34,336 nt of DNA from a virus. A program made the translations under genes and the position numbers. The notes beneath the pieces were generated by a model. It was not told where the DNA came from. It did not search any database and saw nothing but the letters and a program-made list of their open reading frames with translations. The stretch lies in the IMG/VR virus record IMGVR_UViG_3300011113_000771, positions 1 through 34,336 of that record; one strand, written 5' to 3'. This document shows, piece by piece, positions 1-34,336 of the stretch; within the stretch, counting starts at the first letter, position 1; each line of letters opens with the position of its first letter.

Positions 1-179
1 CGCCGACAGTATGTGATACTCCCGGTTTGCCTTGTTTGACAAATGTGGCATGTATATGCTCTAAGAGAAAATTATTCCCAGCTAATTGTTATGCTGGACA
101 AATCAGATCAAATTCTTGTAGTTATGCTAATTCGGCATATTTGCCAGCTATTACTGTATGCAGACAGCGTCTATTCTAA
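1..179 (+). CDS. C-terminal end of a fibre/adhesin-type protein (partial, 5' end outside window)
   Basis: An open frame enters from the left edge (first full codon at base 3) and stops with TAA at 177-179, giving 58 visible residues. The visible part is Cys-rich (CDTPGLPC, then ACICSKRKLFPANCY) and ends ITVCRQRLF. It nearly repeats the end of the next gene downstream, so I infer the two proteins carry the same C-terminal module, perhaps for trimerisation, attachment or assembly. By family context this is probably a tail-fibre or surface adhesin subunit, but the functional part lies outside the window. The next gene starts 14 bp after this stop, so the two are likely co-transcribed. Confidence 0.75.
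   Translation, partial: PTVCDTPGLPCLTNVACICSKRKLFPANCYAGQIRSNSCSYANSAYLPAITVCRQRLF
71..170 (+). repeat. Direct repeat, copy 1 of a duplicated C-terminal coding module (copy 2 at 2791-2890)
   Basis: Bases 71-170 align without gaps to 2791-2890 (offset 2720). I count 8 mismatches in 100 bases. Both copies are in frame at the ends of neighbouring genes, and seven of the eight changes are silent; the exception is Ala to Val. This shows a duplicated protein module kept under selection at the protein level. It is also a potential site for homologous recombination between fibre genes. Confidence 0.9.
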
Positions 180-193
180 TCACTAGAGGTAAA

Positions 194-2899
194 ATGCTTA
201 ATATTAATAATGTTTTTGACAATTTGGAAGCAAATCATTCTGAAATTACAAACTTGGTTCCAAATATTTTTGATTTTTCAGATGATGAAGATTTTATGTT
301 TGGTTCCAAATATATTCTTGACACTGCTTTACAAAACGATGGTAAGATATTAGCGGCTGGAGAGGGTATAGGTGTTTTTTACAACCAGCAAAGAGGTGCA
401 GCTGTAATTAGATACAATTTAGATGGAAGTTTAGACGACACTGTTCATACACATAGATTTAATGATGATTTACAAGCAATCGGCTTGCAATCTGATGGAA
501 AAATTATTGTTTGCGGTAATTTTTCCAATTTTATCACATTTACTTACGATGTAACCGCTGTTGGAAAAATTGCTAGATTAAATAATGATTTTACTTTAGA
601 TGATACTTTTGGAACTGGAGAAGGTTTTGATGGGAATGTGTATGATTTAAAAGTTTTACCCGATGATTCTATGCTTTGTATTGGCAATTTAGGATCTTAT
701 GAAGATAACATTGTCAACAAAATTGTTAAAATAAATAATGACGGATCTTTAAATTCTGATTTTAATTCAAATGTAAGTGGTGTTAATTTTGGGGGTAATA
801 CGCCTCAAACACTGTTTATCCAAAGTGATAATAAAATTTTAATTGGCGGAGCAAACGGCTTGTTAATTAGATTAAATTCAGATGGAAGTCTTGATGGCGA
901 ATTTACAGCACCTGCAATTTCAGGATTTGCGACATCATCAATTAATGCAATCGGTCAGCAGGCAGATGAAAAAATAATTATTGCGGGATCTTTTAACGAC
1001 ATTGACGGTCATGCTGTTACTTGTATTGCGAGACTTAACACAAATGGTTCATATGATTCAACATTCGGCTTATCTGGAAATGGGCTGGTACGATGCACAG
1101 ATACTCTTGAGACATGTTTGGAATCACCTTCAAGTTTTTCAATTTATGCTTTAGCAGTTCAGCCTGATAACAAAATAATTATTAGTGGCAATTTTAATGT
1201 TTATGACACAACGCAAGTATTTAAATTGATTAGATTGGAATCTAATGGCTCGCTTGATGAGACATTTGCGGTAATTTATGATTTTGATGATCGGGTTAAA
1301 AAGATAAAATATTACAATTCTAATTTGATTATATTGAATGGTTATTTTTTCAAACCTGCTTTAAATTTAGCTGTGTATAATTCATCGGGAGTTTTAAATA
1401 GAACTTTTCAAAATCCTTATATTCCTGTGATAAGAGGTATTAATGATGGTGGTAAAGACATGTACGATGGTGCTAATTTTATCATAACAGATAAAATACA
1501 ATCATACGACAGCGCAAGGCAAAATGAATTTCAAAGTGAAAACACGCTTCCGTCAACTCATAAGCAATGCAGAGATAATATTTTCAGAAATATAAATGCT
1601 GGTGGTTTTTACAAATATGTTCCAGTATTTACAGACTCAATAATTAAAAACGATAATTTTTATAAGATACCAAGTTGGATTAATGTAAACTCAAATGACC
1701 AAGTTGGTTATGGGGTTGACGAAAATGGTTTTTGGTTTGTAGGGAATGCAAATAATTCGACTTATTTGATGACTACAAATTTTGAAATACCTGATACTGA
1801 CATAACAACTGTTACATTTACATTTTTACATGATGATCATTGTTCCGATCAAGGCATTTGTTTTTATCATGACGGCGACAATCCTATCTGGGTTTGGGGA
1901 CCAGATAATAGTAGGATTGCGTGTCAATACAATTGTCCATCGGTTTGGATTTATGGTAAAACAATAGAAACTTCTAATGATGATTTATTAGAAGTTGGCT
2001 TAACATATACGGCAGTAGCAGTTTACAATCCTAATACTGGCACTACAACTTTGACCACTTATTTAGGAGAAGACACGAACGGCACACCTATTTCTTCATT
2101 ATCTTTGGTTGAAAGTTTGGGCGGCGGCAATTTTAGAGTAGGAATTTATGCTGATAGCGACGGATCGGAGTTAAGACAAAATTCTTCATCTAAATCGTAT
2201 TTTAAATATTTAAAAATAGAACATGGCTCAAACACATATGAGTTCAAAAAAGAGCATTATTTTGGCAGTGTTAACGCAAGATATTTCACTAACATGTATC
2301 AAGGCATGTTTGTCATGGCAGCTACTGGAATTGATATTAATGAATTTGCAATAGTTGGAGATATAGGCAGTGATGGTGATCCTCCAGTTATTGATATAGT
2401 TGAAATTTATCCGATAACTTCAAATGGAAAGTCATATACGGCTTTTTACAAGTCAAATTACAATGCAGACAATAACGATCCATCAATTAATCACTTCATT
2501 ATTGTTCCGGGTTCATCTGATGGAATAACACATCTTTATGATGACACAGGTGAGTATGATGATGATTGTTTACAAGGATTGGTAGGCAAAGATGAAATAT
2601 ATTACTTTTTAGTGGCAAGAAGTGATTCTCAGAGGCTTTCTGATGAAGAAGCTACAGCTTTAATTCAAAAGTTTATGGATGTGATATCTGCTGAACCTCC
2701 TGTTCCTCCAGCTTGCACACAAGCAATTTGTGGAACAACTTCTGGTTTAGCTTGTGATTTAACTTCTTCTTGCGTTTGTTCAAAGAAAAAATTATTTCCA
2801 GCCAATTGTTATGTTGGACAAATCAGATCAAATTCTTGTAGTTATGCCAATTCGGCGTATTTGCCTGCTATTACAGTGTGCAGACAGCGTTTGATTTGA
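194..2899 (+). CDS. Delta-60 repeat propeller plus lectin-like fibre/adhesin protein
   Basis: A 901-residue protein. I chose ATG 194 because AGAGGT (185-190) lies just upstream; an earlier in-frame ATG at 158 falls inside the previous gene. Residues of about 40-430 hold some seven Delta-60-type repeats, each with a blade of the form QSDGKIIVCGNF followed by IARLNNDGSLDDTF-like text, which in known families builds a beta-propeller. Residues of about 460-700 look like a concanavalin A-type lectin/glucanase jelly roll (WINVNSNDQVGYG, FTFLHDDHCSDQGICFYHDG, NFRVGIYADSDGS). I cannot point to catalytic residues there. After a linker ending EPPVPPACTQ comes a Cys-rich tail shared with the preceding gene. 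Likely role: a receptor-binding or decoration fibre on the virion. No signal peptide is seen. The frame is closed by a hairpin terminator. Confidence 0.85.
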   Translation: MLNINNVFDNLEANHSEITNLVPNIFDFSDDEDFMFGSKYILDTALQNDGKILAAGEGIGVFYNQQRGAAVIRYNLDGSLDDTVHTHRFNDDLQAIGLQSDGKIIVCGNFSNFITFTYDVTAVGKIARLNNDFTLDDTFGTGEGFDGNVYDLKVLPDDSMLCIGNLGSYEDNIVNKIVKINNDGSLNSDFNSNVSGVNFGGNTPQTLFIQSDNKILIGGANGLLIRLNSDGSLDGEFTAPAISGFATSSINAIGQQADEKIIIAGSFNDIDGHAVTCIARLNTNGSYDSTFGLSGNGLVRCTDTLETCLESPSSFSIYALAVQPDNKIIISGNFNVYDTTQVFKLIRLESNGSLDETFAVIYDFDDRVKKIKYYNSNLIILNGYFFKPALNLAVYNSSGVLNRTFQNPYIPVIRGINDGGKDMYDGANFIITDKIQSYDSARQNEFQSENTLPSTHKQCRDNIFRNINAGGFYKYVPVFTDSIIKNDNFYKIPSWINVNSNDQVGYGVDENGFWFVGNANNSTYLMTTNFEIPDTDITTVTFTFLHDDHCSDQGICFYHDGDNPIWVWGPDNSRIACQYNCPSVWIYGKTIETSNDDLLEVGLTYTAVAVYNPNTGTTTLTTYLGEDTNGTPISSLSLVESLGGGNFRVGIYADSDGSELRQNSSSKSYFKYLKIEHGSNTYEFKKEHYFGSVNARYFTNMYQGMFVMAATGIDINEFAIVGDIGSDGDPPVIDIVEIYPITSNGKSYTAFYKSNYNADNNDPSINHFIIVPGSSDGITHLYDDTGEYDDDCLQGLVGKDEIYYFLVARSDSQRLSDEEATALIQKFMDVISAEPPVPPACTQAICGTTSGLACDLTSSCVCSKKKLFPANCYVGQIRSNSCSYANSAYLPAITVCRQRLI

Positions 2900-2908
2900 T
2901 GAGTAAAC

Positions 2909-2958
2909 GACCAAACAAAAACCCACACCTTTTGATGGGTGTGGGTTTTTTATTGGTC
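2909..2958 (+). terminator. Rho-independent terminator, probably two-way
   Basis: Perfect 9-bp stem ACCCACACC (2921-2929) with GGTGTGGGT (2938-2946), followed by a T run (2946-2951) and preceded by an A run, so it can work on both strands. An outer GACCAA (2909-2914) / TTGGTC (2953-2958) pair extends the structure. It sits between convergent genes ending at 2899 (+) and 2976 (-). Confidence 0.9.
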
Positions 2959-2975
2959 AAGCTGGAAGGAATGAC

Positions 2976-3311
2976 TTAGGAACCAACGCTCACAACGATG
3001 AAGGAAACGATATCGCTTCCGCTGCCACCAAGGGTGACAGTCCATATGCCACTGGCTAAAGCGAGAGTACCGCTAGCACCGGCTGGTGAAGAGGAATCTT
3101 GGCTGGAAGCGATAACAACATAATTAGCGGCAACGCCGGTAAGAGGTGGGATTTCGACGGTCGCTGCTCCAGCACTGAGAGCTTTAGAACCGGCATAAAC
3201 GATATGAGGACCGATAAGATGACCAACGCCAAGGGTTTGACGACCTTGTGCGCCCTTGTTGTAGGGTTCAGAAGAGCCTTGTCCGACTCCGGTAACACTA
3301 GTTGCGCCCAT
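2976..3311 (-). CDS. Small, probably abundant virion/decoration-type protein
   Basis: A 111-residue protein rich in Gly, Ala, Ser and Val (GVGQGSSEPYNKGAQG at the N-terminus, then beta-type stretches such as NYVVIASSQD and DIVSFIVVSVGS). I do not recognise the family. The ATG at 3311 is preceded by a perfect AGGAGGT ribosome binding site, and the gene ends at a strong terminator, both pointing to high expression. Its base composition is unusual: two 60-base lines (3001-3120) are 52% and 55% G+C, while a typical neighbouring line is 22-35%. Codon optimisation of a highly made structural protein or recent acquisition could explain this. A role as head decoration or outer virion protein is inference only. 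Confidence 0.75.
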   Translation of the reverse strand: MGATSVTGVGQGSSEPYNKGAQGRQTLGVGHLIGPHIVYAGSKALSAGAATVEIPPLTGVAANYVVIASSQDSSSPAGASGTLALASGIWTVTLGGSGSDIVSFIVVSVGS

Positions 3312-3409
3312 AATAACCTCCTAAAAAACTTTCTTTAAAATAATTTGTGTTTGCCAATTGTTTTTTCAACACTTTTGACATTAGTATATATTAAGATGAT
3401 TAAAAAAAA

Positions 3410-3652
3410 TTATCCGGTTATACTTTTTGGGCAATTTAATCCACTGCAACCTTTGTCAAATTTGTTTGAAATATCTCTTTTGTACCATTGATCTGGTGTT
3501 TTGGCAAAAGCGTTTTTGTTGCTATTTGAAGGAGTGTATTTGAATGGTGTGCCTGTTCCAAATAATCCGCCACCGGAAGATCCTCCTCCACCAGATGGTG
3601 CAGTTGGAGCAGTAGCAGCTTCAATTAACCATTTTTTAAAACTGAAAGTCAT
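3410..3652 (-). CDS. Small Gly/Pro-rich protein with capsid-targeting-like N-terminus
   Basis: An 80-residue frame read from ATG 3652; a longer in-frame start at 3700 would overlap the divergent gene. It begins MTFSFKKWLIEA, is followed by a low-complexity linker (APTAPSGGGGSSGGG) and a polar C-terminal half (KTPDQWYKRDISNKF). The N-terminus resembles the capsid-targeting sequence of T4 internal head proteins (MKTYQEFIAEA type), including a possible gp21-protease site of the L-x-E form (LIE before A). If so, the protein would be packaged in the head and trimmed. No clear ribosome binding site precedes the ATG. The gene lies upstream of the abundant-protein gene in the same direction, with a 98-bp gap holding no recognisable signal except the AGGAGG of that gene. 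Confidence 0.6.
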   Translation of the reverse strand: MTFSFKKWLIEAATAPTAPSGGGGSSGGGLFGTGTPFKYTPSNSNKNAFAKTPDQWYKRDISNKFDKGCSGLNCPKSITG

Positions 3653-3694
3653 GGATCTATATATGTTTATGAACATGCAATTTAAAAAATGGTT
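3627..3694. repeat. Inverted repeat spanning the divergent starts
   Basis: AACCATTTTTTAAA (3627-3640) is the exact reverse complement of TTTAAAAAATGGTT (3681-3694). Each arm encodes the FKKW peptide of one of two divergent genes, so the symmetry may reflect duplication of an N-terminal coding segment in opposite orientation rather than a protein-binding site. Confidence 0.75.
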
Positions 3695-3824
3695 TCTCAA
3701 AACCGAGATGGCTGGAAGCTACGCAATTGTTTCTTGTAAAGATAAAAAAAATCCAAATTTTCAAGTTTGGGGAGCGATGTCTGATCTTGGTTGCAAGAAC
3801 ATGAAAAAGTCAAAAAAGAAATAA
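3675..3824 (+). CDS. Small basic protein with FKKWF N-terminus
   Basis: A 49-residue frame, starting MQFKKWFLKTE and ending in a Lys-rich tail (NMKKSKKK). The start is chosen because its N-terminus matches that of the divergent gene (FKKWL) and avoids overlap with it; two ATGs lie upstream in frame (3651, 3666). No convincing Shine-Dalgarno sequence is visible. The function is unknown. The aromatic/basic N-terminal peptide suggests a packaging or membrane-interaction signal, but the exact L-x-E cleavage form is absent. Confidence 0.5.
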   Translation: MQFKKWFLKTEMAGSYAIVSCKDKKNPNFQVWGAMSDLGCKNMKKSKKK

Positions 3825-3850
3825 TCGTATTATTTGGTTAGATTTTCTTA

Positions 3851-3858
3851 TATAAATA
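3851..3858 (+). promoter_or_regulatory. Late-promoter-like box TATAAATA
   Basis: Exact match to the T4 late -10 element TATAAATA, in an intergenic spot 14 bp before the ATG at 3873 and correctly oriented. Late promoters in T4 have no -35 box, and none is seen here. Confidence 0.55.
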
Positions 3859-3872
3859 ACTTTTTTAATTTA

Positions 3873-4061
3873 ATGGAACAAGATTGCTATTTTGAAATAA
3901 TTGATGATAATGGGAAGCAGAGAATGTCTCCCAAGTGCGTTGATTGTTGCAAGGAAAAAGATGAGGGCAAATTTTTTTGGCAAGGTTCTAAAAGAGGTTA
4001 TGGACAATACAAAGTAGTCTGCGAATTATGCAACAAAGTTATTTACGATCCAAATAAGTAG
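3873..4061 (+). CDS. Small zinc-ribbon-like protein
   Basis: A 62-residue frame from ATG 3873; an upstream TTG at 3834 in the same frame would put the start before the late-promoter box. It carries two Cys pairs, CVDCC and CELC, separated by about 25 residues including KFFWQGSKRGYGQYKVV, the spacing of a small zinc ribbon. The role is unknown; nucleic-acid or protein binding is plausible. There is no visible ribosome binding site; the predicted late transcript would have a leader of only about ten bases. The stop is followed 5 bp later by the next gene. Confidence 0.65.
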   Translation: MEQDCYFEIIDDNGKQRMSPKCVDCCKEKDEGKFFWQGSKRGYGQYKVVCELCNKVIYDPNK

Positions 4062-4066
4062 GTTAT

Positions 4067-4669
4067 ATGTTTGCAAAGAATGTTTTTAGAAATCAAATCA
4101 AAAAAATAAACAAGAAACAAAACAGTCTAATAAAAGAGGTTTTAGAGAAACCAGAATTCATTCTGTTTGATTTTTCAGAAAACATATATTTGCCGGAAGA
4201 AAAAAAAGAAGAAGAAATTATTCATACTAGTTGTGAAAAATATTGCAAATTATTGCGAAAAATTCGTGATAATCCAGAAATTTTTATAGATTATATAAAA
4301 AAATATAATTTTGTAAAACCTATTGGTGTGGTTGATGATTCTTTGAAATTTTATATTGACAAAAAAATTAAAGGAATAAAAGGGAATGTAACAAAATTGA
4401 CAATTGATGAGAATGTCAATAACATTAAGATTGTTTCTGCAAGGATGAAGAATTCTTTTATAGTTTGTGAAACAAATGATTCAGCTATAAAAACATTTGA
4501 TAATAACAATTGTTTTATGTTTTTAGAATTTAAAAATGATATCAATTACAAAATGGTAGATAAAATTAGAAATGCTTCTGTAATAATTTTTACTAAAAGC
4601 AAGCAAGTTTCTGAATTGAAAAAAAGAAATTATAAAGCTTTCGGGAATAATTTATTCGTTAAAATCTAA
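4067..4669 (+). CDS. Uncharacterised 200-residue protein
   Basis: A Lys/Ile/Asn-rich protein (extremely AT-rich coding; 22% G+C in the line 4081-4140). The N-terminal third is basic and probably helical (FRNQIKKINKKQNSL), then an acidic stretch (PEEKKEEEIIH). A C-terminal part of alternating beta/alpha character contains VVDDSLKFYIDKKIKG and ASVIIFTKSKQVSELKKRN. I recognise no family motif. It follows the zinc-ribbon gene by 5 bp, with TAGG as a weak ribosome binding site, so the two share a transcript. Confidence 0.75.
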   Translation: MFAKNVFRNQIKKINKKQNSLIKEVLEKPEFILFDFSENIYLPEEKKEEEIIHTSCEKYCKLLRKIRDNPEIFIDYIKKYNFVKPIGVVDDSLKFYIDKKIKGIKGNVTKLTIDENVNNIKIVSARMKNSFIVCETNDSAIKTFDNNNCFMFLEFKNDINYKMVDKIRNASVIIFTKSKQVSELKKRNYKAFGNNLFVKI

Positions 4670-4676
4670 ATAAGTT

Positions 4677-4880
4677 ATGCTAAGTTTTTGGGATTGGGTA
4701 GGTGGTCCAGTTGTTGGGAGCCACACCAATGATGCTATTTTACAAAGTGCTGGAGCCAAAAGTAAATATGGCGAAGTAGAAGCACATGCTAAAAATGTTG
4801 AGTCAAAAGCAGACTGTAAATTTTTAGGGAAGAATTGCATCAAAAAAACTAAATACTATAAAAGGAGCAAAAATGGCTAA
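4677..4880 (+). CDS. Small protein with aromatic N-terminal peptide
   Basis: 67 residues, beginning MLSFWDWVGGPVVG and ending in a basic tail (KKTKYYKRSKNG). The first ten residues have the same hydrophobic/aromatic layout (S-F-x-x-W) as other small proteins in this block. The middle is Ala/Lys/Glu-rich and probably helical. The end overlaps the start of the next gene by 8 bp, and the ribosome binding site of that gene (AAAGGAG) lies inside this coding region, so translation is probably coupled. No family is recognised. Confidence 0.6.
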   Translation: MLSFWDWVGGPVVGSHTNDAILQSAGAKSKYGEVEAHAKNVESKADCKFLGKNCIKKTKYYKRSKNG

Positions 4881-5193
4881 TCCAAAACCTACTATTGTTT
4901 TTTCAATTAATCTTGCTAACAAGGAAAGTTCATCTTTGCCATACAACTTGAACTTAGTTGGTAATGAGACTGTTACAGAAGCATCTGCCCAAGTAGATGC
5001 AAGAACCACTTGGTTGCCATCATTGAGTAATGGAGTTGCTGGTTATTCTGAAACTGGCGTTGGTGGTAACATTGTTGGTAAAAACAGCAATACTTTTACT
5101 GCATATGGTTTGAATGCTTTATATCTTAAAAGAACATATGCTTCAGGAACTTCCAATGATGTTTTGACTGTAGTAAGTGAAAGTTGGGTTTAA
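4873..5193 (+). CDS. Probable abundant small virion protein
   Basis: A 106-residue protein, MANPKPTIVFSINLANKE at the N-terminus, with beta-type stretches rich in Thr, Val, Gly and Asn (NLVGNETVTEASAQVDARTT, GVGGNIVGKNSNTFTAYG). A strong ribosome binding site (AAAGGAG, seven bases from the ATG) and an efficient terminator directly after the stop imply high-level expression from its own or a shared late transcript. Composition and size suit a small structural protein (decoration, tube-like or whisker component). No family is recognised, so the role is inferred from expression signals only. Confidence 0.75.
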   Translation: MANPKPTIVFSINLANKESSSLPYNLNLVGNETVTEASAQVDARTTWLPSLSNGVAGYSETGVGGNIVGKNSNTFTAYGLNALYLKRTYASGTSNDVLTVVSESWV

Positions 5194-5195
5194 TT

Positions 5196-5226
5196 AAATT
5201 GCGTCACAATGTGACGCAATTTCTTT
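5196..5226 (+). terminator. Rho-independent terminator
   Basis: AAATTGCGTCACA (5196-5208) and TGTGACGCAATTT (5210-5222) form a near-perfect palindrome centred on base 5209. The usable hairpin has a GC-rich stem core GCGTC/GACGC and is followed by a T-rich run (5221-5227). It lies 2 bp after the stop at 5193. Confidence 0.9.
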
Positions 5227-5240
5227 TAAAAGGGAAAAAA

Positions 5241-5564
5241 ATGCCAAGTTTTGCTAGTTTGAACGAAAGCATAAAAAATTTCAGGGAAGAAAAACGCCAA
5301 CACAAGGAAGAGGAAACCGCCGATTTAATATCGAGAGGTATTGATATCGGCGGTGAAGATTTTTGGGAAGATTTTATGCGTATTATTGGTGATGGAAGAG
5401 GTTTTTCTGCTCTTCTAGATATCAATCAACAAAAAGTTGCAACTTGGCGGAATAAAATTAATAATGCTTTATCGAAATACTCATCTAAAGAAGATGATGA
5501 TTTTCCAGAAAGACCAAAAAAACGCCGATTAGTTGGCACAGATGATTATGAAGGTGATTTATGA
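5241..5564 (+). CDS. Charged helical protein, unknown
   Basis: 107 residues from ATG 5241, placed after AAAAGGG (5228-5234). An earlier in-frame start would lie inside the terminator hairpin. The protein is strongly charged (NFREEKRQHKEEETADL) with a central segment DFWEDFMRIIGDGRGFSALL and an acidic/basic C-terminus (DDDFPERPKKRRLVGTDDYE). No family is recognised. It overlaps the next gene by the ATGA arrangement (5561-5564), implying translational coupling and a shared function or complex. Confidence 0.7.
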   Translation: MPSFASLNESIKNFREEKRQHKEEETADLISRGIDIGGEDFWEDFMRIIGDGRGFSALLDINQQKVATWRNKINNALSKYSSKEDDDFPERPKKRRLVGTDDYEGDL

Positions 5565-5893
5565 AAAAATTCAATGAATGGTTAAGTTTTAAGAGCAATG
5601 TTCATGAAGAAGTGAACCCAAGCGATGTAGTTGATTCTGATAAATTTGGTTTTACTAAAATTCCGGGCGCTCAAAATTCCGGCAGCATCAAAAATGCTAG
5701 TGAAAGACTAAGTAAGATTATTAATCTCTACGGCGTTAGAAACAATAAAATGCTTTTAGCAGATATTATGAAAGATATTTATGATTTTTCATCAGCAGAT
5801 GAAATCAGTAAATTAAAAAGAGATTTAAGATATCTTTCTAATCACATTGAAGAAAACAATAATTTAGATATCCCAGAAAGCGAGCAAGAATAA
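5561..5893 (+). CDS. Small helical protein with FNEWL N-terminus
   Basis: 110 residues, starting MKKFNEWLSFKSN, a peptide again similar in pattern to T4-type capsid-targeting leaders, though without a clear L-x-E cleavage motif. The C-terminal half (SERLSKIINLYGVRNNKMLL, then ELKRDLRYLSN-like helices) looks all-alpha, and the tail is acidic. GAAGGTG five bases before the ATG is a fair ribosome binding site embedded in the previous gene. Function unknown; possibly a packaged internal or core protein. Confidence 0.7.
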   Translation: MKKFNEWLSFKSNVHEEVNPSDVVDSDKFGFTKIPGAQNSGSIKNASERLSKIINLYGVRNNKMLLADIMKDIYDFSSADEISKLKRDLRYLSNHIEENNNLDIPESEQE

Positions 5894-5896
5894 ATA
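5889..5896 (+). promoter_or_regulatory. Late-promoter-like box AATAAATA
   Basis: Matches the relaxed cyanophage/T4 late element NATAAATA. It overlaps the stop of the preceding gene and lies 19 bp before ATG 5916; a start site about 6 bp downstream would leave a leader of about 13 bases with no Shine-Dalgarno sequence. Confidence 0.5.
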
Positions 5897-5915
5897 TTCT
5901 GTTTGCTAAATCAAA

Positions 5916-7010
5916 ATGAATCAAAAAAATAGTATCAAAAGAGAAGATATAGAGCGCCTGTTAAAGCAGGCGCAATTTGAAAATAAATTTAAACAAAACA
6001 AAAATGTTGAGCAACTAAATGATACTATTTTACCACAAAAAAAAGAACCTGTAAATTTTAATAAGAATATTATAAAATCTGCAATCAAAAGAGATCAAAT
6101 ATCAGCGCAGAAAAAAAGAGCATTAGAAGATAATTTTGGTAATAATTCTGTTAAGGCTGTTTTTGATTTTTTGAAACAAAATAAAAATTGGTATTTGAAT
6201 TTTGGTGGTGCTGGAGATTTAATTCTTTTGATAGCAAATGCGTATAGAGATGGTAATGCTCAAATTGTTTTCCTAGCCAATACTTGCAGCATGGAATTTT
6301 GCAAAGAATTGTTAGAGTTTTTCAAATTAGAACATTTTGTTTCTAGAAACTTGATGGGAACCAAATATGCCAATTTGATTAATGACTACATGATGCAGAA
6401 AATAAATTTCAGACCAAGCGCACATTTGGCTAGAGGATTAGACTTTAATGATTGGTCAAGAGATATCGATTATTATAAAAACAGAATGATACTGAAAACT
6501 GATTGGGTCGATAGATTCGGCAAAAACCCATTATTTAATAATGAAAAAGTAATAATCATACAACCAAGCGGTTCTGTAAAAAATTATGACAGACAAAGAT
6601 ATCTTGAAGTTTTTGAATATAATTATTTAGTTAAAAAGTTTACTGATGTTGGATATAATGTTGTAACAACAGGTTCTGATTCAGATAAAGATTTTTATAA
6701 ATGGAAACCAACTTCTTCAAAAGATTGGTTTATGACATCAAGAAAATTATATGGACAAAAAAATGTTATGCCAATTGATTTGGGTTTATTTTTCAAGACA
6801 ATTAATAGTTCAGAAAAAGTAATATCTGCTGACACTTGGCTAAAATCATATTCTTTGTTATGTAACATTCCAACATTTGTGTTTGGCAACAGATGTAGAG
6901 GAAATTATTTGCCCATCGGGGCAGATCCTTGTGATCATATATTTTTAAACAAAAAATTATGGTCTACATTAGAAGTGAAAACAATTGAAGAAATTATCAA
7001 TAATTTATAA
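5916..7010 (+). CDS. GT9-like glycosyltransferase
   Basis: A 364-residue protein. After about 90 basic, low-complexity residues comes a two-lobed pattern typical of the heptosyltransferase family (GT9, GT-B fold): FGGAGDLILLIANAY near residue 94, IIIQPSGSVKNYDRQRY near 212, VGYNVVTTGSDSDKDF, and a C-terminal nucleotide-sugar region with VISADTWLKSYSLLCNIPT and VFGN near 304-323. GT9 enzymes transfer sugars such as heptose onto glycolipids. Here, encoded beside virion genes, it might glycosylate a virion protein or alter the host surface; the substrate is not evident. No ribosome binding site is seen, but a late-promoter-like box lies just upstream. It is convergent with the gene ending at 7016, with no terminator in the 5-bp gap. 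Confidence 0.65.
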   Translation: MNQKNSIKREDIERLLKQAQFENKFKQNKNVEQLNDTILPQKKEPVNFNKNIIKSAIKRDQISAQKKRALEDNFGNNSVKAVFDFLKQNKNWYLNFGGAGDLILLIANAYRDGNAQIVFLANTCSMEFCKELLEFFKLEHFVSRNLMGTKYANLINDYMMQKINFRPSAHLARGLDFNDWSRDIDYYKNRMILKTDWVDRFGKNPLFNNEKVIIIQPSGSVKNYDRQRYLEVFEYNYLVKKFTDVGYNVVTTGSDSDKDFYKWKPTSSKDWFMTSRKLYGQKNVMPIDLGLFFKTINSSEKVISADTWLKSYSLLCNIPTFVFGNRCRGNYLPIGADPCDHIFLNKKLWSTLEVKTIEEIINNL

Positions 7011-7015
7011 TTTTA

Positions 7016-7354
7016 TTAAATAACACAAGGATAATTTGCGTTTGTTGTTTCTATGATCTTCTTTTCATAGTACATCTTCGCAATTAACAAAGCATCATAT
7101 TCTTGAATTAGATCATTTTCATTCCATAATGAATTAAATGTATCGACATAAATGAATATCATTTTTCCAAATGTGTTTGCGTTCATTATCAATCTAACTT
7201 CTTTTATAGCCACTTTCTCAAATTGACCTATCAGAGCTTTCTGTTTGGAAAACAATATATCTCCAACACTCCATTTGTGAGGATAGTTGATTGTTTTCCA
7301 ATACTTGGAACAAACACCAAATCGAAAACCACCACTTCCAATATAGCTAGGCAT
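7016..7354 (-). CDS. Small protein opening with a GSGGF motif, partner of the upstream repeat protein
   Basis: 112 residues, MPSYIGSGGFRFGVCSKYW at the N-terminus, followed by a mixed alpha/beta region (KALIGQFEKVAIKEVRLIM, MIFIYVDTFNSLWNENDLI). The opening Y-x-G-S-G-x-F-x-x-G matches one half of the repeat unit in the preceding gene, suggesting they bind or share ancestry. The start codon overlaps the end of that gene by 8 bp (ATGCCTAG), with AGGAGG just upstream, so the two are translationally coupled. No enzyme motif is recognised; an assembly partner, cap or adaptor of the repeat protein is inferred. Confidence 0.75.
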   Translation of the reverse strand: MPSYIGSGGFRFGVCSKYWKTINYPHKWSVGDILFSKQKALIGQFEKVAIKEVRLIMNANTFGKMIFIYVDTFNSLWNENDLIQEYDALLIAKMYYEKKIIETTNANYPCVI

Positions 7355-8975
7355 TTAGCCTCCTATTAATTTCCTCTAATTTATCAATATATTCATCTAT
7401 CTTTTTGTTATATTTATTGGTGAAATAAATAGGCACTTCACTTTCATCTAATATTTCATTTTCTTTATATTCATTTTCTTTTGAATCATAATATTTATTT
7501 ACTAAATCTCCATTAACAGCTTTAATTGTGACTGCTTGCTTCAAATCATTGAAACCATCTTGGTTTATTGAAAATTTAATATTTACTGGCATATCATCCT
7601 CTAATTTTAAATCAATATTAGCTAGTTTGTTTTCTATTGTTTTTATGAAATTGCTTGCATTTTCAATTATTTTATTTATCTTATTTGTTTTTGATTCTAT
7701 GTTTTTATTATCTTTTTCTTCATAAACACTAACAACATTGTTGTTATCTTTAGCTACTAAAGATGTTAAAGGTAAATTGTTTATTTGTTCGTCTATTTGA
7801 TTAATTTTATTGTTATAAACAGTAATCAGATTGTTATATTCATTTTCAAAATAAAATGGTTTTCCAGCTTCATCCAACAATTCATTTTCTTTATAAATGC
7901 CGTCTTCAGCATCATAGTATTTAATTTTTTCATTGCCTGTTATGGAAATTACTACTACACTTTGATCAATTTTGTTGAAAGCTTTATCATTAATAAAAAA
8001 TCTAGAATTGACTAAAGATGTTTTATCTGAAGGGATTGGAGTGTGTGAAATTTTATCATCTATGAAAGAAATTTTATTTTCATAGTATGTGATTAAATTA
8101 TTATAAACATTGGACCTGTAGACAGCATTTTCAGGTGGAGTTAAAGAATTAAAGTTATAAGAATCACCTAAATCATAATAATAATCTGGATTGTTATAAT
8201 CGCCAAATATTGATATTATTTGCTTTTGATCATTTTGTAAATTTGTAAATGTTTCATTGATTAAAAATTTCAAATTAGTTATCTGGTAATCATCGACAGG
8301 CAATGGAACATGACTTAATTTTTCATTTATAAATTCTATAGTTTTTTCATAATCATAAAATTCTTTATTATATTTGTTAGCCAAAACAGCAATTATTTCA
8401 GAATCGGTAAATAGCTGAGTATTGTCAAAAATCTTTTTATTTATAGAATTATTTGCAAGATAAAGAGGATTGTAATTGTTGCCTTGAACTTGCAAAATTG
8501 TATATTTGTTATTTTCGTATGTTGTTCCAGTTTGATTTATGGCAAATTTTACATTTTGGAATGTTTTTACTGGTATTACTGTTGAAGCAGTACCTATTAA
8601 TTCAAAGCTGCCTGATCCGACAATTTTCTTAGCTGGTCTTGGATTAGGCGAAGAACCAAATAATTCAAATCCTCCTGTGCTGGCATAATAGTACTTAATA
8701 TTGAGTATTGCACTGCCAACAAGTTCAAATGAACCAGATCCTGCATATGAATATTTTGGCGCAGGAACAATGGCAGAACCTACTAATTCGAATCCACCAG
8801 TAGATTGATAGGAAATTAAAAATTTTGTTGTTGCGCTACCTACTAATTCAAAAGCGCCACTAGCTTGATAAGAATATTTTGACTGAACAATTGCACTACC
8901 GGCAAGTTCAAAAGAGCCAGAACCAGTATATGATTTCCTTGAGTTTCCAAGATTTAGTATATAATTAATATGCAT
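7347..8975 (-). CDS. Modular repeat protein (SGSFELVGSA repeats plus four FxIN domains)
   Basis: 542 residues in two parts. Residues 18-130 hold six copies, about 20 residues apart, of a motif like GSGSFELVGSA. Such Gly/Ser beta repeats occur in phage structural and surface proteins. Residues of about 141-541 hold four longer repeats, each opening N-[VLS]-[KR]-F-x-I-N (NVKFAINQ, NLKFLINE, NSRFFIND, NIKFSINQ) and ending in a helical segment of the type YNNLITYYENKISFIDDKI that looks coiled coil. A fibre or spacer-like extended structure is likely. The ATG lies 3 bp after the stop of the preceding gene, with little Shine-Dalgarno signal, so translation is probably coupled. It forms an operon with both neighbours; receptor specificity cannot be read from sequence. 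Confidence 0.8.
   Translation of the reverse strand: MHINYILNLGNSRKSYTGSGSFELAGSAIVQSKYSYQASGAFELVGSATTKFLISYQSTGGFELVGSAIVPAPKYSYAGSGSFELVGSAILNIKYYYASTGGFELFGSSPNPRPAKKIVGSGSFELIGTASTVIPVKTFQNVKFAINQTGTTYENNKYTILQVQGNNYNPLYLANNSINKKIFDNTQLFTDSEIIAVLANKYNKEFYDYEKTIEFINEKLSHVPLPVDDYQITNLKFLINETFTNLQNDQKQIISIFGDYNNPDYYYDLGDSYNFNSLTPPENAVYRSNVYNNLITYYENKISFIDDKISHTPIPSDKTSLVNSRFFINDKAFNKIDQSVVVISITGNEKIKYYDAEDGIYKENELLDEAGKPFYFENEYNNLITVYNNKINQIDEQINNLPLTSLVAKDNNNVVSVYEEKDNKNIESKTNKINKIIENASNFIKTIENKLANIDLKLEDDMPVNIKFSINQDGFNDLKQAVTIKAVNGDLVNKYYDSKENEYKENEILDESEVPIYFTNKYNKKIDEYIDKLEEINRRLNA
8586..8924 (-). repeat. Six in-frame repeats encoding SGSFELVGSA-type motifs
   Basis: Six units with a period of about 60 bp encode copies at residues 18-28, 38-48, 58-68, 79-89, 99-109 and 120-130 of the host gene. 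The F-E-L core is invariant, while flanking residues alternate S/G/A. This is a likely expansion-contraction tract. Confidence 0.85.
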
Positions 8976-8978
8976 TAA

Positions 8979-9665
8979 TTACACCAATCTGCCAATGATG
9001 GTGGCATAAAGATCTTGGGTAAATGCCGAATCATTCCTCATTGTTACTCTGACATATGTCGGACCTGTTGCAACTATTGGTTGATAAAAAGGTATAGCTA
9101 ATGTTGGATTAGCTGAAGAGAAAAAGCCAACAGTATATGTGTCAGAAGATGGACCTGTTGATGCTGCCGCATATTCAACAATTACTTTGACTGGACCAGA
9201 AGAAGCAGAAGCAATTATTTCTTTAAGGAAAAATTTAGTGCCAGCAGAAACACTGTAATAAGTAACAATTGAGCTAGCAGTAGATGAAACATTGGCTGAT
9301 GTTCCATAAACACTTACTGTGTTTGATGATACTTCTATTTCTGAAGTGATTATGGGCGATCCGCTAACAATGCCCTGAATTGCTAATGGAGTTCCACTTG
9401 TAATACCTTGAATAGATAAAGGCGAACCACTGGTAACACCTTGAATAGTTATTGGTGTTCCACTGATTAAACCTTGAATTGTTAATGGGAAACCACTAGC
9501 AACACCTTGGATATTTTGAATGCTGCCGGAAATTGGATTGACTGTTAAAACGCCAGTTTCGACCTGTAATTTGCCGCTGATAATACGAGCAATTTTGTCG
9601 TTAGCGCCACCAGTATAAGAATTATCGTATATCTGTATACCTAAACCGGCAGTAACATTAGCCAT
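8979..9665 (-). CDS. Fibre-type protein with 11-residue IQG repeats
   Basis: 228 residues. The N-terminus (MANVTAGLGIQIYDNS) leads to five 11-residue repeats of the form IQGVTSGSPLS at residues 52-106, suggestive of a beta-helix or triple-beta shaft. The C-terminal 110 residues form a beta-rich domain (FFLKEIIASASSGPVKVIV, PTYVRVTMRNDS, LYATIIGRLV). No catalytic motif is seen. It is probably a trimeric virion surface or short-fibre protein. AGGGGT at the foot of a 13-bp hairpin is the ribosome binding site, so translation may be controlled by that structure. It is followed 3 bp later by the long repeat protein gene, making them likely partners. Confidence 0.8.
   Translation of the reverse strand: MANVTAGLGIQIYDNSYTGGANDKIARIISGKLQVETGVLTVNPISGSIQNIQGVASGFPLTIQGLISGTPITIQGVTSGSPLSIQGITSGTPLAIQGIVSGSPIITSEIEVSSNTVSVYGTSANVSSTASSIVTYYSVSAGTKFFLKEIIASASSGPVKVIVEYAAASTGPSSDTYTVGFFSSANPTLAIPFYQPIVATGPTYVRVTMRNDSAFTQDLYATIIGRLV
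9348..9512 (-). repeat. Five 33-bp repeats encoding IQGxxSGxPLx
   Basis: Isoleucine of the IQG core recurs at residues 52, 63, 74, 85 and 96 of the host gene, an exact 11-residue (33-bp) period. Only small residues vary (GVASGFP, GLISGTP, GVTSGSP, GITSGTP, GIVSGSP). Confidence 0.9.
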
Positions 9666-9673
9666 TGCACACC

Positions 9674-9709
9674 CCTATTGTTGAAAATATATACTATTTC
9701 AACAATAGG
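9674..9709 (-). promoter_or_regulatory. 13-bp stem-loop overlapping a ribosome binding site
   Basis: CCTATTGTTGAAA (9674-9686) and TTTCAACAATAGG (9697-9709) are exact reverse complements with a 10-base loop. On the minus strand the hairpin starts 2 bases after the stop of the methyltransferase gene and ends in AGG, which continues into the GGGTG ribosome binding site of the next gene (ATG at 9665). No T run follows, so it is not a standard terminator. Translational control or mRNA processing/stability is more likely. Confidence 0.7.
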
Positions 9710-9711
9710 AT

Positions 9712-10641
9712 TTACTTAGACAGCGTATAATCTAGGAATTGCATTCCCATTTGGGGTATTAATAATTGTTTAATACGCATATTCATTTTAATTCTATCAG
9801 AAACATTTCCTGTCAAGAAAAATCCATCTGCTGGTTCATTTACAGTCTTGCTATCAATAATACGCAAACCAACATCTGCAATAAATTTGGCGTAAGTCCT
9901 TTGAGGAGTTGTAACTTGGATGGTTGGGTAGTTCTTAAAATCATGACCTAATTTTTCCATTTCTTCTTTAGTTAATATCAGATGAACATAAGATTTGTTT
10001 ATCTTGGTATAAACATGACCACCATGCCTGCTAATATATGGATGGCATCGCATTCTTATAATGCCATCATTTGCCACGACTGATTTTGCCTTATTGAGAA
10101 TATCTTGAGGAGTTTCTCTCTCAACATGATCTACAACATCATAAATATAAATCAAATCATATGGACCATTTTTAACTACTTCGTCCCAAGAAGTTGTCAA
10201 CAATTTTTTCTCATTTGAGCTTATTTGAAAATTATCTTTAATATCATAGCCAACAACAAAACTAGGATTTTTTTCAGCAATTGCTTCAACTAAATGACCA
10301 TAGCCAGTTCCAAAATCCAATATCTTTTTATTTTCAAAGGCAAAATTAGGATAAAATATATCTCTTATGCCTCTTGCACGATCCATTTTATCTTCGTGAT
10401 TATTTTCGTCACAAATTAGATCTTGTTGAACAGCTGCCGTCCATGCAGGATTGTCAACAAAAACCTTTAATGGGTCATCAGTTATAACTGGTTCATTCAA
10501 AACTGTTTTTTCTTTTTCAACGACATCTTGTTTTTTTTCTTCTACAACAATAGTCCCATCTACTAATATGTTTATTTTGCTTTTAAGCTGGGCAATTTGT
10601 TTTTCTATGTTATCAACAATTTCAAGCAATTCTTTTTTCAT
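9712..10641 (-). CDS. Class I SAM-dependent methyltransferase with N-terminal coiled coil
   Basis: 309 residues. Residues 1-28 form a short heptad-like coiled coil (MKKELLEIVDNIEKQIAQLK), then an acidic linker. The Rossmann methyltransferase core begins near residue 105 with motif I, ILDFGTGYGHL, followed by VVGYDIKDN (acidic ribose-binding position), GPYDLIYIYDVVDHV (motif IV region) and a strand near VVANDGIIRMRCHPYI. The substrate is not evident; many such phage enzymes act on sugars or surface polymers. ATG 10641 has a TGAGG ribosome binding site and a TATAAATA box upstream, so late expression is likely. It heads the operon of repeat-rich structural genes, which suggests a role in modifying their products or an associated glycan; this is inference. 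Confidence 0.8.
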   Translation of the reverse strand: MKKELLEIVDNIEKQIAQLKSKINILVDGTIVVEEKKQDVVEKEKTVLNEPVITDDPLKVFVDNPAWTAAVQQDLICDENNHEDKMDRARGIRDIFYPNFAFENKKILDFGTGYGHLVEAIAEKNPSFVVGYDIKDNFQISSNEKKLLTTSWDEVVKNGPYDLIYIYDVVDHVERETPQDILNKAKSVVANDGIIRMRCHPYISRHGGHVYTKINKSYVHLILTKEEMEKLGHDFKNYPTIQVTTPQRTYAKFIADVGLRIIDSKTVNEPADGFFLTGNVSDRIKMNMRIKQLLIPQMGMQFLDYTLSK

Positions 10642-10660
10642 AAAGCCTCAAAAATAAATT

Positions 10661-10668
10661 TATTTATA
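10661..10668 (-). promoter_or_regulatory. Late-promoter-like box TATAAATA (minus strand)
   Basis: TATTTATA on the plus strand reads TATAAATA on the minus strand, an exact T4 late element, 19 bp before the methyltransferase ATG at 10641. It lies in the 43-bp divergent gap. A plus-strand TATAAT (10665-10670) overlaps it and could serve the HNH gene, but no -35 box is seen. Confidence 0.6.
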
Positions 10669-10684
10669 ATAATTTAGTTAAATC

Positions 10685-10960
10685 ATGAGAATAAAAAATA
10701 AAAAAGACTATAAAAAAGCTAGAGGAAAATGTGTTTTGTGTGGTGAGACAAATGTTAATGTCTTGGATATACATCGCATTCACGAAGGTTATAAAGGAGG
10801 AGGCTATCATATAGAAAATTGTGTATGTTTGTGCAGTAACTGCCATAGAAAAGTGCATTCAGGAGAAATAAAAATAACAAGAAAATATAAAACTCTTAGT
10901 CATAGGGAATATATAGAAGTGATAGAAAACGGCATTTCCAAAATGATTGAATGTACTTAG
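10685..10960 (+). CDS. Small HNH-family nuclease
   Basis: 91 residues with a complete HNH-type treble-clef pattern: zinc ligands C16/C19 (CVLC) and C50/C53 (CSNC), the first His in DIHRIH (H30/H33), Asn45 in YHIENCVCL, and the last His in NCHRKVH (H54/H58). HNH proteins cut DNA. Stand-alone small ones in T4-like phages are often mobile (homing) endonucleases or packaging-associated nucleases. It has no extra DNA-binding domain. No ribosome binding site is visible. It lies between divergent structural operons and 9 bp before the next gene, a typical landing place for a free-standing homing gene. Confidence 0.8.
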   Translation: MRIKNKKDYKKARGKCVLCGETNVNVLDIHRIHEGYKGGGYHIENCVCLCSNCHRKVHSGEIKITRKYKTLSHREYIEVIENGISKMIECT

Positions 10961-10969
10961 GAGCATAGA

Positions 10970-11530
10970 ATGAGCGATAATTTATTAGGTTATTATGAAA
11001 TAAACGAAGGTGCAAGACCGATGAGCCTTCTTACAGAAAATGTTCAAATTTCTGAAAACCTGCAATATCATATTGGCAATAATTTGTCTCTTACAAATAC
11101 AGTCTTCAGACTAGGTTCAGATGCTTATTGCGCCTTAGTGAATGAAATGCGAGATTTGTGGCAACAAGGATTGATTCAAGTTAATGAAAATGATGAGTTT
11201 ATTCTTATGACTGAGGCTGGAAGAACTGGCATTTATCATGGAAAGAGCGTTCCACTTGATTCTCCTAGAAGACAAACTGGTGGCAAAAAGAAATATGCTG
11301 TTTATGTTAACAGTGGCAGAAAAAATGCTGAAGGTCGTGTGATTGCGAAGAAAATACAATTTGGCGATCCTAATTTAACTGTTAAAAATTATGATCCGGC
11401 TAGAGCAAAAAGCTTTAGAGCAAGACACAAATGTCATTTAAAGAAAGACAAAACAACTCCGGGTTACTGGGCTTGCCATATTGGTCGCTATGCCAAACAA
11501 GTTGGGTTGTCTTCATCAGCCAGCTGGTAA
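10970..11530 (+). CDS. Conserved T4-like phage protein with FGDPN/FRARH basic C-terminus
   Basis: 186 residues. The C-terminal half carries a chain of motifs I recognise from many marine and other T4-like phage proteins: PRRQTGGKKKYAVYV, KKIQFGDPNL, ARAKSFRARHKC and TTPGYWACHIGRYAKQ. Two Cys residues bracket the last segment. The N-terminal part is less conserved, with ENVQISENLQYHIGNN. In the families I recall, this C-terminus is found on uncharacterised virion or head-associated proteins; its biochemical role is not established, and nucleic-acid binding is plausible given the Arg/Lys/His content. AGGAG precedes the ATG. The end overlaps the convergent gene by 15 bp. Confidence 0.75.
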   Translation: MSDNLLGYYEINEGARPMSLLTENVQISENLQYHIGNNLSLTNTVFRLGSDAYCALVNEMRDLWQQGLIQVNENDEFILMTEAGRTGIYHGKSVPLDSPRRQTGGKKKYAVYVNSGRKNAEGRVIAKKIQFGDPNLTVKNYDPARAKSFRARHKCHLKKDKTTPGYWACHIGRYAKQVGLSSSASW

Positions 11531-11797
11531 TTCTTTTATTTTCACAATCAAATCGGTTGTTCCTTTAATGATTCTGTGGTAAATACCCTTTACAACTAAC
11601 AACTCCTTGTCTAGTCGCACGGGCAAGGAGTTGTCTTCTTGATACATCCAATCGTTTTTGTTTAATGGGACAACTATTCTTGTCGCATCGTCTGCATGCC
11701 AAACAAGATCTAAGGGGTTGCTATCAGCAGCAAATTTCCTCACGATCCAGCCATCTTCTATGTTTTCTTCAAACGGTCGTGGATTAGCTTTGTACAT
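11516..11797 (-). CDS. Small cupin-like phage protein
   Basis: 93 residues with the pattern GWIVRKFAADSNPLDLVWH, RIVVPLNKNDWMYQEDNSLP, LLVVKGIYHRIIKGTTDL and IVKIKEL. This resembles a short cupin-like family common in T4-like cyanophages and pelagiphages, where D-L-V-W-H and Y-H-R-(I/V)-I-K-G are conserved. The metal or ligand is unknown, and the full two-histidine cupin motif is not clear, so a structural or small-ligand role remains open. No ribosome binding site precedes ATG 11797. It overlaps the convergent gene on the other strand by 15 bp. Confidence 0.75.
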   Translation of the reverse strand: MYKANPRPFEENIEDGWIVRKFAADSNPLDLVWHADDATRIVVPLNKNDWMYQEDNSLPVRLDKELLVVKGIYHRIIKGTTDLIVKIKELPAG

Positions 11798-11839
11798 AAT
11801 TTTAAGATAGCGACAGTATATAATATTGGAGGTGAAACC

Positions 11840-11968
11840 ATGATGGACTCAATGTTTTGGTTCGGTTGTGGTCTTATTGTTGGATGGAATCTTCTCCCTC
11901 AACCAATGTGGGTTAAGATGATATATGATATGGTTGTTGCTAAAATTATGAGCATGTTCGGTAAGTAA
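11840..11968 (+). CDS. 42-residue membrane protein
   Basis: A very short gene with strong signals: GGAGGTG six bases before the ATG at 11840 and a TATAAT-like sequence at 11819-11824. The product starts MMDSMFWFGCGLIVGWNLLP, a hydrophobic stretch compatible with one membrane helix, followed by QPMWVKMIYDMVVAKIMS, probably an amphipathic helix. Small proteins of the layout hydrophobic-G-x-x-x-G-W-N-x-L-P-Q-P occur in other T4-like phages as I recall, with no known role. A host-membrane function such as lysis timing or exclusion is possible but not shown. It ends 3 bp before the convergent methyltransferase gene. Confidence 0.75.
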   Translation: MMDSMFWFGCGLIVGWNLLPQPMWVKMIYDMVVAKIMSMFGK

Positions 11969-11971
11969 TAT

Positions 11972-12556
11972 TTAATTACGACAATTTCTTTTAACAATCA
12001 CGAAAGAAGCATCATAATCTCTTTGATTGGTGCTTCTTTCATAGTTTAACTGATATCTATTATCAATATAAAAACATTTGTATTCCTTGCATAATTTTTT
12101 CAATTTTTCTTCATCGTAAATTACATCTTCTAAAATTAATAAACCAAAAGGTTTTAATGCAGAAACATAATTGTTTAGAATAAATTCATGTGATTCATAA
12201 GAGTGCAAACTATCATCTAATATGATATCAAAAAGACCATGTTCTTGAACAATTTTTTTTACAAACTCAAGTTCAAATGCATTCGCTTGAATTATTTTTG
12301 TATTAGAATTAAATTTTAATTTTATGTTTGATGTATCATTGTCTATTGCAACTATTTTGGAATCTGGATGAAAGAATGATTCAAAAGTTTTAGTAGAGCC
12401 GCCTGAATATATTCCTATTTCCATAAAATTAACTACTTTTTGCTCATATGGAGCAAGAAGTGTTTCATATATGAAACCATAATTATGGTAGACATTTTTG
12501 TCAGTGAAATTTCTATTTTTATTCAAAAAATAATTAAAACCTTTTAGTTCACTCAT
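11972..12556 (-). CDS. SAM-dependent methyltransferase, macrocin O-methyltransferase-like
   Basis: 194 residues with a class I methyltransferase layout: FMEIGIYSGGSTKTF (glycine-rich motif I) near residue 44, KIVAIDND (acidic ribose-binding site), FDIILDDSLHSYESH and LKPFGLLILEDV. The D-D-S-x-H signature and the short N-terminal helix resemble sugar O-methyltransferases and related enzymes that bind metal next to SAM. The likely target is a sugar hydroxyl, perhaps on a surface glycan, but the substrate is not evident. ATG 12556 overlaps the TGA of the His-rich gene, so it is translated by coupling at the end of a four- or five-gene minus-strand operon. Confidence 0.8.
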   Translation of the reverse strand: MSELKGFNYFLNKNRNFTDKNVYHNYGFIYETLLAPYEQKVVNFMEIGIYSGGSTKTFESFFHPDSKIVAIDNDTSNIKLKFNSNTKIIQANAFELEFVKKIVQEHGLFDIILDDSLHSYESHEFILNNYVSALKPFGLLILEDVIYDEEKLKKLCKEYKCFYIDNRYQLNYERSTNQRDYDASFVIVKRNCRN

Positions 12557-12864
12557 TTTTTGAATTTATTAACCCATTCACCGAAGCTTATGATCACATC
12601 ATGGTGATCGTCTTCATGATGGTCTTCATCATGGTGACATTCTTCGTGATCACCTTCTTTTTTATCATATCTGATTGCACTGAATACATCAGAAATAGCA
12701 TTTCTTGCGGTAGAAATTTTGTGTTCCATCCAATCTTCTAATGTTTCGTGTTCATCAATCATTTGAAGAAGTTCTTCGACATTTTCATAAATATCATAGA
12801 GATTGCGATAAGCCATGTATGATTTTGGCTCATGTTCGTTGTGTTCTTCGTGATCGTGATGCAT
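12553..12864 (-). CDS. His-rich protein with conserved phage helical core
   Basis: 103 residues from ATG 12864, chosen for the GAGGT ribosome binding site five bases upstream; ATG 12882 in frame lacks one. Both ends are His/Asp/Glu-rich (MHHDHEEHNEHE, and EECHHDEDHHEDDHHD near the C-terminus), suggesting metal binding. The core NLYDIYENVEELLQMIDEHE followed by LEDWMEHKISTARNAISDV matches a helical pattern common in T4-like phage proteins (L-x-x-W-x-x-x-K-I-x-x-A), function unknown. The last residues ISFGEWVNKFKK again contain an aromatic F-x-x-W peptide. It is in an operon with its neighbours, with stop/start overlap to the methyltransferase. Confidence 0.75.
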   Translation of the reverse strand: MHHDHEEHNEHEPKSYMAYRNLYDIYENVEELLQMIDEHETLEDWMEHKISTARNAISDVFSAIRYDKKEGDHEECHHDEDHHEDDHHDVIISFGEWVNKFKK

Positions 12865-12872
12865 GGTTAACC

Positions 12873-13379
12873 TCAGTTCCATTTAGAAAAAACAGTGTTA
12901 GAATAATCTGTTCCAGTGTTCCTAATAACAATTTGTCCAGCAGTTCTCTTATCATCAGTGACTTGTCCAGTTAATAGATCTTGTTCAGCTGCTTTTGCCT
13001 TTTTGAAATGATCTCTTAATTCTCTTCCAACAAGCTTCATTAAAACTTTTGTTATGTGCTTTTCACTTTTGTCTTTTTCATTGTCGAAAATATCCATCAA
13101 CATTGTTTGCAAGTCAAGTTCGTATGCTTCGCCATATGGTTGTGTTTCTGGCTTTTTCTGAGTTTTAAAAGCTAAAATATCTCCATGCATATAAAATCTA
13201 ACGCCTTCAAAAGTTGTGGGAACAGGGTATGCATAAACGAATATGTAAGGCTCATGTTCATCATGAGTAAAGTCTTCTACTTTGAGACCATCTTTTTCTA
13301 ACACATTCATTAGAAGACGAAGTCTTTTTTTTGCCATAAAATGATGACGGTTTACATATTCGTTAAATAATATCATCAT
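12873..13379 (-). CDS. Uncharacterised 168-residue protein
   Basis: Begins MMILFNEYVNRHHFMAKKR, then a basic helix, a beta region (EPYIFVYAYPVPTTF, VRFYMHGDILAFKT) and a helical C-terminal half (HITKVLMKLVGRELRDHFKK). I recognise no family. The start codon shares one base with the stop of the upstream gene (TAATG), and TGAGGA is a good ribosome binding site within that gene. Tight coupling to the 422-residue protein suggests a physical partner. A structural or head-completion role is possible from the neighbourhood only. Confidence 0.75.
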   Translation of the reverse strand: MMILFNEYVNRHHFMAKKRLRLLMNVLEKDGLKVEDFTHDEHEPYIFVYAYPVPTTFEGVRFYMHGDILAFKTQKKPETQPYGEAYELDLQTMLMDIFDNEKDKSEKHITKVLMKLVGRELRDHFKKAKAAEQDLLTGQVTDDKRTAGQIVIRNTGTDYSNTVFSKWN

Positions 13380-14647
13380 TAGCAGTTCCTCAATACTAAT
13401 TCAGGAGTTGAAGCAACGCAGCGAATAAGATTTTGCAAATCACTTGGATTGCCATTGAATGGCAATTCTTTAACGCTTAGTCCATTAACATTTCCTGCTG
13501 CATCTTGTAATGTTTCAAGAGATGCGTTGATGAAAATAACTCCATCTCTCTTGACAAGAAACTCAGTCCTGTCTTTTAGAGGATTTCCGTTTTCATCCAT
13601 CTCGCCAGTTTCTTTTTGGTACTGAATTTTCAAATCTTGCAAAGTTACAAGATTTCCTTCAGCATCAAACAAGGCTTCAGATGCGTCATTTTGGAATGTG
13701 GAAACACTTAAGACACCGTTGTCGTAACCACTTCTTAAAATGTTTGAAAGATCCATGCCAACAAAATAAAGAGTTCCATTATCTGCTAAAACATTAACAA
13801 TGAAAACTCTCTTTTCAAAAGATGTAGCGATTGATTCAATTATCACTCTATGACGAAAAACCTTTTTCTCTTCGGGAGCGCCACCATCAAGCTTTTCCAA
13901 TTCTGGATCAGAAAGATACTTTTGAGGATCATCTTGTTGTAATACCCATCGACCAACATCAATTGAACCAAACTTACTGTTGAATCTTGTTGAAATCCTA
14001 ATCGAAAAAGTCTTTTCATTATAAATTATGTCTTCTTGTTGTGCGCCAGAACCAACCTGAATAGCTCCAATCAAAGAGGCAAGATACTTTCTATGAAGAT
14101 CTGCTTTGTTGCTATAATATCCAGAAATTCTAATAAATGTATTGACGAGTTCTGGCATGGAAGACAATGTAGTAGTATAGTGATTTACCAATGAAACGGC
14201 TGGATTAGCCATATCAAGATCATCTCTAATTTTCTTACGCATTTCACCAGATGCTTTGTTAATATTAGCGTTTTGTCTTAAGAAACAAACTTGAAGATTG
14301 TCTTCTATAAACTTTTTCTGATAAGTAGAAAGTTCACCATCTCTTATCTGCATAATCATTTGGACTAAAGTGCCAACATCGTTTTTGATGCTTTCTTTGA
14401 AAAATTTGTTTTTCCAAGAACTGAAGTCAGACACCTTGTTGTCTTTGGGCATGTCTGGCTCTTTGGGCTCATGAAGCATTGGCTTTTCCATAGGTGAGCG
14501 ATTCTGCGGAACGCTCACTTGTGTAGTCTTGTCGTATGACTGCGGGGCAAGACTAGTGGGATCAGATCCCATGAATGCATCGGGTGGTGGAGCAGGGTTT
14601 TCCTGCTCATTCATTAGCCAATGTTGCAGATTGATCAGATTCGGCAT
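13379..14647 (-). CDS. Uncharacterised 422-residue phage protein
   Basis: Starts MPNLINLQHWLMNEQENPAP, followed by a Pro-rich linker. Residues from about 80 on hold helices (DVGTLVQMIMQIRDGELSTY, MPELVNTFIRISGYYSNKAD) and then a beta-rich C-terminal half (FRHRVIIESIATSFEKRVFI, LVKRDGVIFINASLETLQD). It ends CVASTPELVLRNC. I recognise no family and see no catalytic motif. The N-terminal hydrophobic/aromatic peptide (LINLQHWL) has the same style as other candidate targeting leaders in the window. AAGGAAG provides a ribosome binding site. The first 41 bp overlap the end of the small-terminase-like gene in another frame. Confidence 0.8.
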   Translation of the reverse strand: MPNLINLQHWLMNEQENPAPPPDAFMGSDPTSLAPQSYDKTTQVSVPQNRSPMEKPMLHEPKEPDMPKDNKVSDFSSWKNKFFKESIKNDVGTLVQMIMQIRDGELSTYQKKFIEDNLQVCFLRQNANINKASGEMRKKIRDDLDMANPAVSLVNHYTTTLSSMPELVNTFIRISGYYSNKADLHRKYLASLIGAIQVGSGAQQEDIIYNEKTFSIRISTRFNSKFGSIDVGRWVLQQDDPQKYLSDPELEKLDGGAPEEKKVFRHRVIIESIATSFEKRVFIVNVLADNGTLYFVGMDLSNILRSGYDNGVLSVSTFQNDASEALFDAEGNLVTLQDLKIQYQKETGEMDENGNPLKDRTEFLVKRDGVIFINASLETLQDAAGNVNGLSVKELPFNGNPSDLQNLIRCVASTPELVLRNC

Positions 14648-15053
14648 CTTTGTCTTCCTTATTGCTTGTTAATTTATTTATTGTTTCAATCAAATTTCTT
14701 CTATCTGTTATGGTTATATTATTATTTTGAGTAGCATTAATTTTAGATGCTTGCTTCTCTTTCAGCTTTAAAGATGTCATCAAATCGGCAATTCTGCTTT
14801 TGCCGATTGCTATATCAGACTTTAATTTTGCAAGATTCACTAATGCTTCTTTGCTAGAAGAAGTAGAATCTCCCTCATTCATGACCATTTCGACAAAATT
14901 AGAAAGAATTGCATCAACTTCTTTGCGATCATTACGCAAATCTTCCAAAATTTCACCATAAAGTTCTAAAAGTTGTTCATCAGTAACAACCGCATTTTGC
15001 TCGGTAGTTGGTAAAACAACAGGAATAGACGGAAGGACAGGTTTGTTTTTCAT
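14607..15053 (-). CDS. Possible small terminase subunit (gp16-like)
   Basis: 148 residues. A Pro/Val-rich start is followed by a long helical region (LLELYGEILEDLRNDRKEVD, SSKEALVNLAKLKSDIAIGK, IADLMTSLKLKEK). Near residue 105 there is a switch to a short beta segment, NATQNNNITITDRRNLIETI. This layout, central helical hairpin followed by an N-rich beta strand and then a short helix, parallels T4 gp16 and related small terminases, which recognise DNA and regulate the large terminase. The similarity is by pattern only, and the large terminase is not nearby. There is no ribosome binding site; a weak TGTAAATA lies 5 bp before the ATG. Confidence 0.6.
   Translation of the reverse strand: MKNKPVLPSIPVVLPTTEQNAVVTDEQLLELYGEILEDLRNDRKEVDAILSNFVEMVMNEGDSTSSSKEALVNLAKLKSDIAIGKSRIADLMTSLKLKEKQASKINATQNNNITITDRRNLIETINKLTSNKEDKDAESDQSATLANE
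14675..14682 (-). promoter_or_regulatory. Late-promoter-like box AATAAATA (minus strand), tentative
   Basis: Matches NATAAATA, 27 bp before ATG 14647 in the correct direction, but lies inside the coding sequence of the overlapping upstream gene. In DNA this AT-rich a chance match is quite possible. Confidence 0.3.
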
Positions 15054-15095
15054 AATATTATTTACAATTTAACAACAAAATAATACATATAAAAT

Positions 15096-15506
15096 ATGGT
15101 TGCGCCAAGAAAAAATAATAGCGATGAAGATGGTTTGGACAAAAAAGTTCAAACATTATATGACTCGACATCAAGAGTTGATGAAAGAGTAAAAATGTTA
15201 TTGGAAAGTATGGACAAACTAGATACAAAACTTGAAAAAATTATTGACAAACAACTAGAATTACAAACAAAAATAATATTATTAGAAGATAAAATGGAAA
15301 AAATAAGTGACAATGTTGATGACATGTATGAAAGAATTGAAGATTTAGAAAAAGGTCACAACGACTTATTCACATATAAAGTTGGTGCCGAATCTCAAGT
15401 CAAAAATGCTTTCACAATGATTTATAATATTGGAGTTACTATTTACAATGTGGCTTTACCAATTGTTATCGGTTATATACTTTATGCAATAGGACTACCG
15501 AAATGA
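15096..15506 (+). CDS. Tail-anchored coiled-coil membrane protein
   Basis: 136 residues: a charged N-terminus, a continuous coiled coil (residues of about 15-90: VDERVKMLLESMDKLDTKLE, LEDKMEKISDNVDDMYERIE), then a hydrophobic C-terminal segment VTIYNVALPIVIGYILYAIG that should span a membrane. This is the layout of XhlA-type holin-associated proteins and of some spanin-like proteins, so a lysis or membrane role is possible. No family-specific motif confirms it. It heads the long plus-strand run. No ribosome binding site is seen, and the ATG overlaps an AT-rich upstream sequence. It overlaps the next gene by the ATGA arrangement. Confidence 0.75.
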   Translation: MVAPRKNNSDEDGLDKKVQTLYDSTSRVDERVKMLLESMDKLDTKLEKIIDKQLELQTKIILLEDKMEKISDNVDDMYERIEDLEKGHNDLFTYKVGAESQVKNAFTMIYNIGVTIYNVALPIVIGYILYAIGLPK

Positions 15507-16894
15507 GTGAAGAAATATTATCTAAAATTAGATTGAAAGATACCAAAGGTAACATTAATTTCAAGCCTTTGAAAGTAGATTCTTCAAGTAATTCTTTACT
15601 TAAGCCAATAATTGAAGCGTTTGAAAATAGCGACAAAGTTAAGGTCGGATATTCTACTCTTGAAAAGAACAAAGGCTTAGTGCATCCAACACTAAAAAGA
15701 AAAACACTTTACCTTACTGGTGGCGCACTTAGAGATCATCTAAAGGGCAAAACATTCAAAAATTATGACTTGGTGACAGACGCTACACCAGACGAAATTG
15801 TTCTCATCTTAAAAAACTCTGAAACACCATTCAAACATGTTTCTGGAGATCATCAGTTTTCCGATAAAGAAATTGTGTTTTACCCTTCAAGACATGATGC
15901 AAAACATAATGTTATGGAAATTACAGTTCAAAAAGGAAACCAAAAGGCTTATATTTCTACTTTAAACAGTAACAGTAAAAATAGAAACATTGTGCCTCAA
16001 GAAGCCAAATTTGTTCATAATATAGAGCAAGATGCTTACTCAAGAGATATAACAATTAATTCACTTTATCTCAAACTTAAAAACTCTGATGGCGATAATG
16101 GTGAGTTGACTGACCCCGTTGGCGGGGCGCATGATCTAAAAGTAGGAGAAATTTCCACTGTTCAAGATCCAGAAGCAACATTTAAAAAAGATCCATATCT
16201 AGCGTTCAGATTAGCTGATATTTGTTGCCGATTTTCTCCAGAAAAGAAAATTCCTGAGAGATTCTTGGATGCAATTCGTCATTTTACTAAGAATGCTGAT
16301 CTCGATAACAAATTGCTCAGAAAGTATTATGTCAGCGCAATCGAAAATATGGATGTAGATCCAACACAATATCTTAAAAATCTGCAACAAGCTGGTTTGT
16401 TACACAAAATTTTCCCAAATTGCAATTTTGCAAACATTATTAATGATTTGCCAAACAACAAGATCATAGTAACAGCTTATTTACTTCATCCCAACAATGT
16501 TGAAATGGTTAAAAACCTTTTGTTGGCTCAGGGATATTCAAATGGTGATGTTAATGAAATTGCCAAATTTATGAAGCTTGGTGTTTGGTGTTCAGGTAAC
16601 ACTCATGACACAAGCCTAATTCACGATCTTATTACTAAGCCTTCCAGACTCCCTCATTCCAAGATTTATGATTTTCTTAAATTGTTTGGTAAAGGCGATC
16701 TTTATCACAAAGTATTCAAACAAGATTATTCAAATGCCACAAAGAAATACATCGAAGATGAATCAGGAGATAAGGTTGCAAACCCAAATTATATCAAATT
16801 CTTAGGTAAAAGTCCTGATTATGACGAAATGGATGTTGTCAGAAAACATTTGTTGGATAAAGCCATAAAAGAAAAGATGACATATGGCTCGTAA
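15503..16894 (+). CDS. Nucleotidyltransferase of the poly(A) polymerase/CCA-adding fold, probably degenerate
   Basis: 463 residues. The head domain is recognisable: LYLTGGALRDHLKGK at residues 69-83, then FKNYDLVTDATPDEI, and later AYSRDITINSLYL, DPVGGAHDL and a helical neck (KKDPYLAFRLADICCRF). In active family members the second motif is D-x-D; here it is N87-Y-D89 (AAT at 15761-15763), so one metal-binding carboxylate is missing. The neck motif that selects ATP/CTP, usually E-D-x-x-R, reads K-D-P-Y-L. An ordinary CCA-adding activity is therefore doubtful. The C-terminal half is helical with no motif I know. It overlaps both neighbours and reads with the tail genes, so it may be a structural or regulatory use of the fold. 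AGGA seven bases upstream serves the ATG. Confidence 0.8.
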   Translation: MSEEILSKIRLKDTKGNINFKPLKVDSSSNSLLKPIIEAFENSDKVKVGYSTLEKNKGLVHPTLKRKTLYLTGGALRDHLKGKTFKNYDLVTDATPDEIVLILKNSETPFKHVSGDHQFSDKEIVFYPSRHDAKHNVMEITVQKGNQKAYISTLNSNSKNRNIVPQEAKFVHNIEQDAYSRDITINSLYLKLKNSDGDNGELTDPVGGAHDLKVGEISTVQDPEATFKKDPYLAFRLADICCRFSPEKKIPERFLDAIRHFTKNADLDNKLLRKYYVSAIENMDVDPTQYLKNLQQAGLLHKIFPNCNFANIINDLPNNKIIVTAYLLHPNNVEMVKNLLLAQGYSNGDVNEIAKFMKLGVWCSGNTHDTSLIHDLITKPSRLPHSKIYDFLKLFGKGDLYHKVFKQDYSNATKKYIEDESGDKVANPNYIKFLGKSPDYDEMDVVRKHLLDKAIKEKMTYGS

Positions 16895-17378
16895 TGATTA
16901 CGGAAGCTTATTCAAAGATGTTATTTCTAGAAGCGTTCGTAGCAATCAATATGGTCCAAGCTTAAAAACAGTTGCAAGTGGAAGCTTAGTTACATTTCAA
17001 TACTCTTTTGCAAAAAATGATATATATCCTTTAGTAATCTTAACATATGTGAGCAATAATTATATTCATGGAGTTAATTTGCATTATTTGACATTCAATC
17101 AAATAAAGCAAGTTTTGCAAAAAGATAAATTAAATGGATGTCGTCCGGGTTTCAATTATAAGAATGTTAAACCATATGAATACATAGTAGATGCGTACAG
17201 AACATATAAAAGAAATGGATTAAAAAACTTAAAAGTATTAGATTGCGATTTGATTTTGAGATCTATGTCTGTAAGCAGATCAATTGATCCGCAAGAAGCA
17301 GAGGCAATTAGAGAAAATGTTAGAAATCAAATAAGCAATCTCATAAATACTTCAGTTGAACAAATGATGAAAAAGTGA
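16884..17378 (+). CDS. Conserved phage protein upstream of the tape measure
   Basis: 164 residues: MARNDYGSLFKDVISRSVRS, then a beta region LVTFQYSFAKNDIYPLVILT, IHGVNLHYLTFNQIKQVL, KPYEYIVDAYRTYKRNGLKN, and a helical C-terminus. The stretch Y-P-L-V-I...G-V-N-L-H-Y-L resembles the core of a T4-like family (F-P-L-V...G-x-N-x-H-Y-L-P) that I recall being annotated as DNA-end protector gp2 or as an unnamed virion protein. This is a weak, pattern-level match. It overlaps the end of the nucleotidyltransferase gene by 11 bp and ends 7 bp before the tape measure ATG. It could also be a tail assembly protein. Confidence 0.7.
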   Translation: MARNDYGSLFKDVISRSVRSNQYGPSLKTVASGSLVTFQYSFAKNDIYPLVILTYVSNNYIHGVNLHYLTFNQIKQVLQKDKLNGCRPGFNYKNVKPYEYIVDAYRTYKRNGLKNLKVLDCDLILRSMSVSRSIDPQEAEAIRENVRNQISNLINTSVEQMMKK

Positions 17379-17385
17379 GTTGCAT

Positions 17386-20300
17386 ATGCCAATAGATAAT
17401 TTTGGAAGAGAAATACCAAATTTAAATCCATCGGATTTGCTTGGTAATACCAAAACCACTCAACAAAACAAAACAACAACAGATAATAAAGATTTGGCAG
17501 GATTGTTGTCCTCAATGTCTGAGAAATTTGATTCTAGTGTTAGAAAAGTTGAAGAAATATTTGGCAAATTAATGAGCTACATGAAAAATACGGAAAAACA
17601 AGATAAAAAATTAGACAAGATGATGTCATTTCAAGAAAGAATGTACAAACTAACCACTACAGAATTCAACAGAAGCGGTGGCGCAGAAGGCGCTAAGCGC
17701 ATGAATGAATTAGTCAAACATGGCTTGAAAAAAGGAAGTATTTATGTAGCTGATGTTATGACTCACAAATTGCTAAGAGATATCAAATCATTAATTCAAG
17801 TGCAAGTTAGTGGCAGAGGTGCTGCTAAAGAACATAAATTAATGAGTCCAAAAGCATATGCTAGAATGTATGGACCATATGTGGGTGCTGAAAAAACTGA
17901 AGCTGAAAAAACTTCGAAAGAAAAAGAAGAAAAAGGTGGTTTTTTAGAGAGTTTTTTCAAAGCAGAAGCATACAAAAAAGTAGAAGGTGTTTTGAAATCA
18001 TTTGAAGATACAATATTAAATGTTAGTATTAATAAGCCTCTTAGTGAATCTTTTGATTTCAAAAAAATGATCAAGGATGAGAATGAATTTGCCATAAATA
18101 TAAAAAGAGCAGTTTTTCAAACTCAAGGATTAACGGCAGAAAGTGGTGAACTTTTAAACGCTTATACGAAAATACAGAAAGTTGCAGAAACAACTGGATT
18201 TGATAGAGTATCTTATCAAGCTCAGTATATTAAAAGTGTTAAGGCTGGTATCAGAAGTCAAAAAACTGCTGAAAAAATTACGCAATCACAATTAAATGCT
18301 GAAAGACAATTGGGTTTAGCTGCTGGCGATTTAGGAGATACATTTATTGATTTTGTTAACCAAGCAGGACTAGGAGTTAATCAAGTTTCTGCAATAGGCA
18401 GAGGCATGACTGAAGTCGCCAGACAAACTGGATTGACTGGCGAATACATGAAAAAAGCATTAGATGCTAGCAAGCCATATGTTACAAATCTAAGAAATGC
18501 TGGTCAGCTGACTGCGATGTCCACTAAAAATGTCATGCAATTAACTGCTAGTTTCCAGAAATTTGGCGTTGCTGGTGAAGATATAACAAAATATTTGACA
18601 AGTGGAACAGCTTTAATAATGGATGGAAGTGATAAAACAGCATCGTTTTTATTACAAGCTGCTGCAAGAGCAGGAGTAGTAGAAGAATTAATGACAGGAT
18701 CGATTACAAAGTCTGAAGAAGGCATGAAATCTTTCGCTCAAGGATATGGTGCGATTTTAGATGCAATGAACATTCCTAGAACTTTAGAAGGTTTTAATAA
18801 GCTAACAGATAAACAAAAACAAGTCTTAAATTTAAGTGCTAAAGCAATGACCGGGAAAGAAGCTGGTGAACTTATATTGGGATATCGTGCTATTGAAGAA
18901 GCTGGCAAGACATTTTCTGACAAAATGAAAGACTTGGCTGTAGAGCGTCAAAAAATTAATAAAATGACTATGGATGAGAAAAAAACATTTGAGGAAAAAG
19001 AAAGAGCATTAAAAGCTGGAAAAGCTCAGGATATATTGACGGCAGTCGCAGAAGCCAACAAGGGAGCAAAAAATCTTGGCGAAGCAATGGCACAGTTTGG
19101 CGAAGGGAGAAGTAAGTTCGCAAAAGATTTGAATATATTGGCTGGCGGTAAGATAGGAGAAGAGTTCAAAGGAACGAATGAAGAAGCGATAAGAACAGCT
19201 TTAACAAGCGCAATTACAGAAGTTAACAAGGGATTAATGAAAGAAGGTAAAAAAGATTCATTAATTCAAAGTAACAGAATAGAGGAAGCATTAAAAGATA
19301 ATAGCGGAAATAAACTAAATCAATTAATTGAAGATATCGATAAATCTAATAAGGTTTTAACTACAGCGCAATTAGAAGCAACAGATCCCGTTACAAAAGC
19401 ACAAAACAATTTGTTGAAAGTTAATGAAGAAGCAAGAGATTATTTGCAACAAATACGAAACTTTTTAGCTTTAATACCCGGCATAGCAACAGCATTAACA
19501 GCTTTAGGTGGTCTTGGTATTGTCATGCAAGGTCTAAGTGGCGCATTTAGCATGTTTTCTAATTTTAAAGGATTATTTAAAGGTTTTGGCAATTTTTTTG
19601 GAAAAGGAGGAACACCAGCTATTCCACCAGTAAAACCACCAGCAGGAGGAGGAGGAGGAGGAGGAGGACTTTTAGGCAGAGCAGGAAGATTCTTAGGTGG
19701 TGCAGGAAGAATTGCTGGCAAAGCATTAGGTCCATTAGGTTTACTAGCTTCTGGTATAGGTGGATTCATGGAAACTGGCACTGCTGCTGGTGGCATATTC
19801 GGCGCATTAACAGGTGGTGCTGGAACAGGAAGTTTCTTAAGTCCTATGTTAGGAGTTGAAAAGGGTGGAACTGCTGATAAAGCACTTGGAGTTCTTGGTT
19901 CTGCTGGATATGGAGCAGCAACAGGCGCAGCCATAGGAAGCATTATACCGGGTGTTGGAACTGCTATTGGTGCTGGAGTTGGCGCAGTTATTGGTGGATT
20001 AACTGAAGGAATAAAAATTGGAGTAGGAAATATGTCATTTAATCAAGTCGTTGATGCTATGGCATCTGGCGTTGGTGGCATGTGGAATACTATTTATAGC
20101 AATGTATTAGGACCAATAGGAAATACAGTTTCTGGAGTTCTTTCAAGCATAGGAAGTGTAGCATCTAATGTTGTTTCTGGTTTGGGTGATGTGGCAAGTA
20201 ATATTGGCAAAGTAGGAACTTCTTTAGCATCAAGTGCTTGGGAAGGAACTAAATCGGTGGTATCTACTGTTGGATCTGCCGCATCTAGTGTTGGTTCTGC

Positions 20301-20922
20301 CATAGCAAGTGGAGCATCCACAGCATGGAGTTATGTCAATCCTTTGAATTGGTTTGAAGAAGGAACAAGAAAGATAACACAAACTGGTCTTGGCATTTTG
20401 CACGAAGGGGAAATGGTAATTCCCCAAAATATTTTAGAATCAATGAAAGCGGTAGGTAATGGTGCCTTTAATACCACAGGTATTGGTGGCATAGTTAAAA
20501 ATATGACTGGTAGTAACATTTTAGGAGATGTTGCTTCAAGAGCTACTGGCATGTTAAGTGCCATGACTGGTCCAATAGGATCGATGATAGGAACTGTTGC
20601 TCAGGCTGGCATGCGTCAAATTGGTATGGTTCCAAGTTCTCCAAGCAACCAATTGATGGCAACAAATGCTGCAATGCAATCTCAAATATCCAATGCGTTT
20701 GCCGATAAGAAAGCTGAAGGAACACAAACTGTTGAAGAAAAGAATTCTTCTGACATGTTGAAGGCTTTGAACACAATTATAGATTTGCTTGGCAAAGCTC
20801 CTGTTGCTGCTCCTGCTGGTGGCGCTGTTAAGTTAACAGCCCGTGGAGTATTTGGTGATTCTGGTTTAGGAAGCGTAATGGGTGGCGACTATGCGAAGAA
20901 TGATACAATAAAAGCTTTATAA
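17386..20922 (+). CDS. Tail tape measure protein
   Basis: 1178 residues from ATG 17386; a TTG at 17380 is an alternative. The N-terminal 150 residues and much of the middle are helical and coiled-coil rich (LLSSMSEKFDSSVRKVEEIF, DLAVERQKINKM). A hydrophobic stretch at about 690-725 (FLALIPGIATALTALGGLGI) is followed by a Gly-rich zone with eight consecutive Gly and several GxxxG segments at about 738-870, suggesting membrane insertion on ejection. Near residue 1005 is ILHEGEMVIPQNI, a widespread tape-measure signature. The protein sets tail length; at about 0.15 nm per residue it predicts a tail of roughly 180 nm. It is followed by baseplate genes in the usual order. No peptidoglycan hydrolase domain is evident. 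Confidence 0.93.
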   Translation: MPIDNFGREIPNLNPSDLLGNTKTTQQNKTTTDNKDLAGLLSSMSEKFDSSVRKVEEIFGKLMSYMKNTEKQDKKLDKMMSFQERMYKLTTTEFNRSGGAEGAKRMNELVKHGLKKGSIYVADVMTHKLLRDIKSLIQVQVSGRGAAKEHKLMSPKAYARMYGPYVGAEKTEAEKTSKEKEEKGGFLESFFKAEAYKKVEGVLKSFEDTILNVSINKPLSESFDFKKMIKDENEFAINIKRAVFQTQGLTAESGELLNAYTKIQKVAETTGFDRVSYQAQYIKSVKAGIRSQKTAEKITQSQLNAERQLGLAAGDLGDTFIDFVNQAGLGVNQVSAIGRGMTEVARQTGLTGEYMKKALDASKPYVTNLRNAGQLTAMSTKNVMQLTASFQKFGVAGEDITKYLTSGTALIMDGSDKTASFLLQAAARAGVVEELMTGSITKSEEGMKSFAQGYGAILDAMNIPRTLEGFNKLTDKQKQVLNLSAKAMTGKEAGELILGYRAIEEAGKTFSDKMKDLAVERQKINKMTMDEKKTFEEKERALKAGKAQDILTAVAEANKGAKNLGEAMAQFGEGRSKFAKDLNILAGGKIGEEFKGTNEEAIRTALTSAITEVNKGLMKEGKKDSLIQSNRIEEALKDNSGNKLNQLIEDIDKSNKVLTTAQLEATDPVTKAQNNLLKVNEEARDYLQQIRNFLALIPGIATALTALGGLGIVMQGLSGAFSMFSNFKGLFKGFGNFFGKGGTPAIPPVKPPAGGGGGGGGLLGRAGRFLGGAGRIAGKALGPLGLLASGIGGFMETGTAAGGIFGALTGGAGTGSFLSPMLGVEKGGTADKALGVLGSAGYGAATGAAIGSIIPGVGTAIGAGVGAVIGGLTEGIKIGVGNMSFNQVVDAMASGVGGMWNTIYSNVLGPIGNTVSGVLSSIGSVASNVVSGLGDVASNIGKVGTSLASSAWEGTKSVVSTVGSAASSVGSAIASGASTAWSYVNPLNWFEEGTRKITQTGLGILHEGEMVIPQNILESMKAVGNGAFNTTGIGGIVKNMTGSNILGDVASRATGMLSAMTGPIGSMIGTVAQAGMRQIGMVPSSPSNQLMATNAAMQSQISNAFADKKAEGTQTVEEKNSSDMLKALNTIIDLLGKAPVAAPAGGAVKLTARGVFGDSGLGSVMGGDYAKNDTIKAL

Positions 20923-20923
20923 G

Positions 20924-20931
20924 AATAAATA
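20924..20931 (+). promoter_or_regulatory. Late-promoter-like box AATAAATA
   Basis: Matches NATAAATA and begins 2 bp after the tape measure stop, 24 bp before ATG 20956. It would give the baseplate genes their own late promoter. The predicted leader lacks a Shine-Dalgarno sequence. Confidence 0.5.
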
Positions 20932-20955
20932 CTAAATAATTACTGAGTTAAAAAT

Positions 20956-21510
20956 ATGGGAATAATTTCTACACTAAGTACTGGCGAACTAAACAGAATA
21001 CCCAATTGTTATATCAGGGGGCAACAAAACTATATTTACATGTATAATTTGCCAGAAATAAGTGACAAAAAAAGTGCGGAATACCATACAGAAAACGGCA
21101 TGGGCAGATCAATGCCTTACAGGTCGTTTAACACAGGTAGTGCAAGAACAATTTCTTGGAAATGTACTTTTATTTCTTATGATTCTGAAAGCATAATCAG
21201 AAACATGAGATATTTAAGACTTCTTGAATCTTTTGTATATCCAAGAAGAGATCCGGCAAATATAATTCCTTACATACCACCAGTAATATTAAGCATAAAG
21301 TGTGGCAGTTTGCTTGCTGATGAAAGTGTCGAGCTTAATGCGATCATGTTAAGTTATGGTGTCACATTCCCAACTGATCAAGTTTGGAATACAGATTATG
21401 GAACAGGAACATATTTGCCTCTCAAGCTTGAAGTAGGTCTTGAACTTGAAATAATTTATGACACAAGATATTTGCCCGGAGCAGAAAGAATTGTTGAATT
21501 AGGAGCATAA
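20956..21510 (+). CDS. Baseplate tail-tube initiator/cap protein (gp48/gp54-type)
   Basis: 184 residues, beta-rich. The layout follows tube-like baseplate proteins next to tape measure genes: YIYMYNLPEISDKKSAEY, SFNTGSARTISWKCTFISYD, IIRNMRYLRLLESFVYPR, PPVILSIKCGSLLADE and a C-terminal strand LKLEVGLELEIIYD. In myoviruses, proteins at this place cap the hub and start tube polymerisation. Family assignment rests on pattern and position rather than on a diagnostic motif. The next gene begins 1 bp after its stop, with GGAG inside this gene. Confidence 0.6.
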   Translation: MGIISTLSTGELNRIPNCYIRGQQNYIYMYNLPEISDKKSAEYHTENGMGRSMPYRSFNTGSARTISWKCTFISYDSESIIRNMRYLRLLESFVYPRRDPANIIPYIPPVILSIKCGSLLADESVELNAIMLSYGVTFPTDQVWNTDYGTGTYLPLKLEVGLELEIIYDTRYLPGAERIVELGA

Positions 21511-21511
21511 A

Positions 21512-21838
21512 ATGGCATACAAGATAGAACAATCTAAGACTGCTACGGCTTCAAAGTATGTCAATTCTTTGTCTAGATATGCCAATTCTATTGTTTATAA
21601 TTATGGCGATGAGAAAAAGTTGACATTTGAAATATACAAAAGAAGGACTTATCCGACATCTTCTTTTGACAAGTATGCAGTGATACCTGAAGGTTTTGCT
21701 TATAGACCTGATTTAGTTTCTCAGAAGATTTATGGATATCCTGATTCATGGTGGTTTATAATGGAAGTTAACGGTATCTACGACATAAAAGATTTTGTTG
21801 CTGGTAAAACAATTCGTTTGCCAGTAAATACACTTTGA
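21512..21838 (+). CDS. Baseplate wedge protein gp53-like
   Basis: 108 residues. The diagnostic core YAVIPEGFAYRPDLVSQKIY, followed by PDSWWFIMEVNGIYDIKDF and GKTIRLPVNTL, is typical of T4 gp53-like wedge proteins and related LysM-type baseplate proteins. In T4, gp53 joins wedges to the hub and to each other. The length is shorter than T4 gp53 (196 residues), lacking most of its N-terminal part, as in many other phages. GGAG precedes the ATG. The TGA is separated by 1 bp from the next ATG. Confidence 0.8.
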   Translation: MAYKIEQSKTATASKYVNSLSRYANSIVYNYGDEKKLTFEIYKRRTYPTSSFDKYAVIPEGFAYRPDLVSQKIYGYPDSWWFIMEVNGIYDIKDFVAGKTIRLPVNTL

Positions 21839-21839
21839 A

Positions 21840-23564
21840 ATGCCAATCGATTTAAAATACAAAGTTCTCCCAAGCTTTATAGTAGATGGTGTAAATTACG
21901 GCGCATGTGGAGATATTAGAAAGCCATTGCCATTCACTGGACCCACTGGTCTTGCTGAAACGGCTAAATATCAAATGATATCTCCCTTTGTTGAAGCAAG
22001 ATTTTACAAAGTAAGAGCATTTAATAATGCACAATTAAAACAAGTAAGAGATACACAACAAATTGTTTTTTATGTTTCTACGGGAAACTTCTTAGGCAGC
22101 AGCGAATACAAAAACGCATTTATACAATCTTTTTCTTTATCAATTGAATCTGCTTATGGCGCAACAATGGAAATTGTTGATACATCGGGAAACGATTTCG
22201 TAGGTTTTTATAATAGTATTTTTAGTAATAAGTGTGAAAATATTGATTTGCCAGCTGGTGCAGGGAAAAATGTTATTAATTTTGCTGATACTTATGTTGT
22301 GGCTGTGAATGTTGGTTATGTATTTGTCAATTCAGAAGGTCAGAAAGCAGTTTATCAACCATATGTCAATTCTCCATCTAAGAAATTACCCGGAAAGCCT
22401 ATTGGTCCATATATAAACTTTTTGTTGGCAAATGCAGAGGTTACAGTTGAGCAAAACATTTGGAAATACAGATTATCTTTAAAAGCGCCAGATTTGAAAT
22501 ATGCCAACAACACAGTGAATAAAAGAGTTGGTGCGCCTGATCAAAAAATTCCATTTTTGAAAGCTGCTGAATTGATGTTGGATGGTGATTGTCCGCCAAA
22601 GCAAGCAAACAACAAAGAAGATGCAAGAGTAGTTTTAGTTAGACCACCTCAAGGAGTAAATGGCGAATGGTCTTATGTAAGCGAAAAAGGCGCAAATTTG
22701 GCAGAAAATGAAACCAAAAAAGGAGCATATGCTGGTTACAACTTGCCATCGTTAGACGCAATAAGAAAAAATATGGATACATTTGTTACCGCAAATAGTA
22801 AAGGTGTGTTCATGTGTTTTCCAAGTGGTGCAAATGATGATGCATTGTATTTGGTAGAAGCGGAAAGTTCATTTTGTGTGCAGAAGCGTGGAAGTATATC
22901 GCAATGTGGATTCGGTAATTTCTTGGGAACATATGTGGTCAATGGTGGCGATTTAAGTCCTGTAATCAAATTTACTCCCAAGATTAATTTGGCTGGCATT
23001 CCTAATAAAGCTCTTGGTGGTCAAGCTGCTGGTGGCACCACATCAAAATCTGTAGAAGTAAGGGATTTGTGTTCTCCTTTCGAACAGAATGACAGGCAAG
23101 AAGCAGTAGATGCCAAGCAAAAACCCGGACAAGCTGTGGCAGTGGCTGGAGCTATTGCCAATGAAGCTTGGAATAAAGAAGCTCCAAAAAATCTGCCTAA
23201 TTTGCAAGCACAAGCTGGAGTTGCTGCTATGTCTGCGAGCAATTACTCCAAACCTTTGTTGGCTGGTGCTTTGACGGCAGAGATGGAAATTCAAGGAGAT
23301 CCAAGACTTGTTTGGTCTTTAAATGTTATAGGATCTTTTGTGAAAATAATTTTCATTAATCCATTTGCACCCATACAACAAGTAACACCAAGACTTGCCA
23401 ATCCTATTGAAACAGATTGGTTGGCAAAGCCAGAAATCAATTCAATGATTTCTGAAGGAGCTTATCAGGTAACTGGATGCGATCATGAAATAAGAGATGG
23501 TTCTTGGGTCACTAAATTAAAATTGGTGCAAATACCATCGGCAAATGTACAAGTTAGAGGTTAA
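21840..23564 (+). CDS. Baseplate hub protein (gp27/gpD-type)
   Basis: 574 residues. The N-terminal third (YKVRAFNNAQLKQVRDTQQI, SLSIESAYGATMEIVDTSG) is beta-rich and tube-like. The middle includes an extended loop rich in Gly, Ala and Gln. The C-terminal part (LLAGALTAEMEIQGDPRLVW, FVKIIFINPF, EGAYQVTGCDHEIRDGSW, VTKLKLVQIPS) is the domain seen in hub proteins such as T4 gp27 and Mu/P2 gpD, which form the trimeric socket for the spike. Its position between gp53-like and gp5-like genes supports this. There is no clear ribosome binding site, so translation likely couples to the preceding gene. Confidence 0.75.
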   Translation: MPIDLKYKVLPSFIVDGVNYGACGDIRKPLPFTGPTGLAETAKYQMISPFVEARFYKVRAFNNAQLKQVRDTQQIVFYVSTGNFLGSSEYKNAFIQSFSLSIESAYGATMEIVDTSGNDFVGFYNSIFSNKCENIDLPAGAGKNVINFADTYVVAVNVGYVFVNSEGQKAVYQPYVNSPSKKLPGKPIGPYINFLLANAEVTVEQNIWKYRLSLKAPDLKYANNTVNKRVGAPDQKIPFLKAAELMLDGDCPPKQANNKEDARVVLVRPPQGVNGEWSYVSEKGANLAENETKKGAYAGYNLPSLDAIRKNMDTFVTANSKGVFMCFPSGANDDALYLVEAESSFCVQKRGSISQCGFGNFLGTYVVNGGDLSPVIKFTPKINLAGIPNKALGGQAAGGTTSKSVEVRDLCSPFEQNDRQEAVDAKQKPGQAVAVAGAIANEAWNKEAPKNLPNLQAQAGVAAMSASNYSKPLLAGALTAEMEIQGDPRLVWSLNVIGSFVKIIFINPFAPIQQVTPRLANPIETDWLAKPEINSMISEGAYQVTGCDHEIRDGSWVTKLKLVQIPSANVQVRG

Positions 23565-23567
23565 TAA

Positions 23568-25739
23568 ATGTCTGACATAAGTGAAAAAATAGAAAAATTG
23601 GAACACATGGTGTTGCAGCTTAATAATGCAACAAAAGAACTTCGTGAGCAACGATATAGGCAACCTATAAGCAGATTTGGAATTTATTCAGCTATTTGTG
23701 TAAGCACATTTGATGTTTGGAAACAAAATAGAATACAATGGTTTTCTCCTATTTTCGATGATCCGACTTCTGAAGTTTCAAAGCTTCCTTGGGCTTTGCC
23801 TGTATCAAACTTTGGTGGTTTTGATGACAGTGGGTCTTCATGGATTCCACCATCTGGATCAACTGTAATTATTGCTTTTGAAGGAGGTAACAATGGTGCT
23901 GCTTATTATTTGGGAACGACATGGTGTCGTGAAAGAGGACCGGGTCTTTTAAGCTTCTTTAACATACCAATAGAAGAATACAATCAACTTTACGCCAATA
24001 AAAGAACTGGATATCTTTGTGGACCAAATGATGGTTCACAGGTTTTTCCACCTTGGAATACAGAATCATATAACGGATATGATATAGATTCAATTCAACA
24101 GTTGAGTCAAGATCCAACCATTCTTGCCAGAATGACATATCCAAATATTTATGGATTTAAAACTCCTGAAAAGCACATGGTAAAAATGGTTGATGGAGAT
24201 GGCAAATGTAACAGAAAATGGAAAAGAATTGAGATAATGAGTGGTAATGGCAACTGGATGATGTTCAAGGATGACCACTTGCATTATGCAGGTCAATGGG
24301 CTCATCCGACATGTGTTGGCAATGAAAAAGACGGTGATACTAGTTGTGTTGTAGGTGTTCCAAATCCACCGATTTTTGACATAAATTCTATTCCAACAAA
24401 CGAGACATCAATAGATTTTTCAACTAATGCACCAGAAACTCCACCCACATACCAACAAAGTGAAAAATCTGGATGTTCATCATCAGACAGGTCTACAATA
24501 ATTGGTGGAGAGCCAGACACACAAATTAGAAACAGTCAGATTGGCAGAAATCCTTTTTTCAAGCAGGAAAGTGAGTGCAGACCTTACAAGGGACCACAAA
24601 CTCCTCAGAATAATAGATGTGATTTGCCTCAAACTGGAATCCAAATACTTTCTATTTCTGGTCATACTTTTGTCATGGATGATTCTGTGAATCAACCAAG
24701 AGGCAACATGGAATGGGATAGAAGTGTTCAGCCTTTTGATTTTGGGTGTGATAATAAATTTGCTGGCAGAACTTATTGGAAATCCACTACTGGTCATACG
24801 ATTGAAATGAATGATTTGGAAAGAATAGAAGGCAGTACTGACCAAGTTCGCAGTGATGAAAATGGTATAAAATTAAAGAGCGCATTAGGAAATCAAATAT
24901 TTTTGTGTGATGCAGTTGATGGACCTAAGTGTGATGGCAGAGCATCTGCTGGGCAAGGAATCAGAATGATTTCAACAAGCCAGCATCAATTCATCATGTC
25001 TGACGAAGGAAACGAAAGAAGTTATGCATGTAGAAGAGAAGGTGCGATACCTTTGGCTAATGCAAATGCCGCCTATATGCAATTAAGAACAGGGTATGGA
25101 TTGCAAATAACTTTAAATGATTCTCCTAGTCAAAAAGAAACACAAGGACAATCAATTGATATTATTGCACCACAAAAGACAATAGAAAATGGGTCGAGAC
25201 CACATGTGATTCAATTACAAGAAGGCTATCCAGATGTGGCAGAATCAGGATACATTCAAGTTAGATCTGGTGGCAATTTGTTTTTATATGCCAAAGAAAA
25301 TGCTTTGGAATTGATTGAAGGTCACAAAATAGTTTATGTAAAAACCAACAGATTGGATTATACTGAAAATAACTTCTTCCATATTGGAAGAGGCAATCAT
25401 GTTGTAAAGGTAGATCAAAAGATATATCTTTTAGCTGGAAGAGATTATCCACCACCTCCTCCAAATGTTAATAACCCAAGTCCGCCTGAGAATGAATTGC
25501 AGCCTACGCTTAATCAGGCGACCAATCAGGCAACTGCTGCCAATGCGGGTGAGTGCGTTCCGGGTGTATTTCCTGTTTTGGTTTTGATGCCAAATGGATG
25601 TATAAAAGCAAGTGATAGAGTTTATGCATCTTGTAGCAATGCTGGTTCAGCTATTGGACTTGGCAACATAAATATAGCAAACAATTGTGCGCCGGGAGAT
25701 GATTTGTGTTCTGGTGGTTTGCCGTTATCAGGATCATAA
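23568..25739 (+). CDS. Central tail spike (gp5/gpV-type) with OB-fold and beta-helix, no lysozyme domain
   Basis: 723 residues. It opens with a coiled coil (KIEKLEHMVLQLNNATKELR) and then an OB-fold of the gp5/gpV kind at about 40-135 (SRFGIYSAICVSTFDVWKQN, WALPVSNFGGFDDSGSSWIP, GSTVIIAFEGGNNGAAYYLG). Downstream repeats of the form GHTFVMDDSVN, GHTIEMNDLER, GNQIFLCDAVD and QHQFIMSDEGN are typical beta-helix spike blades. The C-terminus is Cys-rich (ECVPGVFPVLVLMPNGCIKA). Unlike T4 gp5, no lysozyme insertion is seen. It forms the membrane-piercing needle. AGAGGT upstream of ATG is a fair ribosome binding site. Confidence 0.85.
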   Translation: MSDISEKIEKLEHMVLQLNNATKELREQRYRQPISRFGIYSAICVSTFDVWKQNRIQWFSPIFDDPTSEVSKLPWALPVSNFGGFDDSGSSWIPPSGSTVIIAFEGGNNGAAYYLGTTWCRERGPGLLSFFNIPIEEYNQLYANKRTGYLCGPNDGSQVFPPWNTESYNGYDIDSIQQLSQDPTILARMTYPNIYGFKTPEKHMVKMVDGDGKCNRKWKRIEIMSGNGNWMMFKDDHLHYAGQWAHPTCVGNEKDGDTSCVVGVPNPPIFDINSIPTNETSIDFSTNAPETPPTYQQSEKSGCSSSDRSTIIGGEPDTQIRNSQIGRNPFFKQESECRPYKGPQTPQNNRCDLPQTGIQILSISGHTFVMDDSVNQPRGNMEWDRSVQPFDFGCDNKFAGRTYWKSTTGHTIEMNDLERIEGSTDQVRSDENGIKLKSALGNQIFLCDAVDGPKCDGRASAGQGIRMISTSQHQFIMSDEGNERSYACRREGAIPLANANAAYMQLRTGYGLQITLNDSPSQKETQGQSIDIIAPQKTIENGSRPHVIQLQEGYPDVAESGYIQVRSGGNLFLYAKENALELIEGHKIVYVKTNRLDYTENNFFHIGRGNHVVKVDQKIYLLAGRDYPPPPPNVNNPSPPENELQPTLNQATNQATAANAGECVPGVFPVLVLMPNGCIKASDRVYASCSNAGSAIGLGNINIANNCAPGDDLCSGGLPLSGS

Positions 25740-25751
25740 TGAGGAGATAGA

Positions 25752-26162
25752 ATGGCGGATTTAAAAGGTTTTCCTTTTCCTGTGACAAAAAACCCTTTAG
25801 GGTTATTTTATACACAATTAGGTGCTAAAAACATTAAAAGCGATTTAATTCAGCTTATTTTGACAAATCCCGGTGACAGGGTAATGTTACCTCAGTTTGG
25901 AACAGCTTTGCGTAAATATTTTTACGAACCTAATACTGAAGGAACAAGAACAGCAATAAAAAATACTATAACTGATGCAATAGCTACATGGGAACCAAGA
26001 ATTACCATAAAATCAATTACTGTAACAGATTTAACTGAATCAGTTAATGGAATTAATGGAATAAATCCTAATGGAGTCTTGGTGCGAATTAACTATATAA
26101 ATCCAGAACAAATAAATATTGTTGAAAATTTAGTTTTAGCAATACCGTTTGAAGGGGGCTGA
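25752..26162 (+). CDS. Baseplate wedge protein gp25-like
   Basis: 136 residues, a standard gp25/gpW-type wedge protein: GFPFPVTKNPLGLFYTQLGA, DLIQLILTNPGDRVMLPQFG, ALRKYFYEPNTEGTRTAI and ATWEPRITIKSITVTD. The L-x-T-x-x-G-E/D-R-x-M-x-P-x-F/Y-G motif is diagnostic. In T4 it binds sheath and gp53 and starts sheath assembly. GAGGAGA five bases before the ATG is a strong ribosome binding site. It directly precedes the gp6-like gene, as in nearly all contractile systems. Confidence 0.95.
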   Translation: MADLKGFPFPVTKNPLGLFYTQLGAKNIKSDLIQLILTNPGDRVMLPQFGTALRKYFYEPNTEGTRTAIKNTITDAIATWEPRITIKSITVTDLTESVNGINGINPNGVLVRINYINPEQINIVENLVLAIPFEGG

Positions 26163-26163
26163 T

Positions 26164-27714
26164 TTGGAAAAGTGTCCATTTGATTTGAAGCCATATAAAA
26201 CTGGTGCAAATACCACAAGACCTCAAATCTTTTCTCTAAATTATACAAATCAAGACTTCTGGTCTATGAAATCTCGTTTGGTTTCATTTATCAAGGAAAA
26301 ATTCGGCACAGAATTCAATGACTTTGTTGAATCAAGTCTTGGAATGATGCTTATTGAAAACTGGGCATTTATTGCCGACACCCTATCATTTAAGACAGAC
26401 CAAGTAGCAAATGAAGTCTTTATTGACACAGTAACAGAATTGGAAGATGCGATAAGACTTGCTCGTTTAGTAGGTTTTGAGCCTCAACCACCAATTGCTG
26501 GCAAGAGTCTTTGGTCAGCTAGAGTTCAAGCCACATATAATATTGATCTTGAAATACCTGCTCCATACCCAGTTGACATATTCAACAATAATGTAACCAC
26601 AACAATAGAATTGTTCCCGTCTGACTCATTGAATAGACCGATATACGATGAAAATATTTATATTGTTGCTGGCACATTGATTAATAGCAATATTGTTGGG
26701 CTGGAAGGTAAAACATACAACGATACTTTTGGTGCTGTGGGCGGTCCCGATCAAGCGTATCTTCTCACATACAATCCTGTTCTTCTTGATTCAATTCGTG
26801 TAAGTGTTGATGGTGTTAAGTGGGATCAAGTAAAATATTTCACAGAATCAGCACCATTAAGAGAATACAGAGTCGAATACAACTCAAATTATTCTGTCTA
26901 CATTATTTTTGGCAATAACAGAGCAGGATATATTCCTCCTGCTGGGTCAACAATTCAAATTGTTTATCGTGTTGGTGGTGGTCCTTCTGGCAACATCGTC
27001 AGTAATTTTGTAAACACACAAGCTTTAGTTCCAATTCCCGGTGAAATTTACAGTGCTGTTGTTAATTTAACAAATTACACCAAGGGTGAATATGGCTATT
27101 CTGGTGACACAATTGATGACATCAGATATAAGCTTCCTATTTACAACCAATCACAAAACAGATGCGTTTCTGGTAGTGATTACAAGAATTTTGCTAACTT
27201 GTTTACAACTCCTTATAACGGTGTGATGGGCAAAGCAAACGCTGTTCTTAGGCATTCTGGTTGCAGTTCTAACATAATTGAACTTTATGTTTTGGCAAAA
27301 GTTAATAATTTGCAATTAGAAAAAGCTTCAAGTCAATTTAAATATGAATTCACTCAATACATGAATGCCAACAAGATGATGACAGATTATCTTAGTATTT
27401 TGGATGGAGAAATAATCCTAACAAATGTTGCTGTCAATGTTGTCATGGACAAATATTACAAGAAATTTGAAGATGAAATTAAAGCAAACATTTTATCAAG
27501 AGTAGAAAACTTCTTTTCCATAAATAATTGGGATTATGAACAAAATTTAAGAGACATAGATGTAATAAAAGCTTTATCGGATATGCAGCAACCAAGCAGA
27601 TATGACATTTATTTTACCACCAGCGATCCTGACAATAGTGGCAAAATTGTTAGAGCTAGGTATTTTGAAATAATCAGACCAGAAAATATAGTAATAAGTT
27701 TTACCTATGAATAA
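26164..27714 (+). CDS. Baseplate wedge protein gp6/gpJ-like, TTG start
   Basis: 516 residues from TTG 26164, chosen because AAGGGGG (26152-26158) lies five bases upstream and the previous gene stops at 26162. Family features: early ENWAFIADTLSFKTDQVANE and AIRLARLVGFEPQPPIAGKS, then a central EYRVEYNSNYSVYIIFGNNR and GSTIQIVYRVGGGPSGNIVS, and later CVSGSDYKNFANLFTTPYNG and NIIELYVLAK. The last region is helical (ILSRVENFFSINNWDYEQ). In T4, gp6 forms the inner ring of the baseplate. The gene overlaps the next by 8 bp. Confidence 0.88.
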   Translation: MEKCPFDLKPYKTGANTTRPQIFSLNYTNQDFWSMKSRLVSFIKEKFGTEFNDFVESSLGMMLIENWAFIADTLSFKTDQVANEVFIDTVTELEDAIRLARLVGFEPQPPIAGKSLWSARVQATYNIDLEIPAPYPVDIFNNNVTTTIELFPSDSLNRPIYDENIYIVAGTLINSNIVGLEGKTYNDTFGAVGGPDQAYLLTYNPVLLDSIRVSVDGVKWDQVKYFTESAPLREYRVEYNSNYSVYIIFGNNRAGYIPPAGSTIQIVYRVGGGPSGNIVSNFVNTQALVPIPGEIYSAVVNLTNYTKGEYGYSGDTIDDIRYKLPIYNQSQNRCVSGSDYKNFANLFTTPYNGVMGKANAVLRHSGCSSNIIELYVLAKVNNLQLEKASSQFKYEFTQYMNANKMMTDYLSILDGEIILTNVAVNVVMDKYYKKFEDEIKANILSRVENFFSINNWDYEQNLRDIDVIKALSDMQQPSRYDIYFTTSDPDNSGKIVRARYFEIIRPENIVISFTYE

Positions 27715-30700
27715 ATTTTATACAGATAATCCAAAAGTTAATGATAGAGTTGAGTTTATATTCTTAACTCCAGATGCCAATAAATGTTATTTTGAAGATC
27801 CTTATTACATTGAAAACATAACAATTTATTTCATTCAAAGAAATTATGCTTCTCCAAACATTCAAGAATACGACAGCCAAGCTTCACAAAGCAATTTGGA
27901 AGCAAGATATCTGGCTTTGAAGAACATAGCTTGTAACGATCCAACTGAAGAAAACATACAATTAGCAAATAGAGCCTTGGATGATTGGCAATCAACAATT
28001 GTAACAAGCACTTTTTATTATCAAGACTCTGTGATTGTTTATCAACAAGGAAGTGCTACAAATCCTTTGTGGGTTAGAGGTCAACCTAATACAGATTCTC
28101 CAATTCAAAAACTTGCTAATGATGAATTCCCATATGGTAGATTTTCATTTTATTGGGATGCTGAAAATGTAAGAGAAGGCGATTATTTTATTTGCTATAA
28201 GTGGAAACCAAATCCATCTGGTGATACACTCAGCGCACACCTAGGATTTTATCTTGCTAGTGATATTGCTTCTTATACTAGCAACCCAACGCACAGAACT
28301 CCAGAAAACAAATATTATGATTTGTTGAACTTGTATTTACCTGAAATGTACAAGTCCACTTATTCAGATGATGATAAGACACCAGAAACTTTAGACAAAT
28401 TGAATCAAGCTCTTAATATTGGTTTTAGAAACATGGAAGATTTAGTAAATCAAATTATTGATTTACTAGATGCTAATGTTTTGCAAGAACCTCTTTTAGT
28501 TTATTTGGCAAATTTATTTAATTTGAAATTAAGAAGTGCAGACCCAACTAGATGGCGCAAGCAAATTAAAAAAGCTGTTCCTCTTAACAAGGCAAAGGGA
28601 ACAATAAGAGCCTTAAGAGAAGCTTTAGGTGATGCCGGAATTAGGTTAGACAAGTTTTCCCAACTTTGGCAAGTTGGCACTGATTACACCTTCACGGAAA
28701 GCTTTGTCTACTTAGGTGAAAACATATTTGAATTAGAAAAAGTAAGTTTGCCAATCAATCCAACATATTTTATGTTGGAGTATGAGACCTTAACTCAAAA
28801 TTATACAGAAATAGATCTTAGCAATATAGAAATATACACATCAAGTGGCGTTTCATACATGAAGTATATTGGCAATCCAATCGAATTGGGTTCCCACTTG
28901 AAAATCACTTATCAAATTAAAGAATTTCCAAATCAGGAAGAAATACAGTTGCATGGATATATTGTTTCCTTGCCTTTAGCGGATACTAGAGATGATAGAT
29001 ATTTTGAATATCCAAAAAAGGACTGGAATACTCATGTAATAGAGGAAACAGATCCTTTGTTTGATATTATTATCAATGTTAAAAATCCTTTTTACGATCC
29101 AGTTATATTTGGCAAGATTAGAACTGAATTTCCTTATTCAGAACAAGCCTATAACATGGATGAATACAATGGATCATTAAGAGATAGCTATAATCCAAAA
29201 GATATAGATAAAAACTTTGTTGAGCCTTGTAGAAACACAATAAGTTCAAGATTTAATGCCGAACTAACAATTCAGGATTTATCAAACATTCGTTTAACAG
29301 AAGCTCAAGAAATAATAGCTGATTATATTCCTTTTCATGCAATTTTGCATACTCTCCAATTCAATGGATATATGCAAGATTATATGTTGCCAGCAGATGA
29401 AAGTTTCCAAATATTGATAAAATATAATGGTGGAGAATTCTTAATAGCTGGTGAAGTAACCGATGTATTTAATAGAAATATACAACCCGGATCTGATCTT
29501 TATAATCCAGTTTTGAGAAATGCTTTGGCTTCTTCTACAAGTATAGAATCAGGGACAACAAATGGGTTTAATAAAAATATTGTGTTGTTCTGTCATTCTC
29601 AGAATTTAGAATTGATTGGCATAAATGACAATCCACCAGATACATTCTTGCAAATATTGGCACCACATGCCAATAGCGGAAATTATACTGTTCAAAATCC
29701 AACTGGCAATATAGTTCAAATAATAGGTGGTGTAACTGAGCCATTAAATCAAACAGATTTCACATTCATATTGTCTAATGTCACATTGGCTGATATTAAT
29801 TTTACTGTTTATCAAGATAATGTTTATTCAATTTCAGACAGCATTATTGATTATTTGTATTATCCAATAAAAACAACCCATGATGTCAATAACGGCAATG
29901 CAACAGCTGCATGGAAAGTGGAGATAGTTTCAACAGGATTTGAATACGAAATTGCTAATACCTTTAACAATAAGCTGATTCTTACAAATGATGGAAGCCT
30001 TAGCAATATATCTACAACTGGATTAGCATATAAAGTCTTAGATGAAAACAATAATATTATTTTTGAATCTACCAATGGTATTTACGATGTTCAAAAAAGA
30101 GGAAGGATTGTTGTAGATCCAGCTACTGGCATAGGAAACATTCAAACATACTTTGAATACAGTTTAAACAATTATTTCTATTTTGATAGCAATTCAAATC
30201 AGTATTACATTGATGGATATCCAGAAACAGTTAATCAATTTTATATTGATGGGTACGATGGTGGTGATCAAGCTGGTGTAATTGGAAAGGTGTTGCAGAG
30301 ACTTGTTTACAACACAGGAAATCTCAATTATGACAAAATGCTTATTACTAAGCCATTAACATTCCCGGCATTTACAGACCCTACTGACCCCAATGCTTTG
30401 CGTGATAGCACTTTTAAAGAAAATTATTTGATAAAAATAAATTCTACATATTTCTATTCAATAGTTTCAGAAGTAAATATTAGTGGAACAGATTATCTTT
30501 ATATTTCAGGTAGATTTGAGGATTGGGGCACTATTTCTAGTGGTGGAACTTCTGTTAATTATGAATTGATTCAATATGTGGAGAATGCAGTGACAATTTT
30601 AGGCAATAATTTTCCATTCGTGGATAGATCAAATAATGAATTGATCACTTATGAAACAACCACTGCTTCTCCTATGGCTATGGCTGATTTAGCTAATGGA

Positions 30701-30784
30701 CCCAAGTCGGTATCAATTCAAGAAGAAACAATTGGCTATACTATTTTAACTAAAGACAATAAAAAAATTGAAGGGAAAATATGA
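27707..30784 (+). CDS. Large baseplate wedge protein with tail protein I-type domain (gp7-like)
   Basis: 1025 residues. At about 195-330 lies a tail protein I-like domain: YYDLLNLYLPEMYKS, TLDKLNQALNIGFRNMEDLV, LLVYLANLFNLKLRSADPT, KKAVPLNKAKGTIRALREAL and GDAGIRLDKFSQLWQ. The following 190 residues resemble the extended arms of gp7, and the C-terminal half is beta-rich with NIVQIIGGVTEPLNQTDFTF, NQYYIDGYPETVNQFYIDGY and a duplicated YIDGY. In T4, gp7 bridges the inner wedge to peripheral parts and fibres. Start is in the end of the gp6-like gene; no clear ribosome binding site. Late overlap with the next gene is ATGA. Confidence 0.8.
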   Translation: MNKFYTDNPKVNDRVEFIFLTPDANKCYFEDPYYIENITIYFIQRNYASPNIQEYDSQASQSNLEARYLALKNIACNDPTEENIQLANRALDDWQSTIVTSTFYYQDSVIVYQQGSATNPLWVRGQPNTDSPIQKLANDEFPYGRFSFYWDAENVREGDYFICYKWKPNPSGDTLSAHLGFYLASDIASYTSNPTHRTPENKYYDLLNLYLPEMYKSTYSDDDKTPETLDKLNQALNIGFRNMEDLVNQIIDLLDANVLQEPLLVYLANLFNLKLRSADPTRWRKQIKKAVPLNKAKGTIRALREALGDAGIRLDKFSQLWQVGTDYTFTESFVYLGENIFELEKVSLPINPTYFMLEYETLTQNYTEIDLSNIEIYTSSGVSYMKYIGNPIELGSHLKITYQIKEFPNQEEIQLHGYIVSLPLADTRDDRYFEYPKKDWNTHVIEETDPLFDIIINVKNPFYDPVIFGKIRTEFPYSEQAYNMDEYNGSLRDSYNPKDIDKNFVEPCRNTISSRFNAELTIQDLSNIRLTEAQEIIADYIPFHAILHTLQFNGYMQDYMLPADESFQILIKYNGGEFLIAGEVTDVFNRNIQPGSDLYNPVLRNALASSTSIESGTTNGFNKNIVLFCHSQNLELIGINDNPPDTFLQILAPHANSGNYTVQNPTGNIVQIIGGVTEPLNQTDFTFILSNVTLADINFTVYQDNVYSISDSIIDYLYYPIKTTHDVNNGNATAAWKVEIVSTGFEYEIANTFNNKLILTNDGSLSNISTTGLAYKVLDENNNIIFESTNGIYDVQKRGRIVVDPATGIGNIQTYFEYSLNNYFYFDSNSNQYYIDGYPETVNQFYIDGYDGGDQAGVIGKVLQRLVYNTGNLNYDKMLITKPLTFPAFTDPTDPNALRDSTFKENYLIKINSTYFYSIVSEVNISGTDYLYISGRFEDWGTISSGGTSVNYELIQYVENAVTILGNNFPFVDRSNNELITYETTTASPMAMADLANGPKSVSIQEETIGYTILTKDNKKIEGKI

Positions 30785-31251
30785 ACGATTCATCGAAGTG
30801 CTACGGTCATGTAACCGCAAAAATTATTAATAAGAATGGTGAAGAAAGCGTAATTGATTTCAAGAATGCTGTTTTAGTGGGTGGAAGGGCTGAGCTTGTT
30901 AAAGTCCTTGCCAACAAAATTGGTGCTAGCTATGAGCAATATATTTCAAGGATGATTTTTGGTGATGGCGGCGATGATAGTGGCACTCCAAGATATGTAA
31001 ATGCTGACAGAACTGGATTGTTTGGATTAACTAGAGCAAGTAAGCCAGTTGTGGCAAGCATAGATGCAACCAATATGACACAAGTTACTTTTACTTCAGT
31101 TTTGGGTTTTGATGACGCTAATGGGTACAATTTGTCAGAAATGGCTTTGGTGCTAAATAATGACATTTTGTACTCAATGGCAACATTTGCTCCTTTGTCT
31201 AAAACTTCTGATATTCAAATTGTTTGGAACTGGCGAGTAAATTTATTGTAA
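30781..31251 (+). CDS. Conserved tail/baseplate-associated protein
   Basis: 156 residues. Features: YISRMIFGDGGDDSGTPRYV, then TQVTFTSVLGFDDANGYNLS, EMALVLNNDILYSMATFAPL and KTSDIQIVWNWRVNLL. This order (FGDGG, N-x-S-E-M-A-L, F-x-P-L-x-K, W-x-W-R) is familiar from small phage proteins following wedge genes in other myoviruses and tail-collar-type families. Probably a connector for fibres at the baseplate edge; exact homologue unknown. GAAGGGA five bases before the ATG is a good ribosome binding site inside the preceding gene. Confidence 0.75.
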   Translation: MNDSSKCYGHVTAKIINKNGEESVIDFKNAVLVGGRAELVKVLANKIGASYEQYISRMIFGDGGDDSGTPRYVNADRTGLFGLTRASKPVVASIDATNMTQVTFTSVLGFDDANGYNLSEMALVLNNDILYSMATFAPLSKTSDIQIVWNWRVNLL

Positions 31252-31255
31252 AAGC

Positions 31256-31263
31256 AATAAATA
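31256..31263 (+). promoter_or_regulatory. Late-promoter-like box AATAAATA, very close to start
   Basis: Matches NATAAATA, 4 bp after the preceding stop and only 7 bp before ATG 31271. If used, the mRNA would begin near the ATG. Confidence 0.4.
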
Positions 31264-31270
31264 TATTACT

Positions 31271-32056
31271 ATGCCAGATATTAGTATAATCGCTGTTCCA
31301 AGTTATCAACCATTACAACCATATTTTTATCAAGTTGATAATCTGCCAATTGATGCTCTTGTTCAGAGAGACGAGGTCATTAACAGTGCTGTTGACACCA
31401 ACACATCTGTTTTGGAATCTGCAATTGGAACGGCTGGAACACTTGCAGCAAGGCTTGATCAATCTTTAGAACCTAGTGGAAATTTAAAAACAGCTAAAAT
31501 TGATGAAGCTTTGCATAACATCGGTTCTCATACCGATGGTGCTTATGATGGCGTTGATTATGTCAGAATGATGCTTTCTGAAAGAGAAAAGCTTGCTCTT
31601 ATTTCTGATGAAGCTACCAATGTCACAATTCAAGTCGATCAAATCAGCCAAGTGGCATTTTTTAATAGCGGACCTGTTGTATTCAAGAATTCCACAACAA
31701 TTAACTTTAATGTTATTGAACCCAATATTATTAGTGCCGAAGTGGCAGTTGGTCTGCAAAACGCACATAGACATTTCTATGGAGTTGAGCCACAGTCAGC
31801 CAATTTGACACCAGATTACTTGAATTATATTACTGGCTTAAATGTTCCTTATGAAATTGGATCTTTAAGGGTTTATATTAATGGTGTCAGAATTTATGGT
31901 GATGGATCTTTGATTTATGTTCCTACACCTTTGGCTACCAGTTCTTATAAGTTGAATGGATATATGGAAAACGAAGCTAGAACTGGTTTTACTCTTGATA
32001 ATGCTATTACTGCCAATGACATAATAAGAATAGATTTTGATTTGCCTCTTGATTAA
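31271..32056 (+). CDS. Fibre/baseplate-attached structural protein
   Basis: 261 residues. The N-terminus (PSYQPLQPYFYQVDNLPIDA, LVQRDEVINSAVD) looks like the baseplate-binding segment found in phage fibre connectors. A helical middle (SEREKLALISDEATN) is followed by beta-rich text with NAHRHFYGVEPQSANLTPDY, GSLRVYINGVRIYGDG and a C-terminal NAITANDIIRIDFDLPLD. The His-containing AHRHFYGV segment may bind metal. Likely a short fibre or connector. No ribosome binding site is seen; a late-promoter-like box lies immediately upstream. Confidence 0.7.
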   Translation: MPDISIIAVPSYQPLQPYFYQVDNLPIDALVQRDEVINSAVDTNTSVLESAIGTAGTLAARLDQSLEPSGNLKTAKIDEALHNIGSHTDGAYDGVDYVRMMLSEREKLALISDEATNVTIQVDQISQVAFFNSGPVVFKNSTTINFNVIEPNIISAEVAVGLQNAHRHFYGVEPQSANLTPDYLNYITGLNVPYEIGSLRVYINGVRIYGDGSLIYVPTPLATSSYKLNGYMENEARTGFTLDNAITANDIIRIDFDLPLD

Positions 32057-32073
32057 TATTACTAATTTAATAC

Positions 32074-32688
32074 ATGTTAAATAAAATAAAAGAGATAATT
32101 GACAAGGAAGTTGTTGTCAATCGACATACTGATTTTCAAATAGAAAAATTCATAATTGGAAAGGAATTAACACCAAGTGCCCAAGCATGGCAATGCATTC
32201 GTGAACTTAAATCTCGTTATGAAAGTTTGGTCAATTTAGATTTAGAAATTGCTAATATTTTAGATGACATCGAGATTAAAAAAATAGAAATAGAAGAAGA
32301 AAAAGACAAAAACACAAGAAAAACTCCATTTTTGGTTAGGAAGTTAGAAAGAACTTTACAAAGCTTTAAAAACAATCACGAAAAATTGCTTGAAAACAAA
32401 GCCAATTATGAAAAGGAATGTGAGAAATTACTGGAACTTTTCAATAGAATAAGCGCAAATTATAAAGTGAAAAACTGGAATGATGATGCTGCTCAAGCTG
32501 AATATTTTGAAAATAAATTTGCAAATGAATTAAATTTGGATTTTTTGATGGGCAATCCTGTAAATAAAGAGTTAGTACGATCAATACTTCAACTAGATAA
32601 TTCTAGTAATTTGAAAAACAAATTCATGGAATTGATTCCAGAAAATAAAAGGAAAGGTCTTTTAGGAAATGGTCAGCAAACTCAGTAG
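32074..32688 (+). CDS. Coiled-coil protein of the fibre cluster
   Basis: 204 residues, mostly helical: KSRYESLVNLDLEIANILDD, IEIKKIEIEEEKDKNTRK, LQSFKNNHEKLLENKANYEK. The final part has a conserved look (AAQAEYFENKFANELNLDFL, NPVNKELVRSILQLDN). I do not recognise a named family. Its position between fibre genes would suit an assembly chaperone or a coiled-coil structural connector. No ribosome binding site is obvious before the ATG. The last 20 bp overlap the next gene, with TTTAGGAA providing that gene's ribosome binding site. Confidence 0.75.
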   Translation: MLNKIKEIIDKEVVVNRHTDFQIEKFIIGKELTPSAQAWQCIRELKSRYESLVNLDLEIANILDDIEIKKIEIEEEKDKNTRKTPFLVRKLERTLQSFKNNHEKLLENKANYEKECEKLLELFNRISANYKVKNWNDDAAQAEYFENKFANELNLDFLMGNPVNKELVRSILQLDNSSNLKNKFMELIPENKRKGLLGNGQQTQ

Positions 32689-33688
32689 CTATGATTTAGG
32701 ATATGTTACTGGTGATTTATCACTATTCCCAGAAGCTATCGATAACTACGAATCACTTTATTTTGCTAAAAATAATAGTGAAACCACTTTAACACAAGCG
32801 TTAAATTATGGTTCTGACCTTATCATTGTGGAAGATGCTACAGCATTTCCAGATAAAGGTATTTTGAGAATAAATTTAGATGATAAATATGCTACTTTTC
32901 CTGAATATGTTTATTATGAAAAAAGAACAAGTCAAACATTTAGCAGTTTAATTCGTGGTTTTGCTGGTTCAAGACAAACAAACTGGGCAGCAGGCGCACA
33001 AATAATTGGTGGCGTTTTTGCTGATCATCACAATAGCATAAAAGATGCTATTGTAAAAATTGAAAACACTTTAGGAACAGTTGAGAGTCCTGCTAGTGGC
33101 TCATTGAACAACATACTAAAACAACAAGAGATAAAATTCTTATCACCAAAACCTGTTTTTAGGGCTTATCCACTTAATGGTTCCACTCCACTTACTGTTA
33201 AATTTCAAAACTTTAGCAATGTTGTTGCAAATAAGTTTTTCTGGGATTTTGGTGATGGTGGCACAAGTTTGGAAAGAAATCCGACTCACACATATGTGAA
33301 TGAAGGCAGCTTTGATGTAAAGCTTAGAATTGTAACAAATCTGGGTGCCCAAGGTCTTGCAATAAAGAAAAGTTATATAACAGTATCTAATGATATACCA
33401 AATTTATTCATCTATGGTACACCTAGTGTTGGGTATTCTGTTGTTACAGCCCAAAAAATGGGTATACAGCCGACAGCATTTAGTCTAATTGATCAGTCTG
33501 GTGGTGATATAATTGAGAGATTTTGGGTTTTTGAAGATGGTGGAAATCAAAGCCAAATAAATCCCAATATACATTACACTACTCATACATATCAAAGACC
33601 CGGAACATATACGCCTACTTTGTTGATAACATTGCGAGGTAATCAAGTAAATAAAATAATAGTTTCTAATCCATTGAAGGTATTGTAA
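32669..33688 (+). CDS. Fibre protein with two PKD domains
   Basis: 339 residues. N-terminal 140 residues match a common phage fibre head: [55 protein letters not shown]. Two PKD (polycystic kidney disease) beta-sandwich domains follow: the first at about 166-241 with [20 protein letters not shown], the second at about 244-335 with [15 protein letters not shown] and [18 protein letters not shown] domains commonly mediate binding to carbohydrates or other proteins at surfaces. The second domain has W-V-F-E-D-G instead of the usual W-D-F-G-D-G, so it is divergent. The stop shares a base with the next ATG (TAATG). Confidence 0.85.
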
Positions 33689-34336
33689 TGAATGGCAATG
33701 AAGTGTTTTTAGAAGGATATTATATTGTTGTTTCAAATAACAACAATATATATATTCGTAATTTAAAAAGCAAATACGATTTGCAAAAAAATGAAACAAT
33801 AAATTCTGCATGTTTTACAACATTTGAAGAAGCTGAAAAGACATTAAATTATATTCAAGATATTAATGATGATTTAGAAGTCAGAAATATAGATTGTTCA
33901 TCTTTTTCATGTGTTTACACATGTGTACAAGATCCGCCATCAATTTTTCAATGGGTGGTGCAACCGGGAGATGATAATTGTATTTCTGGTTGTGGTTGCG
34001 GCGATCCTCCTTTGTCAACATGTGATGCTGGATATGAGGGAGATAAAATATTTGTCAATTGTTCAGGTGTTCCAACACCTAGTCCATCACCTAGTCCATC
34101 ACCTAGTCCATCACCTAGTCCTAGTCCATCACCTAGTCCTAGTCCATCACCTAGTCCTAGTCCATCACCTAGTCCTAGTCCATCACCTAGTCCTAGTCCA
34201 TCACCTAGTCCTAGTCCTTCACCTAGTCCTAGTCCATCGCCTAGTCCTAGTCCATCGCCCAGTCCAAGTCCATCACCTAGTCCTAGTCCTTCACCTAGTC
34301 CATCGCCCAGTCCAAGTCCATCACCTAGTCCTAGTC
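33688..34336 (+). CDS. Cys-rich protein with long Pro-Ser repeat (partial, 3' end outside window)
   Basis: Open frame from ATG 33688 to the window edge, at least 216 residues. Residues 1-70 look globular ([35 protein letters not shown]). Residues of about 70-127 are Cys-rich ([30 protein letters not shown]). From residue 131 on there is an unbroken Pro-Ser dipeptide repeat reaching the edge. The repeat should form a stiff, extended stalk between head and an unseen C-terminal domain, as in many adhesins. The Cys-rich end modules of the first two genes in this window have a similar flavour, but no sequence match was found here. Probable tail fibre or adhesin. Confidence 0.8.
34078..34336 (+). 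repeat. Pro-Ser coding repeat (6/18-bp units)
   Basis: About 86 codons alternate Pro and Ser without exception, built from CCT/CCA/CCC and AGT/TCA/TCG codons. The main unit is CCTAGTCCTAGTCCATCA (18 bp), with shorter 12-bp units at the left edge. The tract continues beyond the window, so its real length is unknown. Confidence 0.95.

Follow-up and report, generated by a model that had tools for sequence, protein, structure and literature searches.

A class II tRNA nucleotidyltransferase homologue without its catalytic residues, probably kept as a virion or assembly protein in a huge-phage lineage

A gene set among the structural genes of an uncultured phage encodes a protein that is predicted to retain the whole fold of a class II tRNA nucleotidyltransferase (NTase) and that has lost catalytic and nucleotide-selecting residues of that family. 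The gene was found in IMG/VR record IMGVR_UViG_3300011113_000771, of which we analyzed positions 1 to 34,336 (34,336 nucleotides, called the window below; residue numbers are those of the window NTase). The explanation that we favor, with a probability of roughly 0.6, is that the protein is a pseudoenzyme whose ancestor was a CCA-adding enzyme of the morphogenesis locus, probably carried inside the head at one time, and that it is now a non-catalytic protein of the virion or of its assembly. The loss of catalysis is well supported by the residue losses taken together with published mutant data, and for the new role the virion or its assembly is most likely, judged from sequence and gene context.

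The reading frame begins with ATG and encodes 463 residues. Its head domain exceeds the Pfam gathering score for PF01743 (PolyA_pol; 74.8 bits versus a cut-off of 23; E value of 1e-20), and the closest assignments elsewhere are phrog_2244, tRNA nucleotidyltransferase, in PHROG (1e-19) and E. coli poly(A) polymerase among solved structures (3e-14). The protein misses the cut-offs of the NCBIfam CCA/PcnB models (63.3 bits versus 438.8), and its canonical syntenic relatives, which score higher (at most 133), are also below them. Annotation pipelines label the gene as encoding a tRNA nucleotidyltransferase and would group it with the translation genes of phages; this is probably wrong for the present lineage. 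As the first-pass annotation had described, the gene overlaps both of its neighbors, sharing 4 nt with the upstream gene (15503-15506) and 11 nt with the downstream gene (16884-16894). The same annotation spoke of a tail operon, a fair description given the phrog_429 match, the tape measure match, and the baseplate wedge genes that also lie downstream (Table 1). The 422-aa and 148-aa genes on the opposite strand mark this phage lineage. Elsewhere in the window, a 309-aa ORF (9712-10641, minus strand) weakly matches phrog_4752, tRNA methyltransferase (3.4e-5), and the last ORF (33688-34335, plus strand) runs into a Pro-Ser repeat (PSPSPS...) and is truncated where the record ends.

Table 1. Coordinates of the NTase gene, its active-site positions, and its neighbors in the window
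Feature	Position	Strand	Basis
Conserved 422-aa neighbor, synteny anchor	13379..14647	-	Present across syntenic loci
Conserved 148-aa neighbor	14607..15053	-	Conserved gene that marks the lineage
Coiled-coil protein, 136 aa, with C-terminal hydrophobic (tail-anchor-like) segment	15096..15506	+	ORF; coiled-coil-like Pfam matches
Degenerate class II tRNA nucleotidyltransferase homologue, 463 aa (this study)	15503..16894	+	ORF, PF01743, phrog_2244, AlphaFold model
G73-G74 ... R77-D78, family motif GGALRD, kept	15719..15736	+	Retained in nearly all 69 syntenic homologues
N87-Y88-D89 in place of catalytic D-x-D	15761..15769	+	D/D in 17/17 canonical; N/H/E/T/G/S at 87 in window clade
E139, acid newly fixed in window clade (V in canonical)	15917..15919	+	42/43 of clade
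Y150...N155 in place of E/D...R of EIATFR motif	15950..15967	+	R155 in 17/17 canonical, 0/43 of clade
S180-R181-D182 in place of R-R-D	16040..16048	+	R180 in 17/17 canonical, 0/43 of clade
K229-D-P-Y-L233 in place of nucleotide-template motif E-D-x-x-R	16187..16201	+	R233 in 17/17 canonical, 0/43 of clade
Match to phrog_429, DNA end protector, 164 aa	16884..17378	+	1.4e-8; homologue near NTase in most syntenic loci
Tape measure protein	17380..20922	+	phrog_58, E value 2.5e-8

The first-pass annotation had read the family motif GGALRD as kept, the catalytic D-x-D (motif A) as N-Y-D, and the template motif E-D-x-x-R (motif D) as K-D-P-Y-L. All three readings held when the protein was aligned with its relatives. 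Two active-site changes had been missed, namely the replacement of the Arg of EIATFR by N155 and that of the first Arg of RRD(FT) by S180; in addition, the strand acid at 150 is a Tyr in the window protein, at a position that varies more widely. Since the anchors around the changed sites are kept (G73-G74, R77-D78, D177, R181-D182, and D204..G208) and flank the N-Y-D site on both sides, an alternative alignment that would restore the catalytic pair is ruled out. Because at least three other key positions have changed too, an activity test of N87D alone, as had been proposed, would be uninformative.

A first scan for homologues returned six close ones (77 to 79% identity), and an alignment-based scan brought in more, including relatives at 51% and 36% identity and a distant set. 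Nine IMG/VR loci of close relatives (77 to 79% identity, some of them duplicates) have N or H at position 87 without exception. Close relatives that keep D-x-D, which the first-pass annotation had named as grounds against its interpretation, were thus not encountered, and only more distant syntenic relatives keep the pair. A search that starts from the NTase is biased, and to lessen this we seeded a synteny search with the adjacent 422-aa gene. The NTase gene adjoins this gene in 75 of 80 viral loci; the remaining five have less than 1.9 kb of sequence on the NTase side, where the gene may simply be cut off. Removal of duplicates left 69 NTase sequences for alignment and 68 for the tree. LR756511, an uncultured 595-kb phage, is the sole GenBank phage record with a full-length relative of the NTase, and it was also the sole match when the 422-aa neighbor was searched against GenBank phage records. 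Its gene is canonical (D-Y-D, EIATFR, RRD, and E-D-Q-L-R) and has the same neighbors as that of the window. A DNA search with a canonical locus gave no match, and we found neither cultured relatives or published virion proteomics nor, in a literature search, reports of inactive phage CCA enzymes.

Canonical syntenic relatives, LR756511 included, have D87, D89, R155, R180, and R233 in 17 of 17 sequences. The window protein falls in a clade with 100/100 support that is nested within these canonical relatives, and D87, R155, R180, and R233 are each absent from all 43 of its aligned members; because loci close to the window rank higher, the proportion of decayed members should not be taken as a census. 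The D-x-D pair is also lost outside this clade, in L167 (K-Y-S), in L174 (N-I-E), which sits on a long branch, and in L090/L091 (D-Y-N), and the pair has therefore been lost at least four separate times. At this one conserved locus the sequences range from the canonical enzyme to the decayed fold, and the losses recur separately, so that the change of a viral enzyme into a pseudoenzyme can be seen clearly.

With the catalytic Asp pair and the nucleotide-binding and nucleotide-selecting residues gone, the window protein is most likely unable to add CCA. A still-working CC- or A-adding enzyme that tolerates its substitutions would fit the good match of the head domain to family models, and the first template position is known to differ among CC-adding enzymes (PMC11784652). 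We consider such an enzyme very unlikely, however, given that the losses extend to a catalytic Asp and to three conserved Arg residues, one of them the template Arg. Both Asp residues of the E. coli D-x-D are reported to be essential, and the AxA variant to be inactive; in selections on the human EDxxR motif, D165 and the template residue R168 were never replaced, whereas the first position tolerated some change (PMC11784652).

Another possibility that had been raised is an enzyme with changed chemistry, in which a rebuilt metal site (e.g., D89 with E139) would transfer a nucleotide or phosphate to another target. D89 is retained in 38 of the 43 clade members, and E139, newly fixed where canonical relatives have V, is present in 42; by the strand register of the model (secondary structure), residue 139 would share a face with the strand acid at 150. 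S129, mostly Lys in canonical members, is newly fixed in the clade alongside E139, and the same register would place 129 and 139 opposite each other. Together with D89, the mostly retained GG, R77, D78, R181, and D182 could serve in nucleotide binding or in chemistry at a rebuilt site. We nonetheless regard an altered enzyme as improbable, because R155, R180, and the template R233 are missing throughout the clade and because position 87 drifts among six residues (N in 32 members, H in 3, E in 3, T in 2, G in 2, and S in 1). The loss of D87 is universal in the clade, and Asn itself is not fixed. D89, moreover, is lost in L156, L157, L172, L121, and L127, and the last two, although they lack GG and RD as well, still have E139, which speaks against relocation of the active site through E139 as well.

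Selection on the gene has continued. Values of dN/dS are about 0.04 to 0.1 for most pairs, like those of canonical pairs, and the highest seen is 0.18; dS is saturated in several pairs, and the less saturated ones (L139/L143, L144/L147, L156/L157, and L090/L091) give 0.04 to 0.08. The clade thus combines lost catalytic residues with purifying selection, as in a conserved NTase-fold pseudoenzyme. The loss of active-site residues might by itself bring to mind a decaying pseudogene or an error of sequencing or assembly, and we attach almost no probability to either: dozens of independent contigs carry an uninterrupted frame and agree with one another, the 4-nt upstream overlap is retained in close relatives, and the dN/dS values reject a pseudogene.

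An AlphaFold model of the window NTase, built from a 29-sequence alignment, has a mean pLDDT of 87.4 and a pTM of 0.83 and displays the head-neck-body-tail fold of class II enzymes. It aligns with the structures of class II CCA enzymes and of PcnB at Z scores of 20 to 25 over 313 to 366 residues, so the scaffold is predicted to be intact. Mean pairwise identity in the window clade, compared with that among canonical members, is 0.54 versus 0.48 over residues 19 to 67, 0.64 versus 0.71 over residues 68 to 110, 0.52 versus 0.65 over residues 137 to 215, 0.30 versus 0.52 over residues 216 to 300, and 0.33 versus 0.47 over residues 301 to 370. By this measure, relaxation in the window clade affects the neck and body and spares the N-terminal extension and head domain, a pattern that leans, indirectly, toward a role in protein interaction over tRNA binding.

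These figures bear on an unlikely alternative, in which the protein would be a non-catalytic tRNA- or RNA-binding protein whose CCA-enzyme body binds acceptor ends to protect, sequester, or ferry tRNAs. The predicted presence of the entire class II fold, body and tail included, and the up to 60 tRNA genes on large contigs of the lineage would suit such a function. However, the regions that lose conservation are those that make the tRNA contacts in class II enzymes, the net charge is only modestly positive in the window protein (+7) and negative in a relative (L019, -5), and the gene sits among structural genes rather than tRNA genes. The first-pass annotation had proposed a repurposed fold in place of a CCA-adding enzyme, and that proposal is well supported by the set-wise loss of residues, the separate losses, the drift, and the purifying selection. 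Between the assembly factor and the RNA-binding protein that it had offered, the shift of conservation from the neck and body to the head domain and N-terminal extension leans to the former.

The tRNA genes number 60 in LR756511 and 46 in contig G002, and the syntenic NTase is the sole PF01743 gene found in each. A second canonical-looking enzyme is present on the contigs of L090, L092, L130, L141, and L167, and the contig of L124 has a second PF01743 gene. That decay is always accompanied by a second CCA enzyme is not supported: among contigs of at least about 180 kb, which are too few and incomplete for a firm comparison, a second gene occurs in 5 of the 9 that carry a decayed copy and in 1 of the 6 whose copy is canonical. 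On the 533-kb contig of L152, which has 39 tRNAs at a strict cut-off, the decayed copy is the only gene of this family that we could find, so decay is not strictly tied to a second enzyme. Separately, L097 (2375-3064, plus strand) and L098 (near 2612-3373, minus strand) encode short canonical class II NTases of 229 to 250 aa with full head and neck motifs and little or no body and tail, and these adjoin a small gene that is KH-like by eye.

Canonical NTases and most members of D1, the decayed branch without the window, start with a leader such as MKSFKEFI or MRTTFLEF, which in some precedes an [ILV]-x-E-[AGS] site. The leader (M-x-x-[FY]-x-E-F) resembles the N termini of the phage T4 proteins IPI, IPII, and IPIII, where it guides these internal proteins to the scaffolding core (PMC3012670). 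As in T4, the genomes of this lineage encode an S77 prohead protease of the T4 type (11 of 13 large contigs). The likeness suggests that the canonical enzyme is probably packaged in the head, a reading of the relatives that is based on sequence. Unlike the T4 internal head proteins, the window protein, which starts MSEEILSKIRLKD, has no N-terminal capsid-targeting sequence, and the leader is absent from the whole of its own sub-clade (D2, 18 sequences); packaging therefore cannot simply carry over to that sub-clade. Among the other ORFs of these loci, the leader motif stands at 99 of 805 ORF starts versus 35 of 4,084 internal Met residues, a contrast whose P value overstates it because the sequences are related. 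In the form M-x(1-4)-[FY]-x-[EDQNKR]-[FYW], the leader occurs on many ORFs of loci L102-L181, L007, and L090-L096, and in the window at 5561-5893 and 12873-13379, which suggests that the set of packaged proteins may be large. The second canonical CCA-type enzymes L183 and L184, on the contigs of L130 and L141, also have leader-like starts (MNFKQWLLTEE and MKFKNWLLKEE). Should the leader truly serve as a packaging signal, canonical members would be particle-borne tRNA-repair enzymes, able to provide tRNA repair from the first minutes of infection.

We propose that a canonical CCA-adding enzyme gained a fixed place among the morphogenesis genes of a huge-phage lineage, that with its T4-like leader it was probably packaged in the head, and that the window lineage retained its fold for a non-catalytic task, most likely in the virion or its assembly and exercised through the head domain and N-terminal extension. 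A possible partner of the window protein is the tail-anchored coiled-coil protein encoded directly upstream. A short upstream protein with a GYILYKLGLQ-type hydrophobic segment at its C terminus accompanies nearly all members of the decayed clade and is also found in LR756511, in most of its nearest relatives, and in L174; the canonical L096 clade has a different protein at this position. Loss of activity, ancestral packaging, present role, and partnership are inferred. A broader version, which we put forward tentatively and hold to be doubtful as a whole, is that the huge-phage lineage packages a CCA-adding enzyme in the head for delivery to the host and that in a large branch it became a structural, non-catalytic component of the particle. 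If this were true, a tRNA-repair enzyme would be the ancestor of a virion protein.

Compared with known systems, the window protein is homologous over its whole fold to class II CCA-adding enzymes and bacterial poly(A) polymerases (Thermotoga maritima 3h39, Planococcus 6qxn, human TRNT1 4x4w, and E. coli PcnB 3aql), with which it shares GG..RD, D177/R181-D182, and DP..GG. Unlike them, it lacks the first Asp of D-x-D, the Arg of EIATFR, the first Arg of RRD, and the Glu and Arg of EDxxR, and it has a drifting neck and body, an extra N-terminal region, and a fixed place between phage structural genes. The tRNA nucleotidyltransferases of other phages (phrog_2244; Sinorhizobium phage phiM12 and PBECO4-like jumbo phages) are likewise viral class II NTases, but they differ in that D-x-D is kept in all distinct non-syntenic viral loci whose motifs we read. 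The gene of LR756511 (at about 580.7 to 582.2 kb) is like that of the window in its orthologous position and neighbors, with about 29 to 33% identity, and differs in its fully canonical active-site residues and capsid-targeting-like leader. The animal NTase-fold pseudoenzymes MiD49/51, MAB21L1, and NF45/NF90 retain the fold without the catalytic residues and reuse it in protein or RNA binding. The window protein resembles them by analogy, in that catalytic residues are lost and the fold is kept, whereas they belong to other branches of the superfamily, are eukaryotic, and are not of the class II CCA type.
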